DNA from: Pseudomonas farris
GTDB taxonomy: Bacteria > Pseudomonadota > Gammaproteobacteria > Pseudomonadales > Pseudomonadaceae
Length of the DNA: 64,000 nt
Assembly (NCBI RefSeq): GCF_019145235.1
Contig: NZ_JAHSTV010000006.1
Location: 1 to 64,000 of the forward strand
Direction: 5' to 3'
How positions within the stretch are numbered: the stretch's first letter is position 1; each line of letters begins with the position of its first letter. The notes under the pieces are model-generated. The model did not search any database and had not been told where the DNA came from. It was given only the letters and a program-made list of their open reading frames with translations. A program made the position numbers and the translations under genes. Shown here piece by piece: positions 1 to 64,000 of the stretch.

Positions 1-47
1 AGAATCGGGCTTTGTCCCTCCTCCTCCCTTCAAGTCCTACCATACAA

Positions 48-129
48 GCGGGCTTGCTCGCGAAAACGATGGGCCAGTCGACATATAGTTGAATGATTAA
101 TCGCTTTCGCGAGCAAGCCCGCTCCCACA
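48..129. repeat. REP doublet, family 1
   Basis: Two inverted copies of the core GCGGGCTTGCTCGCG separated by about 43 bases. The left copy is truncated, lacking the TGTGGGA edge, while the right copy is complete. It lies beyond the gcvH terminator. The same core recurs throughout the window. Confidence 0.85.
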
Positions 130-161
130 TTTAATCTCCAGCGCATCAAGTTAGCAGAGAC

Positions 162-190
162 AAAAAAGCCCCGAAAAATCGGGGCTTTTG
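162..190 (-). terminator. Rho-independent terminator after gcvH
   Basis: Read on the minus strand this is a GC-rich stem AAAGCCCCGA/TCGGGGCTTT with a short T-rich loop and a run of T. It starts 16 bases past the gcvH stop codon and should end the gcvT-gcvH transcript, so a gcvP gene, if present, is probably not read through from here. Confidence 0.85.
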
Positions 191-205
191 GGGTAACGCT
201 AAGGC

Positions 206-589
206 TTACTCGCCAATAGCAGCCTTGTAGGCCACCGGGTCGAGCAGGTTGTTCAGCTCAGAGGTATCGCTTGGCTCGAGCTTGAAGAACCAGCTGTCAT
301 AAGGCGCGCTGTTGACCAGTTCCGGGTTGTTGGCCAACTCTTCATTGACAGCAATGACTTTGCCGGAGACTGGCGAGTAGATATCGGACGCTGCCTTGAC
401 CGACTCGACTACACCCGCAGCCTCACCGGCAGCGAACACTTTGCCGATTTCCGGCAGCTCAACGAACACTACGTCACCCAAGGCTTCCTGAGCATGGTCT
501 GAAATACCCACTTTCACGCCGCCATCATGGTCTAGACGGGCCCATTCGTGACTTTCGGCATAACGCAGGTCGACAGGGATTTCGCTCAT
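206..589 (-). CDS. gcvH: Glycine cleavage system H protein
   Basis: This is the lipoyl carrier protein that shuttles the aminomethyl group of glycine between the P, T and L proteins of the glycine cleavage complex in the cytoplasm. The 127-residue product starts [16 protein letters not shown]. The lipoylated lysine is K65 in the motif ESVKAASD, with the GKV/NEEL region after it. An in-frame ATG five codons upstream exists, but this start matches the usual family N-terminus. It lies 49 bases downstream of gcvT on the same strand and is followed by a clear terminator, so gcvT-gcvH form an operon. Length is normal for the family. Confidence 0.96.
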
Positions 590-638
590 GTTCTGTGTCC
601 TCAAGAAAAATGTCAGCGGTTATTGCCCGCCAAAAAAG

Positions 639-1721
639 TTAGATCAAAGTTTTGCCGTGGCGTACGAAGGTCGGTTTGACCACTCGAACCGGGTACCACT
701 TGCCACGGATTTCCACTTCAGCGCGGTCGGCGGTGGCCACCGGCACGCGCGCCAGTGCTATCGACTTGCTAAGCGTAGGAGAGAAACTACCACTGGTGAT
801 CTCCCCTTCGCCAACATCGGCGATGCGAACCACTTGATGGGCCCGTAAAACTCCACGTTCTTCAAGGACCAGACCCACCAGTTTGTGCTGCACGCCGCTG
901 GCCTTTTCCGCTTCCAGGGCTGTGCGGCCGATGAACTGGCGCGTGGCCGGTTCCCAGGCAATGCTCCAAGCCATGTTGGAGGCCAATGGCGAAACTTCTT
1001 GATGAATGTCCTGACCGTAGAGGTTCATGCCGGCTTCGACACGCAAGGTATCGCGGGCGCCGAGGCCGATCGGGGAAATACCCGCGCCCACCAGATCGTT
1101 GAAGAAGCCCGGAGCCTGATCGGCCGGTAGCACGATTTCCAGACCATCCTCACCGGTGTAACCGGTGCGCGCGATGAACCAGTCACCGTCGGTCTGACCT
1201 TCGAAATATTTGAGCTGCTGAATCAGCGTGCCACGGGACTGAGTCACCAGTTCGGCAATCTTGTGCCGGGCGTGAGGCCCTTGAATGGCCAGCATCGCCA
1301 GTTCGGAGCGCTCGTTGAGCTGCACCTCGAAGTCACCGAGATGCGCCTGCATCCAGGCCAGGTCCTGATTGCGGGTGGAGGCGTTGACCACCAGGCGATA
1401 ACCGTCCTCGAGACGGTAGACGATCATGTCGTCGACGATGCCACCGTGCTCGTTGAGCATGGCGCTGTACAAGGCACGGCCGGGGCTGTGCAGACGTTCG
1501 ACGTCATTGGCCAGTAAATACTGAAGCCAGGCCTTGGCCTGGGGGCCGTCAACATCGATCACGGTCATGTGGGATACATCGAAAACCCCGCAGTCGCGGC
1601 GCACCTGATGGTGTTCCTCGACCTGCGAGCCGTAATGCAGAGGCATATCCCAACCGCCAAAATCGACCATCTTCGCGCCGAGGGCGAGATGAAGGTCATA
1701 CAGAGGCGTACGCTGTCCCAT
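639..1721 (-). CDS. gcvT: Glycine cleavage system aminomethyltransferase (T protein)
   Basis: Transfers the methylene group from the aminomethyl-lipoyl H protein to tetrahydrofolate, releasing ammonia. The 360-residue protein begins MGQRTPLYDLHLALGAKMVDFGGWDMPLH, the typical GcvT N-terminus, and contains the folate-binding FDVSHM segment and GYTGEDG motif. The C-terminal GCV_T barrel ends in the usual KPTFVRHGK. A strong ribosome site (GGAAGGAG) precedes the ATG. It is first in an operon with gcvH. I looked for a tandem glycine riboswitch in the roughly 155 bases upstream and could not recognise one. Other GCV_T proteins such as YgfZ lack this N-terminal layout. Confidence 0.95.
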   Translation of the reverse strand: MGQRTPLYDLHLALGAKMVDFGGWDMPLHYGSQVEEHHQVRRDCGVFDVSHMTVIDVDGPQAKAWLQYLLANDVERLHSPGRALYSAMLNEHGGIVDDMIVYRLEDGYRLVVNASTRNQDLAWMQAHLGDFEVQLNERSELAMLAIQGPHARHKIAELVTQSRGTLIQQLKYFEGQTDGDWFIARTGYTGEDGLEIVLPADQAPGFFNDLVGAGISPIGLGARDTLRVEAGMNLYGQDIHQEVSPLASNMAWSIAWEPATRQFIGRTALEAEKASGVQHKLVGLVLEERGVLRAHQVVRIADVGEGEITSGSFSPTLSKSIALARVPVATADRAEVEIRGKWYPVRVVKPTFVRHGKTLI

Positions 1722-1877
1722 GGGTTTCTCCTTCCGGGCGTGGCGAAGGTGCGGACAGGCGCTGCACGGGGTGAAATGCCTTGAAATAAAAGACTTTCAG
1801 CCGTTTCAGCCACCCGGTCTGAAAGACGGACCGCACCGAATGCCGCGCATTGTAGCCGCAAGGTGTAGGACTGACAC

Positions 1878-3494
1878 CTACGTGTTTCGATGCGCCGAAC
1901 GTCGGATCAATCCGATGACCGGTAACAGCCCGACCAACACCAGGGTCAATGCCGGCAACGAGGCCCTCGCCCACTCGCCCTCGCTGGTCATTTCAAAGAT
2001 ACGCACTGCCAGCGTGTCCCAGCCAAACGGGCGCATCAGCAGGGTCGCGGGCATTTCCTTGAGCACATCGACGAACACCAGCAACGCCGCACTCAACGTG
2101 CCCGGAAGCAGCAGCGGCAGATACACTTTGAAAAACAGTCGTGGCCCACTAACGCCAAGGCTACGTGCTGCTTCGGGCAAAGAGGGCCGTATTCGCGCCA
2201 GGCTGCTTTCAAGCGGTCCATAGGCCACCGCAATGAAACGCACCAGATAGGCCAGCAACAACGCCGACAGACTGCCTAGCAGCAACGGTTTGCTCGCGCC
2301 GCCAAGCCAGCCCGACAGCGGGATCACCAGTTCGCGATCCAGGTAACTGAACGCCAGCATGATCGACACCGCCAGCACCGAGCCCGGCAAGGCGTAGCCA
2401 AGGTTGGCCAGACTGATGCCGGAGCGGATCGCCCGGGTCGGCGCCAATCGACGGGCAAAGGCCAGCACCAGAGCGACACCAACAGTGATCAACGCCGCCA
2501 TGCCGCCCAGATAAAGGGTGTGGATGATCAATCCGGTATAGCGCTCATCCAGATCGAAGCGCCCGCGTTGCCAGAACCACACCACCAGTTGCAGCACGGG
2601 AATGACGAAGGCGCAGGCGAAGACCAGGCCGCACCAGCTCATGGCCGCCAGCGCCTTGACCCCGCGCAGGTGATACAACGCCTTGACCCGTGGCCGTTCG
2701 TTGCTCGCCCGGTTGGCCCCGCGGGCACGGCGCTCGCCATACAGCACGACCATCACCACCAATAGCAACAGGCTGGCCAGTTGCGCGGCGGTGGAAAGAC
2801 TGAAAAAGCCGTACCAGGTCTTGTAGATAGCGGTGGTGAACGTATCGAAGTTGAACACCGACACCGCACCAAAATCCGCCAGGGTTTCCATCAGAGCCAA
2901 CGCCACTCCCGCGCCGATGGCCGGACGTGCCATGGGCAACGCAACTCGCCAGAACGCCTGCCATGGGGATTGCCCAAGGACTCGCGCTGCTTCCATCAAG
3001 CCTTTGCCCTGGGCCAGGAATGCGGTACGTGCCAACAGGTAAACGTACGGATAGAAAACCAGCACCAGCACCAGAATCACACCGCCGGTGGAGCGCACTC
3101 GCGGCAGCCTCAAACCGCTGCCAAACCATTCGCGCAGCAAGGTTTGCACGGGGCCGGCGAAATCCAGCAGTCCGACGAAGACAAATGCCAGCACATAAGC
3201 AGGAATGGCAAAGGGCAGCATCAACGCCCAATCCAGCCAACGCCGCCCGGGGAATTCGCAGAGGCTGGTGAGCCAGGCCAGGCTGACGCCCAGCAGCGTT
3301 ACGCCAAAACCGACGCCGAGGACCAGCGTGAGTGTATTGCCCAGCAGTCGCGGCATCTGGGTGTCCCACAGGTGGGACCAGATCTGCTGATCGATGGTTT
3401 GCCAGGAGAGAAGCAGGACGCTCAGGGGCAGCAGGACCAGCGCAGCAATGGCGAAGACCAGGGGATACCAGCGGCGTTGGGCGGGGTGGGCCAA
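1878..3494 (-). CDS. Ferric iron ABC transporter permease (FbpB/SfuB type)
   Basis: Inner-membrane permease predicted to carry Fe3+ from the periplasmic binding protein encoded just upstream. About 538 residues form two fused BPD_transp_1 modules of roughly six membrane segments each; EAA-type loops are visible (EAARVLGQSPWQAFWRVALP in the first half, EAARSLGVSGPRLFFKVYLP in the second). I choose the TTG at 3494 (product reading MAHPAQRRWYP) because GAGAG precedes it at good spacing. The more distal ATG at 3542 lies inside a palindromic repeat and adds an uncharacteristic arginine-rich tail. No ATPase subunit is adjacent, so it must be supplied from elsewhere. Confidence 0.9.
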   Translation of the reverse strand: MAHPAQRRWYPLVFAIAALVLLPLSVLLLSWQTIDQQIWSHLWDTQMPRLLGNTLTLVLGVGFGVTLLGVSLAWLTSLCEFPGRRWLDWALMLPFAIPAYVLAFVFVGLLDFAGPVQTLLREWFGSGLRLPRVRSTGGVILVLVLVFYPYVYLLARTAFLAQGKGLMEAARVLGQSPWQAFWRVALPMARPAIGAGVALALMETLADFGAVSVFNFDTFTTAIYKTWYGFFSLSTAAQLASLLLLVVMVVLYGERRARGANRASNERPRVKALYHLRGVKALAAMSWCGLVFACAFVIPVLQLVVWFWQRGRFDLDERYTGLIIHTLYLGGMAALITVGVALVLAFARRLAPTRAIRSGISLANLGYALPGSVLAVSIMLAFSYLDRELVIPLSGWLGGASKPLLLGSLSALLLAYLVRFIAVAYGPLESSLARIRPSLPEAARSLGVSGPRLFFKVYLPLLLPGTLSAALLVFVDVLKEMPATLLMRPFGWDTLAVRIFEMTSEGEWARASLPALTLVLVGLLPVIGLIRRSAHRNT

Positions 3495-3513
3495 GGAAAG
3501 CTCTCGTTTAAAT

Positions 3514-3620
3514 GATTGTGCCCACGCTCTGCGTGGGCACACATCTTGTGACGCTCTGCGTCACGCCTCGACGCGGAGCGTCGGTGGATGCATTCCCACG
3601 CAGAGCGTGGGAACGATCAG
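3514..3620. repeat. Composite palindromic repeat, family 2
   Basis: A 107-base element built from nested palindromes: CCCACGCTCTGCGTGGG, then GTGACGCTCTGCGTCAC, ACGCGGAGCGT and CCCACGCAGAGCGTGGG, bounded by GATTG and GATCAG. It sits between the iron-binding-protein gene and the permease gene of what should be one transcription unit. A second copy lies at 38347-38460. Confidence 0.8.
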
Positions 3621-3671
3621 GCCGGCAGGGACGCCGCCGACTTCATTCTGTGGCGCAGTATATCGACAGAC

Positions 3672-4676
3672 TCAGTTCCAGCCAGCCCGATCCATCATCC
3701 GGATCGCTTCAGCCTGACGCTTGCCGGCAATTTCCACCGGCAAGGTGTCGGCCACAAACTTGCCCCAGCTCGCTACTTCAGCTGAAGGCTGAACGGCAGG
3801 GTTGGCCGGGAATTCCTGGTTCACGTCAGCGAAAATCTTCTGCGCTTCAGGCGTGGTCATCCACTCCACCAGCGCCTTGGCGGCTTCCGGGTGCGGCGCA
3901 TGTTTGGTCAGGCCAATGCCCGACAGGTTGACGTGCACGCCACGGTCGCCCTGATTCGGCCAGAACAGCTTCACCGGCAGGTCCGGCTTCTGTTTGTGCA
4001 GACGACCGTAGTAGTAAGTGTTGACGATACCGACGTCGCACTGACCGGCGTTGATCGCTTCCAGCACGGCAATGTCGTCGGAGAACACGTCGGTGGACAG
4101 GTTATTGACCCAGCCCTTGAGGATTTTCTCGGTTTTCTCGGCGCCATGGACTTCGATCATGGTGGCGGTCAGGGACTGGTTGTAGACCTTCTTCGCCGTG
4201 CGCAGGCACAGGCGGCCTTCCCATTGCTTGTCGGCCAGCGCTTCGTAGGTGGTCAGCTCACCGGGTTTCACCCGGTCGGTGGAGTAGGCGATGGTCCGCG
4301 CCCGCAGGCTCAGGCCGGTCCAGGCATGGGAGGACGCACGGTATTGCAGCGGGATGTTGGCGTCGATCACCTTGGAAGTGAACGGCTGGAGGATGCCCAT
4401 CTGCTCGGCCTGCCAGAGGTTGCCGGCATCGACGGTCAGCAGCAGGTCGGCAGTGGCGTTTTCGCCCTCGGCCTTGATCCGCTGCATCAGCGGCGCTTCC
4501 TTATCGGTGATGAACTTCACCTGCACGCCGGTTTTCTGGGTGTAGGCATCGAAGACTGGCTTGATCAGCTCATCGATACGCGAGGAGTAAACCACCACCT
4601 CGTCGGCGGCCTGGGCGGCGGTGCTGCCAATCAGGGTCAGGGCCAGTGCGGTCAGTAGACGCTTGGGTGCCAACAT
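3672..4676 (-). CDS. Periplasmic Fe3+-binding protein (FbpA family)
   Basis: Periplasmic receptor of an iron ABC importer. The 334-residue product has a signal peptide ending AAQA (cleavage around residue 23), then [18 protein letters not shown], the typical start of the FbpA/transferrin-like fold. The conserved tyrosine cluster [10 protein letters not shown], which supplies iron-ligand tyrosines in this family, is present. The permease gene follows on the same strand after 177 bases containing a palindromic repeat. Upstream is a weak match to a Fur site. I place it in the iron family rather than thiosulfate or sulfate binding because of the tyrosine cluster and the partner permease. Confidence 0.9.
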
Positions 4677-4706
4677 GGAAGCGGTCTCTCGAATGGGGAA
4701 GTGAGG

Positions 4707-4725
4707 GCAAATGATAAGGACTCAC
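4707..4725 (-). promoter_or_regulatory. Possible Fur box upstream of the iron-binding-protein gene
   Basis: The 19 bases contain an uninterrupted AATGATAA and match the consensus GATAATGATAATCATTATC at 12 of 19 positions. The site lies about 30 bases upstream of an iron-uptake gene, where Fur control would be expected. The right half is poor, so this is tentative. Confidence 0.3.
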
Positions 4726-4807
4726 ATTTCGCTTCTCAATCGAACAGTGAGTGGAGGCGTTACCGGATGTTGCACGGTTTGGGATGTGCGTTGAATGTGC
4801 CGCCGCC

Positions 4808-4872
4808 TTCGCGAGCAAGCCCGCTCCCACATTGGAATGCATTTCAAATGTGGGAGCGGGCTTGCTCGCGAA
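4808..4872. repeat. REP doublet, family 1
   Basis: A near-perfect inverted pair: TTCGCGAGCAAGCCCGCTCC, a short spacer, and its reverse complement. It lies between ubiI (3' end at 4898) and the promoter side of the iron-binding-protein gene. Confidence 0.9.
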
Positions 4873-4897
4873 GAGGCCATCAGCTGCAGCGATGATG

Positions 4898-6121
4898 TCA
4901 GGCCTTGGCCAACGCCGGCAGATCCCCAATCAACCCAAGCGCCTCACGCACGAACAACGCCTTGGCCTCGGGCATTTGATCGACCATCTTCAACCCGGTA
5001 TTACGCAACCAGCGCACCGGCAACGGATCGGCCTGGAACAGTCGCTCGAACCCTTCCATCGCCGCCATCAACGCCAGGTTGTGGGGCATGCGCCGACGCT
5101 CATAACGACTGAGCACTTTCACATCCGCCAACCGCTCGCCGCGTGCAGCCGCTTGCAACAGCACTTCGGCCAATACTGCGGCATCGAGGAAACCGAGGTT
5201 CACGCCCTGCCCGGCCAGCGGATGGATGGTGTGGGCCGCATCGCCGATCAGCGCCAGGCCTTCAGCCACATACCGCTTGGCATGACGCTGACGCAGCGGC
5301 ACGCACAAACGCGGGTCAGCGCTGAGCACTGTGCCGAGGCAACCCTCGAAGGCCCGTTCCAGCTCCTTGCAGAAGCCTTCGTCGTCCAGCGCCATCAGGC
5401 GTTCGGCTTCGCTGGGCGTGGTCGACCAGACGATCGAGCACCAATCCCCTTGACCGTCCCGTTCCAGCGGCAGAAACGCCAGCGGGCCATTGTCGGTGAA
5501 TCGCTGCCAGGCGGTCATTTGATGAGGTTTTGAGCTGCGCACGCTGGTAACGATCGCGTGGTGCATGTAATCCCACTCGCGAGTCGCAACGCCGGTCAGG
5601 CGCCGAACGGCCGAATTGGCGCCATCCGCCGCAATTACCAAAGGCGCTCGCAAGGTTCGGCCGTCGGCCAGGGTCAGCAGCCAGTCGTCACCGGAGCGGC
5701 GCATCTGCTCCAGACGCGCATTCGCCAGCATCCCGAGATCGCAGTCGTGCAGTCGATCGAGCAGAGCGTTCTGAACCACGCGGTTCTCGACGATATGCCC
5801 GAGCACTTGGGCATGGACGCTGGTCGCCGAGAAATGGATTTGCCCGGTGCCGCTGCCATCCCAGACGTGCATGTCGGTGTACGGACTACTGCGCCGGCTG
5901 ACAATGCCATCCCAGACGCCCAAGCGTTCGAGTATTCGCTGGCTGGCAGCCGACAAGGCGCTCACCCGCGGTTCGAACGGAGCCTGCCCATCGAAAGGTT
6001 TGACGCTCAGGGGGCTACCGTCCAGCAGCAGGACTTCGAGCCCACTGTTTTGTAACGCCAGCGCCAGGGCACTGCCGACCATTCCGGCCCCGACAATCAG
6101 CAGATCTGCGCGCATTTCCAT
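4898..6121 (-). CDS. ubiI: FAD-dependent ubiquinone-biosynthesis hydroxylase, UbiI/VisC type
   Basis: Flavoprotein mono-oxygenase of the UbiH/UbiI/COQ6 family, acting on the polyprenyl-phenol ring in ubiquinone synthesis. The 407 residues contain the FAD dinucleotide fold LLIVGAGMVGSALALALQ at the N-terminus, the DG motif VIAADGANSAVRR mid-protein and the FAD-ribityl motif GDAAHTIHPLAGQGVNLG near residue 290. It lies downstream of ubiH on the same strand, matching the pepP-ubiH-visC order of E. coli, and this position is the basis for choosing UbiI over UbiF. An alternative ATG sits two codons inside. The 3' end faces a REP doublet. Confidence 0.9.
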   Translation of the reverse strand: MEMRADLLIVGAGMVGSALALALQNSGLEVLLLDGSPLSVKPFDGQAPFEPRVSALSAASQRILERLGVWDGIVSRRSSPYTDMHVWDGSGTGQIHFSATSVHAQVLGHIVENRVVQNALLDRLHDCDLGMLANARLEQMRRSGDDWLLTLADGRTLRAPLVIAADGANSAVRRLTGVATREWDYMHHAIVTSVRSSKPHQMTAWQRFTDNGPLAFLPLERDGQGDWCSIVWSTTPSEAERLMALDDEGFCKELERAFEGCLGTVLSADPRLCVPLRQRHAKRYVAEGLALIGDAAHTIHPLAGQGVNLGFLDAAVLAEVLLQAAARGERLADVKVLSRYERRRMPHNLALMAAMEGFERLFQADPLPVRWLRNTGLKMVDQMPEAKALFVREALGLIGDLPALAKA

Positions 6122-6130
6122 GCTTTAAGC

Positions 6131-6250
6131 CTATCTCGCTTGCGGCTTGAGCCGCACATAAAGGTTTTTCTCGACCCGCGTCACCCAAGTGCTCGCGCCG
6201 TCATGAATATCGACTTGCAGGTGCACCCTGCCCGGTTTTCGCTTAATCAT
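6131..6250 (-). CDS. Candidate 39-residue ORF between ubiH and ubiI
   Basis: The 121-base gap between ubiH and ubiI is open in one frame, giving a basic 39-residue peptide beginning MIKRKPGRVHLQVD and ending RLKPQAR. Its ATG overlaps the ubiH stop codon (ATGATTAA) and it stops 9 bases before the ubiI ATG, an arrangement compatible with translational coupling. I recognise no domain and cannot exclude a chance open frame. Confidence 0.25.
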   Translation of the reverse strand: MIKRKPGRVHLQVDIHDGASTWVTRVEKNLYVRLKPQAR

Positions 6251-7430
6251 CGGGACGCGTACCCAACCCCATGGCCTGCCGGGCGAACCAGCGCTTGGCC
6301 GGCGGCAGCAGATCGAGGCCGAGCAGCCCAATGTTGCGGCCCAGGGAAACCAGCGGCTGAGTGCTGCCGAACAAGCGGGTGACCTGATCGGAAAAACCCA
6401 CGGTCAGGCTCTGGTCCAGACGCTGACGCTCGCGATAAGCCTGCAAGGTGGCGAAATCGCCGGGCCCGGTCTCGCTGCCCAACAAACTGTCGGCCAGCGC
6501 CTGGGCGTCACGCAACGATAGATTGAAACCCTGCCCGGCGATCGGATGCAGGCTGTGGGCGGCGTTGCCGAGGATCGCCAGATGCGGGCGGACTTGTTCC
6601 TCGGCTTCGATCAGCGACAGCGGATACAAATGCCGTGCGCCCACCTGTTTCAACGTGCCGAGGCGATAACCGAAGATGCCCTGCAACTCGCCGAGAAAAC
6701 TGCGGTCATCCAGGGCCGCCAGCCGTTGCGCGTCCATGCCCAGACGGGTCCAGACCAAGGCGCAACGATTGTCCGGCAACGGCAGCAAGGCCATCGGGCC
6801 ATCGTCGGTGAAACGCTCGAAGGCCATGCCGTTGTGCGCTTCACTGGGGGTGATGTTGGCGATCAGCGCGCTCTGGTTGTACGGGCGTTTCTTGATGCCA
6901 ATCCCCAGTTGCTCACGCAAACCGGAACGGCCACCATCGGCGAGCACCGCAAGGTCGCATTCCAGGATGGTTTCATCGTTAAGGGTCAGGCGATAGCCGT
7001 CGGTCAGCGGTTCCATGCGGGTGACTTCCGCCGGGCAACGCCAACTGATCACGTCTTTGTCCAGACCTTGCCAGAGGCATTGGCCAAGCCAGGCGTTTTC
7101 AACCACATAACCCAGCGCCGGAACGCCCTCTTCCATCGCCGACAGCCGCGCGGTGGAGAAACGCCCACGGTCGGAGACATGAATCTGCTTGATCGGCTCG
7201 GCGCGGCGAGAGATTTCCTGCCACACGCCCAACCGTTGATAAATCTGCCGGGCACCGAAGGACAGCGCCGAAGAACGGGCGTCATAACTCGGTTGATAAG
7301 TGTCGCCGGGGGCAAACGGTTCGATCAGCACGATCTTCCAGCCACGGGCCTTGGCCCCGGCCTGCAACGCCAACGCCAAACTGGCGCCGACCAGACCACC
7401 ACCGATGATTGCCAGATTGACTCGACTCAT
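6243..7430 (-). CDS. ubiH: 2-octaprenyl-6-methoxyphenol hydroxylase
   Basis: Second FAD mono-oxygenase of the UbiH/COQ6 family, thought to hydroxylate the ring at the C1 position during aerobic ubiquinone synthesis. Of 395 residues, the N-terminus holds LAIIGGGLVGASLALALQ (FAD fold), then CDLAVLADGGRSGLREQ (DG motif) and AILGNAAHSLHPIAGQGFNL (ribityl motif). The start ATG overlaps the pepP stop as ATGA, implying translational coupling. The NAAH in place of the more common GDAAH is typical of UbiH proteins. The pepP-ubiH-ubiI order supports the assignment. Confidence 0.93.
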   Translation of the reverse strand: MSRVNLAIIGGGLVGASLALALQAGAKARGWKIVLIEPFAPGDTYQPSYDARSSALSFGARQIYQRLGVWQEISRRAEPIKQIHVSDRGRFSTARLSAMEEGVPALGYVVENAWLGQCLWQGLDKDVISWRCPAEVTRMEPLTDGYRLTLNDETILECDLAVLADGGRSGLREQLGIGIKKRPYNQSALIANITPSEAHNGMAFERFTDDGPMALLPLPDNRCALVWTRLGMDAQRLAALDDRSFLGELQGIFGYRLGTLKQVGARHLYPLSLIEAEEQVRPHLAILGNAAHSLHPIAGQGFNLSLRDAQALADSLLGSETGPGDFATLQAYRERQRLDQSLTVGFSDQVTRLFGSTQPLVSLGRNIGLLGLDLLPPAKRWFARQAMGLGTRPDD

Positions 7431-8761
7431 GCCGCTTGTGTCCGTGCTGCGGCCATCAAGGCCTCGATTTCGGCGACCGTTTTCGGCACGCCGTTAGTCA
7501 GGATTTCACAACCGGTTTTGGTGACCACCACGTCGTCCTCGATGCGTACGCCAATACCGCGCCATTTCTTTGCCACGCTCTGGTTGTCCGGAGCAATGTA
7601 AATGCCCGGTTCGACCGTCAGCGCCATGCCGACTTCCAGTACGCGCCATTCGCCGCCGACCTTGTATTCGCCAACATCGTGCACATCCATACCCAGCCAG
7701 TGGCCGGCGCGGTGCATGTAAAACGCTTTATAGGCTTCGCTGGCGATCAACTCGTCGACGTCGCCCTGCAACAGGCCCAACTTCACCAGGCCGGCGGTAA
7801 TTACCCGGACCGTGGCTTCGTGCGCCTGATTCCAGTGTTTGTTCGGCGCGATCTCGGCAAACGCTGCTTCCTGGGAAGCCAGCACCAACTCGTAAACCGC
7901 CTTCTGCTCTGGTGAATACTTGCCGTTGACCGGCCAGGTGCGGGTGATGTCGCTGGCGTAGCAGTCGATCTCGCAACCAGCGTCGATCAGCACCAGATCG
8001 CCGTCCTTGAGCACCGCGTCATTCTGCTGGTAATGCAGGATGCAGCTGTTGCGCCCCGCCGCGACGATCGACCCATAGGCCGGCATCTTCGCCCCGCCCT
8101 TTCGGAATTCGTAATCGAGCTCGGCTTCAAGGCTGAACTCATGCAAACCGGCACGGCTGGCTTGCATCGCACGAATATGTGCCTGAGCGGAAATCCGTGC
8201 GGCTTCGCGCATCACCTTCACTTCTGCCGCCGATTTATACAGGCGCATGTCGTGAAGCAGATGATCCAGGGCAACGAATTCGTTCGGCGGCTGGGCGCCG
8301 AGGTGCGCTTTAGAGCGGATCACGTTGATCCAGTCCATCAGGTGCCGATCGAATTCCGGGTTGCTGCCCATGGCCGAGTACACCCGGTCACGGCCTTCGA
8401 TCAGGCCCGGCAGGATGTCGTCGATGTCGGTGATCGGGAATGCGTCGTCGGCGCCGAAGTCGCGGATCGCGCCTTCCTGGCCGGCGCGCAGGCCATCCCA
8501 CAATTCCCGTTCGGCATTACGTTCCCGGCAAAACAGCACGTATTCGCCATGCTCACGGCCGGGCATCAAGACGATGACGGCTTGAGGCTCGGGGAAACCG
8601 CTGAGGTACTGGAAGTCGCTGTCCTGACGGTAGACGTGCTCGACATCGCGGTTGCGGATGGCCACCGCGGCGGCGGGCAGGATGGCGATGCTGTTGGGTT
8701 CCATCTGCGCCATCAGCGCCTTGCGGCGACGGCTGTATTCCGATTTCGGGATATGAATCAT
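7427..8761 (-). CDS. pepP: Xaa-Pro aminopeptidase
   Basis: Cytoplasmic dimetal aminopeptidase that removes an N-terminal residue preceding proline. The 444-residue protein begins MIHIPKSEYSRRRKALM, with an AMP_N domain in roughly the first 170 residues and a pita-bread catalytic domain after it. Metal ligands are visible: the aspartates in LIDAGCEIDCYASDITRT, the histidine in HRAGHWLGMDVHDVG, and the glutamates in TVEPGIYI and GVRIEDDV. It starts 27 bases after ygfB and overlaps ubiH at its stop, so it is the middle gene of ygfB-pepP-ubiH-ubiI. Confidence 0.95.
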   Translation of the reverse strand: MIHIPKSEYSRRRKALMAQMEPNSIAILPAAAVAIRNRDVEHVYRQDSDFQYLSGFPEPQAVIVLMPGREHGEYVLFCRERNAERELWDGLRAGQEGAIRDFGADDAFPITDIDDILPGLIEGRDRVYSAMGSNPEFDRHLMDWINVIRSKAHLGAQPPNEFVALDHLLHDMRLYKSAAEVKVMREAARISAQAHIRAMQASRAGLHEFSLEAELDYEFRKGGAKMPAYGSIVAAGRNSCILHYQQNDAVLKDGDLVLIDAGCEIDCYASDITRTWPVNGKYSPEQKAVYELVLASQEAAFAEIAPNKHWNQAHEATVRVITAGLVKLGLLQGDVDELIASEAYKAFYMHRAGHWLGMDVHDVGEYKVGGEWRVLEVGMALTVEPGIYIAPDNQSVAKKWRGIGVRIEDDVVVTKTGCEILTNGVPKTVAEIEALMAAARTQAA

Positions 8762-8788
8762 GGGCAGATGGCTTTCCCTTGCACGCGA

Positions 8789-9343
8789 TTAATGCAACGA
8801 CGGTTTGGCAGCCGCTTCGTCGGTTTTCTTGGTTTCGGTGAACAGCAGCAACGGAGCGACGCGCAGGTACTCCATCACTTCCATGTAGTCGCTTTCGCCG
8901 TCGTCGGACTCTTCCAGCGCGTCCTGTACCTGGGCAATAGCGGCCAGATCCTGCAGCACTTCAGTGGCTTCAGTGCTCAAGGCATATTCACGGCGGGTCA
9001 GACCGAAGCCAGTAAGGAAGCCCTGGCACCACTGGCCCAGTGCAGCCGCACGCTCGGTGAGTGGCGCGTCGTCGGTCGGCAGCAGCAGAACAACGGTCAT
9101 GTCGTCGCTGGTAAGCTCGCCCTTGACCATCTCTTGCAGGCCGATCAAGGCGTTGCGAACGTTGTCTTGTGGCTCGCCTTCGAGCAGCTCGGCGGCGTCT
9201 GCCAACCAGCTGTCGGCTTCGAAGCCGGCACCGGCGCAACTGCGGCCGAGCAACAGGCCATGCAGTTCGGCAGGCGAGACGGGATGGCCGCTGGTGCTCA
9301 GCAGGGTGGCAAAGGCTTGGTACGGAGAATTCTGAATGGGCAT
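8789..9343 (-). CDS. ygfB: YgfB/YecA family protein (UPF0149)
   Basis: A 184-residue cytoplasmic protein with the family hallmarks [16 protein letters not shown] near the N-terminus and [13 protein letters not shown] mid-protein. The C-terminus is acidic, with [16 protein letters not shown]. It is the first gene of the ygfB-pepP-ubiH-ubiI cluster and is divergent from the coiled-coil/zapA pair, as in other gammaproteobacteria. In P. aeruginosa, YgfB has been reported to affect regulation of a cell-wall amidase; I infer nothing about function here beyond family membership. Confidence 0.93.
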
Positions 9344-9445
9344 GGGCAGCTAGGCGCCAGACGGCGCTATGTCTAGAATGAAGGCCTTGTATCCTACATC
9401 GACAGACTCGCCAAGACTATTAAAGGCTGTCCGCCAGCCAGGGTC

Positions 9446-9525
9446 TGTACGAAACTCGCCGAGCGCCGATCAGGCGAGCCTGTTTTTAACGCAGCATGAT
9501 CGACGCGCAGGCAGTTTCGTACAGG
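9446..9525. mobile_element. MITE-like 80-base element with perfect 12-base terminal inverted repeats
   Basis: CTGTACGAAACT at 9446-9457 is repeated exactly in inverse orientation at 9514-9525. The interior contains GAGCCTGTTTTTAACGCAGC and no coding potential of note. It lies in the ygfB/zapA divergent promoter region, ending 36 bases before the start codon at 9562. The form (short, non-coding, exact terminal repeats) suggests a miniature insertion element or an IS remnant. I cannot name the parent element. Confidence 0.5.
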
Positions 9526-9561
9526 GCCTGCCATCCATCAGACACAAACTCAGTGGACACA

Positions 9562-9771
9562 ATGGAAGACACCGACCTGCAAGCGCTGATGGCCAGACTC
9601 GAACTGCTAATTACTCGAGTCGAGCAACTAAAGAGTCAGAATGGACTCCTATTAGCTCAGGAAAAGAGCTGGCGCGAGGAACGCGCGCACCTCATTGAAA
9701 AAAATGAAATCGCCCGGCGTAAGGTCGAATCGATGATTTCGCGCCTCAAGGCCCTGGAGCAAGACTCATGA
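9562..9771 (+). CDS. Small coiled-coil protein, TIGR02449 family (ZapB-like)
   Basis: A 69-residue, almost entirely helical protein (MEDTDLQALMARLELLITRV onward) with heptad-like spacing of leucine and isoleucine, resembling the TIGR02449 family found next to zapA. The start at 9562 is chosen because it removes an unconserved 22-residue extension that would run into the inverted-repeat element. Its stop overlaps the zapA start by four bases (ATGA), so the two are co-translated. A role beside ZapA in cell division is inferred from context only. Confidence 0.85.
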   Translation: MEDTDLQALMARLELLITRVEQLKSQNGLLLAQEKSWREERAHLIEKNEIARRKVESMISRLKALEQDS

Positions 9772-10085
9772 GTTCAAGCAATAGCGTTACCGTGCAGATC
9801 CTCGACAAAGAATATTCGATCATCTGCCCCCAGGAAGAGCGCAGCAACCTGGTGAGCGCTGCCCGTTACCTGGACGGCAAGATGCGCGAAATCCGCAGCA
9901 GCGGCAAAGTCATCGGCGCCGACCGCATCGCCGTGATGGCCGCGCTGAACATCACGCACGATCTTCTGCACAAGGAAGAACGCCCGGATGTACAGGCCAG
10001 CGGCTCGACCCGTGAGCAGGTTCGCGACCTGCTGGACCGCGTCGATCTGGTACTGGCAACCGATCCGGATGTCACCAAGGGCTGA
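9768..10085 (+). CDS. zapA: Cell division protein ZapA
   Basis: A 105-residue FtsZ-associated protein that bundles FtsZ protofilaments at the Z ring. The sequence SVTVQILDKEYSIICPQEE followed by LVSAARYLDGKMREIRSSGK is typical of ZapA: an N-terminal beta hairpin, then a long coiled-coil helix with AALNITHDLL. It is translationally coupled to the preceding coiled-coil gene and is followed by 6S RNA and the cyclo-ligase gene, the arrangement conserved across gammaproteobacteria. Confidence 0.95.
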   Translation: MSSSNSVTVQILDKEYSIICPQEERSNLVSAARYLDGKMREIRSSGKVIGADRIAVMAALNITHDLLHKEERPDVQASGSTREQVRDLLDRVDLVLATDPDVTKG

Positions 10086-10104
10086 TTCGCGTGACCGCTT
10101 GGGG

Positions 10105-10110
10105 TATACT
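10105..10110 (+). promoter_or_regulatory. -10 element of the 6S RNA promoter
   Basis: TATACT, a near-consensus sigma-70 -10 box, sits just after the zapA stop and about 5 to 8 bases before the predicted 6S RNA 5' end. The -35 at 10082-10087 (CTGATT) is weak. Confidence 0.6.
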
Positions 10111-10114
10111 CGCA

Positions 10115-10297
10115 TCACTCCCTGGGGTGCTTGCCAGTTGACGACGTCCCTGAGCCGATTCGCACTACCCTGGAGGTTGCACGTTGGGCTGGTGTGCATG
10201 TCCGCTAGACGGAAAGCCTTAAAGCCTACTGCATCTTCCACCTTGAACTTTCGGGTTCAAGGGCTAAGTCGACAGCGGTTCATCCGGGGAGCCTGAT
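10115..10297 (+). ncRNA. ssrS: 6S RNA
   Basis: A regulatory RNA that mimics an open promoter and sequesters sigma-70 RNA polymerase in stationary phase. It lies between zapA and the cyclo-ligase gene, the standard location. Several blocks match E. coli 6S RNA as I remember it: CCCTGAGCCGAT, a GGTGTGCATG segment, GAAAGCCTTAAA and CACCTTGAAC with GGGTTCAAGGG. The ends pair (CTCCCTGG at 10118 with CCGGGGAG at 10284), closing the long hairpin. The approximate length of 183 bases agrees with the family. Exact ends are inferred. Confidence 0.92.
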
Positions 10298-10303
10298 TCC
10301 AGT

Positions 10304-10338
10304 CCGATGCCGGTTTAAATACCGGCATCGGCTTTTTT
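10304..10338 (+). terminator. Rho-independent terminator after 6S RNA
   Basis: CCGATGCCGGT and ACCGGCATCGG form an 11-base perfect stem followed by CTTTTTT. It should separate the 6S RNA transcript from the cyclo-ligase gene, with partial readthrough possible. Confidence 0.9.
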
Positions 10339-10379
10339 ACGGGTACGCTTTAGTACTCGCACTTGCGAAGCCTGAATCC

Positions 10380-10985
10380 ATGACCGAACCTGCGCTGCTG
10401 CCCCGCCCGCAACTTCGACGCATGCTGCGCAAGGCCCGCCGCGCACTGACACCCTGTCAGCAGCGCGAGGCCGCTCGCGGGCTGTATAAGCAATTGGCCC
10501 AGCACCCGCTGTTCCGCCGCGCAAAACACATCTCTCTGTACCTGCCCAACGACGGTGAAATCGATCCGCACCTGCTGACGCGTGCCGCGCAACGTCGGGG
10601 CAAGGCGATTTATCTGCCGGTGCTCAGTGCCTGGCCGCGAACCAAAATGGTGTTCCAGCGGATTCATCCCGGCGAAAAGCTTAAACCCAACCGCTTTCGC
10701 ATCCCCGAGCCTCGGCACAACATCGCTCGACAACGCAAAGTCTGGGCGCTGGACCTGGTGTTGTTGCCGCTGGTGGGGTTTGACGATGTCGGCGGACGCC
10801 TGGGAATGGGCGGTGGCTTCTACGATCGAAGCCTGGCGTACCTGGCGCGCCGCAAAAACTGGCGCAAGCCGACGCTGCTGGGCCTGGCCCATGAATGTCA
10901 GAAGGTTCAACGATTGGCTCAGGCGAGCTGGGATGTACCGCTGCAGGGAACGGTCACGGACAAGGCGTGGTATTTCGCGGACTAG
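10380..10985 (+). CDS. ygfA: 5-formyltetrahydrofolate cyclo-ligase
   Basis: Converts 5-formyl-THF to 5,10-methenyl-THF with ATP. The 201-residue protein shows the family pattern: an arginine-rich N-terminal helix (LRRMLRKARRALT), the substrate segment LYLPNDGEIDP, and the C-terminal signature LPLVGFDDVGGRLGMGGGFYDRSL. It sits directly after the 6S RNA gene; in E. coli the two are co-transcribed. The terminator between them here would limit that coupling. The gene starts 42 bases after the terminator. Confidence 0.94.
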   Translation: MTEPALLPRPQLRRMLRKARRALTPCQQREAARGLYKQLAQHPLFRRAKHISLYLPNDGEIDPHLLTRAAQRRGKAIYLPVLSAWPRTKMVFQRIHPGEKLKPNRFRIPEPRHNIARQRKVWALDLVLLPLVGFDDVGGRLGMGGGFYDRSLAYLARRKNWRKPTLLGLAHECQKVQRLAQASWDVPLQGTVTDKAWYFAD

Positions 10986-11019
10986 ACGCCACTGATTTCA
11001 GCGGCGTCGAAAGACAGGT

Positions 11020-11169
11020 TCAGCGCTTGAAGGCCGACGGCTGTTGCTGTGCGATCTCGACGGGAGCATCGGGTTTGTTGTTCCACAGGCTTTGGGCATA
11101 GCCGGTGGTCACGACACCAAGGCCGAATAAAATTACCAAAATCCATAGTAAATCCGGTTTGCGTTTCAT
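11020..11169 (-). CDS. Small single-span membrane protein, 49 residues
   Basis: An ATG at 11169 opens a 49-codon frame reading MKRKPDLLWILVILFGLGVV at the start and ending QQQPSAFKR. The layout is a basic N-terminal KRK, one hydrophobic segment (about residues 7 to 24) with TTGYAQS after it, then a short polar tail, so it may be an N-in anchored protein or a secreted peptide. It is convergent with ygfA. I recognise no named family and no function is assigned; the codon use and clean membrane segment argue for a real gene. Confidence 0.65.
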   Translation of the reverse strand: MKRKPDLLWILVILFGLGVVTTGYAQSLWNNKPDAPVEIAQQQPSAFKR

Positions 11170-11369
11170 CGATTGCCCCCCAAAGGCACATCAACACGAT
11201 GACAGCAGCGGTTTCCGTTGTAGGTGTAGGCCGTGCAGCAGCGTCAAGCTTAGAAGGCCGGCATTTTGCGACAACGTGAACCTACACGCAAACGCTGGCG
11301 TCAACCGACCGTCGGTTTGTCATAAAATTGCCCGACCACTTGCCCACTCACCTCGCAAGGAGCAAAACC

Positions 11370-11822
11370 ATGGCCTATTGGCTGATGAAATCCGAGCCCG
11401 ACGAACTCTCGATCAAAGACCTGGAGAAGCTTGGCCGAGCGCGCTGGGACGGGGTTCGCAACTACCAGGCGCGTAACTTCCTGCGGGCCATGGCGGTGGG
11501 TGACGCGTTTTTCTTCTATCACTCCAGCTGCCCGGAGCCGGGAATTGCCGGGATCGGCAAGATTGTCGAAGCCGCGTACCCGGACCCGACGGCGCTGGAG
11601 CCTGAGAGTCATTACTTCGACCCGAAGGCCACTGCCGAGAAAAACGCCTGGAGCGCGATTGATGTTGCGCATATCGAGACGTTTCCCAAGGTGCTGAAGC
11701 TCGATTATCTGAAGCAGCAAACGGCGCTCGCCGAGATGCCACTGGTGCAGAAGGGTTCGCGGCTGTCGGTGATGCCAGTGACAGCCGAGCAGTGGGCGGC
11801 GGTGATTGCATTACGGGCATGA
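11370..11822 (+). CDS. EVE domain-containing protein
   Basis: A 150-residue PUA-like EVE domain protein (relative of human thymocyte nuclear protein 1). The hallmark N-terminus MAYWLMKSEPDELSIKDL is followed by WDGVRNYQARNFLRAM and a FFFYHSSCPEPGIAGIGKIV core. EVE domains are thought to bind modified nucleobases, so a nucleic-acid role is inferred. The start at 11370 has a good AAGGAG site; an upstream ATG at 11328 lacks one. It stands alone between the small membrane protein gene and a REP doublet. Confidence 0.92.
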   Translation: MAYWLMKSEPDELSIKDLEKLGRARWDGVRNYQARNFLRAMAVGDAFFFYHSSCPEPGIAGIGKIVEAAYPDPTALEPESHYFDPKATAEKNAWSAIDVAHIETFPKVLKLDYLKQQTALAEMPLVQKGSRLSVMPVTAEQWAAVIALRA

Positions 11823-11847
11823 GCGATGTAGCGACAGCAAGAATGCC

Positions 11848-11929
11848 TTCGCGAGCAAGCCCGCTCCCACATTAAACCGAGTTGCTGGATAAGTACGCGG
11901 TCAACTGTGGGAGCGGGCTTGCTCGCGAA
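11848..11929. repeat. REP doublet, family 1
   Basis: Inverted pair TTCGCGAGCAAGCCCGCTCC ... GAGCGGGCTTGCTCGCGAA spanning 82 bases, between the convergent 3' ends of the EVE-domain gene and the FliL-like gene. Confidence 0.9.
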
Positions 11930-11954
11930 AGGGTTAGCCCGGACAGCAAAAGAC

Positions 11955-12362
11955 TTATTGAATGATCAGGTTGTTGAACAACAAATCCTCAACCACCGGC
12001 TTGCCGGTCTCGTCGTTCATCACTTGCTGAGTCTGCTTCAAGGCTTCCTGACGCAGTTTTTCCTTGGCTTCAACATTGTTCATGGCTTCAGTGGTCTGCT
12101 GCGCAAACAACGCCACCAGCTGATTGCGGATCAATGGCTCATTGGCCTTCACCGCTTTGGTCGCTTCTTCACCGGTCACCCGCAACGCCACATCGGCCTT
12201 GTAGACCTTGAGCTTCGGCGTGCCGTCCAGCCCATAGTTGCCCACGAATGGCGGGCTCAGGGTGATGTAATTGACCTTCGGGGCTTCACCTTCTTTGGCT
12301 TCTTCGGCCATCGCTGCCACAGGCAGAGACAGGGCCAGCAACAACATGATCCACGCTTTCAC
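11955..12362 (-). CDS. FliL-like exported protein
   Basis: A 135-residue protein starting at a GTG (product MKAWIMLLLALSLPVAAMAE) with a strong AAGGAG site six bases before it; longer ATG starts upstream add unrelated sequence. A signal peptide is cleaved after AMA. The mature part resembles the FliL C-terminal domain (VNYITLSPPFVGNYG, then LKVYKADVALRVTGEEA and IRNQLVALFAQQT). It is not near flagellar genes, and Pseudomonas genomes carry such FliL paralogues outside flagellar clusters, so a flagellar role should not be assumed. Confidence 0.82.
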   Translation of the reverse strand: MKAWIMLLLALSLPVAAMAEEAKEGEAPKVNYITLSPPFVGNYGLDGTPKLKVYKADVALRVTGEEATKAVKANEPLIRNQLVALFAQQTTEAMNNVEAKEKLRQEALKQTQQVMNDETGKPVVEDLLFNNLIIQ

Positions 12363-12512
12363 AATTCGCTCCTTATCCGGTTTGCGGCCAAGCATAACGA
12401 CCCGCCGCTCAAGCACAAGCTTATGGCTGACTATCAGGGTCGGGCATGCTCGTTGACCCAATGACTCACACACCTACACTTATCGGCCATCACTCCCAAA
12501 GGAATAGCCCTG

Positions 12513-13490
12513 ATGAAAGCCGTGCTGTGCAAAGCCTTCGGCCCTGCCGAATCGCTGGTGCTGGAAGACGTCGCCAGTCCTGTCGCGAAGAAGAATGAAA
12601 TCCTGCTGGACGTGCACGCGGCTGGGGTGAATTTCCCGGACACGTTGATCATCGAGGGTAAATACCAGTTCAAACCGCCCTTCCCGTTTTCGCCGGGGGG
12701 CGAAGCGGCCGGGGTGGTCAGCGCGGTGGGCGAAAAGGTCAGTCACCTCAAGGTCGGTGACCGGGTCATGGCCCTGACTGGCTGGGGCAGCTTTGCCGAG
12801 CAGGTCGCGGTGCCGGGCTACAACGTGCTGCCGATCCCGTCATCGATGGACTTCAACACTGCTGCCGCATTCAGCATGACCTACGGCACTTCGATGCACG
12901 CCCTCAAGCAACGGGGCAACCTGCAACCCGGTGAAACCTTGCTGGTGCTCGGCGCTTCCGGTGGCGTCGGCCTCGCCGCCGTGGAAATCGGCAAAGCCAT
13001 GGGCGCTCGCGTCATAGCCGCCGCCAGCAGCGCGGAAAAACTCGCGGTAGCCAAGGCCGCCGGCGCCGATGAGTTGATCAACTACAGCGAAACCAGCCTC
13101 AAGGACGAGATCAAACGCCTGACCGATGGCCAGGGCGCCGACGTGATTTACGATCCGGTGGGCGGCGACCTGTTCGACCAGGCCATCCGCGCCATCGCCT
13201 GGAACGGCCGTCTTTTGGTGGTCGGTTTCGCCAGCGGACGAATCCCTGAGCTGCCCGTGAACCTGGCACTGCTCAAAGGCGCAGCGGTGGTCGGCGTGTT
13301 CTGGGGCTCCTTCGCCCAGCGCCAACCACAGGACAACGCGGCGAACTTCCAGCAACTGTTTGGCTGGTTTGCCGAAGGCAAGTTGAAGCCGCTGGTGTCC
13401 CAGGTTTATCCCCTGAGCAATGCGGCGCAGGCCATCAATGATCTTGGCCAGCGCAAGGCGGTCGGGAAAGTGGTGGTTCAGGTTCGCTGA
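12513..13490 (+). CDS. NADPH:quinone oxidoreductase, zinc-independent MDR family
   Basis: A 325-residue medium-chain dehydrogenase/reductase of the quinone oxidoreductase branch. The GroES-like N-terminal half carries HAAGVNFPDTLIIEGKYQ and PGGEAAGVV; the Rossmann half has LGASGGVGLAAVEIGKAMGA (NADPH binding, AxxGxxG form). The cysteine and histidine ligands of zinc alcohol dehydrogenases are absent. The closest general description is an NADPH-dependent quinone or enoyl reductase, with substrate unknown. A good AAAGGA site lies 8 bases before the ATG. It stands upstream of glpT but separated by the glpT regulatory region. Confidence 0.88.
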   Translation: MKAVLCKAFGPAESLVLEDVASPVAKKNEILLDVHAAGVNFPDTLIIEGKYQFKPPFPFSPGGEAAGVVSAVGEKVSHLKVGDRVMALTGWGSFAEQVAVPGYNVLPIPSSMDFNTAAAFSMTYGTSMHALKQRGNLQPGETLLVLGASGGVGLAAVEIGKAMGARVIAAASSAEKLAVAKAAGADELINYSETSLKDEIKRLTDGQGADVIYDPVGGDLFDQAIRAIAWNGRLLVVGFASGRIPELPVNLALLKGAAVVGVFWGSFAQRQPQDNAANFQQLFGWFAEGKLKPLVSQVYPLSNAAQAINDLGQRKAVGKVVVQVR

Positions 13491-13582
13491 TCGTTTACTC
13501 ACCTACTTGATCTAAACCGGGTCCTAGCCCTGCGACCCGGTTCCGCCATCCTCATACCGTCCTGCATTTATATATGAGCGAC

Positions 13583-13600
13583 ATGTTCATAAAAGAACAT
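13583..13600. promoter_or_regulatory. GlpR-type operator 1 upstream of glpT
   Basis: ATGTTC-ATAAAA-GAACAT is a perfect 6-6-6 inverted repeat with the half-sites of the glycerol-3-phosphate repressor operator known from E. coli (consensus ATGTTCGATAACGAACAT, as I recall it). It sits about 110 bases before the glpT start. Confidence 0.65.
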
Positions 13601-13645
13601 GCGATCTCCAACATTTCCCCTGTTTGGCCGATGTGAAGCGGTGCT

Positions 13646-13663
13646 ATTTTCGGTAACGAAACT
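13646..13663. promoter_or_regulatory. GlpR-type operator 2 upstream of glpT
   Basis: ATTTTCGGTAACGAAACT matches the recalled GlpR operator at about 14 of 18 positions and retains the TAACGAA core. It lies 63 bases after the first site and 46 before the glpT ATG, a spacing compatible with looped or cooperative repression. Confidence 0.5.
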
Positions 13664-13709
13664 GTAACATTCGCATCCGCAGTCAAAACAAGAAATCTGG
13701 AGCTCTTGA

Positions 13710-15059
13710 ATGTTTGCTTTCTTTCGTCCTGCCGCACATCAGGCTCCATTGCCTGAAGAAAAAATAGACGACACCTACAAACGACTTCGCTGGCAGATCT
13801 TCGCCGGGATTTTCATTGGGTATGCGGGTTACTACTTGCTGCGCAAGAACTTCACCCTGGCATTCCCGGATCTGATCGCCCAAGGCTATACAAAAGGCCA
13901 ACTCGGGGTGGCGATGTCGGCGATTGCGATCGCCTACGGCCTTTCCAAGTTTTTGATGGGGATTGTGTCCGACCGCTCCAACCCTCGTTACTTCCTGCCC
14001 TTTGGCCTGATCGTGTCCGCCGGGGTGATGTTCGTATTCGGTTTCGCACCCTGGGCGACGTCCAGCGTGACCATGATGTTCATCCTGCTGTTCATCAACG
14101 GCTGGGCGCAAGGCATGGGTTGGCCACCGAGCGGGCGCACCATGGTGCACTGGTGGTCGCAGAAAGAACGCGGCGGTGTGGTTTCGGTATGGAACACCGC
14201 GCATAACGTCGGCGGCGGCTTGATTGGTCCGCTGGCGATACTCGGCATGGGCTGGTTCAACGATTGGCACAGCAAGTTCTATGTGCCGGCTGCGGTGGCG
14301 TTGCTGGTCGCTGTATTTGCCTTCATTGTCATGCGCGATACCCCGCAATCGACGGGCTTGCCGCCCATCGAGAAGTACAAGAACGATTACCCGGAAGGCT
14401 ACGACGCCAGCCACGAAGAAGAATTCAGCGCCAAGGACATCTTCGTCAAATACGTGCTGCGCAACAAAATGCTCTGGTTCATCGCGCTGGCTAATGTCTT
14501 CGTCTACTTGTTGCGCTACGGCATTCTGGATTGGGCGCCGACCTACCTTAAAGAGGTCAAGCACTTCGACTTCGACAAGACATCCTGGGCTTACTTCCTG
14601 TACGAGTGGGCAGGCATTCCCGGCACGCTGCTGTGCGGCTGGATGTCGGACAAGATCTTCCGGGGCAACCGTGGCCTGACGGGCATGGTGTTCATGGCAC
14701 TGGTGACCGTTGCAACGATCGTTTACTGGCTGAATCCGCCGGGTAACCCGATGGTCGACATGATCTCGCTATTCGCGATCGGCTTCCTGATCTACGGCCC
14801 GGTGATGCTGGTCGGCCTGCAAGCGCTGGAGCTGGTACCCAAGAAAGCAGCGGGCACGGCTGCCGGTTTTACCGGTCTGTTTGGTTATCTGGGTGGTTCA
14901 GTCGCGGCCAGCGCCCTGATGGGTTACACGGTGGACTATTTCGGCTGGGATGGCGGCTTCATCCTGCTGGTCGTCGCCTGCCTGCTGGCGATGGCGTTCC
15001 TTGCACCCACCCTGGGTCACAAGAACGTCGCCAGTCAGAGCCGCGAAGCGATCGCCTGA
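13710..15059 (+). CDS. glpT: Glycerol-3-phosphate:phosphate antiporter
   Basis: A 449-residue inner-membrane transporter of the organophosphate:phosphate antiporter branch of the major facilitator superfamily. It shows the GlpT/UhpT family features: [21 protein letters not shown] before the first membrane segment, the [20 protein letters not shown] block around segment 4, and about 12 hydrophobic segments in two halves joined by a charged loop ([15 protein letters not shown]). Two GlpR-like operators precede it, arguing for induction by glycerol 3-phosphate. GlpT also admits fosfomycin in other bacteria. The 3' end overlaps the convergent chaC gene by 25 bases. Confidence 0.95.
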
Positions 15060-15703
15060 TCGGCCTTTGATTTGCAGCGCTTGAGCCGCGCCTCCAGATT
15101 CCGGTCTGGCATGGCGTGGCTACGCAGGGCGTGCGCAGTCTGCTCGACATACTCGCGAGTGGTGCCATAACGCCCGCAAGCGCTTTCGAACACCTGGCTC
15201 AGCACATGATCCGGCAAGTTGCCGGCATAGCTGGGCAGGTGCCGCTCCAATACAAATCCCAATGCCTGAACCTGGCTTCCGTCTTCAAGACGGCAGTTAA
15301 GCCAATGTGGGCGATAGGACGGAAATGGCATTTCACGCTGCCAGAGCGCATAAAGCGAAGCTTCGAGTTGTTCTTCGGGCAAGCGATAGGCAAACCCGCT
15401 GCATGAGCCGCCGCGATCCAGGCCAAACACCAGCCCGGGCACTTCCGGCGTACCGCGATGTTCGTGGGACCACAGGTATAAACCGCGATGGTAGCCATGC
15501 ACGCGACCGCGCACTCGCTCAACCGCTGCACATTCAGGGCGCCATATCAGCGAACCATAAGCGAATAGCCAGACCGGCCCACCCTTGTGGCGCGCCATGG
15601 TCGATTGCATCGAGCCGAGTAATTGTTCGTGCGTGAGCTGCGGCCCCAGATCGAGCCGCGGAGGGTAAGCCAGATTCAAAAAAGCAGATTCAATGGCGCT
15701 CAT
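15035..15703 (-). CDS. chaC: Glutathione-specific gamma-glutamylcyclotransferase, ChaC family
   Basis: Cytoplasmic enzyme that cleaves glutathione to 5-oxoproline and Cys-Gly. The 222-residue protein contains [14 protein letters not shown], the YGSL substrate loop of this fold, then [21 protein letters not shown] and [21 protein letters not shown]. The C-terminal helix bundle ends [20 protein letters not shown]. It is convergent with glpT and shares 25 bases with its 3' end, so the two transcripts are antisense there. An AT-rich spacer lies upstream. Confidence 0.92.
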
Positions 15704-15913
15704 GGCGAATAGCGTTCAGCTCCCCGCGGGTAAAGAATTACTTAATAGAACGCACCGCTGTAACAATAAGGCACATATGTTTTAAGGCAATTTAAGTGCC
15801 ATGGCGGCGCTCTGAAACTTATTGCCTGAATAAGATATAACCTACCGGCATTTATATAAATCTATAAATACCGATCGGCTATATGGGGAGTTATAACGAT
15901 TTAAAATCGAGGA
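15704..15913. other. AT-rich spacer with an inverted repeat
   Basis: This 210-base stretch is visibly richer in A and T than its surroundings. It contains an inverted repeat at 15846-15873: CGGCATTTATA and TATAAATACCG, 11-base arms with one mismatch and a 6-base loop. It separates the chaC promoter from the 3' end of the reductase gene. I find no gene in it. Confidence 0.55.
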
Positions 15914-16882
15914 TCAAGATCGGGGCGCATAAGCGAAAACATCCGCGCGCATTTGATGGGCATCCATCCCCGCTTCGACCAGCGCATCCAGCGTGCCATA
16001 GACCATCGCCGGAGAGCCGCTGGCGTAGACGTGCAGGGCTTTCAGATCAGGGAAGTCTTCACACACCGCCTCATGCAACATGCCGCAGCGCCCTCCCCAG
16101 CCGCATTGATCGCTGACGACTTTATGCAGGAACAGATTGGGCAGCTTCAACCATTCGTCCCAATGCTCAATGTCATAAAAGTCTTCGGGACGACGCACAC
16201 CCCAATACAGATGCACCGGATGCTTGAAACCCGTGGCCCGGCAATGTTCGATCAGACTGTGGATCTGGCCCATGCCGGTACCGGCAGCAATCAGTACCAG
16301 TGGACCGTCCGGCAATTCCGCCAGATGGGTGTCGCCGAATGGCATCTCGATGCGCACCATCGAGTTGCGCTGAAGCTGTTCGATCAGGCTCAGCGCACTG
16401 CTTTCGCGCGCCAGCACGTGAATTTCCAGATCGCGGCCGGAATGCGGTGCAGAGGCCAGGGAGAAAGCGGACTTCTCGCCGTTCTCACGCTCGATCATCA
16501 GGTACTGACCGGCGTGATAGCGCGGCGACTTGCCCGCAGGCGCACGCAGACGCACGCGCCAGGTATCGCCGCCGACGTCTCTACATTCAATGACCTGACA
16601 CGACACGCTGCGCACCGGCAACTCTCCCAGCGCGAGCACGCCATCCCACAGCACGATGCAGTCTTCCAGCGGCTCTGCAATGCAAGTGTAGAACTCGCCG
16701 TGGTCGCGCACATCGCCGGCCTGTTCGACCCGCCCTTCCACCAGCAACGCGCCGCACACATGGCAATTGCCGTTGCGACAGCTCTGCGGGCATTCATAGC
16801 CCAGGCGCCGCGCGCCATCGAGAATACGCTCGCCGGGCAGAATCTCTAGCACTGCTCCGGAGGGCTGCAAGGTTACACGCAT
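15914..16882 (-). CDS. Ferredoxin-NAD(P)H reductase-type flavoprotein (AscD/RfbI-like)
   Basis: A 322-residue electron-transfer protein. The N-terminal plant-type [2Fe-2S] domain has ligands C35, C40 and C43 in CPQSCRNGNCHVCGALL and a fourth cysteine in EFYTCIAEP. An FAD domain follows (RYHAGQYLMIE; FSLASAPHSG), then an NAD(P)-binding domain (LIAAGTGMGQIHSLIEHC). The layout matches CDP-6-deoxyglucoseen reductase and phenol-hydroxylase reductases. The ATG overlaps the ubiD stop (TGATG), so it is translationally coupled to ubiD. A role in reducing flavin for the UbiD/UbiX system is a tempting inference; the sequence does not prove it. Confidence 0.88.
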   Translation of the reverse strand: MRVTLQPSGAVLEILPGERILDGARRLGYECPQSCRNGNCHVCGALLVEGRVEQAGDVRDHGEFYTCIAEPLEDCIVLWDGVLALGELPVRSVSCQVIECRDVGGDTWRVRLRAPAGKSPRYHAGQYLMIERENGEKSAFSLASAPHSGRDLEIHVLARESSALSLIEQLQRNSMVRIEMPFGDTHLAELPDGPLVLIAAGTGMGQIHSLIEHCRATGFKHPVHLYWGVRRPEDFYDIEHWDEWLKLPNLFLHKVVSDQCGWGGRCGMLHEAVCEDFPDLKALHVYASGSPAMVYGTLDALVEAGMDAHQMRADVFAYAPRS

Positions 16883-18348
16883 CAATCTATTCCTAACTGA
16901 TTCCAGATGGCATCGATCCGTTGGGTAACGGCTTCATCCTTGACGATAACCCGGCCCCACTCGCGAGTGGTTTCGCCTGGCCATTTATGCGTGGCATCGA
17001 GCCCCATCTTCGAGCCCAAGCCGGAGACCGGCGAGGCGAAGTCCAGGTAGTCGATCGGCGTGTTGTCGATCATCACCGTGTCACGCTTGGGGTCCATGCG
17101 CGTGGTGATGGCCCAGATCACGTCGTTCCAGTCCCGTGCGTTGATATCGTCGTCGGTGACGATAACGAACTTGGTGTACATGAACTGTCGCAAAAACGAC
17201 CAGACACCGAGCATTACCCGCTTGGCATGGCCGGGATACGACTTCTTCATGGTCACGATGGCCATGCGGTACGAACAGCCTTCGGGCGGCAGGTAAAAGT
17301 CGGTGATCTCCGGAAACTGCTTTTGCAGGATCGGCACGAACACTTCGTTCAGCGCCACTCCGAGAATCGCCGGCTCATCCGGTGGACGGCCCGTGTAGGT
17401 GCTGTGGTAGATCGGCTTGATCCGGTGGGTGATGCGCTCGACTGTGAACACCGGGAAGCTGTCGACTTCGTTGTAGTAGCCGGTGTGGTCGCCGTATGGA
17501 CCTTCATCGGCCATTTCGCCCGGATGGATCACGCCTTCGAGGATGATCTCGGCGGTGGCCGGCACTTGCAGGTCATTGCCGCGGCACTTCACCAGCTCGG
17601 TGCGGTTACCGCGCAACAGACCGGCGAAAGCGTATTCGGAGAGGCTGTCCGGCACCGGCGTCACGGCGCCAAGAATGGTTGCCGGGTCAGCGCCCAAGGC
17701 CACAGATACCGGGAACGGCTGGCCAGGGTGTTTCTCGCACCACTCACGGTAGTCCAGCGCGCCGCCACGATGGCTCAGCCAGCGCATGATCACCTTGTTG
17801 CGGCCGATCACTTGCTGACGGTAGATGCCGAGGTTCTGGCGATCCTTGTTCGGCCCCTTGGTGACGGTCAGGCCCCAAGTAATCAGCGGACCGACGTCGC
17901 CCGGCCAGCAAGTCTGTACCGGCAACATCGCCAGATCGACATCGTCGCCTTCGATGATCACTTCCTGGCAGATCGCGTCTTTGACGACTTTCGGCGCCAT
18001 GGCAATGATCTTGCGGAAGATCGGCAGCTTCGACCAGGCGTCCTTCAGGCCCTTCGGCGGCTCGGGCTCCTTGAGGAACGCCAGCAGCTTGCCGATTTCG
18101 CGCAATTCGCTGACCGCTTCTGCGCCCATGCCCAGCGCCACGCGCTCGGGGGTGCCGAACAGGTTGCCGAGTACTGGAATGTCATAACCGGTAGGGTTTT
18201 CGAAAAGCAGCGCAGGGCCCTTGGCGCGCAACGTGCGATCGCAGACCTCGGTCATTTCGAGCACTGGGGACACTGGAACCTGGATGCGCTTGAGTTCGCC
18301 GCGCTTTTCCAGGCCGCTGATAAAGTCGCGCAAGTCGCGATACTGCAT
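16882..18348 (-). CDS. ubiD: 4-hydroxy-3-polyprenylbenzoate decarboxylase
   Basis: UbiD uses prenylated FMN to decarboxylate the ubiquinone precursor. The 488-residue protein begins [20 protein letters not shown], the canonical start, with the [16 protein letters not shown] region and a C-terminal block containing FEIT-like [11 protein letters not shown] and [20 protein letters not shown]. The conserved TSRE-like catalytic segment appears as [16 protein letters not shown]. It is the first gene of a two-gene unit with the reductase downstream. Together with ubiH and ubiI it places three ubiquinone genes in this window. Length agrees with E. coli UbiD. Confidence 0.95.
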
Positions 18349-18445
18349 GCGTGAGCCTCGTGTTGGCCGGGCGTTCGGGGCAGGCAGTTTAGCGCCGAAC
18401 CCCTCTATTCAGAACCACGAACTGCCGGTTCATCAAAAATCAGAT

Positions 18446-18476
18446 AGCAAAAAGCCGGGTTTCCCCGGCTTTTGCT
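18446..18476 (-). terminator. Rho-independent terminator after rho
   Basis: Read on the minus strand, AAAAGCCGGG and CCCGGCTTTT form a 10-base stem with a GAAA loop followed by a T run. It begins 14 bases after the rho stop codon. It is nearly symmetric and could work in both directions. Confidence 0.85.
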
Positions 18477-18489
18477 GACTTTCTGCGAT

Positions 18490-19749
<1,260 letters not shown>

Positions 19750-19945
19750 ATAGGAATGACGTAATCATTTATGGAGGGGGGAAATTAAGCTTTTGGCTTA
19801 ATGAGGCCGCGCCGCAGAGAAGGCGACAGGATCGCGTACTTATTCGAAAAGGAGTGCGTCGGCGACGGCTAGCAGGGGGCAGTGGAGAAACCAGTGCGGG
19901 GCCGAATGTACCACCTGAGTTTCGGAGCGTCTAGCCCTCAATAAC

Positions 19946-19976
19946 GAAAAGGCCCCGCATTATGCGGGGCCTTTTC
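19946..19976 (-). terminator. Rho-independent terminator after trxA
   Basis: GAAAAGGCCCCGCAT and its complement form a 15-base stem with a one- or two-base loop and a T run on the minus strand. It sits 20 bases past the trxA stop codon and isolates trxA from rho. Confidence 0.9.
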
Positions 19977-19996
19977 ATGACGCTTTATAACAACGC

Positions 19997-20326
19997 TTAG
20001 ATGTTGGCGTCGAGGAAAGCAGCCAGTTGCGACTTCGACAGCGCGCCGACCTTGGTGGCTTCGACGTTGCCGTTCTTGAACAGCATCAGTGTCGGGATAC
20101 CACGTACGCCGTGCTTGGCCGGGGTTTCCTGGTTTTCATCGATGTTCAGCTTGGCAACGGTCAGCTTGCCAGCGTAGGTGCCAGCGATCTCGTCCAAAAC
20201 CGGGGCGATCATTTTGCAAGGGCCGCACCACTCAGCCCAGTAGTCAACAAGCACAGGGCCAGCAGCCTTCAGTACTTCTTCTTCGAAGTTAGCGTCGGTG
20301 ACGTGCTTGATAAGATCGCTGCTCAT
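19997..20326 (-). CDS. trxA: Thioredoxin 1
   Basis: A 109-residue cytoplasmic protein disulfide reductase. The active site [10 protein letters not shown] is intact, with the conserved cis-proline context in [14 protein letters not shown] and the family start [18 protein letters not shown]. Length and pattern are typical. It is followed by its own terminator and then rho, the same order as in E. coli, and is convergent with nothing: the downstream-side neighbour on the other flank is a FadR-type regulator on the same strand. Confidence 0.97.
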
Positions 20327-20448
20327 GGATGTCTCCGGGTTGTAAGCAATAAAAAACGTGGCCCATCATAGCCGCCCTTCCCGTGTTCAGGAAGCCGCAG
20401 ATGATTGAGTCTCGCTATGGTGGTCCATGAGTTTGGGTATAGCTCAAG

Positions 20449-21156
20449 TCATGAGGTGGCGGGAGCGACGAAAGCAATTCCGGTGCGCAGGGCGGCGTTG
20501 CGCACATGCTCTTGCATCGCCTTCTGCGCGGCGCCAGAGGCCCGACGAGCCAGCGCGCGGAGGATTTTACGGTGTTCCTGCCAGGTTTCCATGGCGCGTT
20601 CGGCCCGGATGAACGGTAGCTTCTGGCTCTCCAGGAAGATGTCGGCGCTGGCTGTAAGGATGCTCAACATCGCCTGATTGCCGCTGGCGAGAAGAATGCG
20701 CCGGTGAAACTCGAAATCCAGTCGCGCCGCTGCATCGAAGTCGGCGGCACGCAATTCGGTGCGCATGGCGGCGACATTGTCTTCCAGGGCATCGAGCTCA
20801 TCGGTACTCAGGGTGACGGCCGCCAGCCCGGCGGCAAAACCTTCCAGCGCATAGCGCAACTGGAAAATGTCCAGCGGCGATGCCTGAGCCGCGAACGGCC
20901 AGCCCGGCGCCGCATCGCCCCGGGGCAGATCGACCGGTGACTGCACGAACACCCCCTTGCCTGGCTGGATACTGATCACGCCCAGCGCACTCAAGGACGA
21001 TAACGCCTCACGCAATGATGCCCGACTGACCCCCAATTGCACCGCCAGGTCCCGTTGCGAGGGCAAGGCATCCCCCGCCCCGAAACCTTGCTCGGTGATC
21101 AGTTTGCGGATGGCTTGCAGCGCCACTTCAGGTACGGCGCGGGAGATCGAGTTCAT
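20449..21156 (-). CDS. FadR-type GntR transcriptional regulator
   Basis: A 235-residue regulator. The N-terminal winged helix (about residues 8 to 75) contains the GntR signature LPSQRDLAVQLGVSRASLREAL, and the C-terminal FCD ligand domain includes QLRYALEGFAAGLAA and FHRRILLASGNQAM. The start at 21156 (MNSISRAVPEV) is the normal position; upstream in-frame codons give no recognisable domain. It is divergent from an amino-acid-type ABC importer with 257 bases between start codons, so it likely regulates that importer. I find no clear operator in the gap. The FCD family usually senses small carboxylates. Confidence 0.9.
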   Translation of the reverse strand: MNSISRAVPEVALQAIRKLITEQGFGAGDALPSQRDLAVQLGVSRASLREALSSLSALGVISIQPGKGVFVQSPVDLPRGDAAPGWPFAAQASPLDIFQLRYALEGFAAGLAAVTLSTDELDALEDNVAAMRTELRAADFDAAARLDFEFHRRILLASGNQAMLSILTASADIFLESQKLPFIRAERAMETWQEHRKILRALARRASGAAQKAMQEHVRNAALRTGIAFVAPATS

Positions 21157-21413
21157 GGTTTTTTCAGACGAGCCAGGCCAATGAGCGGCTAGTTGTAAAG
21201 CTATTCGCGACGTCCGGCAAGTCGTGCCCCATGGGGGTTCGGGAATTTTCACGGGTGCGCCATCAGGGTGCGAAATGCCACCCAACTGTTCAGACCAGTA
21301 AGACCGAACGACACCAGCAAAACCGTGGCCTGCGCCCCCCAAAACCTAATCTTGGCATGGCCCGTGCTCTGTCGATCCGCAGAAATCACTTCCCGCCGAT
21401 CCGGAGATTTGCC

Positions 21414-22199
21414 ATGACCCAGCGTTACAGCGTCCTCCTCGCAGCCCTGTTTGCCAGCCTGATGCTGAGCCAGGCACCCGCCCACGCCGACGGTCTGGAG
21501 GACGTGGTCAAACGCGGAACCCTCAAAGTTGCCGTGCCCCAGGACTTCCCGCCATTCGGCTCGGTCGGCCCGGACATGAAACCTCGCGGCTTGGACATCG
21601 ACACCGCCAAACTGCTGGCCGACCAACTCAAGGTCAAACTCGAGCTGACCCCGGTCAACAGCACCAACCGCATTCCGTTCCTGACCACCGGCAAAGTCGA
21701 TTTGGTGATTTCCAGCCTCGGCAAGAACCCTGAGCGCGAAAAAGTCATCGACTTCTCCCGTGCCTACGCACCGTTCTACCTCGCCGTGTTCGGCCCGCCA
21801 GACGCCGCCATCAAGGGCCTGGACGATCTCAAGGGCAAAACCATCAGCGTCACCCGTGGCGCCATTGAAGACATCGAGTTGACCAAAGTCGCTCCCGAAG
21901 GCGCGACCATCAAACGCTTCGAAGACAACAACTCGACCATCGCCGCCTACCTCGCCGGCCAGGTCGACCTGATCGCCAGTGGCAACGTGGTGATGGTAGC
22001 GATCAGCGAGAAAAACCCGAAACGCGTGCCGGCCCTGAAAGTGAAGCTCAAGGATTCGCCGGTTTACGTTGGCGTGAACAAGAACGAGCCGGCGCTGCTG
22101 GGCAAGGTCAACGACATCCTCACCACGGCCAAAGCTGACGGGGCGCTGGAAAAGAATTCGCAAACCTGGCTGAAAGAGCCGCTGCCGGCCGATCTCTGA
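21414..22199 (+). CDS. Polar amino acid ABC transporter, periplasmic binding protein
   Basis: A 261-residue periplasmic solute receptor of SBP family 3. It has a signal peptide ending APAHA (about residue 24), then LEDVVKRGTLKVAVPQDFPPFG, the usual family opening, followed by GLDIDTAKLLADQL. The ATG at 21414 has a signal peptide directly after it, while the longer frame upstream adds a non-hydrophobic leader. It is first of a four-gene operon with two permeases and an ATPase. Substrate is not determined; the ligand-loop arginine and aspartate of amino-acid receptors appear retained. Confidence 0.9.
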   Translation: MTQRYSVLLAALFASLMLSQAPAHADGLEDVVKRGTLKVAVPQDFPPFGSVGPDMKPRGLDIDTAKLLADQLKVKLELTPVNSTNRIPFLTTGKVDLVISSLGKNPEREKVIDFSRAYAPFYLAVFGPPDAAIKGLDDLKGKTISVTRGAIEDIELTKVAPEGATIKRFEDNNSTIAAYLAGQVDLIASGNVVMVAISEKNPKRVPALKVKLKDSPVYVGVNKNEPALLGKVNDILTTAKADGALEKNSQTWLKEPLPADL

Positions 22200-22221
22200 T
22201 CGTTCGCGCGGGAGACGATTT

Positions 22222-22908
22222 ATGGCTTATCAGTTCGATTTCTTGCCGGTGGTGGAAAACACCGATCTGCTGCTGCGCGGTGCGCTGTTCACCCTTGAGT
22301 TGACGGCCATTGGCGCGGTGCTCGGGGTCGGCCTGGGCATCGTCGGGGCACTGGTGCGGGCGTGGAACATCCGCCCGTTCGCCGGCATTTTCGGGGTTTA
22401 CGTCGAGTTGATCCGCAACACGCCATTCCTGGTGCAGTTGTTTTTCATCTTCTTCGGCTTGCCGTCGCTGGGCCTGCAGATTTCCGAATGGCAGGCGGCG
22501 GTACTGGCGATGGTGATCAACCTCGGCGCCTATTCGACCGAGATCATCCGCGCCGGCATTCAAGCGATCCCTCGCGGGCAGCTGGAAGCCGCAGCCGCCC
22601 TGGCGATGACGCGCTTCGAAGCCTTCCGTCACGTGGTTCTGTTGCCGGCGCTGGGCAAGGTCTGGCCGGCCCTGAGCAGCCAGATCATCATCGTGATGCT
22701 CGGCTCGGCGGTCTGCTCGCAGATCGCCACCGAAGAGCTGAGCTTCGCCGCCAACTTCATTCAATCGCGCAACTTCCGCGCCTTTGAAACCTATGCCCTG
22801 ACCACACTGATCTACCTGTGCATGGCGCTGCTGATCCGCCAATTGCTGAACTGGATCGGCCGGCGGTTTATTTCAAGAAGCAGCAGCGCAAGGAGCAGCA
22901 GCCAATGA
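22222..22908 (+). CDS. Polar amino acid ABC transporter permease, subunit 1
   Basis: A 228-residue inner-membrane permease of the HisM/GlnP family with about five membrane segments. The N-terminal segment QFDFLPVVENTDLLLRGALF and the EAA loop GQLEAAAALAMTRFEAFRHVVLLPAL are diagnostic. A GGGAGA ribosome site lies before the ATG. The stop overlaps the next permease gene by four bases (ATGA), so a heteromeric permease pair is expected. Confidence 0.92.
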   Translation: MAYQFDFLPVVENTDLLLRGALFTLELTAIGAVLGVGLGIVGALVRAWNIRPFAGIFGVYVELIRNTPFLVQLFFIFFGLPSLGLQISEWQAAVLAMVINLGAYSTEIIRAGIQAIPRGQLEAAAALAMTRFEAFRHVVLLPALGKVWPALSSQIIIVMLGSAVCSQIATEELSFAANFIQSRNFRAFETYALTTLIYLCMALLIRQLLNWIGRRFISRSSSARSSSQ

Positions 22909-23555
22909 GCGATTTCACCTTCTGGGACATCCTGCGCAACCTGCTCACGGGCCTGCAATGGACCCTGGCATTGTCGCTGGTGGCGTTTATCGGCGGTGGG
23001 CTGATCGGTTTGCTGATCATGGTGATGCGGATTTCAAAAAAATCCCTGCCCAGCAACTTCGCCCGCACCTACATCGAACTGTTCCAGGGCACGCCGCTAT
23101 TGATGCAGCTGTTTCTGGTGTTCTTCGGTGTGGCGTTGGCCGGTGTGGAGATTTCGCCGTGGATGGCCGCGGCGATTGCCCTGACGCTGTTCACCAGCGC
23201 CTATCTGGCGGAGATCTGGCGCGGTTGCGTCGACTCGATCCCCAACGGCCAGTGGGAAGCCTCGTCGAGCCTGGCGCTCAACCCGCTGGAGCAACTGCGT
23301 TACGTGATCTTGCCGCAAGCCCTGCGCATCGCCGTGGCGCCGACCGTGGGTTTCTCGGTGCAAGTGGTCAAAGGCACCGCCGTCACCTCGATCATCGGCT
23401 TCACCGAACTGACCAAGACCGGCGGCATGCTCGCCAACGCGACCTTCGAACCCTTCATGGTCTACGGCCTGGTGGCGCTCGGTTACTTCCTGCTCTGCTA
23501 CCCCTTGTCCCTCAGTGCGCGCTACCTGGAAAGGAGACTGCATGCCTCTGCTTAG
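22905..23555 (+). CDS. Polar amino acid ABC transporter permease, subunit 2
   Basis: A 216-residue permease partner (MSDFTFWDILRNLLTGLQWT onward) of the same family, with the EAA loop GQWEASSSLALNPLEQLRYVILPQAL. The start at 22905 is supported by the AGGAG sequence just before it and by the ATGA overlap; a longer frame would add a 29-residue polar leader. Its last codons overlap the ATPase gene by 14 bases. Confidence 0.92.
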   Translation: MSDFTFWDILRNLLTGLQWTLALSLVAFIGGGLIGLLIMVMRISKKSLPSNFARTYIELFQGTPLLMQLFLVFFGVALAGVEISPWMAAAIALTLFTSAYLAEIWRGCVDSIPNGQWEASSSLALNPLEQLRYVILPQALRIAVAPTVGFSVQVVKGTAVTSIIGFTELTKTGGMLANATFEPFMVYGLVALGYFLLCYPLSLSARYLERRLHASA

Positions 23556-24279
23556 AATTTCCGCCCTGCATAAATATTACGGCGACCACCATGTGCTCAA
23601 AGGCATCGACCTGAGTGTCGACGAAGGCCAGGTGGTGGCGATCATCGGCCGCAGCGGCTCGGGCAAATCCACCTTGTTGCGCACCCTCAATGGCCTGGAG
23701 TCGATCAATGACGGCGTGATCGAAGTCGACGGCGAATACCTCGACGCCGCCCGCGCCGACCTGCGCAGCCTGCGGCAGAAAGTCGGGATGGTGTTCCAGC
23801 AGTTCAATCTGTTCCCGCACCTGACTGTGGGCGAAAACGTCATGCTTGCGCCGCAAGTGGTGCAGAAAGTGCCGAAAGCCAAAGCCGCCGAACTGGCGCG
23901 GCAGATGCTGGAACGGGTCGGGCTGGGAGAAAAGTTCGATGCATTCCCGGATCGACTGTCTGGCGGCCAGCAACAGCGGGTGGCGATTGCTCGTGCCTTG
24001 GCGATGTCGCCGAAGGTCTTGTTATGCGACGAGATCACCTCGGCACTGGATCCGGAACTGGTCAACGAAGTGCTGAGCGTGGTCCGGCAACTGGCCAAGG
24101 AAGGCATGACGCTGATCATGGTCACCCATGAAATGCGCTTTGCCCGCGAGGTTGGTGACAAATTGGTGTTCATGCACCACGGCAAGGTGCATGAGGTGGG
24201 GGATCCGAAGGTGTTGTTTGCCAACCCGCAGACGGCGGAGCTGGCGAATTTCATTGGGACGGTCGAGGCGGCAGGCTGA
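23542..24279 (+). CDS. Polar amino acid ABC transporter ATP-binding protein
   Basis: A 245-residue ATPase of the GlnQ/HisP family that powers the two permeases upstream. It contains IIGRSGSGKSTLLR (Walker A), the Q-loop VGMVFQQFNLFPHLTV, LSGGQQQRVAIARAL (signature) and KVLLCDEITSALDPE (Walker B, with ITSA in place of the common PTSA), then MVTHEMRFAREV. The start overlaps the end of the preceding permease. It closes the operon; a REP doublet follows. Confidence 0.95.
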   Translation: MPLLRISALHKYYGDHHVLKGIDLSVDEGQVVAIIGRSGSGKSTLLRTLNGLESINDGVIEVDGEYLDAARADLRSLRQKVGMVFQQFNLFPHLTVGENVMLAPQVVQKVPKAKAAELARQMLERVGLGEKFDAFPDRLSGGQQQRVAIARALAMSPKVLLCDEITSALDPELVNEVLSVVRQLAKEGMTLIMVTHEMRFAREVGDKLVFMHHGKVHEVGDPKVLFANPQTAELANFIGTVEAAG

Positions 24280-24306
24280 GCGATTTTCAGTGGCTGACAG
24301 GCCGTC

Positions 24307-24398
24307 TTCGCGAGCAAGCCCGCTCCCACTGGGATTTTGTGTTACCTACAATCCTGCGAACGACACCGAACCAATGTGGGAGCGGGCTTGCTCGCGAA
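24307..24398. repeat. REP doublet, family 1
   Basis: TTCGCGAGCAAGCCCGCTCC and its inverted copy with about 52 bases between. It lies after the importer operon and before ppx, both on the plus strand, so it may stabilise the importer mRNA 3' end. Confidence 0.9.
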
Positions 24399-24523
24399 GG
24401 GGCCATCCGCAACGCCGCAAGTGCCCCGTGGTAAAAGATCGCAGCCTTCGACAGCTCCTACGCGTTGGCGGCAGCGTTTGATCGTGGCAGGATGTCGAGG
24501 TTATCGACCGAGACCCCCTGACC

Positions 24524-26026
24524 ATGCCGCAATCCCAAGCCAAGAATCTGTCCCTGATCGCCGCAATCGACCTGGGCTCCAACAGCTTTCACATGGTCGT
24601 GGCCAAGGCCCAGAACGGCGAAATCCGGATTCTCGAACGTCTCGGGGAGAAGGTTCAGCTGGCCGCCGGCATCGACGAAGAACGTCAACTCAGCGAAGAA
24701 TCCATGCAGCGCGGGCTCGATTGCCTGAAGCGTTTCGCCCAACTGATCAGCGGTATGCCGCCCGGTACCGTGCGGATCGTCGGCACCAACGCACTGCGCG
24801 AAGCCCGTAACCGCGCCGAATTCATCCATCGCGCCGAAGAAATCCTCGGTCACCCGGTAGAAGTCATCTCCGGCCGAGAAGAAGCGCGCCTGATTTACCT
24901 CGGCGTCTCCCACACCCTCGCCGACACCCCGGGCAAGCGCCTGGTGGCCGACATCGGCGGCGGCAGTACTGAATTCATCATCGGCCAGCGCTTCGAGCCG
25001 CTGCTGCGCGAAAGCCTGCAAATGGGCTGCGTCAGCTTCACCCAGCGCTATTTCAAGGACGGCAAGATCACCCCGGCCCGCTACGCCCAAGCGTACACCG
25101 CGGCACGGCTGGAGATCATGAGCATCGAACACGCCCTGCACCGCCTGACCTGGGATGAAGCCATCGGCTCCTCGGGCACCATTCGCGCCATTGGCCTGGC
25201 GCTGAAGGCCGGCGGGCATGGCACTGGCGAAGTGAATGCCGAAGGCCTGGCCTGGCTCAAGCGCAAGTTGTTCAAACTCGGCGATGTCGAGAAAATCGAT
25301 TTCGAAGGCATCAAGCCCGACCGCCGGGCGATCTTCCCCGCCGGGTTGGCGATTCTCGAAGCGATCTTCGACTCCCTCGAACTTCGACGTATGGATCACT
25401 GTGAAGGCGCCCTGCGCGAAGGAGTGCTCTATGACCTGCTGGGCCGTCATCATCACGAAGACGTCCGTGAGCGCACGCTCAGCTCGCTGATGGAGCGTTA
25501 CCACGTCGACCTGGAACAAGCCGTACGAGTCGAACGCAAGGCACTGCACGCCTTCGATCAAGTGGCTGAAGACTGGGATCTGAACGACGGCGTCTGGCGC
25601 GAATTGCTGGGCTGGGCGGCCAAAGTCCACGAAGTGGGCCTGGACATCGCCCACTATCAGTACCACAAGCACGGCGCCTACCTGATCGAGCACTCGGACC
25701 TGGCCGGATTTTCCCGCGAAGACCAGCAAATGCTCGCGCTACTGGTGCGCGGTCACCGACGCAACATCCCCAAAGACAAGTTCGCCGACTTCGGTGACGA
25801 CGGCATCAAGCTGATTCGCCTGTGCGTGCTGCTGCGCTTTGCGATTCTGTTCCACCACATCCGCGGTACCCAGGAGATGCCACAAGTGGTGCTGCACGCC
25901 AACGGCGACAGCCTTGATGTGTTATTCCCGGAGCACTGGCTGGACGACAACCAGTTGACCCAGGCCGACTTCGCCCTGGAAGCGGAGTGGCTGACCCGCG
26001 TCAGCTTCGTGCTGAACGTGCGCTGA
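24524..26026 (+). CDS. ppx: Exopolyphosphatase
   Basis: Removes terminal phosphate from inorganic polyphosphate, and in some bacteria hydrolyses pppGpp. The 500-residue protein has the actin-like ASKHA opening [20 protein letters not shown], the GxGGS phosphate loop in [14 protein letters not shown], and a long C-terminal HD-like region ([21 protein letters not shown]). It faces ppk, the polyphosphate synthetic gene, with which it is convergent across a terminator and a REP doublet. The sister enzyme GppA is shorter in the linker, so Ppx is preferred on context. Confidence 0.94.
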
Positions 26027-26030
26027 AATT

Positions 26031-26060
26031 AAAAAAGGCCTTCTTCGGAAGGCCTTTTTT
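26031..26060. terminator. Bidirectional rho-independent terminator between ppx and ppk
   Basis: AAAAAAGGCCTTC-TTCG-GAAGGCCTTTTTT is a perfect 13-base stem with the stable TTCG tetraloop and poly-A/poly-T sides, so it can terminate in both directions. It starts 4 bases after the ppx stop codon. Confidence 0.92.
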
Positions 26061-26093
26061 GTGCCCGCGATTCAGCAAACGACGCAAACCCCA

Positions 26094-26183
26094 TGTGGGA
26101 GCGGGCTTGCTCGCGAAAGCGGTGTGTCAGTCAACATCCTTGCTGAATGTGCTGCCCCCTTCGCGAGCAAGCCCGCTCCCACA
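26094..26183. repeat. REP doublet, family 1
   Basis: TGTGGGAGCGGGCTTGCTCG and its inverted copy 90 bases across, between the ppx terminator and the ppk stop codon (convergent 3' ends). Confidence 0.9.
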
Positions 26184-26194
26184 GTTTTTGCGCG

Positions 26195-28417
26195 TTAACG
26201 AACAGCCAGAATCGGGCTGCCCAAACGCTCAAGCAAGGTTGCCTGGGCACTGCGCGGGTTCTGGTTGCCGGTCGGCGTGTTGCGGATGTAGCGACCGTCC
26301 GCCTGCAGGCTCCAGCTGTGGGTGTTATCGGTCAGATAAAGCTCCAGCTCTTTCTTGACCCGCAAAATCAGCTTCTTGCCCTCGACCGGGAAGCAAGTCT
26401 CGACGCGCTTGTCGAGGTTGCGCTCCATCCAGTCGGCACTGGACAGGAACATCTGCTCTTCGCCGCCGTTGAGGAAGTAGAAGACCCGGGTGTGTTCCAG
26501 GAAGCGACCGATGATCGAGCGCACGTGGATGTTGTGGGAAACGCCGGCGATGCCCGGGCGCAGGCAGCACATGCCGCGCACCACCAGATCGATACGCACC
26601 CCGGACTGACTGGCCTTGTACAACGCGCGGATGACCTTCGGATCGGTCAACGAGTTGAACTTGGCGATGATGTGCGCCGGTTTGCCGTCGAGGGCGAACT
26701 GCGTCTCCCGGGCAATCATGTCGAGCATGCCCTTCTTCAACGTGAACGGCGCATGCAGCAGTTTCTTCATGCGCAGGGTTTTACCCATGCCGATCAACTG
26801 GCTGAACAGTTTGCCAACGTCTTCGCACAAGGCGTCGTCGGAGGTCAGCAGGCTGTAGTCGGTGTACAGACGGGCGTTGGCTGCGTGGTAGTTGCCGGTA
26901 CCCAAGTGGGCGTAGCGGACAATCTCACCAGCCTCGCGGCGCAAAATCAGCATCATCTTGGCGTGGGTCTTGAAGCCGACCACGCCGTAAATCACTACCG
27001 CACCGGCCGCTTGCAGACGGCTGGCCAGCTGCAGGTTGGATTCTTCGTCGAACCGCGCGCGCAATTCGATTACCGCCGTCACTTCCTTGCCGTTACGCGC
27101 AGCGTCCACCAGCGCATCGACAATCTCGGAGTTGGCGCCGCTGCGATACAACGTCTGACGAACCGCCAACACGTGCGGGTCCTTGGCCGCCTGGCGCAGC
27201 AAGTCGACCACCGGGGTGAACGATTCGAACGGGTGCAGCAGCAGGATATCCTGCTTGCTGATCACGCTGAAAATGTTCTCGCTGTTTTGCAGCAGTTTCG
27301 GAATCTGCGGAGTGAACGGCGTGTATTGCAGCTCCGGATGACTGTCCAGGCCGGTGATGCTGAACAGCCGGGTCAGGTTGACCGGGCCGTTGACCTGATA
27401 CAGCTCGGTCTCATGCAGGTTGAACTGCTTGAGCAGGTAATCGGACAGGTGTTTCGGGCACGTATCGGCCACTTCCAGCCGCACCGCGTCACCGTAGCGA
27501 CGGGAGAACAACTCGCCGCGCAGGGCGCGGGCCAGGTCTTCTACATCTTCGGTGTCGACCGAGAGGTCGGCGTTACGGGTCAAACGGAACTGGTAGCAGC
27601 CCTTGACCTTCATGCCCTGGAACAGGTCATCGGCGTGAGCGTGGATCATCGACGACAGGAACACGTAGTTGTCGCCGGGGCCACCGACTTCTTCCGGCAC
27701 TTTGATGATCCGCGGCAGCAGACGCGGTGCCGGAATAATCGCCAGACCGGAGTCGCGACCGAAGGCGTCAATGCCCTCGAGCTCGACGATGAAGTTCAGG
27801 CTTTTGTTCACCAGCAACGGAAACGGGTGCGTCGGGTCGAGGCCGATCGGGGTGATGATCGGTGCGATCTCGTCGCGGAAATAACGACGAACCCAGGTCT
27901 TGAGCTTGGTGGTCCAGTAGCGACGACGGATGAAGCGGACCTGATGTTTTTCCAGTTCCGGCAACAGAATGTCGTTGAGGATCGCGTATTGGCGATCGAC
28001 GTGGCCGTGCACCAGCTCGCTGATGCGGGCCAAAGCTTGATGCGGCTGCAAGCCATCGGCGCCAGCCTGTTCACGGGCGAAGGTGATCTGCTTCTTCAGG
28101 CCGGCCACACGAATCTCGAAGAACTCGTCCAGGTTGCTGGAGAAAATCAGCAGAAACTTCAGCCGCTCCAGCAATGGGTAGGACTCATCCAGCGCCTGTT
28201 CCAGCACACGGATGTTGAACTGTAGTTGCGAGAGCTCACGATGGATGTACAGGCTGCTGTCATCCAGGCCGGGAATGGCAATCGCTGGCGCCGCCACGGC
28301 GGGCTCGGCCACCACCGCGGGTGGAGCAGGCTCCAGCTCCGGCGGGGTTTCGGCGATTTGCTCCACCACAGGTTGAGCGTCTTTTACGGCAACTTCAGTG
28401 AGTCCTTCGGTATTCAT
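26195..28417 (-). CDS. ppk: Polyphosphate kinase
   Basis: Polymerises the ATP gamma phosphate into inorganic polyphosphate, a membrane-associated enzyme. The 740-residue PPK1 protein has an N-terminal acidic/alanine-rich extension of about 50 residues, then [20 protein letters not shown], the usual N domain. Catalytic histidine regions are visible: [20 protein letters not shown] (autophosphorylated histidine) and [20 protein letters not shown]. The N-terminal extension beyond the E. coli length is the only oddity, consistent with Pseudomonas homologues. It starts 18 bases after hemB on the same strand. Confidence 0.96.
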
Positions 28418-28435
28418 CGAATGTTCCTGGGAGGG

Positions 28436-29575
<1,140 letters not shown>

Positions 29576-29656
29576 TCACGTCGAGACACATTTGGACACT
29601 TTCATGAATGTGCACGAAGGGTTAGGCTGCGCGTTCATTTCGCCAGCACCCAGACA

Positions 29657-30289
29657 ATGCTCCAACAATTTCTGCATGACTTCGGCTATTTTGCCCTTTT
29701 TCTCGGCACGTTTTTCGAAGGCGAAACCATTCTGGTGCTCGCAGGCTTCCTCGCGTTCCGCGGATACATGGACATCAACCTGGTGGTGGTCGTGGCGTTC
29801 TTCGGCAGTTATGCCGGCGATCAGCTGTGGTACTTCCTGGGGCGCAAGCACGGGCGCAAATTGCTGGCCCGCAAACCGCGCTGGCAACTGATGGGCGATC
29901 GGGCGCTGGAACATATTCGCAAGCACCCGGACATCTGGGTGCTGAGCTTCCGTTTTGTCTACGGGTTGCGCACCGTAATGCCGGTGGCGATCGGTCTGTC
30001 GGGCTATCCGCCGGGACGTTACCTGCTGCTCAACGGGATTGGCGCAGCGATCTGGGCCACTGCGCTGGCCGCAGCCTCTTACCACTTCGGCGCGGTACTC
30101 GAAGGCATGCTTGGCAGTATCAAGAAGTACGAGCTATGGGTGCTGGGCGCCCTGCTGGTACTGGGCTTTGGCCTGTGGCTGCGGCGGCGCTTCAAGAATG
30201 CCCGTCTGGCGAAGAAGATCTATGCCGACGAGCAAGCGTTGAAAGCCGAACAGGCCAAGTCCAGCGAACCTACGACGCCCATCGAGTGA
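29657..30289 (+). CDS. DedA family inner-membrane protein
   Basis: A 210-residue membrane protein with about five hydrophobic segments. The DedA motifs are present: LFLGTFFEGETILVLAGFLAFRG at the N-terminus, FFGSYAGDQLWYFLGRKHGR, and FRFVYGLRTVMPVAIGLSGYP with its conserved arginine and proline. DedA proteins are proposed to be lipid scramblases or proton-coupled flippases and support membrane potential. It is divergent from hemB and convergent with the membrane hydroxylase gene, overlapping that gene by 20 bases at the 3' end. Confidence 0.9.
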   Translation: MLQQFLHDFGYFALFLGTFFEGETILVLAGFLAFRGYMDINLVVVVAFFGSYAGDQLWYFLGRKHGRKLLARKPRWQLMGDRALEHIRKHPDIWVLSFRFVYGLRTVMPVAIGLSGYPPGRYLLLNGIGAAIWATALAAASYHFGAVLEGMLGSIKKYELWVLGALLVLGFGLWLRRRFKNARLAKKIYADEQALKAEQAKSSEPTTPIE

Positions 30290-31505
30290 AGCGGTTTCTA
30301 CAACAGTAGAGACCGATTGCGCTGAGCAGGCTGTAACTGAGCAGCCACACCCAGCCCACCGCGCTGCCCGGCCATAGCCCGACCATTGGCGCCAGCCACA
30401 CCAGCGGCAAGTTCGACGCCAGCCGCAACAGCTCCAGCTTCAGTGCCTGCGGGCGATTTTCCAAGGCTACGCCCAACACAAACAGCCCCAGTGCGACGGC
30501 GCCCCAGCCCAACACCAGGGCAGAAGTCGGCAGGCTCTGCTCCAGGTTCATCAAGTAACTGCCCAAGGCGATGTAGACGCAAAATTGCAGCGCCACATAC
30601 CACTGCTGGCGTCCATCCAGCCGTACCTCGAATTTGCGGAACTGGCTCAGGTCCGGTTTGTTCATCGGGTACTTGGCCGCCACATCCGCAGGCCGCCAAC
30701 CGGTGCGCATGAACCAGATCCGCAGCTTGTCCCACCCGTTTTCGGCGCGCCGGGCGTCATCCCACAGCTGCGCATAGAACTGCACGTTCGCCCATAACGG
30801 ATTCCAGCTTGCCAGTGGCGTGGTTACGCCGAAAATCACCGGTTCGTTGTCGTCCTCTTCCTGGAACGAGCCAAACAGACGGTCCCAAATAATGAACACC
30901 CCGCCGTAGTTGCGATCCATGTAGAGAGCGTTCTGTGCATGGTGAGCCCGATGATTGGACGGCGTGACGAAGAACCATTCGAACCAGCCGAGCTTGGGAA
31001 TGTGCCGGGTATGCACCCAGAATTGGTACAGAAGATTCAGCGCCGCAACGCTGACGAACACCACCAGCGGCACACCGAGCACGGCCATGGGCAAGTAGAA
31101 AATCCAGCTCAGCAGAAACCCGGTGCTGGTCTGGCGCAAGGCCGTGGAGAGGTTGTAATCCTCGCTCTGATGATGCACCGAGTGGGCAGCCCAGAGGATG
31201 TTGCGTTCGTGGCCCATGCGGTGCAGCCAGTAATAGCAGAAGTCGTAGAAGACGAAGGCAAACACCCAGACCCAAACGCTGTCGGCCGACAGCTCAATCA
31301 CGGCCAGATGCTTCAGGGCGAAGGCATAAGTCACCAGGCCGACGCCTTTGGTCAACAGGCCCGTGGTAGTCGACAGCACACCAGTGCTGACGCTGTTGAT
31401 CGCGTCTGCCACGCGGTAATTGCTCACTCCGCGCCAACGGTCGGCCAGCAACTCGACCGCAATCAGCACAAAGAAAAACGGCACCGCATACAGAATGAAG
31501 TCCAT
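30270..31505 (-). CDS. Sterol desaturase / fatty acid hydroxylase family membrane protein
   Basis: A 411-residue integral membrane di-iron oxygenase. The histidine boxes are visible: HRMGHERN around residue 95, HSVHHQSEDYN about 10 residues later and HRAHHAQN near residue 184, separated by hydrophobic segments. About 8 to 10 hydrophobic segments in all, extending further at the C-terminus than most family members, which stop near 280 to 320 residues. Substrate is not predictable from the sequence. It is transcribed alone and overlaps the dedA 3' end. Confidence 0.85.
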   Translation of the reverse strand: MDFILYAVPFFFVLIAVELLADRWRGVSNYRVADAINSVSTGVLSTTTGLLTKGVGLVTYAFALKHLAVIELSADSVWVWVFAFVFYDFCYYWLHRMGHERNILWAAHSVHHQSEDYNLSTALRQTSTGFLLSWIFYLPMAVLGVPLVVFVSVAALNLLYQFWVHTRHIPKLGWFEWFFVTPSNHRAHHAQNALYMDRNYGGVFIIWDRLFGSFQEEDDNEPVIFGVTTPLASWNPLWANVQFYAQLWDDARRAENGWDKLRIWFMRTGWRPADVAAKYPMNKPDLSQFRKFEVRLDGRQQWYVALQFCVYIALGSYLMNLEQSLPTSALVLGWGAVALGLFVLGVALENRPQALKLELLRLASNLPLVWLAPMVGLWPGSAVGWVWLLSYSLLSAIGLYCCRNRFTRWAS

Positions 31506-31619
31506 GACGCGCCCTGATCAGAATCGTTCAGCAGAGATTAGGTGTAGCCGCGTATTAACCCTATGGCAACGAGTGACAAATTAGTGGACATTTAACGCCA
31601 TGAATCTGGAGAAAAGCCC

Positions 31620-32288
31620 ATGAGCAAAAAAATTGCAGTGATCCTTTCCGGCTGCGGCGTGTACGACGGCGCCGAGATCCACGAAAGCGTGATCACCCTG
31701 CTGCGGCTGGACCAGCGCGGCGCCCAGGTGCAGTGTTTCGCACCTAATATTGCGCAGTTGCATGTAATCAACCACCTGACCGGCGAAGAAATGCCCGAGG
31801 CGCGCAACGTGCTGGTGGAGTCGGCGCGGATCGCCCGGGGCAATATCAAGGACATTCGCGAAGCCAGCGTCGAAGACTTCGATGCGCTGATCGTTCCTGG
31901 CGGATTTGGATCGGCCAAGAACCTGTCGAACTTTGCCGTCGAAGGCGCCGGATGCAGCGTTCAGCCTGACGTCCTGGCGTTGACCGAAGCGTTCGCCGAA
32001 GCCGGCAAACCGGTGGGGCTGATCTGCATCTCGCCAGCCCTGGCGGCCAAGATTTACGGCCCGGGTGTGACCTGCACCATCGGCAACGATGCCGATACCG
32101 CCGCCGCGATGAACAAAATGGGCGCCACCCATGCCGAGTGCGCAGTGACCGACATCGTCGAAGACAAGGCGCGCAAGCTGGTGAGCACTCCGGCGTACAT
32201 GCTGGCGCAATCGATCAGCGAGGCTGCTTCCGGCATCAACAAACTGGTCGACCGCGTACTGGAACTGACCCACGAAAACGACGAGTAA
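31620..32288 (+). CDS. elbB: ElbB (DJ-1/PfpI superfamily, glyoxalase-like)
   Basis: A 222-residue cytoplasmic protein of the DJ-1/PfpI superfamily: KKIAVILSGCGVYDGAEIHE opens the fold, and LIVPGGFGSAKNLSNFA with VGLICISPALAAKIYG gives the nucleophile elbow, the cysteine sitting in GLICISPA. ElbB was linked to isoprenoid synthesis in E. coli and shown to have weak glyoxalase activity; the physiological role is unsettled. It stands alone between the membrane hydroxylase gene and a REP doublet. Confidence 0.93.
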   Translation: MSKKIAVILSGCGVYDGAEIHESVITLLRLDQRGAQVQCFAPNIAQLHVINHLTGEEMPEARNVLVESARIARGNIKDIREASVEDFDALIVPGGFGSAKNLSNFAVEGAGCSVQPDVLALTEAFAEAGKPVGLICISPALAAKIYGPGVTCTIGNDADTAAAMNKMGATHAECAVTDIVEDKARKLVSTPAYMLAQSISEAASGINKLVDRVLELTHENDE

Positions 32289-32298
32289 CACTGTTCAA

Positions 32299-32388
32299 TG
32301 TGGGAGCGGGCTTGCTCGCGAAGACTGACTGACATTCAACATTGATGTTGGCTGATATACCGCTTTCGCGAGCAAGCCCGCTCCCACA
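32299..32388. repeat. REP doublet, family 1
   Basis: TGTGGGAGCGGGCTTGCTCG and its inverse with about 45 bases between, lying between the convergent 3' ends of elbB and the YaiI-type gene. Confidence 0.9.
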
Positions 32389-32404
32389 GGGTTCAATGCA
32401 TGGC

Positions 32405-32860
32405 TTAAGACTTGCGCGACAACCGGGTAAGTATCCGGTCCAGCGCATTGGCGAACGCCTGCTTCTCGCGCTCGCCAAAGGGTGCCGGCCCCCCGCTCAT
32501 CTGACCCTGCTCACGCAGATCGGTGAACAGGTTACGCACCGCCAGTCGATCGCCCATGTTCTGCGCATCGAACTCCTTGCCCCGTGGATCCAGCGCCGCA
32601 ACGCCCTTCTTCACTAGCCGGTCCGCCAGCGGCACATCGCTGCAAATCACCAGTTCGCCTGGCACCGCGTGTTCCACGAGGTAATCGTCGGCGGCATCCG
32701 GGCCGCTAGGCACCACGATCAGCTTCACCAGGGCGAGGCCCGGTTTGATCTGCGGCTGACCGGCCACCAGCACCACTTCGAATTGGCGCTTGAGGGCGAA
32801 TTTCACCACCAGATCCTTGGCTGCCCGCGGGCAAGCGTCGGCATCGATCCACACGCGCAT
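32405..32860 (-). CDS. YaiI/YqxD family protein (UPF0178, DUF188)
   Basis: A 151-residue protein starting MRVWIDADACPRAAKDLVVK, the typical DUF188 opening with its conserved aspartates, and containing GPDAADDYLVEHAVPGELVI and CSDVPLADRLVKKGVAALDPRG. The fold is PIN-like, suggesting a metal-dependent nuclease, but no activity is established. The start at 32860 is preferred; the longer frame runs into a REP element. It is convergent with elbB. Confidence 0.92.
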   Translation of the reverse strand: MRVWIDADACPRAAKDLVVKFALKRQFEVVLVAGQPQIKPGLALVKLIVVPSGPDAADDYLVEHAVPGELVICSDVPLADRLVKKGVAALDPRGKEFDAQNMGDRLAVRNLFTDLREQGQMSGGPAPFGEREKQAFANALDRILTRLSRKS

Positions 32861-32883
32861 AGTGTTTTCCTCTTCCAAAAAAA

Positions 32884-32944
32884 TCGCGAGCAGGCTCGCT
32901 CCCACAGGTTATACGCAATCCTGTGGGAGCGAGCCTGCTCGCGA
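32884..32944. repeat. REP doublet, variant 1b
   Basis: A tight inverted pair TCGCGAGCAGGCTCGCTCCC ... GGGAGCGAGCCTGCTCGCGA. It differs from family 1 by GCTCGC/GCCTGC in place of GCCCGC/GCTTGC. Further copies of this variant lie at 58850 and 63691. Confidence 0.9.
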
Positions 32945-32965
32945 TTGTGAGCGCAGCGAATGCTT

Positions 32966-34864
32966 TTAAGAAACCGACACCCGCCGCGTCTCGGCCATCC
33001 GGCTACGGCTGTACAGCACGATGATCGCAATGATCGCCACGGCCTGGGCACTCAGCGAATACGCATCAGCGTGAATCCCCAACCAGTCGAAGTCAAAGAA
33101 CGGCACCGGTCGCGTGCCGAAGATCCCGGCTTCCTGCAACGCCTTCACACCATGGCCGGCAAACACCACCGACAACGCGCACAGCAGCCCGGCATTGATG
33201 CCGAAGAACAACGCCAGCGGCAGTTTCGCCGAGCCGCGCAAAATCACCCAAGCCAGACCAATCAGCAATACCAGCGCCGTCGCCCCGCCCGCCATGACGG
33301 CGTTGTGCCCTGCCGGCCCGGCCTGCAACCACAGGGTTTCGTAAAACAGGATCACTTCGAACAACTCGCGATACACCGAGAAGAACGCCAGGATCGCAAA
33401 CCCGAAACGCCCGCCGCCACTCACCAGGCTGCTCTTGATGTAATCCTGCCAGGCCGCTGCGTGGCGACGGTCGTGCATCCACACGCCAAGCCAGAGCACC
33501 ATGACACTGGCAAACAACGCCGTCGCGCCTTCCAGCAGTTCACGCTGGGCACCGCTGACGTCGATCACATACGCCGCCACCGCCCAGGTCGCCAGCCCGG
33601 CCAGCAGCGCCAGGCCCCAACCGATGTTGACGCTGCGCACCGCCGATTGCTGACCGGTATTGCGCAGGAACGCGAGGATCGCCGCGAGCACCAGAATCGC
33701 TTCCAGACCTTCTCGCAACAGAATCAACAGGCCGGAAATGTAGCTCAGCGACCAGCTCAAGCCATCGCTGCCGAGCAGGCCAGCGGACTCTTTCAATTTG
33801 GCCTTGGCCGCCTCCAGACGCTGCTCGGCCTGGGCCACCGGCAAGCCATCTTGCAACGATTGACGGTACGCCATCAGGGACTTCTCGGTGTCTTTGCGCA
33901 CGTTGGCGTCGACGTTGTCCAGAGAGCTTTCGACCAGCTCGAAGCCTTCCAGGTACGCCGCCACCGACAGGTCGTAGGCCTGATCGTGATCGCCGGCGCG
34001 GTAGGCTGCGATGCTCTTGTCCAACGTAGCGGCCGTGTATTCCAGCAACTGCCCCGGGCCACGCTTGACCTGCGGCGGCTGCGCTCGTTGCGCGCGGAAG
34101 GTCGCGGCCGCTTGCGGACCCTCGGCGGCCTGCACTTCGGCGGGCGTCTGACGTGCCAGATCGGCGATGTTGTAGGTTTTCCCGGATTTTGCCGCGGCCG
34201 GATCGGCGCTGAAGCTGGCGATGTAGGTCGCCAGGTCCCAACGCTGGCGATCATCGAGCTGATCGGCGAAGGCCGGCATGTCGGTGCCTTCAACGCCCAT
34301 GCCCAGCGTGTTGTAGATCGCATAGAGGCTCAGACGGTCCAGTCGCACGGCATCGCGCAGATTGGCCGGCGGTGGCGTCATGCCGACACCCGCCGGGCCG
34401 TCACCGGCGCCCGCATCGCCATGGCACACCGAGCATTGCTGGGCATACAGCGGCGCGCCGCGAGTCGGGTCCGGGGTGATGACCGGGGCCTGACTGACCT
34501 CATAGGTCACCGCCAGTTTTGCCCCCAGCTGCCGCGCCTGACGGGCAACATCCGCGCCGTCCTTGCGGGCGGCGATCGCAGCGCCAAGGCTGCTGACGCC
34601 CTGCTCCAGCTCTGCGCGTTCGGGTTTGGCCGGCAAATCGGCGATCAAGCCTTGTAATACCTTCAGGAATTCCTGCTGTTCGCGGTATTCAGACTCATCA
34701 ATGACTTTGCCCGCCTCGACCGTCGCCGGGTAATCAGCGCCAATGTAATCGAGCAAATGCAGGGCCTTGGGCGCACCTTCCGTGGTTTCGGCCAGCGCAT
34801 TGAAGCTGCAAAACGCGATCACCGGCAGCACGAGCCACGCCAGAAAACGAGAGGAGGCAATCAT
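32966..34864 (-). CDS. Cytochrome c-FTR1 iron permease fusion
   Basis: A 632-residue membrane protein combining a signal peptide (cleaved after NALA), a periplasmic heme c domain and an FTR1-type permease. The heme motif CSVCH is at residues 144 to 148 with a methionine ligand in DMPAF near 196. The iron-transport motifs REGLE (384 to 388) and RELFE (499 to 503) lie in about seven C-terminal membrane segments. FTR1/EfeU moves iron after oxidation of Fe2+; the attached cytochrome may accept those electrons, an inference. No separate EfeO or EfeB gene is adjacent. The second motif carries L where the family often has G. Confidence 0.9.
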   Translation of the reverse strand: MIASSRFLAWLVLPVIAFCSFNALAETTEGAPKALHLLDYIGADYPATVEAGKVIDESEYREQQEFLKVLQGLIADLPAKPERAELEQGVSSLGAAIAARKDGADVARQARQLGAKLAVTYEVSQAPVITPDPTRGAPLYAQQCSVCHGDAGAGDGPAGVGMTPPPANLRDAVRLDRLSLYAIYNTLGMGVEGTDMPAFADQLDDRQRWDLATYIASFSADPAAAKSGKTYNIADLARQTPAEVQAAEGPQAAATFRAQRAQPPQVKRGPGQLLEYTAATLDKSIAAYRAGDHDQAYDLSVAAYLEGFELVESSLDNVDANVRKDTEKSLMAYRQSLQDGLPVAQAEQRLEAAKAKLKESAGLLGSDGLSWSLSYISGLLILLREGLEAILVLAAILAFLRNTGQQSAVRSVNIGWGLALLAGLATWAVAAYVIDVSGAQRELLEGATALFASVMVLWLGVWMHDRRHAAAWQDYIKSSLVSGGGRFGFAILAFFSVYRELFEVILFYETLWLQAGPAGHNAVMAGGATALVLLIGLAWVILRGSAKLPLALFFGINAGLLCALSVVFAGHGVKALQEAGIFGTRPVPFFDFDWLGIHADAYSLSAQAVAIIAIIVLYSRSRMAETRRVSVS

Positions 34865-35182
34865 GAATAAATCTCAAATGGAAATACGAAGTAACACATT
34901 GTTCACTCCCAATGAGTTTCACTCAAGCTTTGTTGGTATTTCCAGCGCGAAGCGCTGAGGTACCAGGCCTGAAATAAGTAGTGGCACGTTGTGAAATCAT
35001 GTAATTAAAAAGCCATTACATAGCCAGCATCCCTGTTTATAATGCCGCGCCGTCGTTATTGCGATATGGCATTTAAGCTCCTTTTTTTATGAGGAATTGG
35101 CAGGAGGCCAACAACCCTGCCGATGGGTCCCAACAGCCCGACCAGCACGCGGCTGCTTATATTCAGGGAAGACGTACCCCTT
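34865..35182. other. Divergent regulatory gap between the iron permease and the lipoprotein operon
   Basis: 318 bases without a gene, AT-rich at 34980-35045. It holds a short inverted repeat TGAGT-TTC-ACTCA at 34913-34925 about 50 bases upstream of the iron permease start, and a good sigma-70 promoter for the plus-strand operon. I looked for a convincing Fur box and did not find one. Confidence 0.6.
35015..35043 (+). promoter_or_regulatory. Sigma-70 promoter of the lipoprotein operon
   Basis: A perfect TATAAT at 35038-35043 with ATTACA as a candidate -35 at 35015-35020 (17-base spacer). It would start transcription about 130 bases before the first start codon at 35183. Confidence 0.5.
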
Positions 35183-36577
35183 ATGGCATTCCGTGCCCCC
35201 ACCTTGATCGCGCTCAGCGCTGTCACGTTGCTTTCCGGCTGCTCGGCCTTTCGTAACTACGATTCGGAACTTGCACAAACCAACCAGCAATTGGCTTCCG
35301 GCAACGTCGACGCCGCATTGACCCTGCTGGAAAAGAACAACACCAGCAAAGACAAAGACCTGCTCTATTACTTCGAGAAAGGTGAACTGCTGCGCGCCAA
35401 AGGCGACTTGTCCGGCAGCCAGAACGCCTGGACCAGCGCCGATCAGGTGGTGGGCAAGTGGGAAGACGCGGTCAAACTCGATACCGACAAATACCTGGCT
35501 CAGTTCGGCAGTTTCCTGGTCAACGACAAGGTTCGTCGCTACGAAGGCTACGACTACGAAAAAGTCATGCTGACCACGCAGATGGCCCTCAACCTGCTGG
35601 CGGTGAATGACTTCGACGGCGCGCGCACCGCCATCAAGAAAACTCACGAGCGTGAAGCGGTGATCGCCGACCTGCGTGACAAGGAATACCTCAAGAGCGA
35701 AGAGCAAGCCGAGAAAGAAGGCGTCAAAACCCAGTACAAGGATCTTCAGGGTTACCCGGTGGCCAGCCTCGACGCGCCAGAAGTGGTCGGTTTGAAAAAC
35801 AGCTATCAGAGCGCGTTCAGCCATTACCTGGCCGGCTTCGTCTATGAAGCTCTGGGCGAGAAAGATCTGGCGGCGCCGGGTTATCGCAAAGCCGCCGAAT
35901 TGCGTCCGAACACGCCACTGCTGGAACAGGCGCTCGTGAATCTCGACAAACCGGCCAAGAACGATGACAGCGACATCCTGATCGTCGTGCAAAGCGGCCT
36001 GGCGCCGTCCCGCGATTCGATCCGCATTCCGCTGCCATTGCCGATCAGCAACAACGTGGTGATCACACCGCTGTCGTTTCCGATCATCAAGCCGGATAGC
36101 TCCACTGCCACCTTCGCCCAGATCGGCGTGGACGGTCAGCAGCTGAACCTGACGCAACTCAACAGCACCACCGCCATGTCCCGTCGTGCGCTACGTGATG
36201 ACATGCCGGGCATCATCTTGCGCACTACTGTGCGGGCGATCACCCGTGGCGTGGCGCAGAAGCAGATCAACGAAACCAACCCGCTGGCGGGTCTTGCAGT
36301 CGGTATTTCTTCAGCCGTGCTCGAAGGTGCCGATACCCGTACGTGGCGTACGTTGCCGGACAACACTCAGGTAGTGCGTCTGCGCTTGAAGAAAGGCGAA
36401 CACAGCGTCACGCTGCCGAGCGCCGTGGGCGGCTCGGTGGTCAAGGTCACCGTCGATCAGCGCTTTCAGGTCATCACTCTGCGCGCCGTGGGCAATCAAG
36501 TATTCGCCAGCGGCCTGGCTGCGCACGTGATCCCGAGCGCCAACCCGACCGCCGTGGCCAGCCTCAAACAACCTTAA
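35183..36577 (+). CDS. COG3014 family outer-membrane lipoprotein with TPR-like repeats
   Basis: A 464-residue lipoprotein: signal sequence with lipobox LLSGC at C20, then an N-terminal helical-repeat half (ALTLLEKNNTSKDKDLLYYFEKGELLRAKGD, HYLAGFVYEALGEKDLAA) and a C-terminal beta-rich half. The family is known as COG3014 and has no firm function. It begins a four-gene operon with ycfL, lpoB and an LpoB-like gene, which suggests a role in activating a penicillin-binding protein or in outer-membrane assembly. The start at 35183 directly precedes the lipoprotein signal; a longer frame lacks one. Confidence 0.82.
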   Translation: MAFRAPTLIALSAVTLLSGCSAFRNYDSELAQTNQQLASGNVDAALTLLEKNNTSKDKDLLYYFEKGELLRAKGDLSGSQNAWTSADQVVGKWEDAVKLDTDKYLAQFGSFLVNDKVRRYEGYDYEKVMLTTQMALNLLAVNDFDGARTAIKKTHEREAVIADLRDKEYLKSEEQAEKEGVKTQYKDLQGYPVASLDAPEVVGLKNSYQSAFSHYLAGFVYEALGEKDLAAPGYRKAAELRPNTPLLEQALVNLDKPAKNDDSDILIVVQSGLAPSRDSIRIPLPLPISNNVVITPLSFPIIKPDSSTATFAQIGVDGQQLNLTQLNSTTAMSRRALRDDMPGIILRTTVRAITRGVAQKQINETNPLAGLAVGISSAVLEGADTRTWRTLPDNTQVVRLRLKKGEHSVTLPSAVGGSVVKVTVDQRFQVITLRAVGNQVFASGLAAHVIPSANPTAVASLKQP

Positions 36578-36592
36578 GAACGGAGTCTTTGC

Positions 36593-36964
36593 ATGCGCTT
36601 CAAATTCATCGCTGTCGTCGCCCTCGCCTTGTTGGCCGGCTGCGCCACCCCGCCACCGCCAGAGCCAGGCAGCGCTGCCAGCAAGGTCGTGGCCATGGGC
36701 AAGCTCAAGAACATCGTGGTCGGCGCCATGCGCGTGGCCCGGGAAAACGGCTTCATGACGGTCAATGCGCAGCTGAGCAACACCAGCTACAACAACAAGA
36801 CCTTCTACTACCGTTTTGCCTGGCTCGGCCCTGAAGGTTTCCCGGTTGCCGAAGAAGAAACCTGGAAAAGCCAGATGATGTATGGCGAGCAGACCCGTTT
36901 CATTCAGGCCATTGCGCCAACCACCAAAGCCGTGGATTTCCGTCTCGAAATCAAAACGCCTTAA
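36593..36964 (+). CDS. ycfL: YcfL family lipoprotein
   Basis: A 123-residue outer-membrane-type lipoprotein, lipobox LLAGC at C17, followed by a proline-rich PPPPEPG linker and a beta-sandwich-like DUF1425 body (MTVNAQLSNTSYNNKTFYYRFAWLGPEGFPV). In E. coli ycfL is immediately upstream of lpoB, as here. It starts 15 bases after the preceding gene. No function is known; YcfL may assist the neighbouring LpoB. Confidence 0.87.
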   Translation: MRFKFIAVVALALLAGCATPPPPEPGSAASKVVAMGKLKNIVVGAMRVARENGFMTVNAQLSNTSYNNKTFYYRFAWLGPEGFPVAEEETWKSQMMYGEQTRFIQAIAPTTKAVDFRLEIKTP

Positions 36965-37001
36965 GCCCTACACCATTCGTTCAGTTCTAGAGAGCATTCC
37001 C

Positions 37002-37589
37002 ATGTTTGCACGCTTTTCGTTCATCGCCGTCATCGCCCTCCTGGCCAGCGGTTGCGCCAACACTTCGCCGACCCTGGGCAGTAAAAACATCAGCTACGGC
37101 GACACCAAGGCCGTGGAAACCGTGACCAACGAGTTCGGCTCCACCGACCTGCAGATGATCGCCGAATCCATGACGCGCTCCCTGGCCCAGTCCGGCATCC
37201 TGCAAGGCCGTCCGGTGGTTCAGGTTTACGACGTGAAGAACAAGACCAGCGAGTACATCGATACCCGGGAAATCACCACCAGCATCAAGACCCAGCTGAT
37301 GAAGACCGGCGTCGCCCGCTTCGCCAGCGACAACACTGCCATGCAAAGCCAGGTTGACCAGCTCAAACTACAAAACCAGAGCGGCCTGTACAAGAAAAGC
37401 ACCGTGGCCAAGACTGGCAACATGATCGCAGCCAAGTATCGCATCGAAGGTTCGATCAGCTCGATCGTCAAGCGCAGCAGCGATTACAAGGACGTCTTCT
37501 ACAAATTCAGCCTGCAGTTGATCGATGTAGAAAGCGGTCTGGCCGAGTGGATGGACGAAAAAGAGATTCGCAAAACCACGGAGCGTTAA
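37002..37589 (+). CDS. lpoB: Penicillin-binding protein activator LpoB
   Basis: LpoB is an outer-membrane lipoprotein that reaches through the periplasm to stimulate the peptidoglycan synthase PBP1b. The 195-residue product has a signal with lipobox ASGC at C18, then SKNISYGDTKAVETVTNEFGSTDLQ and the compact CsgG/TolB-like domain (LQGRPVVQVYDVKNKTSEYIDT; KYRIEGSISSIVKRSS; KFSLQLIDVESGLAEW). E. coli LpoB has a longer proline-rich linker, absent here, so its reach to the inner membrane would be shorter. P. aeruginosa uses a different activator (LpoP) for PBP1b, so the target here is uncertain. Confidence 0.88.
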   Translation: MFARFSFIAVIALLASGCANTSPTLGSKNISYGDTKAVETVTNEFGSTDLQMIAESMTRSLAQSGILQGRPVVQVYDVKNKTSEYIDTREITTSIKTQLMKTGVARFASDNTAMQSQVDQLKLQNQSGLYKKSTVAKTGNMIAAKYRIEGSISSIVKRSSDYKDVFYKFSLQLIDVESGLAEWMDEKEIRKTTER

Positions 37590-37592
37590 TCG

Positions 37593-38336
37593 ATGCGCAC
37601 ATGGATTGGCATGATGGCCCTGGCTTGCGCGTTCAGCGTGCAAGCGGCCCCGAAAGTCGCAGTAGCGGACCTGGCGTATCAGGAACGGGTGGAACAATAC
37701 GTCCACACTGTTTCGGCCCAGAGCAACCACAGCCAGAGCTATTACGGCGCCAGTGGTTCGTCCAGTTACGAAGAGTACGAAGCAACCAGCAGCTACATCG
37801 AGCAAGGCGAGCTGCGTAAATTCACTGGCGACATCAAGGGCGAGATTCTGCGCACCGGCATGTTCCAGCTGGTGCAGGGCACGCCTTATACAGCCTCGTC
37901 CAAAGGTGACGTGTATGACGTGATCAAGCGGATCAAGGCCGGTAGCTTCAAGGGTGCCGACTACGTGCTGTTCGGCACCGTGTCAGACATCGACTTCACC
38001 CGCGACATGAACGAACTGGCCAATACCGACAGCTATTCGGCAGTGCTGGGGCTGACGCTGGTGGCGGATTTCAGTCTGATCAACACCAAGACCTATGAGA
38101 TCACCTCGGCCTTCACGGCGATGGGCGAAGGTCAGGACACCAAACTGGTGAATGGCCGGGATATCAAGATTTCGCTGAACCGCCCACGGGTGGTACGTGA
38201 TGTGTCCAAGGCACTGGGTGAGGATGTGGCTGCGCAACTGAGCCAACAGCTCGGTGGCGGTGGCTATGAGCAGCCGGGGCAGGCGCCGCTGCGCAATAAC
38301 CTGCCGCGGGATACGGCACCGGTGATTCTGCACTGA
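37593..38336 (+). CDS. LpoB/CsgG-like secreted protein without lipobox
   Basis: A 247-residue exported protein with an AQA-type signal (MRTWIGMMALACAFSVQAAP) and no lipobox cysteine at the cleavage site, so it is likely soluble in the periplasm. The body matches the CsgG/LpoB fold: APKVAVADLAYQERV at the start, then a variable serine-rich loop with SQSYYGASGSSSYEEYEATS, then GADYVLFGTVSDIDFTRDM and LVADFSLINTKTYEITSAFTA. It starts 3 bases after lpoB. A paralogue arising from duplication is likely. The C-terminus is proline/glutamine-rich. Confidence 0.8.
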   Translation: MRTWIGMMALACAFSVQAAPKVAVADLAYQERVEQYVHTVSAQSNHSQSYYGASGSSSYEEYEATSSYIEQGELRKFTGDIKGEILRTGMFQLVQGTPYTASSKGDVYDVIKRIKAGSFKGADYVLFGTVSDIDFTRDMNELANTDSYSAVLGLTLVADFSLINTKTYEITSAFTAMGEGQDTKLVNGRDIKISLNRPRVVRDVSKALGEDVAAQLSQQLGGGGYEQPGQAPLRNNLPRDTAPVILH

Positions 38337-38346
38337 GTAGTGCTCT

Positions 38347-38460
38347 GATCATTCCCACGCTACGCGTGGGAATGCAGCAGCCAGGGACGCTCTGCGTCCC
38401 AAAGAGCCGAACGCGGAGCGTCCGTTGAGGCATTCCCACGCAGAGCATGGGAACGATCAG
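38347..38460. repeat. Composite palindromic repeat, family 2
   Basis: A second copy of the element at 3514-3620: CCCACGCTACGCGTGGG, GGGACGCTCTGCGTCCC, ACGCGGAGCGT and CCCACGCAGAGCATGGG between GATCATT and GATCAG. It lies between the convergent 3' ends of the LpoB-like gene and the LysE-family gene. Confidence 0.8.
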
Positions 38461-38498
38461 GCGACCTGTGAGGGTCGCCTTTTTTGTGCCTGAAGGTT

Positions 38499-39131
38499 TT
38501 ACACCGCGGCTTTGCGCAGGGTCGCCATAAAGGCCGCCGCGCCGATGAACAGCCCGGCAAAGGTGCGGTTCATGCGTTTTTGCTGCTTGGGTGTGCGCAG
38601 CAAACGCAGCACCTTGGCCGCCAGCCCGGTGTAGCCGGCCATGACGATCAGGTCGACACAGATCATGGTCACGCCGAGGATCAGGTACTGGGCCACCAGC
38701 GGCGCGTGGGGGTCGATAAATTGCGGCAGCACCGCGAGCATGAACACCAAGGCCTTGGGGTTGCTGACGTTGACCAGAAAACCGCGGAATACCAGCGCCA
38801 TCGGCTTGCCGATCTGCCGGATGGCAGCGTCGTCGCTCATGTCGTTGGGCAGCGCGCGCCATTGCTTGACCGCAAGATAGACCAGATAGGCCACGCCAAA
38901 CCATTTGATCGCGTAAAAGGCTGTGGCGGAGGCCGCGAGGATCGCCCCCACACCGGCAGCAACAATCGCAATCTGCAACGCCAGGCCCAGTTGCAAGCCC
39001 AATGCGTTCCAGTAACCGCGCCAGAAACCGTAGCGCAAACCGCTGGACATCGACGCAATGGCGCCGGCGCCGGGAGAAAGACTGATCACCCAGCAGGCGG
39101 CAAAAAACGCCAGCCATGTTTGAAGCACCAT
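38499..39131 (-). CDS. LysE/RhtB family amino acid exporter
   Basis: A 210-residue inner-membrane exporter with about six hydrophobic segments. It shows the RhtB signature SLSPGAGAIASMSSGLRYGFW near the N-terminus, KWFGVAYLVYLAVKQWRA, and FLVNVSNPKALVFMLAVLPQF mid-protein. Family members export lysine, arginine, homoserine or threonine; the substrate here cannot be read. It is convergent with the lipoprotein operon and stands alone. Confidence 0.88.
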   Translation of the reverse strand: MVLQTWLAFFAACWVISLSPGAGAIASMSSGLRYGFWRGYWNALGLQLGLALQIAIVAAGVGAILAASATAFYAIKWFGVAYLVYLAVKQWRALPNDMSDDAAIRQIGKPMALVFRGFLVNVSNPKALVFMLAVLPQFIDPHAPLVAQYLILGVTMICVDLIVMAGYTGLAAKVLRLLRTPKQQKRMNRTFAGLFIGAAAFMATLRKAAV

Positions 39132-39250
39132 CGCACACCTCGACTCAGACTCGTGACAGACGTCTAAGCTAATGCGCCTTTGGGCCGATGACTACCGATT
39201 TTTTGTAGGACATGGCGACTGCCGACCAGCGTTTACGGCTTGAGGCCCCC

Positions 39251-39343
39251 TTCGCGAGCAAGCCCGCTCCCACATGGGATCTCCAGTGGACACAAAATTT
39301 GTGATCCACATCAATCTAGTGTGGGAGCGGGCTTGCTCGCGAA
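39251..39343. repeat. REP doublet, family 1
   Basis: TTCGCGAGCAAGCCCGCTCC and its inverse with about 53 bases between, in the 251-base gap between the LysE-family start and the small MscS gene. Confidence 0.9.
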
Positions 39344-39382
39344 AGCGGTATATCAGGCGACATCGATGCAGGAATTCAGAGC

Positions 39383-39964
39383 CTATTTTTCAAACCCGTT
39401 CGAAGAGAACACATCAGTGCCGCGCCAGCGTCGAACCGAACGCTGAAAGAACAGGCTATTGGGCACTTGCACCATGGCGCTGCCGGTACCGAGTTCTTCG
39501 GCTTCGATCAGCGTGGTGTAGAGCAGATTGATCGCCACCACCCGGCCTTTGACGCCGGGCTTGTCGGTGGTATCCACCAATTCGACCACATCGCCGATAC
39601 GGAATGGGCCGACGGTGAAAATCAGGATCGCGCACAGCAGGTTGGACAGCACGCTCCACATGGCGAAAAACGCCACGGCGGCCACCGCAACGAAACCGGA
39701 CAACGCCGTCCAGAGCACCGTGGCCGACACGCCAAGGCGTTCGAGCACGAAGATCAGCGCGCTGCCCATGATCAGCCAGCGCAAACCGCCGCGCAGCGGC
39801 ATGAAAAACTGCGGCGGAAACGGGTAGCGCTCACCCAATCGAGTCAGGCATTTAGCGACGACACGCTGGGCGATATAGCCGGCCAGCAGGATTAGCAGGA
39901 TTTGCGCGACCAGCCAGAGCGGCTCGCCCCACCCAGCCGGCAAAGGCAGCTTGAAGGCTTCCAT
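39383..39964 (-). CDS. Small MscS family mechanosensitive channel
   Basis: A 193-residue membrane protein with an N-terminal hydrophobic segment (LWLVAQILLILLAGYIAQRV), two more hydrophobic segments and a short beta domain. The pore-helix region AALSGFVAVAAVAFFAMWSVLSNLLCAILIF and the beta motif PFRIGDVVELVDTTDKPGVKGRVVAIN are diagnostic of MscS. It lacks most of the C-terminal cytoplasmic cage of full MscS (about 286 residues in E. coli). Its ATG overlaps the preceding ABC-F gene stop (TGATG), so they are translationally coupled. It probably forms a small conductance channel. Confidence 0.82.
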   Translation of the reverse strand: MEAFKLPLPAGWGEPLWLVAQILLILLAGYIAQRVVAKCLTRLGERYPFPPQFFMPLRGGLRWLIMGSALIFVLERLGVSATVLWTALSGFVAVAAVAFFAMWSVLSNLLCAILIFTVGPFRIGDVVELVDTTDKPGVKGRVVAINLLYTTLIEAEELGTGSAMVQVPNSLFFQRSVRRWRGTDVFSSNGFEK

Positions 39965-41874
39965 CAGGACAGTGCCTCCAGCTCCGCCTGCATGCTTTCC
40001 AGCAGTTCCAGCGCTTCCATCCAGGCTTCTTCAAGTTCGGCTTCACGCACCTTCAGCTTGGCTTGTTCAGCCAGCAGATCACGCAAATCGTTCTTGCGCA
40101 TCGGCTCGTAAATGTCGCTGTCGCCGAGGCTGGTATCGATCTTCGCCAGCTTCTCGTGCAGCTTGCCCAGCTCGGCTTCAAGCTTGTCGGCCTCACGCTT
40201 GTGCGGTGCCAGTTGCTGACGCAACGCAGCAGCAGCCTGACGCTGGGCCTTCTTGTCGGTCTTGTCCGGATTGACCGGGGTATTGCTGACCGGGGCATTG
40301 CGTTGACGGTATTCGACCAGCCAACGGGCGTAGTCTTCCAGGTCGCCGTCGAATTCCTCAACCTTGCCGTCTGCCACCAGATAGAAGTTGTCAGTAGTGC
40401 TTTTGAGCAGATGGCGATCGTGTGAGACCACCAGTACCGCGCCACTGAACTCTTGCAAGGCCATGGTCAGCGCCAAGCGCATTTCCAAGTCCAGGTGGTT
40501 GGTCGGTTCGTCGAGCAGCAACAGGTTCGGTCGATCCCAAGCGATCAATGCCAGGGCCAGACGCGCCTTCTCACCGCCGGAGAAATTCAGTACCGGCTCA
40601 TCAATACGCGCGCCGCGGAAGTCGAAACCACCGAGGAAGTCGCGCAGGGTCTGCTCACGCTCGGTCGGCGCCAGGCGCTGCAAGTGCAGCAACGGGCTGG
40701 CCTTGGAGTCGAGGGAGTCGAGCTGATGCTGGGCGAAGTAGCCAACGACGGTGTTTTCACCGCGCGTCAGGCGACCGGCCAACGGCTCAAGCTCACCGGC
40801 GAGGTTTTTGATCAAGGTCGATTTACCCGCGCCGTTCGGGCCGAGCAAACCGATCCGTGCGCCGGGAGTCAGTTGCAGCTTGACCTTCTCCAGAATGGCT
40901 TTGTCGCCGTAACCCAGTCGAGCATCCGACAGATCGATCAACGGGCTGGAAATTTTCGTCGATTCGCGGAAGACGAAATCAAACGGAGAATCGACGTGCG
41001 CGGCGGACAGCTCTTCCATCCGCTCCAGCGCCTTGATCCGGCTCTGGGCCTGACGGGCCTTGGTGGCCTGGGCCTTGAAGCGGGCGATGTAGCTTTCCAT
41101 GTGCGCACGTTGCGCCTGTTGCTTCTCGTAGGCCTGTTGTTGCTGGGCCAGACGTTCGGCACGGGCGCGTTCGAAGGCGCTATAACCACCGCGATACAGG
41201 GTGATCTTGCGTTGATCGACGTGGGCTACGTGATCGACCACGGCATCGAGGAAGTCCCGATCGTGGGAAATCAGCATCAAGGTGCCGGGGTAGCTTTTAA
41301 GCCACTCTTCGAGCCAGATGATGGCGTCGAGGTCCAAGTGGTTGGTCGGTTCGTCGAGCAGCAACAGGTCCGAAGGGCACATCAAAGCCTGCGCCAGGTT
41401 CAGACGCATCCGCCAGCCACCGGAGAAATCTCCTACTTGCCGATCCATCTGCTCATTGGTGAACCCAAGGCCGGCCAGCAGCTTTCGAGCCCGAGCGTCG
41501 GCGGTGTAGCCGTCGGCGCTGTCGAGTTCCGAGTGCAGGCGGGCCTGAGCGGCACCGTCATGGGCCGCTTCGGCTGCGGCGAGGTCGCGTTGCACCTCGC
41601 GCAGGCGCAGGTCACCATCGAGCACGTAGTCGACCGCGATGCGCTCGAGCGTCTCGATTTCCTGGCGCATGTGGGCGATGCGCCAGTCGGCCGGCAGGAA
41701 GCAATCACCCGAGTCCGGGTGCAGTTCGCCCCGGATCAAGGCGAACAGGCTCGATTTTCCGGCGCCGTTGGCACCGATGAGGCCGGCTTTGTGGCCGGCG
41801 TGCAGGGTCAGCTCGGCGTCTTCTAGCAGACGTTGCGGGCCACGCTGTAAAGTCAGGTTCTGAAGTCGAATCAT
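39964..41874 (-). CDS. ABC-F family ATPase (YheS-like)
   Basis: A 636-residue soluble protein with two tandem ATPase domains and no membrane segments, of the ABC-F ribosome-acting group. Domain 1 has LIGANGAGKSSLFALIRGE, VGDFSGGWRMRLNLAQALM and LLLLDEPTNHLDLDAIIWLE; domain 2 has LLGPNGAGKSTLIKNLAGEL and LNFSGGEKARLALALI. A charged linker and a long coiled-coil C-terminus (about residues 530 to 636) match YheS. The start at 41874 (MIRLQNLTLQRG) is chosen over an upstream codon. It shares overlapping stop and start with the MscS gene. Confidence 0.92.
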   Translation of the reverse strand: MIRLQNLTLQRGPQRLLEDAELTLHAGHKAGLIGANGAGKSSLFALIRGELHPDSGDCFLPADWRIAHMRQEIETLERIAVDYVLDGDLRLREVQRDLAAAEAAHDGAAQARLHSELDSADGYTADARARKLLAGLGFTNEQMDRQVGDFSGGWRMRLNLAQALMCPSDLLLLDEPTNHLDLDAIIWLEEWLKSYPGTLMLISHDRDFLDAVVDHVAHVDQRKITLYRGGYSAFERARAERLAQQQQAYEKQQAQRAHMESYIARFKAQATKARQAQSRIKALERMEELSAAHVDSPFDFVFRESTKISSPLIDLSDARLGYGDKAILEKVKLQLTPGARIGLLGPNGAGKSTLIKNLAGELEPLAGRLTRGENTVVGYFAQHQLDSLDSKASPLLHLQRLAPTEREQTLRDFLGGFDFRGARIDEPVLNFSGGEKARLALALIAWDRPNLLLLDEPTNHLDLEMRLALTMALQEFSGAVLVVSHDRHLLKSTTDNFYLVADGKVEEFDGDLEDYARWLVEYRQRNAPVSNTPVNPDKTDKKAQRQAAAALRQQLAPHKREADKLEAELGKLHEKLAKIDTSLGDSDIYEPMRKNDLRDLLAEQAKLKVREAELEEAWMEALELLESMQAELEALS

Positions 41875-41924
41875 AATGGCGGCGGAGTCTACCAGCTTCG
41901 CTCGCAACTGGCGCGAGTAGCACT

Positions 41925-42389
41925 ATGTCCTCTGACCTGTGGAGCTTTTCCCTTGGCACTTACGCCCGTCCCGGCGTTGAAGCTGCCTGCCTGCAATTAC
42001 AGTCGGCAGGGGTGAACGTGTGCCTGCTGCTCTGTGGATTGTGGCTGGGACAGCGAGGTGTCGCCTGCAATGGGCAACGATTACAGCAACTTCGCTACGT
42101 GGCCGAGCCTTGGGACGCGGAGGTCGTGCGACCGCTACGGGCGTTGCGCAGGCAATGGAAAGCCGGCGCGGCCGAGGATGCCGAACTGAATACGTTGCGC
42201 GAACAAGTCAAAACCCTGGAACTGCAAGCTGAGCGACAGTTGTTGTTGCGACTGGAGCGGTCGGCAAAGAGATGGCCGCAGGATGAGGCGACCGATCTCT
42301 CGGCCTGGCTGGAAGGTATGGCGGGGGGCGCCGCCAACCTGGACCGCGACGCGCTGCATCAGCTGCGCGTCGCGGTAACCGGCACTTAG
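41925..42389 (+). CDS. TIGR02444 family protein (DUF2390)
   Basis: A 154-residue helical protein opening SSDLWSFSLGTYARPGVEAACLQLQ, with the LLLCGLWLGQRGVA segment and a WDAEVVRPLRALRRQWK helix that define the family. No function is established. It is divergent from the ABC-F gene (50-base gap) and its stop codon overlaps the algP stop by four bases (TTAG read on both strands). The location beside algP is conserved in Pseudomonas. Confidence 0.9.
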   Translation: MSSDLWSFSLGTYARPGVEAACLQLQSAGVNVCLLLCGLWLGQRGVACNGQRLQQLRYVAEPWDAEVVRPLRALRRQWKAGAAEDAELNTLREQVKTLELQAERQLLLRLERSAKRWPQDEATDLSAWLEGMAGGAANLDRDALHQLRVAVTGT

Positions 42390-43507
42390 GAAGCGCTGGT
42401 TGGGGTGGTGCTGATACTCGACGACGCGGCTGGCGTTGGCGCAGACGTGGTGGTCGAGGTGGTTGCTGCAGGCGCGGGCGAAGCCGAAGAAGCCGGGGCC
42501 GGAGTTGCTGGCTTGATCGCTGGCGCAGCAGTCGGTTTGGCAACGGCGACTGGCTTTTTCACGGCCGGTTTTGCTGCTGGTTTTGCAGCCGGTTTTGCAG
42601 CGGCTGGTTTTGCAGCAGTGGCTGGCTTGGCAGCGGCAGCAGGTTTCGCAGCAGCAGTTCTGGCAGCCGGTTTAGCGGAGGGTTTGGCCGCAGCTTTTGC
42701 AGCGGGTTTAGCAGCTGGCTTGGCTGCGGCGGTTTTAGCCGCGGCAGGTTTGGCGGCTGGCTTGGCAGCCGGTTTAGCGGCGGCAGTTCTAGCGGCTGGC
42801 TTGGCAGCAGATTTAGCCGCTGGTTTTGCCGCTGCGGTTTTTGCCACGGCGGGTTTGGCAGCCGTGGTTCTTGCAGCTGGTTTAGCGGCAGCTGTTTTGG
42901 CAGCAGCTGGCTTGGCGGCAGGTTTGGCAGCCGTCGTTTTAGCCGCTGGTTTTGCAGCACTGGCAGCGACTGGTTTTTTCACCGCCGGTTTTGCGGCTGG
43001 CTTGGCTGCGGCTTTCACCGGGGCTTTGGCAGCAGGCTTGGCCGGTGCTTTTGCAGCAGCTGGTTTGGCAGCGGCTTTCTTCGCAGTTGCCGCAGCTGGC
43101 TTGGCCGAACGCAGGGACAACGCCTTGCCGACAGCCTCTTGGACACGACCGACACCCTGGGCCAGTTTCAGGCTTTCTTGAGCGTCGCGTTTGAGTTGCA
43201 GGATGTAGCTGCGCGTTTCGGACTGGCGATCCTTGAGGGCATCGAGCAAGTCCTCAAGTTCTTTCACCGCATCTTTGGCCTTGGCTTGCGCCTTGGCTTT
43301 GCCGGCCGCCGCAGCGTCCTGCAATTTGGTCCGGGATTTGTGCAGTTTTTCCTGCGCTTTTCCGCGCTGCTTTTCCAACTTGGCGAGCAGTTTTTCAGCA
43401 TCAGCCATAGCTTGGGAACAAGCGTTTTCCAAATGCTCGAGCAAGCTGCCCGAGAGTTGTTGGAGTAAGTGCAACGGAGTATTTACAGGCTTCTTGGTGG
43501 CCGACAT
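42386..43507 (-). CDS. algP: AlgP, histone-like alginate regulatory protein
   Basis: A 373-residue DNA-associated protein. The first 130 residues form a predicted coiled coil (LLEHLENACSQAMADAEKLLAKLEKQR; KELEDLLDALKDRQSETRSYIL). The remainder is a long lysine/alanine/proline tail of KPAAK-type units, like histone H1 C-termini. In P. aeruginosa AlgP (AlgR3) stimulates algD and its tail varies in length by in-frame repeat changes. A strong AGGAGG site precedes the ATG at 43507. It lies beyond algQ in the alg cluster. The coding repeats are described separately. Confidence 0.93.
   Translation of the reverse strand: MSATKKPVNTPLHLLQQLSGSLLEHLENACSQAMADAEKLLAKLEKQRGKAQEKLHKSRTKLQDAAAAGKAKAQAKAKDAVKELEDLLDALKDRQSETRSYILQLKRDAQESLKLAQGVGRVQEAVGKALSLRSAKPAAATAKKAAAKPAAAKAPAKPAAKAPVKAAAKPAAKPAVKKPVAASAAKPAAKTTAAKPAAKPAAAKTAAAKPAARTTAAKPAVAKTAAAKPAAKSAAKPAARTAAAKPAAKPAAKPAAAKTAAAKPAAKPAAKAAAKPSAKPAARTAAAKPAAAAKPATAAKPAAAKPAAKPAAKPAVKKPVAVAKPTAAPAIKPATPAPASSASPAPAATTSTTTSAPTPAASSSISTTPTSAS
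42530..43090 (-). repeat. In-frame KPAA-type coding repeats in algP
   Basis: On the minus strand the segment is built from degenerate 12 to 15 base units encoding KPAA, AAKPA or TAAAKPA. The complement shows recurring GCAGCCGGTTT and GGCTTGGCAGC-like stretches. Such runs are prone to slippage and recombination, changing tail length while keeping the frame. Confidence 0.75.
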
Positions 43508-43699
43508 GGTTTACCTCCTGGCTGACGTGAATGCGGCTCATACTAGACCTCTGCTGCTACCGCCGCTAGGGCATGTTGACAGTATCTAAAGCACTCCGTT
43601 GCAACGAATCAAAAAAGTTCTGCGCTTAGGTAAAACCAGTTCACCTTCGAGCGCATTCGCACTGGCATAATCCTGCGCATCTCAGGTCGGAGAGTGCCC

Positions 43700-44365
43700 A
43701 TGTCGCGCTACTTTTTTTTATCGCTGTGCGTGTTTTTTTCCGTGGCCCAGGCCGCCGAAAAAAACGCCGCAAATGACGCTCACGATCTCGCTTACAGCTT
43801 GGGTGCAAGCCTTGGCGAACGCTTGCGCCAGGAAGTTCCGGACCTGCAACTTCAGGCCCTGCTCGAAGGTTTGCAACAAGCCTATCAGGGCAAGCCTCTG
43901 GCACTGAAAGATGAGCGGATCGAACAGATTCTGGCTGAGCATGAAGCCCGGGTTGCCATGCAATCGCCTGTGCCGCAAAGCGAATTGGCTTTAGAAAACG
44001 AGAGACGTTTTCTCGCCGAGGAAAAAGCCAAACCCGGCGTTCGCGAACTGACAGATGGAATATTGCTGACAGAGTTGGCGCCGGGCACCGGTGCCAAGGC
44101 CGGTCCAAATGGCAAGGTCCAGGTGCTGTATGTCGGACGCCTGCCTGACGGCTCGGTGTTCGACCAGAACAGCCAGCCGCAGTGGTTCAGTCTTGATAGC
44201 GTAATCAGCGGATGGCGCAGTGCGCTGCAAAACATGCCGGTCGGTGCGAAATGGCGCCTGGTGATTCCATCGGCCCAAGCCTACGGTGCCGACGGTGCCG
44301 GCGACCTGATCGCGCCATTCACGCCGCTGGTATTCGAGGTCGAATTGCGTGGTGCTACAAGCTGA
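43700..44365 (+). CDS. FKBP-type peptidyl-prolyl isomerase, exported
   Basis: A 221-residue periplasmic prolyl isomerase with a signal peptide ending AQA (about residue 18), an N-terminal dimerisation region of about 90 residues (DLAYSLGASLGERLRQEVPDL) and a C-terminal FKBP domain (VQVLYVGRLPDGSVFDQNSQ; WRLVIPSAQAYGADG; LVFEVELRG). The start at 43700 follows GGAGAG; a GTG two codons upstream is possible but poorer. It lies between algP and algQ, as in P. aeruginosa, on the opposite strand. The catalytic pocket looks mostly intact. Confidence 0.88.
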   Translation: MSRYFFLSLCVFFSVAQAAEKNAANDAHDLAYSLGASLGERLRQEVPDLQLQALLEGLQQAYQGKPLALKDERIEQILAEHEARVAMQSPVPQSELALENERRFLAEEKAKPGVRELTDGILLTELAPGTGAKAGPNGKVQVLYVGRLPDGSVFDQNSQPQWFSLDSVISGWRSALQNMPVGAKWRLVIPSAQAYGADGAGDLIAPFTPLVFEVELRGATS

Positions 44366-44377
44366 AAGCCGGAAACG

Positions 44378-44407
44378 AAAAACGGCGCGCATTGGCGCAC
44401 CGTTTTT
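44378..44407. terminator. Bidirectional rho-independent terminator between the FKBP gene and algQ
   Basis: AAAAACGGCGCGC and GCGCACCGTTTTT form a stem with one G-T pair, flanked by poly-A and poly-T, so it can end both convergent transcripts. It lies between the FKBP stop (44365) and the algQ stop (44429). Confidence 0.85.
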
Positions 44408-44428
44408 GAGGGTGTTGCTGGATAAGGT

Positions 44429-44887
44429 TCAGGCCTGAACCGAATCCTCTTCTTTGTGAGCGGTGTGCAGCACTTCGATCAGGCAGTCTTCCAGTTCGAA
44501 GCGTTCGTGCAACAAGCCACCCAGCTCCTTGAATTTCTCCGCGACACACTTGCCGGCATCACACAGGTCGTTGAACGCCAGCAGCTTCTCGGTGATGACG
44601 TCGATGCGCGGGTAAATTGTCTCGGCCAATTCCAGACCGCGAGTATCACCGAACGCCTTGGCTTCGCCCGTCAGCTGTTCGTAAATCTCGAAATGCCCGG
44701 CAGACACGTAGTCGACCAGCACGCCGCAGAATTCCTGCAACGGTTTTCGGTTCTCGCCCAGAGCTTCGGGCTTGGCGCCGAGAGCGTCATAGGCCCGAAC
44801 CAGTTCGTGACGCTCCTGCAACCAGCGATCGATCAGCAGATGCACTCCACCCCAACGTTCCTGAGCATTCTGACAACTTTCGAGCAT
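44429..44887 (-). CDS. algQ: AlgQ (Rsd-family anti-sigma-70 protein)
   Basis: A 152-residue all-helical protein that binds sigma-70 and affects promoter choice; in P. aeruginosa it controls alginate and nucleoside diphosphate kinase. The sequence [29 protein letters not shown] is the family signature, with the [27 protein letters not shown] helix at the C-terminus. Length matches Rsd/AlgQ (about 160). It lies downstream of the DsbB-type gene on the same strand and before the shared terminator. Confidence 0.93.
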
Positions 44888-45066
44888 GGTGATTCTCTCT
44901 TCCCTTGTGGGTCATGCTGCTCTACACCTGTCGCACACTTGAAGATCAAGAATCGACCAGGCAGAGCGTCATTCGAGCAACATAAATCCAATGACACGTG
45001 CGGGCCAGATTATGCCCGCGCGCCTATGGCTTCAAGGTACGCAGGAGATAAAGTTCATACAAGTGT

Positions 45067-45618
45067 TTAATCGCCCGCCAGTACCCGGTGCGACGACTCG
45101 CCGCTGAGCGGTCGCTGACACGCGATCCAGACAAGGCGCAGCAACTGATGCCCGCCCAGAATCATCATCGCAACGAAGAACAGCAGACTCCACTCCGGGA
45201 TACTCAGGTCGAACAGCGTCCAGGAAATTTCCGCGCAATCGGCGGTTCCTTTGAACATTCGCTGCACGACACACAGCCAGGGCGTACTGGCGAACAGATC
45301 GGCCAGGTCAGTCGAGCACGCCGATAGCTGATGCACCGGATCGCTCTGCAACACCACCTGCCGCCATGCAGTGATGGTCCCCGCCAGACTGCAGAGCAGA
45401 CCCAGAAGCCAATACAGGAACGACCCGAAGCGGCCAGGCCCCTGCACTGAAGCCACCAGGCAGACACCCGTGAGCAGCGCCAGGCAAACCCGCTGCAACA
45501 GGCACAACCCGCAAGGCTTGAGGCCGACCGCATATTCCAGGTAATAGGAAACGCCCAAGGCCAGGGCACCTGCAATGAAAACCATGAAAAACAAGGAGCG
45601 TGAGCAGGCCAAAGACAT
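45067..45618 (-). CDS. DsbB-family disulfide bond formation protein
   Basis: A 183-residue inner-membrane quinone-linked oxidase of DsbA. Four hydrophobic segments are visible. The first active-site pair is C36 and C39 in KPCGLCLLQR; the second periplasmic pair is C101 (SACSTD) and C128 (TADCAEISW). The conserved arginine after the first pair is present. In P. aeruginosa the paralogue in this position is named DsbH. It follows hemY after a 242-base gap containing two inverted repeats and precedes algQ. Confidence 0.9.
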   Translation of the reverse strand: MSLACSRSLFFMVFIAGALALGVSYYLEYAVGLKPCGLCLLQRVCLALLTGVCLVASVQGPGRFGSFLYWLLGLLCSLAGTITAWRQVVLQSDPVHQLSACSTDLADLFASTPWLCVVQRMFKGTADCAEISWTLFDLSIPEWSLLFFVAMMILGGHQLLRLVWIACQRPLSGESSHRVLAGD

Positions 45619-45744
45619 GGCTTTTCCGTAACAGTAGAGACAGGCGGTTACGGTAGAGGAAAGCGCAGCAGCCTTTCAAGGCAGACCACCACGGACACTT
45701 CACCAGAAGTGTAGGGAATTCCCGACAGGGTCGAGAGGATTTGA

Positions 45745-45782
45745 TGTAGTCCTCTGTAGGACTTTGCCGGCAAAGGACTACA
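45745..45782. repeat. Inverted repeat with central palindrome, downstream of hemY
   Basis: TGTAGTCCT (45745-45753) pairs with AGGACTACA (45774-45782). Between them lies a second palindrome, CTTTGCCGGCAAAG, directly beside AGGACT. This looks like a partly duplicated palindromic repeat in the hemY/dsbB gap. Confidence 0.6.
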
Positions 45783-45816
45783 ACGCTGAAACAGTGGCGG
45801 ATTCGAAGCGATTCCC

Positions 45817-45855
45817 GCCCCTGTAGCAGCTGGCGCAGCCTGCTGCTACAGGGGC
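45817..45855. repeat. Perfect 14-base inverted repeat at the hemY 3' end
   Basis: GCCCCTGTAGCAGC pairs exactly with GCTGCTACAGGGGC across an 11-base loop, starting 5 bases beyond the hemY stop codon. There is no T run, so it may be a repeat element that acts as an mRNA 3'-end stabiliser rather than a classical terminator. Confidence 0.65.
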
Positions 45856-45860
45856 AGGAA

Positions 45861-47099
45861 TCAGGCGTGAGCCGGCACCGGCAGCGGTGCCGCCAGCAAG
45901 CGTTCATCAAGCAGACCCAAGCCCTCCTGGAACAGCTGATTACTGCGTGCGGTGTCACCCAGTTGCGCCAGCAACCGCGCCAGTTCGGCGCAGGCTTCAG
46001 GGTTGCGCTGTACACGCAGGCTGCTCTCCAGATAATCCCTGGCCTTGCCCCACAGACTGCTTTGCAGACACAAACGGCCCAACGTCAGCAACAGGCTCGG
46101 GTCGGCGGGATGATCCTTGAGCCAACCCTCGGCGGTGTGCAGTTGCCTGGCCGGATCGCTGCCGCGAACCAGCCCGTACAGGCGTGCCAGATGGCTGTCG
46201 TATTTGCGCTTGAGGGCTGCACGCAGGACCTCCTCGGCCTCGACCTGCGCCCCCAGTTGCCGCAATTGCTCGGCATAGGCCAGCACCAGTTGCGGTTCCT
46301 GGCGCTGAGCGGCGGTGAGTTGCTGCCAGGCGCGATTGAGCGATTGCAAACCGACCGTTCCGTCCTCTTCCCGGTGTGCCGCCAACGAAAGATTTTCACC
46401 CCAGGCCCGGCGCTCCAGCTCAGCCAGTTCGGCCGGTGGCAATACCTTGTCCTTGCGTAACTCCGGCAACAAGCGAATCACTGCCGACCAGTCGCCCCGC
46501 TGCTGAAGCAGGCGTTGCAACTGGCGCAAGGTCTGGACGTTATGAGGATGACGCTCGTGCATGGCTTGCAGGGTCACCAGCGCGCCTTCAGTGTCGCCGC
46601 GATCAGTCTGCAATTGGGCATGGTTCAAGGCAATTGCCAGCTCGGCCTGGGGCTGCCGCTCGAGGGCGCGCTCCAGCAGGTTGTCGCTTTCCTCGTAGTG
46701 ACCTTGTTCGTTCGCGGCGCGGGCGGCACCGAGGTAGTAGAGCAACGGCTGCCGCTCGGCTTCCGCTGCGCGATACAGATGACGCTGCGCACTGGCCCAA
46801 CGGCCCTCGGCCAAATCCAGCTGACCGTGCTCGATCGCTACTTGCACCCGCCGACTGCGATTGCGCCGTGACCATGGATTGACCACTCCACCGGAAGTCG
46901 TCACCAGCTCGATCAACGCCTTGATGCCCCAGAACACCAGCCACAGCACGACCACCAGAGCCAGGGTTGCCCACAGGCTCGATTCGTAACGGAAGCTCTT
47001 GTAGGCGATCAGCACGTAGCCGGAATGCTCGGCAATCGCCAATCCCAGCGCGGCGGCGGCAGCGATGACCACGAACACGATCACATAGAGGCGCTTCAT
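45861..47099 (-). CDS. hemY: HemY-type heme biosynthesis-associated membrane protein
   Basis: A 412-residue protein with two N-terminal membrane segments (YVIVFVVIAAAAALGLAI and WATLALVVVLWLVFWGI), then a cytoplasmic TPR-rich body (QPLLYYLGAARAANEQGHYEES; LALTLGRLCLQSSLWGKARDYLE). This is the gammaproteobacterial HemY of the hemCDXY operon, not the oxygen-dependent protoporphyrinogen oxidase also called HemY. Its exact role is unclear; a scaffold or regulator of late heme steps has been suggested. Its ATG overlaps the hemX stop (ATGA). Confidence 0.9.
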   Translation of the reverse strand: MKRLYVIVFVVIAAAAALGLAIAEHSGYVLIAYKSFRYESSLWATLALVVVLWLVFWGIKALIELVTTSGGVVNPWSRRNRSRRVQVAIEHGQLDLAEGRWASAQRHLYRAAEAERQPLLYYLGAARAANEQGHYEESDNLLERALERQPQAELAIALNHAQLQTDRGDTEGALVTLQAMHERHPHNVQTLRQLQRLLQQRGDWSAVIRLLPELRKDKVLPPAELAELERRAWGENLSLAAHREEDGTVGLQSLNRAWQQLTAAQRQEPQLVLAYAEQLRQLGAQVEAEEVLRAALKRKYDSHLARLYGLVRGSDPARQLHTAEGWLKDHPADPSLLLTLGRLCLQSSLWGKARDYLESSLRVQRNPEACAELARLLAQLGDTARSNQLFQEGLGLLDERLLAAPLPVPAHA

Positions 47100-48250
47100 G
47101 GCGTGGCCTCCTGCATCGTGCTCGCGGCAGGTTTGGCCAGAGGTTTCACCGACTCCTCGGCGTTGACGTTGCGCCGCTCAAGATAGGCCTGCACCGAACT
47201 CAACGTGCCCGTCAGATCTGGCGTGACCACCGTGACCGGCTGCTTGCTCAACTCGACCACCTGCTCGAGCATGATTTTGCTCTGAGGGTTGTCCGGGTTG
47301 AAGTTGCCCTTGAGCACGTCCCGCGCCTCGGCCAGCGCCTGGGTGTAAACCGCGGCCTGGCCATTGAGCGCGGCCCATTGCGCCTGCTCCAGCGCCAGGC
47401 TCAGGGCCAGACGCACCTGGCTCAGGCTCTGCCCTGCCAACAACGGCCGGACATTCTTGTCGGCGTTGAAATCGATGCGGATATAACGCGAGATCTGATC
47501 CCACCATTGTGCCCAGCGACTGGCACCGTCGCCATCGGCGGTCAGGCCCAGCAGGGATTCGCCACGGTCCTTGTACTCAGGCGCCAGCTCGGTGAGGTTG
47601 ATCACCTGGTCGCGCAAGGCCCCCAGTCGCAGGAACAACCCAGTGCGATCCGGCTGTTCGGTACTGCGCAGGGCTACCAGGGTTTTGGCCACTTGCTCGC
47701 GAGCGGCGAAAGCCCCCGGGTCGTTCTGTTCACGGAGAATTTCATCGGCGCCTTGCACCAGGGCCTGGGCGCTGCTGATGTCCTGCAACGCCGACAGACG
47801 CAGGCTGGCCAGACGCAGCAAGTGCTCGGCTTCAGCCAGACGCCAGTCCTTGCGGCTCGCGCCGAGGACGGTTTCCAGGCGTTGATTCAAGCGTTGCTGA
47901 TCGCCTTGAAGTTGAGTGACCAAGCGGCTGCGCGCGTCGAGTTCCTCGGCGGCCGGCATTTGCTCAAGGCGAGCCGTCAGGCGTTGCTCGTTGAGCTTCA
48001 GGCTCTGGGCCTGATCGTTCAGCGCCTGAACCTGACTCAACTGTTGCTGGTTATTGGCTTGCAGGTGACGCACCTGCCAGACTCCCCAACCGCCCACGGC
48101 AACACCGGCAGCGCCTAACAGCAGCGCGACGATTGCCAACCCATTGCCTCGGCGCTGCTCAACAGCAGGTGGCGCAGTTTCAACCGGTGCATCAGCCGGT
48201 GCATCAAGCACGGGCCGGACGTCATCTTTAGGCAAGGCTGTTTCGCTCAC
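47096..48250 (-). CDS. hemX: HemX-type protein (uroporphyrinogen-III C-methyltransferase-like)
   Basis: A 384-residue membrane protein: an acidic/proline N-terminal cytoplasmic stretch, one transmembrane segment (GLAIVALLLGAAGVAVGGWGV), then a long coiled coil (LQANNQQQLSQVQALNDQAQSL) and a helical domain. Although often annotated as a methyltransferase, it has no methyltransferase fold. I choose the GTG at 48250 (product MSETALPKDDVRPVL) with AAAGGATG before it; an upstream frame lies in hemD antisense context. It is coupled to hemY and 16 bases after hemD. Confidence 0.9.
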   Translation of the reverse strand: MSETALPKDDVRPVLDAPADAPVETAPPAVEQRRGNGLAIVALLLGAAGVAVGGWGVWQVRHLQANNQQQLSQVQALNDQAQSLKLNEQRLTARLEQMPAAEELDARSRLVTQLQGDQQRLNQRLETVLGASRKDWRLAEAEHLLRLASLRLSALQDISSAQALVQGADEILREQNDPGAFAAREQVAKTLVALRSTEQPDRTGLFLRLGALRDQVINLTELAPEYKDRGESLLGLTADGDGASRWAQWWDQISRYIRIDFNADKNVRPLLAGQSLSQVRLALSLALEQAQWAALNGQAAVYTQALAEARDVLKGNFNPDNPQSKIMLEQVVELSKQPVTVVTPDLTGTLSSVQAYLERRNVNAEESVKPLAKPAASTMQEATP

Positions 48251-48266
48251 GTATCCATCCTTTGCA

Positions 48267-49034
48267 TTAGAAAACGGGCACGGGGTGTTCCCGTAACGCC
48301 GCCAGCAATGCCGCGGCACTGGCGCCACGACAATCCACAACTGTTTGGGCCCCGGCGGCGCGTGCCAACTCGGCGACCCTGGGGCTTGGAACAAACAACG
48401 GCAGCCGCACCATGCTCGGCCAGGTATCGCCAGCCAATCGGTGCAGGTGCTCAAAACCCTGTCCACTGCTGACCACCAGCCCGTTCAAGCGTTCCGCCTT
48501 GATCCGGTCAGGCAGCGTTGCCGACGGGTACTGCGGCAAACCGCGTCGGTACAACTCCAGATACTCGACACTAGCACCAAGCTCGCGTAAACGCTCAGCC
48601 AGCAGCTCACGCCCACCCTCTCCGCGCATGATCAGCACTCGCGGATCGGGTCGAATGACAGCCTCGCGCAACGACGCAAGCTCCAGCAAGGCTTCGCTGT
48701 CGTCGCCGTCGACCGGGAAGCTCACATCCAGCCCGTTATCCTCGAGGATCTGCGCGGTCGCCGCGCCCACGCTGAACCACTTCAGAATCGGTGGCTGCGG
48801 CCAGTACTGATTGAGCAGATCGACAGCGACTCTGGCGGCCGGCTTGCTGACCACGATCACCGCGCAATAGCCATCCAGGTTCTGAATCACTTCGCGCATT
48901 GTGTCAGAGGCGGGAATCGGCTCGATATCCAAAAGCGGCAAGCTGCTGCTGAAAACCCCCGCGTCGGCCAGCACACGGGCAAGCGCCACCGATTCATCCG
49001 CAGGGCGCGTCAGCAACAGGCGCCAGCCAGTCAC
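48267..49034 (-). CDS. hemD: Uroporphyrinogen-III synthase
   Basis: Cyclises hydroxymethylbilane with inversion of ring D to give uroporphyrinogen III. The 255-residue protein begins with a GTG start overlapping the hemC stop (GTGA) and reads [20 protein letters not shown], followed by the two Rossmann-like lobes characteristic of HemD ([33 protein letters not shown]). HemD is poorly conserved and the call leans on operon position between hemC and hemX. Length is normal. Confidence 0.93.
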
Positions 49035-49972
49035 TCGTGACCTGCCTCGCCATAGACTGCTTTCAGAATGTCCGCAGCGCCCTGGCTCAGCAGGTCTTCG
49101 GCCACTTGCACACCCAAAGCCTCGGCATCAGCCCGTGGCGCCCGGGCCTCGGCGCTGAGCAACAGGCCACCGCTCGGATCACCCACCAACCCACGCAACC
49201 AGATCTGCTCGCCTTCAAGCACGGCGTAGCAAGCGATCGGCACCTGGCAGCCGCCATTCAAATGTTTGTTGAGAGCACGTTCGGCAGTCACACGAATGGC
49301 CGTGTCCTGATGATGCAGCGGCGCCAGTAGCGCGTGGATTTCAGTGTCGGCGCTACGGCATTCGATACCGACTGCGCCTTGGCCACCGGCCGGCAGACTG
49401 TCTTCGACACTGATGGCCGAAGTGATGCGGTCTTCGAAGCCCAGGCGAATCAAACCCGCTGCGGCGAGGATGATGGCGTCGTATTCGCCGGCATTGAGCT
49501 TGGCCAGGCGAGTGTTGACGTTACCGCGCAGGAAGCGGATTTCCAGGTCCGGGCGGCGGGCCAACAATTGCGCCTGGCGACGCAGGCTGGAGGTGCCGAC
49601 GATGCTGCCTGGCGGTAACTCATCCAGGCTGGCGTATGTGTTGGAGACAAATGCATCGCGCGGGTCTTCGCGCTCGCAGATGCAGAACAGACCGAGGCCT
49701 TCGGGGAAGTCCATCGGCACGTCTTTCATGGAATGCACGGCGATGTCGGCTGCGTTTTCCAGCAGCGCGGTTTCCAGTTCCTTGACGAACAGGCCCTTGC
49801 CGCCGATTTTCGACAGCGGCGAATCGAGCAGCTTGTCGCCTCGACTGACCATGGGAACCAGCGTCACGAGCAGGCCCGGATGGGCCTCTCCCAGACGAGC
49901 CTTGACGTATTCGGCCTGCCACAGGGCGAGAGCACTTTTGCGGGTGGCGATGCGGATTTCGCGAGAGGACAT
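49031..49972 (-). CDS. hemC: Porphobilinogen deaminase
   Basis: Polymerises four porphobilinogens into hydroxymethylbilane in heme and siroheme synthesis. The 313-residue enzyme begins [21 protein letters not shown]. The catalytic cysteine that carries the dipyrromethane cofactor is in [15 protein letters not shown] near residue 240, and the substrate arginines fall in [11 protein letters not shown]. Its end overlaps hemD. It is preceded by algR on the same strand with about 135 bases between them, in which a weak hairpin lies. Confidence 0.96.
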
Positions 49973-50088
49973 GGATCAATCCGTACTGAATAGATACGGC
50001 AGATAATAACAGCTCAGCCAAATCCACTTTGACTTGTATCAGAAACTGCGTGGCCTCCCTGGCCCTCAATGTCCGGTAATAGGGTAGA

Positions 50089-50110
50089 AATCCGCCCTGA
50101 ATGGCGGATT
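50089..50110 (-). terminator. Weak hairpin terminator at the algR 3' end
   Basis: On the minus strand AATCCGCC pairs with GGCGGATT across a 6-base loop, followed by a short TTTC. The stem overlaps the algR stop codon by two bases. It could attenuate readthrough from algR into hemC but lacks a strong T run. Confidence 0.4.
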
Positions 50111-50855
50111 AAAGCTGTTGCATCATTTTGCGCACGCCGGCCACATGGCGCCGACTGACGATCAGGGCATCGCCGTTCAGGCCTTTGAGAAACAGCTGGA
50201 AATGCCCCAGGGGCGTGCGTTGCAACCGCTCGATGCGTTCGCGAGCAACCAGTGCATTGCGGTGGATCCGCACGAAACGGTCGCCAAATTCGTCTTCGAG
50301 GGCCTTGAGTGGTTCGTCGAGCAGCACTTCACCGCCTTCATGACGCAAGGTGACGTACTTGTGGTCGGCAATGAAGTAGACCACCTGACCCAACGGAATC
50401 AGCTCGATGCCTTTTCGGGTGCGGGCGCTGATGTGGCTGCGCGGACCGCTACCGGTTTCGGCCGCCGGGCGAGTCAAGGCCGCGAGTTGGACACGATTGG
50501 GTCGCTCGGCTTTCTTTAATGCTTCGTGTAACTGTTCTGTGCGCACTGGCTTCACCAGATAACCCACGGCGCTGGCCTGTAGGGCTTCCACGGCAAATTC
50601 ATCGGGCCCGGTGCAGAACACCACGGCGGGCGGGGTTTCGCGTTCGCACAATCGTGCAGCCACTTGCAGGCCATCGAGGCCCGGCATGCGAATATCGAGC
50701 AGCACGATATCCGGTTTGTGACTGTCGATCAGTGCCAACGCCTCTTCGCCGTTCGTGGCGCTGGGCTCCAGGACATTGTATCCCTCGAGTTCGCCAACCA
50801 TTCGGCTCAGGCGCTCGCGGGCCAGGGGTTCGTCATCAACGATCAGGACATTCAT
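50109..50855 (-). CDS. algR: AlgR, LytTR-type response regulator
   Basis: A 248-residue two-component regulator that in P. aeruginosa controls alginate, twitching and other traits. The receiver domain (MNVLIVDDEPLARERLSRMV) has acidic residues D7/D8 and phosphoacceptor D54 in IVLLDIRMPG, with K and T/S positions retained in VVFCTGPD and LVKPVR. The C-terminal LytTR DNA-binding domain runs from about residue 140 (RKGIELIPLGQVVYFIADHKYVTL; FVRIHRNALVARERIERL). The start at 50855 overlaps the stop of a decayed upstream kinase gene as ATGA. The protein itself is fully intact. Confidence 0.95.
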   Translation of the reverse strand: MNVLIVDDEPLARERLSRMVGELEGYNVLEPSATNGEEALALIDSHKPDIVLLDIRMPGLDGLQVAARLCERETPPAVVFCTGPDEFAVEALQASAVGYLVKPVRTEQLHEALKKAERPNRVQLAALTRPAAETGSGPRSHISARTRKGIELIPLGQVVYFIADHKYVTLRHEGGEVLLDEPLKALEDEFGDRFVRIHRNALVARERIERLQRTPLGHFQLFLKGLNGDALIVSRRHVAGVRKMMQQL

Positions 50856-51235
50856 ATTGCGCTGGATTCCTGCGTGAGTCTCGCACAAGGATAGCGTAGA
50901 CAGGTGAAGTGACGTCCGTCACCGCGATCCACGCTAAGACTAGCGCGAGGGCCAAAAAGTGCCGCGAGACCGACGGCTAAATTTTTATCTGCCGCGTGAC
51001 TGGCGGCCCAGGCCCGCACTGGCGAGGCATCGCCGTAGGGTTTGCTGATACACAATATGAACACCCCTCTTCTCTCTATAGTCAGCTGCAGCATCGAGAA
51101 GTGCGCTGATCCTCTGTCCAACTGTAGACGGTTGCCGGGACGATATTGCTCAATTGAAAAATATCGTTGCGCAATTTCCGTATCGCTTGCTGCAAGCAGG
51201 GGTCGCCCGATGAGAAAAAAACCTGTCGACCAGTG
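50852..51235 (-). pseudogene. algZ: Decayed AlgZ (FimS) sensor kinase remnant
   Basis: Minus-strand frame open from 51235 to the stop at 50852, with no usable ATG near its start. Around 51138-51188 it reads [20 protein letters not shown], matching the conserved ExxxxxxYLxIExxR segment that follows the phosphoacceptor region of LytS/AlgZ-type kinases. Further on, ISKPYGD and LAALFGPRASLSVDRGDG match the C-terminal HATPase part. The stretch between (normally the PPLLLQPLVENA-type N box) is missing, and so are the membrane domain and phosphoacceptor histidine. The intact ATGA overlap with algR shows it was the upstream gene of that operon. Confidence 0.78.
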
Positions 51236-51316
51236 TCAGCGACAGGATTGGCAACCCTGTTATTATCCGCATCAGCGTTTCACGCCATCTTTCTTCAAGC
51301 CGATACGAGCGAATTC

Positions 51317-52711
51317 ATGAGCACTGACAAGACCAATCAGTCCTGGGGCGGCCGCTTCAGTGAACCCGTCGACGCCTTCGTCGCCCGCTTCACCGCCTCC
51401 GTCACCTTCGACCAGCGCCTGTATCGCCACGACATCATGGGCTCGATCGCCCACGCCAGCATGCTGGCCAAGGTCGGCGTGCTGACCGATGCCGAGCGCG
51501 ACAGCATCATCGATGGCCTGAAAACCATCCAGGGTGAAATCGAGGCCGGCCAGTTCGACTGGCGCATCGACCTTGAAGACGTGCACATGAACATCGAGGC
51601 GCGTCTGACCGACCGCATCGGCGTCACCGGTAAAAAGCTGCACACCGGCCGCAGCCGTAACGACCAGGTCGCCACCGACATCCGCCTGTGGCTGCGTGAC
51701 GAGATCGACCTGATCCTCAGCGAAATCACCCGCCTGCAACAAGGCTTGCTGGAGCAGGCCGAGCGCGAAGCCGCCAGCATCATGCCAGGCTTCACTCACC
51801 TGCAAACCGCGCAGCCGGTGACCTTCGGGCATCACATGCTGGCCTGGTTCGAAATGCTCAGCCGCGACTACGAGCGTCTGGTCGACTGCCGCAAGCGCAC
51901 CAACCGCATGCCGCTGGGCAGCGCCGCACTGGCCGGCACCACTTACCCGATCGATCGCGAGTACACCGCTCAACTGCTGGGCTTCGACGCTGTCGGCGGT
52001 AACTCCCTGGACAACGTGTCCGATCGCGACTTCGCCATCGAGTTCTGCTCGGCCGCGAGCATCGCGATGATGCACTTGTCGCGTTTCTCCGAAGAGCTGG
52101 TGTTGTGGACTAGCGCGCAGTTCCAGTTCATCGATCTGCCGGACCGTTTCTGCACCGGCAGCTCGATCATGCCGCAAAAGAAAAACCCGGACGTCCCGGA
52201 GCTGGTTCGCGGCAAGACTGGCCGGGTATTCGGCGCGCTGATGGGCCTGCTGACCCTGATGAAAGGCCAGCCACTGGCCTACAACAAGGACAACCAGGAA
52301 GACAAGGAGCCGCTGTTCGACGCCGCCGACACCCTGCGCGATTCGCTGCGGGCCTTTGCCGACATGATCCCGGCGATCAAGCCCAAGCACGCGATGATGC
52401 GCGAAGCGGCTCTGCGCGGTTTCTCCACCGCCACCGACCTGGCTGACTATCTGGTGCGCCGTGGCCTGCCGTTCCGTGATTGCCACGAGATCGTTGGCCA
52501 TGCCGTGAAGTACGGCGTGGAAAGCGGCAAGGACCTGGCGGAAATGAGCCTGGAAGAACTGCGCAAGTTCAGCGACCAGATCGAGCAGGACGTATTTGCC
52601 GTGCTGACCCTGGAAGGCTCGGTGAATGCCCGCGACCACATCGGCGGGACTGCGCCGGCGCAGGTCAAGAAGGCTGTTGCTCGCGGTCAGGCATTGCTCG
52701 CCAGCCGTTAA
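51317..52711 (+). CDS. argH: Argininosuccinate lyase
   Basis: Last step of arginine synthesis, splitting argininosuccinate to arginine and fumarate; cytoplasmic tetramer. The 464-residue protein starts [25 protein letters not shown]. Family signatures are present: [35 protein letters not shown] and the catalytic-loop [20 protein letters not shown]. The start at 51317 is the canonical one; upstream in-frame sequence is not conserved and lies opposite the decayed kinase gene. It is divergent from algR across the algZ remnant. A hairpin repeat follows its stop. Confidence 0.97.
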
Positions 52712-52714
52712 AAG

Positions 52715-52781
52715 CTTCGCGGGCAAGCCTCGCGCCTACAGGGACTGTGTTTGTCCTGTAGCGCGAGGCTTGCCCGCGAAG
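52715..52781. repeat. Palindromic repeat, REP-like variant after argH
   Basis: CTTCGCGGGCAAGCCTCGCG plus CCTACAGG pairs with its inverted copy across a 12-base loop, starting 4 bases after the argH stop. The core CGCGGGCAAGCCTCGCG differs from the other REP families here. It may also work as a transcript-end hairpin. Confidence 0.8.
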
Positions 52782-52804
52782 GCATTCTCAAGATCGTTAC
52801 ACGT

Positions 52805-53464
52805 CTACTTTTTGGACGCGACCATCTCCAGAAACGCTGGCATCGCCGCGTCCTTGTCCTTTGCGATCCGCTGCACATGCGGATTCTGCTCCAGACGCTC
52901 CAGCAGCGCCCTGGCCGCCGGCATCTCGGCCAACAGATCGATATCAAACAGCTTCTGCGCCACGGCACGCGCCAACGGCACGCTGTAGAGGAAATACAGG
53001 TCGGCCACGCTCAGGCTGTCACCCGCCACATAAGGGGCGAACTTGCCGTGCCTGCCCAGCGAGGCAAACCCCAGCAGTAACTCAGCCTTGGTCTTTTCCT
53101 GGATAGCGTCCGGTACCGTCATGCCGAAAAACGCCGCGGGGTAACAGGCGCGTCCTGGCAGTTCGATGTACAGCTCGATTTCCTTGGCCAAAGCCAGGGC
53201 CTGCGCTCGCTCGTAAGGATCGCTCGGCAGCAGCGGCGTGCCTTTCTGGCTCTGCTCGAGGTACTCGAGAATCACGCTGGATTCATTGATGAAACCTTGT
53301 TCGACGCCCAGCACTGGAACCTTTCCACGAGGGCTGATGGCTAGCGCCTCGGGGGTAGTGCCTGGGTAAAACGGCACTTCTTCAAATGGCAGTCCCTTCT
53401 CCAGCAACGCCAGCTTGACCATGTTGTAGTAGTTGCTGACGCAAAATCCATAAAGCTTGAGCAT
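52805..53464 (-). CDS. Glutathione S-transferase family protein
   Basis: A 219-residue GST-fold protein. The N-terminal thioredoxin-like domain starts MLKLYGFCVSNYYNMVKLAL with an S/N-rich active loop and the conserved ESSVILEYLEQ motif that binds the gamma-glutamyl moiety. The C-terminal helical domain includes VAGDSLSVADLYFLYSVPLA. The catalytic serine or cysteine assignment is uncertain; FCVSNYYN suggests C8 or S10. Substrate is unknown. It is convergent with argH and alone. Confidence 0.87.
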   Translation of the reverse strand: MLKLYGFCVSNYYNMVKLALLEKGLPFEEVPFYPGTTPEALAISPRGKVPVLGVEQGFINESSVILEYLEQSQKGTPLLPSDPYERAQALALAKEIELYIELPGRACYPAAFFGMTVPDAIQEKTKAELLLGFASLGRHGKFAPYVAGDSLSVADLYFLYSVPLARAVAQKLFDIDLLAEMPAARALLERLEQNPHVQRIAKDKDAAMPAFLEMVASKK

Positions 53465-53589
53465 TACTTAGCCTCCAGGCCGTGCAGGGGGTTGGCAGCG
53501 CCAGTTATAGAACGCCGGGGCACTTCTTGCCAGCAGCATCACAGCGCTGAATGCAGGTAAACTGGCTGCCTTTCCTTGAGGAGCCTGCC

Positions 53590-53874
53590 ATGAGCGAGCC
53601 AAACGATATCGACAACGATGAAGAAGAGTTCACTGAAACGACGCTGATCGAAGCGATCGAGAACCAGATCGAAAGCGATAACCCGCCAGCAGCCAAGGCG
53701 ACCTTCAACAAGCTGACCCTGGTAGGCTACGAGCGTGAAGAAATCCTCAGCCTGATGGCCCACGTGCTCGCGGTGGAAATCGACGCGATCCTCGAAGAAG
53801 ACCGCGCGTTCAATACCGAATGGTACGAAGCTGCGCTGCGCGCTCTGCCAGAGTTGCCGCCGGAAAAGAAATAA
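53590..53874 (+). CDS. Conserved small acidic protein, 94 residues
   Basis: An acidic protein opening MSEPNDIDNDEEEFTETTLIE and continuing AIENQIESDNPPAAKATFNKL and LVGYEREEILSLMAHVLAVE. The N-terminus is rich in Asp and Glu and the rest is mostly helical, with no signal or membrane segment. I recognise no named domain. An AGGAG site lies before the ATG; an upstream in-frame codon at 53551 is less suitable. Function unknown. Confidence 0.75.
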   Translation: MSEPNDIDNDEEEFTETTLIEAIENQIESDNPPAAKATFNKLTLVGYEREEILSLMAHVLAVEIDAILEEDRAFNTEWYEAALRALPELPPEKK

Positions 53875-53896
53875 GCCAGCCCTGTCACGGGGCTTT

Positions 53897-53991
53897 TGTG
53901 GCGAGGGAGCTTGCACCCGTTCGGCTGCGTAGCAGTCGCAAAGCTTTTGGGGCCGCTTCGTGACCCAACGGGAGCAAGCCCCCTCGCCACA
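53897..53991. repeat. Long palindromic repeat, family 3
   Basis: TGTGGCGAGGGAGCTTGC, an interior with CGTTCGGCTGCGTAGCAGTCG and GGGGCCGCTTCGTGACCC, and GCAAGCCCCCTCGCCACA closing the inverse. The outer arms pair over about 18 bases. It fills most of the 309-base gap between the acidic-protein gene and the TIGR02647 gene. A second copy is at 58056-58165. Confidence 0.8.
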
Positions 53992-54183
53992 GACAAGCCC
54001 TTTCGCCATAGAAGCCCGCCTCCACATAGATTGTCACCAATCAATACCGCCTTCCCCCAGACGCTGACTAAACTGGAAACCACCCCAAGGCGAAAAAACC
54101 CTGTTACGAGCACTGGACATGCTGCGCGAGTGGGATCACCTTAGGAGCGCTATCGTCCAATTCCTAGAAAGTCTGGAGTCCTT

Positions 54184-54429
54184 ATGTCGCTTACCCCTGA
54201 GTTGGTTGCCGAACTGGAAATCCTCGCCCTCTTCAACCTGGACAGTTCCCAGGAAGGTTTGAAAATTCATCAGACCGCTGCCCCGAAAGCCATTGCCGCT
54301 GCCCAAAGACTGTTCGACAAAGAATTGATCACCCAGCCCGATGGCGGTTATCTGACCAGCCTGGGGCGTGACGCTGCACAAAATGTGCAAACCGTTCTAA
54401 CCATTCTGTCCGTGCGCGAAACAGCCTGA
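54184..54429 (+). CDS. TIGR02647 family protein
   Basis: An 81-residue protein starting MSLTPELVAELEILALFNL and containing SSQEGLKIHQTAAPKAIAAAQRLFDKELITQPDGGYLTSLGRDAAQN, a compact helix-turn-helix-like family without known target. The ATG at 54184 has a GGAG just upstream. It is a single gene between repeat family 3 and cyaA; a DNA-binding role is an inference from the family description. Confidence 0.85.
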   Translation: MSLTPELVAELEILALFNLDSSQEGLKIHQTAAPKAIAAAQRLFDKELITQPDGGYLTSLGRDAAQNVQTVLTILSVRETA

Positions 54430-54623
54430 GCCTCACCGCATCGCCCACGGAAACCTCTGTCACGGGATTTCCGCGGGCACACTTTGGTGCCCGCTGTCGC
54501 CCTGCGATAGGAACCTGACGCCAGAAATACAAAATCAGCTTAAAAGTCCCGGGGCCGAGGCGCTAAACTGCCCCTCATCCCGAGCCCTCCACGTCCGAGC
54601 CCCGCGAGCCGGATTGAGCTGAC

Positions 54624-57470
54624 ATGACCCGTACCCATGAAATCCGCCCCGATCTGGACGAGGGAATCGACCGCAAGGTTCTCAGCCAGCTGCGCGCCCG
54701 TTTTCTGAAGCTCAACGAGGGTCGCATGGCCCGTGCCATGGAAGGGTTGTCGACCCGCCAGCAAACGGTTCTGACCCTGCTGCCGCTGTTTTTCCACGTT
54801 AATCATCCGCTATTGCCGGGTTACGTTTCGGGTAGCACCCCGGCCGGGCTGTCGAATTTCGAACCAGACGCCAACGCCCTCGCAGAAGCCCAGCGCCTGA
54901 CGCGCTCGTTTTCCTACAAGCCGCGCCACGGCAGCAATCCGCCACGACCGATTCACGGTCTGTTCCTGATGGGTAGCCTCGGCACCTTGGCCCAAGCCGA
55001 TCAGAGCGACATGGACGTATGGGTCTGTCACGGGCCGGACTTGAGCGAAAGCGAGCTCACAGAGCTGCGCAAGAAATGCCAGTTGCTTGAGATATGGGCC
55101 GCCAGCCAGGGTGCCGAGGCGCATTTCTTTCTGATCGACCCTGCTCGCTTCGTGCTCGGCGAGCGCGATACCCAACTGAGTTCAGAAGACTGCGGCACCA
55201 CCCAGCACTATCTGCTGCTGGACGAGTTCTACCGCACCGCGATCTGGCTGGCCGGCCGCACACCCATCTGGTGGCTGGTGCCGGTTTACGAAGAGGCGGC
55301 GTATGACCGCTACACCCACACGCTGTTATCCAAGCGCTTCATCCGTGCCGACGAGACTCTGGACCTGGGGCATCTTTCGTATATCCCGCCAGGGGAGTTC
55401 ATCGGTGCCGGGCTCTGGCAGTTGTTCAAAGGCATCGAGTCACCCTACAAATCGGTGCTCAAACTGCTGCTGACCGAGGTCTACGCCAGCGAACACCCCA
55501 AGGTCCAGTGCCTGAGCCTGCGCTTCAAGCAGGCGGTGTTTGCCAATCAACTGGACCTCGATGAACTGGATCCATACGTCGTGGTTTACCGGCGCATCGA
55601 GGAGTACCTCACGGCCCGGGGCGAACCGGAACGACTGGAGCTGGTACGCCGCGCGCTGTACTTGAAGGTCAACCGCAAGCTCACTGGCAGCAGCAGTCGT
55701 ACCCAGAGCTGGCAGCGTTCATTGCTCGAACGCCTGGCCAACGAATGGCATTGGGATCAGCGTCAGCTCGCATTGCTCGACAGCCGCAGCCAGTGGAAAG
55801 TCCGCCAGGTCAGCGCCGAACGCCGAGCCCTGGTGGGCGAGCTGAATTACAGCTACCGCTTCCTGACGCAGTTTGCCCGCAATGAGCAGACCGTCAGCCT
55901 GATCAACAAGCGCGACCTCAATGTGCTGGGCCGGCGGCTGTATGCGGCCTTCGAGCGCAAGGCCGACAAGGTCGAATTCATCAACCCTGGCATCGCTCCC
56001 GATCTGGCCGAAGACACCCTGACGCTGGTGCAGGCACCCAACAAGAAAGAACCGGGGCAAACCCAATGGGGTTTGTACAACGGCAGCCTGGCCGCCCACG
56101 AGTGGGAGCATTTCGCGCCGATCAAGCGCAGCCGTCAGTTACTGGAACTGCTCACCTGGTGCCACCGCAACGGCGTGATCGACAGCAGCACCCGCCTGGC
56201 CCTGCACCCCGGCACCAGCGACTTGAGCGAGTTCGAACTGTTCAACCTGCTCGGCAGCCTGCAACAAAGCATCGCCCTGCCTTTGACTACTGTCTCCGAA
56301 GAGCCTTTGCTGCGCGCCAGTGTGCCGAGCGAAGTACTGATTCTGGTGAATGTCGGCATCGATCCGCTCAAGCACCATCGCGACCTGAATATTCTGATGA
56401 CTACCGAACGCACCGATTCCCTGAGCTATGCCGGCGTGCGGGAAAACCTGGTGCTGACCCTGGATCAGGTCACGCTCAACAGCTGGAACGAGGTGCTGGT
56501 CAGCCGATTTGATGGCCCCCACGCCCTGCTCGACTGCCTGCGCGATTACCTCAACAACCTGCCGGACGGGCCACAACAGCCCAAACTGCGGGTGCGTTGT
56601 TTCTGCCACAACCGCGCGCAATTCATTGCCCGGCGGGTCGAAGAAATCCTCGACACCGCGCACAACCTGCTACTGAGCAAACTCAATCATCGTTACCTGA
56701 TTCAGGTCCAGCAGCATTACCACGTGCTGGAGCTGATGCCCGGGCAGGTCAATCACGTCGCCCTCGCCACCCTGCCGGCGCTGTTCGACTACCTCGGCGA
56801 AGAACTAGCCAGCTACAGCCCGTTTCATCTGGACCCGATGGCACTGGAAGACCACGATCTGGCGTTGATCCTGCCCATGGGGCAACCCGACTGCGTTCAG
56901 GTGTTCTACCGGATCAACGAACACCAGGCCGATGTGTATGTATTGGATGAATTCAATGCCCTGTGGCAGCAGCGTTTGCCTTATCACGACGAGCAAAGCC
57001 TGTTGGTGCCGCTGCAACGCTTCCTGCAATCGATCCAGTACCGGCGCGATGCCTTGCTGCCGATGGACGCAGCCCAGCCACTGAGCCTGGACACTTTGTA
57101 TTACCAGTTGTTGCCTTCAGGTACCGCACGGGCGCGTCGGGTCGAAGCCCTGCCGGCGCCGCAAACCCCGGTCAACAAACCGTTCTATGACGTGCAGGCG
57201 ATCGTCGGCAAAGCCGCACCTGGACAGGTACAGGTCACGTTGTATTGCAATCAGCGGGAGTTTTCAGAGCTGGAATATGGCGACCAATTGTTCAGTGTAG
57301 TCGCCCGGGAAATCGTCGAGCAGCGCCGCGAGGCCGAACGATATCGCTGCTACATCACCGACCTGGACCTGTCGGGCCTGCTCGGTGATGGTCAGGGTTC
57401 AAGCCAGCTGTATCTGCGCTACAAGGCCGACCTGGAGCGCGCACTGAACGAGGCACTCGAGCAGGTCTGA
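54624..57470 (+). CDS. cyaA: Class I adenylate cyclase
   Basis: Makes cAMP from ATP; the cytoplasmic enzyme of 948 residues belongs to the enterobacterial-type class I. The catalytic domain occupies roughly the N-terminal half and contains the nucleotidyltransferase motif LMGSLGTLAQADQSDMDVWVC, with the metal-binding DxD, and HGLFLMGS upstream. The C-terminal half is a regulatory region (DPYVVVYRRIEEYLTARGEPERLEL and following). Length and order agree with CyaA. It stands alone, convergent with rnk over a 7-base gap. Confidence 0.95.
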   Translation: MTRTHEIRPDLDEGIDRKVLSQLRARFLKLNEGRMARAMEGLSTRQQTVLTLLPLFFHVNHPLLPGYVSGSTPAGLSNFEPDANALAEAQRLTRSFSYKPRHGSNPPRPIHGLFLMGSLGTLAQADQSDMDVWVCHGPDLSESELTELRKKCQLLEIWAASQGAEAHFFLIDPARFVLGERDTQLSSEDCGTTQHYLLLDEFYRTAIWLAGRTPIWWLVPVYEEAAYDRYTHTLLSKRFIRADETLDLGHLSYIPPGEFIGAGLWQLFKGIESPYKSVLKLLLTEVYASEHPKVQCLSLRFKQAVFANQLDLDELDPYVVVYRRIEEYLTARGEPERLELVRRALYLKVNRKLTGSSSRTQSWQRSLLERLANEWHWDQRQLALLDSRSQWKVRQVSAERRALVGELNYSYRFLTQFARNEQTVSLINKRDLNVLGRRLYAAFERKADKVEFINPGIAPDLAEDTLTLVQAPNKKEPGQTQWGLYNGSLAAHEWEHFAPIKRSRQLLELLTWCHRNGVIDSSTRLALHPGTSDLSEFELFNLLGSLQQSIALPLTTVSEEPLLRASVPSEVLILVNVGIDPLKHHRDLNILMTTERTDSLSYAGVRENLVLTLDQVTLNSWNEVLVSRFDGPHALLDCLRDYLNNLPDGPQQPKLRVRCFCHNRAQFIARRVEEILDTAHNLLLSKLNHRYLIQVQQHYHVLELMPGQVNHVALATLPALFDYLGEELASYSPFHLDPMALEDHDLALILPMGQPDCVQVFYRINEHQADVYVLDEFNALWQQRLPYHDEQSLLVPLQRFLQSIQYRRDALLPMDAAQPLSLDTLYYQLLPSGTARARRVEALPAPQTPVNKPFYDVQAIVGKAAPGQVQVTLYCNQREFSELEYGDQLFSVVAREIVEQRREAERYRCYITDLDLSGLLGDGQGSSQLYLRYKADLERALNEALEQV

Positions 57471-57477
57471 AGGGATG

Positions 57478-57888
57478 TTATTCCGGGAAGTCGCCGCCAT
57501 GAGCAGGCTGCGATTCAACTTCCAGCAGGGTCAGTTTGAGGGTCTTGCCGCCTGGTGCCGGCCAGTCGATGTGCTGGCCAACCTTCAGACCGAGCAAAGC
57601 ACTGCCCACCGGCGCCAGAATGGAAATCCGGCCTTCGTCGGCGTTGGCATCCTTGGGGTAAACCAACGTCAGGTGATAGTCCTTGCCGCTGCTCTCTTCA
57701 CGGCAATGCACACGGGAATTCATGGTCACGACATCGGCGGGCACTTCATCGTGACCGACCAGAGTATCGGCGCGATCCAGTTCGGTTTGCAGCGCGATAA
57801 CGCCCGGCAGCGTGTCATCCAGGCTGTCGATCAGGCGCTCCAGACGTTGTACGTCCAGACGGGTAAGGGTGATGGAAGGTGCGGTCAT
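57478..57888 (-). CDS. rnk: Regulator of nucleoside diphosphate kinase (GreA/B-fold)
   Basis: A 136-residue RNA polymerase-interacting protein: a short N-terminal coiled coil (RLDVQRLERLIDSLDD) and a C-terminal GreA/B-type domain (VVTMNSRVHCREESSGKDYHLTLVYPKDANADEGRISILAPVGSALLGLKVG). Rnk lacks the long catalytic coiled coil of GreA. The start at 57888 (MTAPSITLTR) has AAAGGAG in front. In P. aeruginosa Rnk and AlgQ both influence nucleoside diphosphate kinase and alginate. An intrinsic terminator-like hairpin ends only 29 bases before this ATG. Confidence 0.92.
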   Translation of the reverse strand: MTAPSITLTRLDVQRLERLIDSLDDTLPGVIALQTELDRADTLVGHDEVPADVVTMNSRVHCREESSGKDYHLTLVYPKDANADEGRISILAPVGSALLGLKVGQHIDWPAPGGKTLKLTLLEVESQPAHGGDFPE

Positions 57889-57925
57889 GATCAGGGCAGA
57901 CTCCTTTCTTCTGCACGAAAAAAGC

Positions 57926-57954
57926 AAAACCCCGCCAGAAAAAGGCGGGGTTTT
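57926..57954 (-). terminator. Intrinsic terminator in the rnk 5' region (possible attenuator)
   Basis: AAAACCCCGCC and GGCGGGGTTTT make an 11-base stem, followed on the minus strand by GC then TTTTTT. It ends about 29 bases before the rnk start codon. It could end the cyaY-DUF1289 transcript, or act as an attenuator in the rnk leader. Confidence 0.75.
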
Positions 57955-58055
57955 CACGAGCCTCGATGGGTTGAGGCGTCTCTGGACACTATCACAGCTC
58001 AATAAATATACAAGTCAGGCCGCTGAACGCCCTCTTTAGGGTTGGCGAGTAACTT

Positions 58056-58165
58056 TGTGGCGAGGGGGCTTGTCGGAACGCCGCACCGCCCCGTTCGGCT
58101 GCGCAGCAGTCGTTAGCTTTTTGGGGCCGCTTCGCGACCCAGCGGGGGCAAGCCCCCTCGCCACA
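58056..58165. repeat. Long palindromic repeat, family 3
   Basis: TGTGGCGAGGGGGCTTG, then CGTTCGGCTGCGCAGCAGTCG and GGGGCCGCTTCGCGACCC, then GCAAGCCCCCTCGCCACA. It is the same architecture as 53897-53991 with an extra GTCGGAACGCCGCACCGC segment near the left arm. With the terminator it fills the 304-base gap between rnk and the DUF1289 gene. Confidence 0.8.
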
Positions 58166-58192
58166 GGTAAGCATCGCTACCCAATAGAGTGA

Positions 58193-58411
58193 TCAGATCG
58201 CAGATTTTCGCTGAACAGCCTGCGCACAAATCACCCGCCGCCGCTCATCATCCGCCGAGCGCCATTCGCGAATATCTTCAACATGGCGGAAACACCCCAG
58301 GCAGACCTTCTGTTCATCCAGCCGACACACACCGCTGCACGGCGAAGGCACCGCCGGGCTGACATTGCTGTAAAGCGGTTTGGGCGGACGAACGGGCGCA
58401 GGCTGGGTCAC
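58193..58411 (-). CDS. DUF1289 family cysteine-rich protein
   Basis: A 72-residue protein with a clustered set of cysteines (SPCSGVCRLDEQKVCLGCFRH, then EIREWRSADD-type IREWRSADDERRRVI), the DUF1289 pattern that may bind metal. The start is a GTG at 58411, four bases downstream of the cyaY stop, giving product MTQPAPVRPPKPLYS. A longer frame covers cyaY in another phase. It is co-transcribed with cyaY, hinting at iron-sulfur chemistry, which remains an inference. Confidence 0.82.
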   Translation of the reverse strand: MTQPAPVRPPKPLYSNVSPAVPSPCSGVCRLDEQKVCLGCFRHVEDIREWRSADDERRRVICAQAVQRKSAI

Positions 58412-58415
58412 GATC

Positions 58416-58748
58416 TCACAGACCTTCGAAATCGAGTTCGACATCGGCTTGCTGCTTGACGATGCGCTCAAGCATCTCACCGAGCTGCTCTTCACTCTTG
58501 TCACACATCCAGCGCTCGCTTTCTGCGTCGTAATCAAAGTGGAAGCCGCCGGATACCGCCGCCAGCCACAGCTGACGCAATGGCTCCTGGCGACTAAAGA
58601 TCAGCGCGGTGCCGTTTTCGAATTTGACGGTGAGCACACCGGCCGAGCTCTCCAGATCGATATCCAGGCCACTCTCGTCGAAAATATCCTCCAGCGACTG
58701 CTGGGTTGCATCGACCAGGTCGTGGAAACGGGCTTCAGTCAAACTCAT
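58416..58748 (-). CDS. cyaY: Frataxin homologue CyaY
   Basis: A 110-residue iron-binding protein that modulates iron-sulfur cluster assembly. It shows the acidic first helix (MSLTEARFHDLVDATQQSLEDIFDES) that carries the iron ligands, and the conserved beta-sheet LTVKFENGTALIFSRQEPLRQLWLAAVSGGFHF. Length matches E. coli CyaY (106). It is divergent from lptM-lysA-dapF, as in enterobacteria, with a REP doublet and the lptM promoter between. Confidence 0.95.
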   Translation of the reverse strand: MSLTEARFHDLVDATQQSLEDIFDESGLDIDLESSAGVLTVKFENGTALIFSRQEPLRQLWLAAVSGGFHFDYDAESERWMCDKSEEQLGEMLERIVKQQADVELDFEGL

Positions 58749-58849
58749 TGCGGGAACCTCAAAAAGTGTCTACTCACGCTCAAGCGCCGCAAGATACGGG
58801 CGAGCCCCGGTGATTGCAAAGGATAACGACCCATGGCGATCACGAAACC

Positions 58850-58939
58850 TGTGGGAGCGAGCCTGCTCGCGAAGAGGTCATCATATTCAACATCAATGAT
58901 GACTGACACTACGCCTTCGCGAGCAGGCTCGCTCCCACA
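58850..58939. repeat. REP doublet, variant 1b
   Basis: TGTGGGAGCGAGCCTGCTCG and its inverse spanning 90 bases, in the divergent gap between cyaY and lptM. This is unusual because most copies here lie at 3' ends. Confidence 0.9.
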
Positions 58940-59023
58940 ATGGAATGCACCTGGCTGGCCGGCATCAGGCAAAGGCCCGCCGGACGGGAGGCGCGTCGCA
59001 TAGGCAAGCTGCCGGGTGGCCGG

Positions 59024-59029
59024 TATACT
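59024..59029 (+). promoter_or_regulatory. -10 element of the lptM-lysA operon promoter
   Basis: TATACT lies 35 bases before the lptM start codon. No clear -35 is seen at the right spacing. Confidence 0.4.
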
Positions 59030-59063
59030 CCGGCGCAATTAACGCATTTTCAAGGATTTCGCC

Positions 59064-59237
59064 ATGAAGCGCCTGATCTCTTCCCTTGCTGCGCTCGTCG
59101 CGGTTGCCTGTCTTGTGTCGGCCTGTGGTCAAAAAGGCCCGCTGTACCTGCCTGATGAGAACCAGGATCCTGCCGAGCAGGCCAAGTCCTCGCAACAGCA
59201 GCCTGCCTCCAAGGCACACAAGCACGACGTCTACTAA
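59064..59237 (+). CDS. lptM: LPS-assembly lipoprotein LptM (YifL)
   Basis: A 57-residue outer-membrane lipoprotein. The signal MKRLISSLAALVAVACLVSA leads to lipobox cysteine C21, followed by the family's short conserved segment GQKGPLYLPDE. LptM assists oxidative maturation of the LptD/LptE translocon in E. coli. It begins the operon with lysA 9 bases downstream. Its neighbours cyaY, lysA and dapF are the usual ones. Confidence 0.93.
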   Translation: MKRLISSLAALVAVACLVSACGQKGPLYLPDENQDPAEQAKSSQQQPASKAHKHDVY

Positions 59238-59246
59238 GGGAACGCT

Positions 59247-60494
59247 ATGGACGCTTTTAACTACCGTGACGGTGAGCTGTTCGCGGAAGGTGTTGCACTG
59301 TCCGCCATCGCCGAACGCTTTGGTACACCGACCTACGTCTACTCCCGTGCCCACATCGAAGCCCAATACCTGGCTTACGCCGATGCGCTGGCCGGCATGC
59401 CGCACCTGGTCTGCTTTGCGGTCAAGGCCAACTCCAACCTGGGTGTACTGAATGTCCTGGCGCGTTTGGGCGCCGGTTTCGACATCGTTTCCCGTGGCGA
59501 ACTGGAACGCGTACTGGCCGCTGGCGGCACTGCTGACAAGATCGTGTTCTCCGGTGTCGGCAAGACCCGTGACGACATGCGTCGGGCGCTGGAAGTCGGC
59601 GTGCATTGCTTCAACGTCGAGTCCACCGATGAGCTCGAACGCCTGCAAGTGGTGGCCGCCGAGCTGGGCGTTCGCGCGCCGATCTCGTTGCGCGTGAACC
59701 CGGACGTCGATGCCGGCACTCACCCGTACATCTCCACCGGTCTGAAGGAAAACAAGTTCGGCATCGCCATCGCCGACGCCGAAGACGTGTACATCCGCGC
59801 CGCGCAACTGCCTAACCTGGAAGTGGTCGGCGTCGATTGCCATATCGGTTCGCAACTGACCACCCTGCCGCCATTCATCGACGCCCTCGACCGCCTGCTG
59901 GGCCTGGTCGACCGCCTCGGCGATTGCGGCATCTACCTGCGCCACATCGATCTCGGTGGTGGTTTGGGCGTGCGTTATCGTGATGAAGAGCCGCCATTGG
60001 CTGCCGACTACATCAAAGCCGTGCGCGAGCGTCTCGACGGTCGTGACCTGGCGCTGGTGTTCGAGCCGGGCCGTTTCATCGTCGCCAACGCCGGCGTGCT
60101 GCTGACCCAGGTCGAGTACCTCAAGCACACCGAACACAAAGACTTCGCCATCGTCGACGCGGCGATGAACGACCTGATCCGTCCGGCGCTGTATCAAGCC
60201 TGGATGGACGTCACCGCCGTGCGCCCGCGTACCAGCGCCGCTCGCGCCTACGACATCGTCGGCCCGATCTGCGAAACCGGCGACTTCCTGGCCAAGGATC
60301 GTCAACTGGCGCTGGAAGAAGGCGACCTGCTGGCCGTGCATTCGGCCGGTGCCTATGGGTTTGTCATGAGTTCCAACTACAACACCCGTGGCCGCGCCGC
60401 TGAAGTGTTGGTGGACGGTGATCAGGCATTCGAAGTGCGTCGCCGTGAGACGGTAGCCGAGTTGTTTGCTGGCGAAAGCCTGCTGCCGGAGTAA
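59247..60494 (+). CDS. lysA: Diaminopimelate decarboxylase
   Basis: PLP enzyme that decarboxylates meso-diaminopimelate to lysine. The 415-residue protein has the Schiff-base lysine in [20 protein letters not shown], the VECHIGSQ-like [10 protein letters not shown] and the glycine loop GGGLGVRY, and the C-terminal [11 protein letters not shown] block with the active-site cysteine from the partner subunit. It is followed by dapF, so diaminopimelate isomerisation and decarboxylation genes are adjacent. Confidence 0.97.
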
Positions 60495-60498
60495 AACC

Positions 60499-61329
60499 AT
60501 GCTGCTGCGTTTTACCAAGATGCACGGCCTGGGCAATGACTTCATGGTTCTCGACCTGGTCAGCCAGCACGCGCACATCCTGCCAAAACACGCCAAGCAA
60601 TGGGGCGATCGGCACACGGGGATCGGTTTCGATCAGTTGCTGATCGTCGAAGCGCCCAGCAACCCGGACGTGGATTTCCGCTACCGAATCTTCAACGCCG
60701 ACGGCTCCGAAGTGGAACAGTGCGGCAACGGTGCGCGCTGTTTCGCCCGCTTCGTGCTCGACAAGCGCCTGACCGCCAAGCGGTTGATTCGCGTCGAGAC
60801 CAAAAGCGGCATCATCGAACTGGACATCCGCAGCGATGGCCAGATCAGCGTCAACATGGGCGCCCCGCGCCTGGTACCGGCCGAGATTCCGTTCGAAGCC
60901 CCGAGCCAGGCCCTGAGCTATCAGGTAGACGTCGACGGCACCACGGTCGAACTGGCCGCAGTGTCCATGGGCAACCCCCATGCCGTGTTGCGGGTCAGCG
61001 ACATCAACAACGCACCGGTGCATGAACTGGGACCGAAAATCGAACATCACCCGCGCTTCCCGGCGCGGGTCAATGTCGGTTTTCTCCAGGTCATCGACCG
61101 GAGCCGCGCGCAGTTGCGCGTCTGGGAACGCGGGGCCGGGGAAACCCAGGCATGCGGAACCGGCGCCTGTGCTGCTGCAGTGGCCGCGATCAGCCAGGGG
61201 TGGATGGATTCGCCGCTATTGATCGACCTGCCCGGCGGGCGTCTGTCCATTGAATGGGCAGGCCCTGGCCAACCGGTCATGATGACCGGCCCGGCAGTGC
61301 GCGTATACGAAGGACAAGTGCGTCTTTGA
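60499..61329 (+). CDS. dapF: Diaminopimelate epimerase
   Basis: Interconverts LL- and meso-diaminopimelate. The 276-residue protein begins [20 protein letters not shown]. The two catalytic cysteines lie in [13 protein letters not shown] (near residue 75) and [17 protein letters not shown] (near residue 219). The start at 60499 lies 4 bases after the lysA stop; an upstream in-frame codon lies inside lysA and is not used by the family. Confidence 0.97.
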
Positions 61330-61342
61330 GTGAGCCAAATCC

Positions 61343-62068
61343 ATGACCGACAAGCCTCAGGTTCCCGCCCTACAGCCCGACGAATCTCCTTCCGAAAGCC
61401 TTGAGGCGGCGGCGATTGCCGCGTACCTGGAGGCTCATCCGGATTTCTTCATCGAGCATGAAGAACTGCTGCCGGCCCTGCGCATTCCGCACCAGCGCGG
61501 CGACACCATTTCGCTGGTCGAACGCCAGATGACGATTCTGCGCGACCGCAATATCGAGATGCGCCACCGCCTCTCGCAATTGATGGACGTGGCCCGCGAC
61601 AACGATCGACTCTTCGACAAGACCCGCCGCCTGATTCTCGCGCTGATGGACGCCACCAGCCTGGAAGATGTGGTGATCAGCGTTGAAGACAGTCTGCGGC
61701 AAGACTTCCAGGTGCCCTTCGTCAGCCTGATTCTGCTGGGCGACAACCCGATGCCGGTGGGCCGTTGGGTGACGCATGCCGACGCGCAAACGGCCATCGG
61801 CGGCTTGCTCTCGGAAGACAAGAGCGTCAGCGGCAGCCTGCGTGAGCATGAACTGGACTTCCTGTTCGGTGAAGAACAGCGCAAGCAAATTGGCTCCACC
61901 GCCGTCGTCGCCATCAGCCACCAGGGCATCCACGGCGTTCTGGCCATCGCCAGCCGTGATCCGCAGCACTACAAGAACTCGGTGGGCACGCTGTTCCTGA
62001 GTTACATCGCCGAAGTCATGGGCCGCGTGCTGCCACGGGTCAATAGCTCCCTGCGCTCGGTACGCTGA
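61343..62068 (+). CDS. DUF484 family protein
   Basis: A 241-residue cytoplasmic protein with an N-terminal helix ([21 protein letters not shown]), a coiled-coil linker ([23 protein letters not shown]) and a GAF-like domain. This is DUF484, found between dapF and xerC in many gammaproteobacteria (YigA in E. coli). Function is unknown; a role related to XerC or a cyclic-nucleotide-like sensor is speculative. It starts 13 bases after dapF and ends 2 bases before xerC. Confidence 0.92.
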
Positions 62069-62070
62069 CC

Positions 62071-62970
62071 ATGGAACGACAACTGGGCGCTTACTGCGAA
62101 CACCTGCGCAGTGAGCGGCAGGTGTCGCCGCACACACTGTACGCCTACCGCCGCGACCTCGACAAAGTGCTGGGCTGGTGTGTCAAACAGAACATCGACA
62201 GCTGGGCCGCGCTGGACATCCAGCGCCTGCGCAGCCTGATCGCTCGCCTGCATTCCCAAGGCCAATCATCCCGCAGTCTGGCGCGGCTGCTGTCGGCAGT
62301 GCGCGGGCTCTATCACTATCTGAACCGCGAAGGTCTGTGCGACCACGACCCGGCCAATGGCCTGGCACCGCCCAAGGGCGAACGTCGCCTGCCGAAGACC
62401 CTCGACACTGATCGCGCACTGCAACTGCTTGAGGGCGCGGTAGAGGATGATTTTCTGGCGCGTCGGGATCAGGCGATTCTGGAACTGTTCTATTCCTCTG
62501 GCCTGCGCCTCTCCGAACTGACCGGGCTCAATCTTGATCAGTTGGACCTGGCTGACGGCATGGTCCAGGTGCTCGGCAAGGGCAGCAAGACTCGACTGTT
62601 GCCAGTGGGCAAAAAGGCTCGCGAAGCGCTGGAGTTGTGGCTGCCGCTACGAGCCATGACCAACCCGGCGGACGACGCGGTGTTTGTCAGCCAGCAAGGC
62701 CGGCGCCTCGGCCCTCGGGCGATTCAGGTACGGGTCAAGGCCGCCGGCGAGCGCGAACTGGGGCAGAACCTGCACCCGCACATGTTGCGACACTCCTTCG
62801 CCAGCCATTTGCTGGAGTCCTCTCAGGACTTGCGCGCGGTGCAGGAGCTGCTCGGCCACTCGGACATCAAGACCACCCAGATCTATACCCACCTGGACTT
62901 CCAGCACCTGGCGACGGTCTACGACAGCGCCCATCCACGGGCCAAACGCATTAAAGGCGATGATTCATGA
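62071..62970 (+). CDS. xerC: Tyrosine recombinase XerC
   Basis: Site-specific recombinase that, with XerD, resolves chromosome dimers at dif. The 299-residue protein has an N-terminal SAM-like core-binding domain (about residues 1 to 90) and a catalytic domain with R in [10 protein letters not shown], HxxR in [15 protein letters not shown], the second histidine in [11 protein letters not shown] and the nucleophile tyrosine in IYTHLDF. It lies in the lysA-dapF-DUF484-xerC order. The stop overlaps the HAD gene start (ATGA). Confidence 0.95.
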
Positions 62971-63671
62971 CCCTCCAATTGATCACCTTCGACCTCGACG
63001 ACACCCTGTGGGACACCGCCCCGGTGATCGTCAGCGCCGAAGCCATATTGCGTGAATGGCTGACCGAGCATGCACCGAACCTGGGCGCGGTGCCGGTGGA
63101 GCATCTGTGGTCGATTCGCGAGCGAGTGCTGAGCAACGAACCGAGCCTCAAGCATCGCATCAGTGCCCTGCGTCGGCGGGTGTTGTTCCATGCGCTGGAA
63201 GAAGCCGGTTATGGACACACCGAAGCGTTCGATCTTGCTGATCAGGGTTTCGAAGTGTTTCTGCATGCGCGGCATCAGTTGGAGATCTTCCCGGAGGTGC
63301 AACCGACCCTGGAAATTCTGGCCAATCACTATGCGCTTGGCGTGGTGACCAACGGCAATGCCGATGTGCGTCGATTGGGGCTGGCGGATTACTTCAAGTT
63401 TGCCCTGTGCGCCGAAGACATCGGCATCGCCAAGCCCGATGCACGACTGTTTCATGAAGCGCTGCAGCGGGGCGGCGCGACCGCCGAAACCGCAGTGCAT
63501 ATCGGCGACCATCCCGGCGATGACATTGCCGGCGCCCAGCAGGCGGGGTTGCGGGCAATCTGGTTTAACCCGGCGGGCAAGGTGTGGGAAGCCGAGAAGG
63601 CGCCGGATGCCGAGATTCGGAGCCTGAACGAATTGCCGGGGTTGTTGGCGCGGTGGAACGCCCAACACTGA
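62967..63671 (+). CDS. HAD-family hydrolase (YigB type)
   Basis: A 234-residue cytoplasmic phosphatase of the haloacid dehalogenase superfamily. Motif I is [10 protein letters not shown] (nucleophile aspartate), motif [10 protein letters not shown], motif III the lysine in IAKPDARLF, and motif [16 protein letters not shown]. An alpha-helical cap lies between motifs I and II. E. coli YigB at the same locus dephosphorylates FMN and 5-amino-6-ribitylaminouracil phosphate; the substrate here is inferred at best. It is coupled to xerC and closes the operon. Confidence 0.9.
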
Positions 63672-63690
63672 CTGAGTACACACATACCCC

Positions 63691-63780
63691 TGTGGGAGCG
63701 AGCCTGCTCGCGATAGCGGTGTGTCAGCCAACATCAATATTGAATGTGACGGCCTCATCGCGAGCAGGCTCGCTCCCACA
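63691..63780. repeat. REP doublet, variant 1b
   Basis: TGTGGGAGCGAGCCTGCTCG and its inverse across 90 bases, between the HAD-gene 3' end and the shared terminator (convergent 3' ends). Confidence 0.9.
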
Positions 63781-63817
63781 TTGGATCGTGTCGAACCCAA
63801 GACTTTTGTTCCGCCCA

Positions 63818-63850
63818 TGAAAAAGCCCGCAGCGACGGCGGGCTTTTTCA
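63818..63850. terminator. Bidirectional terminator between the HAD gene and sutA
   Basis: TGAAAAAGCCCGC and GCGGGCTTTTTCA form a 13-base stem with poly-A/poly-T flanks. It can end the xerC operon on the plus strand and sutA on the minus strand. Confidence 0.9.
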
Positions 63851-63869
63851 GCAAGCAAGAAGCAGGCGC

Positions 63870-64000
63870 TTAGATAGGCCGGCTGCCGTACTTGTTATCA
63901 GGCTTCTTGGGAGGATCGGCGACCACATTGGCCTCCACTTCCTGCACCTTGCCGCCCCGTGCCAGAAACTCTTCCATGGCCTTGGCCAGGGCGTCGCGTT
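63870..64000 (-). CDS. sutA: SutA, RNA polymerase-associated regulator (C-terminal part)
   Basis: The final 42 codons of a minus-strand gene running off the window. The tail includes DALAKAMEEFLARGGKVQEV, then EANVVADPPKKPDNKYGSRPI, ending with the KYGSRPI signature I associate with SutA, the small acidic protein that binds RNA polymerase during slow growth in P. aeruginosa. The acidic N-terminus lies outside the window, so the call rests on the C-terminus and on the nearby lysA-xerC context. Confidence 0.7.
   Translation of the reverse strand, partial: RDALAKAMEEFLARGGKVQEVEANVVADPPKKPDNKYGSRPI

Follow-up and report, generated by a model that had tools for sequence, protein, structure and literature searches.

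What does an LpoB-family protein do in a bacterium that already has another activator for the same cell-wall enzyme? LpoB is known as the dedicated activator of PBP1b, and in the window analysed here, a 64,000-nucleotide stretch of Pseudomonas farris DNA (contig NZ_JAHSTV010000006.1), an lpoB-type gene lies third in a row of four envelope genes, which we call G1 to G4. The first-pass annotation read this set as an alternative or additional route for activating a peptidoglycan synthase, or as the makings of an outer-membrane complex.

All four genes lie on the + strand and together span positions 35183-38336, with intergenic gaps of 15, 37 and 3 bases when read directly, so the coordinates confirm the co-directional, tightly spaced arrangement first described. 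Lipoboxes in G1, G2 and G3 and a plain signal peptide in G4, whose cleavage site was read by eye, likewise bear out the description of three lipoproteins and one exported, non-lipidated protein. The flanks are made up of what we take to be FTR1-like, LysE-like, MscS-like and ABC-F genes. Ahead of G1 lies a putative promoter (Table 1). The scan that found it gave one site against a mean of 1.3 in shuffled sequence, close enough to the shuffle mean to be uninformative on its own; a TATAAT occurs no more than 220 nt upstream of G1 in all 30 named loci in which FTR1 directly adjoins G1 (locus L071, with FTR1 elsewhere, was left out), and it sits inside a conserved alignment block. Downstream, the LysE gene (38499-39131) converges on a possible terminator. 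Searching window positions 30000-43000 against Rfam gave only sub-threshold microRNA and snoRNA matches.

Table 1. Coordinates of the four cassette genes and of the candidate signals on either side.
Feature	Positions	Strand	Details
Putative sigma-70-like promoter	35015..35043	+	ATTACA, 17 nt, TATAAT; TATAAT at 35038-35043 conserved
G1, TPR lipoprotein, 464 aa	35183..36577	+	Lipobox LSGC-S, Cys20; in 103/199 Pseudomonas genomes
G2, YcfL/DUF1425 lipoprotein, 123 aa	36593..36964	+	Lipobox LAGC-A; PF07233 71.3 bits (cut-off 28.3)
G3, LpoB-family lipoprotein with short linker, 195 aa	37002..37589	+	Lipobox ASGC-A
G4, exported non-lipidated protein, 247 aa	37593..38336	+	Signal peptide SVQA-APK, no lipobox Cys
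Hairpin and T-run, possible terminator	38459..38485	+	Terminator-like sites 4 vs 4.8 in shuffles, no excess

The family assignments differ in strength from gene to gene. G3 passes both PF13036 (141.7 bits, cut-off 22.3) and TIGR02722 (142 bits, cut-off 110.55), the NCBI equivalog model named for the PBP1b activator. Its lipobox, ASGC with the lipid-bearing Cys, occupies residues 15-18, and the linker from that Cys to the first aligned strand, at 53 residues, is shorter than the 81 residues of E. coli LpoB, as originally proposed; a long proline-rich linker is a trait of E. coli LpoB and not of the Pfam family. A single-sequence search of the PDB with G3 returned no chain at E 1, and the LpoB structures matched by its profile (A4) are partly matched by construction because A4 contains E. 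coli LpoB. The ycfL label of G2 is upheld by a DUF1425/YcfL score above the cut-off (Table 1), and its PDB matches are 3o0l (3.2e-6) and 4gio (5.4e-4) with the single sequence, and 3o0l (8.6e-21) and 4gio (2.5e-7) with profile A3. G1, for which we adopt the first-pass label of a COG3014-type protein, matched only TPR models in the family search, each below its cut-off. Its AlphaFold2 model (pLDDT 76.2, pTM 0.80) has a TPR solenoid at residues 26-255 and a C-terminal beta domain at about 262-450; Foldseek with this model gave mostly TPR-type proteins among the best 50 of 1098 matches, and profile A5 found five weak matches in the PDB, mostly designed repeat proteins.

G4 is probably CsgG/LpoB-like, judging from profile comparisons with a shallow alignment: hhalign gave probabilities of 89-92 against CsgG-like and LpoB profiles and no match to the LPP20 profile. 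Its PF13036 score (19.3 bits) is below the cut-off, and Pfam CsgG (PF03783) gave no match at E 0.1. The structure model of G4 is poor (pLDDT 40); Foldseek with it gave nothing at E 0.001, the top entries being PqiC/DUF330/LptE among unrelated proteins. We rejected a CsgG-type channel as an identity for G4, since the protein has neither a lipobox nor a CsgG match. All four genes are under purifying selection, with median dN/dS values of 0.072 for G1 (n=77), 0.128 for G2 (n=66), 0.036 for G3 (n=80) and 0.101 for G4 (n=80).

The distribution of these genes across Pseudomonas bears directly on whether they form a unit. G1, G2 (traced by PF07233) and G4 each occur in one identical set of 103 of 199 genomes, and G3 occurs in 104, namely the same 103 and a remnant. 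Gene order is identical in 80 of 80 named loci, which are the best 80 of 269 relatives and hence near relatives by construction. Named loci that carry the cassette include those of P. protegens (L069 and L076) and P. chlororaphis (L035). Strict co-occurrence together with constant order argues for a genuine four-gene cassette, as first supposed, and chance clustering is rejected on the same two counts. Parsimony places 16 gain or loss changes on a 61-genome tree, whose members were hand-picked by LpoP rank (30 of the 103 cassette-bearing genomes, the window genome included, and 31 of the 96 cassette-free ones, a class that counts the scar genome G046). Of 18 genomes examined that lack the cassette, 17 have the flanking genes abutting; the 18 were chosen from 60 searched for the flank, 11 of which had no FTR1 match. 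The scar genome retains a C-terminal piece of LpoB and a short piece of G4 between the flanking genes. Two further genomes, G049 and G135, carry a cassette that has diverged throughout, with identities to the window proteins of 51-56% for G1, 66-70% for G2, 86-87% for G3 and 76-77% for G4, next to flanks of 92-98% (LysE, MscS, ABC-F) and 91% (FTR1). Across Pseudomonas species, the four genes are retained together or disappear together. A single deletion can remove adjacent genes, so joint loss alone is no proof of a single function, and G1 matches in pieces in genome G034 and a G4 match in two pieces in genome G068 show that single-gene decay or sequencing errors do occur.

The known PBP1b activator of Pseudomonas, LpoP, is a lipoprotein with a TPR domain (PMC7267771). 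LpoP, identified by a match to 6w5q at 1.7e-56, is present in 199 of 199 Pseudomonas genomes, cassette-bearing or cassette-free. In the window genome the LpoP gene directly follows the gene for a UB2H-bearing PBP. The cassette therefore adds to LpoP and does not replace it: of the two routes first envisaged, the additional one stands and the alternative one falls, and a model in which LpoB replaces LpoP is rejected. The housekeeping activator of PBP1b is LpoP, not the proposed cassette complex.

A broader sample of 274 gammaproteobacterial genomes indicates what LpoB does keep company with. PF13036 matched 78 of them at 1e-4; setting aside 24 whose matches were weak or partial, among them G424, which has G1, leaves the 54 genomes counted here as LpoB-bearing. 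With kinship ignored, G1 was found in 40 of the 54 LpoB genomes and in 1 of the 220 others (Fisher P 6e-35), and UB2H in 42 of 54 against 119 of 220 (P 0.002). G1 lies near LpoB on the same strand in 48 of 55 loci, within 1 kb in 44 of them; with the Pseudomonas-based profile 14 of the 54 genomes have no G1, and with an enriched profile 7 of the 55 loci have none nearby. LPP20-family genes stand beside LpoB in 24 of the 55 loci, G1 being present too in 23 of the 24, and CsgG-like genes in 8, both counts coming from profiles that contain their own seed sequences. LPP20-family genes fill the YcfL slot in many other Gammaproteobacteria, and the set of four seen here is therefore not found everywhere. 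Among 60 class loci, E. coli HinT, YcfL, ThiK and NagZ gave no tblastn match at 1e-6, MG1655 alone representing E. coli in the comparison. Across Gammaproteobacteria, the genomic partner of LpoB is G1. This suggests that LpoB-family proteins, familiar from E. coli as helpers of a single cell-wall enzyme, usually act together with another protein.

G3 could still be an additional activator that serves a class A PBP under certain conditions, acting on PBP1b through UB2H or on PBP1a, with G1, G2 and G4 in regulatory roles. Its LpoB domain scores well above the cut-offs, a UB2H-bearing PBP is available in the window genome, and UB2H is somewhat commoner where LpoB occurs. We nevertheless regard this reading as unlikely. 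LpoP is universal in the genus; LpoB tracks G1 far more tightly than UB2H, for which no match at E 1e-6 appears in 12 of the 54 LpoB genomes (one of the 12, G257, being only 82% complete); and 37 of the 39 G1-linked LpoBs that could be measured have a short linker. Within Pseudomonas, UB2H varies independently of the cassette: it is identical at 84 of 84 residues between G135, which has the cassette, and G178, which lacks it, and no fixed difference separates the 30 cassette-bearing from the 31 cassette-free genomes. The first-pass proposal that LpoB here activates a peptidoglycan synthase is therefore not supported, and activation of PBP1b by G3 is not favoured, although these results are compatible with binding of G3 to PBP1a, PBP1b or another enzyme.

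Another reading, which we consider quite improbable, is that the cassette builds a non-flagellar ring or scaffold associated with the outer membrane from subunits of the CsgG/LpoB/LPP20 type, mechanically akin to the FlgP and FlgT rings of flagellar motors, that stiffens or spaces the outer membrane. The LPP20-family and CsgG-like neighbours of LpoB fit such a structure, two of the CsgG-like proteins scanned have a sub-threshold match to the FlgT C-terminal domain, and published work places FlgP, Lpp20 and FlgT in one fold, with FlgP and FlgT forming rings; in the H. pylori reports, HP1456 (Lpp20) and HP1454 share an operon (PMC11394524, PMC11756786). Yet the window cassette has no LPP20 gene, the G4 profile found no LPP20 match, and the published ring-forming SHS2/LPP20 fold may differ from the CsgG/LpoB fold. 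Very doubtful, finally, is a CsgG-like export or surface-display system in which the lipoproteins serve as accessories or adhesins to a channel made or gated by G4 or G3, which the CsgG-family neighbours and the adhesion effect reported for Cj0091 (PMC3100323) might recommend, but which is at odds with the missing lipobox and Pfam CsgG match of G4 and with a cassette that holds no further gene for a substrate.

We propose, with moderate confidence, that the cassette encodes a single outer-membrane-facing envelope complex centred on G1, with LpoB as a subunit, that serves the upkeep of the outer membrane and peptidoglycan. G1, a TPR protein held by its lipid anchor, would act as the scaffold and probably as the hub, on which G3 may dock through its CsgG/LpoB-fold domain. 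G2, small and Ig-like, would play an accessory part; the soluble, CsgG/LpoB-like G4 would be a further subunit and might stack on LpoB or regulate it. Such a complex could keep remodelling enzymes, for example amidases or lytic transglycosylases, close to the outer membrane or control them there, and by analogy with work on H. pylori HP0018 remodelling is its most likely role. An envelope role, as first suggested for these genes, also fits published work on the Campylobacter and Helicobacter homologues.

A tentative extension concerns ancestry. It is possible, though we would not call it probable, that LpoB ancestrally belonged, as a subunit, to an envelope complex centred on G1 (COG3014) before it was put to use with PBP1b, and that E. 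coli LpoB is derived, by loss of G1, gain of a long linker and recruitment to PBP1b. Many pseudomonads would then keep the older machine beside the unrelated activator LpoP, as a module that is removed or exchanged in one piece at a single place in the chromosome. Should G1 be the working partner of most LpoBs, annotations as PBP1b activators mislead, and the enterobacterial origin of PBP1b activation becomes testable. Pseudomonas is a good test ground because presence or absence of the entire cassette at a single site sets related species apart, with LpoP constant and UB2H hardly changing.

Systems of this kind are partly known, and what is new is how widely LpoB and G1 are linked and that the cassette is inherited as a whole. 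Within the open-licence literature we found nothing on COG3014, and no title on this cassette in Pseudomonas stood among the matches listed for LpoB with YcfL, with LPP20 or CsgG, and with Pseudomonas or operon. LpoP resembles G1 in being a lipoprotein with a TPR domain; unlike the cassette genes, it is encoded outside the cassette, after the UB2H-bearing PBP, in 199 of 199 genomes. Like the cassette, the E. coli segment hinT-ycfL-lpoB-thiK-nagZ places a YcfL gene next to an LpoB gene, each from the family found in the cassette, but neither G1 nor G4 is a neighbour, the LpoB linker is long and proline-rich, and segments common in cassette LpoBs are absent, such as the E-H/Y-I-D/N-T-type motif and the IRK/IKK tail.

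G1 is likely the counterpart of Cj0089 and HP0018, judging from gene order, size, TPR content and the published descriptions. In the portions of the H. pylori reports that we used (PMC11394524, PMC11756786), deletion of hp0018 causes hypervesiculation and less helical cells, and AmiA and MltD co-immunoprecipitate in that work; HP1457 is homologous to LpoB, and in many enterohepatic Helicobacter its homologues adjoin those of hp0018. H. pylori has a Cj0089-like TPR lipoprotein, an LpoB homologue and also Lpp20, an LPP20 flavour that recalls the second arrangement of other Gammaproteobacteria. It differs from the cassette in that HP0018 is alone in its operon, with neither YcfL nor G4 mentioned beside it in those portions. 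For Campylobacter, the account of Oakland et al. (2011, PMC3100323) describes cj0089-cj0090-cj0091 as co-transcribed with gaps of 9 and 23 nt, a three-gene operon, one gene fewer than the cassette, followed by a stem-loop after cj0091 and the hypothetical gene cj0092. The phenotype reported there is one of adherence and colonisation, with effects for cj0091 and no significant adherence effect for cj0089. That account places Cj0091 in the outer membrane and associates Cj0089 with the inner membrane, the latter a poor fit to a simple all-outer-membrane complex. PDB entry 4GIO is listed as Cj0090, which makes that protein the YcfL-fold counterpart of G2, and the Campylobacter operon resembles the cassette in running from a TPR lipoprotein through a YcfL fold to LpoB, in one order, on one strand and with short gaps.

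The four genes lie on the forward strand where the first-pass annotation had placed them, separated, as it had stated, by gaps of 15, 37 and 3 bases. TPR-like repeats in G1 score below the Pfam cut-offs, and its predicted structure, which is usable (pLDDT 76, pTM 0.80), consists of a TPR solenoid (residues 26-255) and then a beta-rich domain (262-450) with no relative among the Foldseek matches listed, mostly TPR-type proteins. In four sampled genomes (G061, G071, G073 and G130) the open frame of G1 is longer (527-556 aa) and its alignment breaks into two blocks near residue 260, which would fit an additional segment between the TPR and beta domains. G3 scores far above both curated cut-offs for LpoB. 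G4 has a sub-threshold LpoB match only; profile comparison with a shallow alignment pairs it with LpoB and CsgG-like profiles at 89-92% probability, and the quality of its predicted structure (pLDDT 40) is insufficient to confirm the fold. Purifying selection acts on each of the four genes, and the constraint on G3 (dN/dS 0.036) is on a par with that on the ABC-F gene close by (0.034).

Cassette genes and neighbouring features in the window
Feature	Position	Description
Left-flank frame	32966-34864	single 632-aa frame, CSVCH segment in its first part
TATAAT box	35038-35043	upstream of G1; conserved across named loci
G1	35183-36577	464-aa TPR lipoprotein
G2	36593-36964	123-aa lipoprotein, YcfL/DUF1425 family
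G3	37002-37589	195-aa lipoprotein, LpoB family
G4	37593-38336	247-aa exported protein, plain signal peptide
Intergenic repeat	38343-38458	3' of G4; palindromic, attcccacg...cgtgggaat

The TATAAT box is conserved in all 30 named loci, from the best 80 of 269 relatives, in which the FTR1-like gene and G1 are directly adjacent, and a hairpin with a T-run is located 3' of G4; promoter and terminator consensus scans gave hits no better than in shuffled sequence. The left-flank frame presumably joins a cytochrome-c-like part, containing the CSVCH segment, to an iron-permease-like (FTR1) half. The intergenic repeat, part of which matched a microRNA by chance in Rfam, we take to resemble Pseudomonas REP-type elements.

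Within Pseudomonas the cassette behaves as a unit. Genes G1 to G4 stand in the same order on one strand in 80/80 named loci from a G3 search, these being the best 80 of 269 relatives, a choice that by design favours close kin. Among 199 Pseudomonas genomes drawn evenly and independently of that search, G1, G2 (as PF07233) and G4 each occur in an identical set of 103, and G3 in those 103 plus genome G046, with the lists matched by eye and adjacency computed for the named loci only. Exceptions to integrity are G1 in pieces in genome G034 and G4 in two pieces in genome G068. Of these best 80, 48 have a second copy of G1 immediately 5' of the first, with 53-64% identity to window G1 (for example in the fetched loci, L004:2577-3971 and L074:2467-3882); the window has a single copy. 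In genome G011 the C-terminal part of G4 (residues 135-246) is repeated three times in tandem behind an intact G4, at a spacing of 535 bases (G011:C4:1358862-1361207).

Loss or exchange also appears to involve the whole block. Mapped onto a nucleotide tree of PBP1b and LpoP from 61 hand-picked genomes (rooted at the midpoint, with several weak nodes), presence of the cassette takes 16 changes, or 17 under losses only and 19 under gains only. Of 18 cassette-free genomes inspected, 17 have the left-hand gene (FTR1-like permease) and the right-hand gene (LysE family) separated by some 75-320 bases; in the other, G026, no right-hand neighbour was found beside FTR1. Genome G046 carries a deletion scar between FTR1 and LysE (G046:C1; L152:5987-6314), comprising a C-terminal piece of LpoB with a stop and then a 20-residue piece of G4. 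In genomes G049 and G135 a cassette divergent from that of the window (G1 51-56%, G2 66-70%, G3 86-87%, G4 76-77% identity) sits between flanking genes of higher identity (LysE, MscS and ABC-F 92-98%, FTR1 91%), which suggests that the block was swapped whole, although retention of an old cassette variant is a possible alternative.

Across Gammaproteobacteria, the genomic partner of LpoB is most often G1. A full LpoB domain, by a cut that we set and that put aside 24 genomes with weaker matches, was found in 54 of 274 gammaproteobacterial genomes; a Pseudomonas-based G1 profile matched 41, 40 of them among those 54, and UB2H, the docking domain of PBP1b for E. coli LpoB, was present in 161, including 42 of the 54. 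Association with LpoB is far stronger for G1 (Fisher P = 6e-35) than for UB2H (P = 0.002), both uncorrected for kinship. Among class loci (54 from 53 LpoB genomes, and six others), a G1 profile enriched over rounds placed G1 nearby on the same strand in 48 of 55 full-LpoB loci, 44 within 1 kb; of the genomes behind the seven remaining loci, two (G431 and G295) have G1 on another contig. Two layouts dominate: G1-YcfL-LpoB, the Pseudomonas type, to which a CsgG-like gene is sometimes added, and LPP20-LpoB-G1-LPP20-like. YcfL occurs in 16 class loci and LPP20-type genes in 24, the two together in one locus only. In L109:3564-5975 and L119 the genes between LpoB and G1 encode a CsgG-like protein and one of 470-480 aa, the latter being DUF6844 in L109; no UB2H match was found in their genomes (G247 and G386).

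The cassette had been proposed as an alternative or additional route to activating a peptidoglycan synthase or building an outer-membrane complex. As an alternative to LpoP it fails: LpoP, identified by its match to 6w5q (1.7e-56) as the gene after the UB2H-bearing PBP in the window's own genome, is present in 199/199 Pseudomonas genomes, so the cassette is neither its substitute nor dependent on its absence. Direct activation of PBP1b or PBP1a is possible, but we do not favour it. UB2H does not follow the cassette: in twelve chosen pairs of related genomes, one carrying the cassette and one lacking it, the two domains differ at 0-7 of 84 positions, and no difference is fixed between 30 carriers and 31 non-carriers; as evidence on LpoB binding this is weak, because ligand binding might leave no such trace. 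The most economical reading of the observed families, order, presence or absence, and association of these genes is an envelope complex in which G1 would be the scaffold and LpoB a docked subunit, and which would serve upkeep of outer membrane and peptidoglycan; the complex, its hub and its target enzymes are what we infer. G4 may fill the slot taken elsewhere by CsgG-like proteins, and YcfL that of LPP20-type proteins.

Comparison with E. coli MG1655, the one enterobacterium compared, bears out the claim of a shorter linker. From lipid Cys to first strand, 37 of 39 G1-linked LpoBs with a recognised Cys, that of the window included, span 46-54 residues (the exceptions being one of 61 and one fused reading frame; in ten further proteins the Cys was unrecognised), versus 81 in E. 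coli. There the order is hinT-ycfL-lpoB-thiK-nagZ, without adjoining G1 or G4, and in the alignment E. coli LpoB lacks segments that cassette LpoBs commonly have; by these features E. coli LpoB looks derived.

Campylobacter jejuni cj0089-cj0090-cj0091 has the same order of TPR lipoprotein, YcfL fold and LpoB, and the G2 profile matches 4GIO (2.5e-7), listed as Cj0090 in a review (PMC7857515). According to Oakland et al. (PMC3100323), these genes are co-transcribed, Cj0089 is inner-membrane associated and Cj0091 lies on the outer membrane; inactivation of cj0091, but not of cj0089, reduced adherence, and the cj0091 mutant had an early colonisation defect. In Helicobacter, HP0018, a likely homologue of G1 by gene order, size, TPR content and published text, is reported in PMC11394524 to cause hypervesiculation and less helical cells when deleted and to co-immunoprecipitate with AmiA and MltD; many enterohepatic species are reported there to have it in synteny with a homologue of LpoB. 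An association of G1-type with LpoB-type genes had therefore been noticed before in Helicobacter; new here are its breadth across Gammaproteobacteria, the strict unit that it forms in Pseudomonas, and how it contrasts with UB2H and LpoP.
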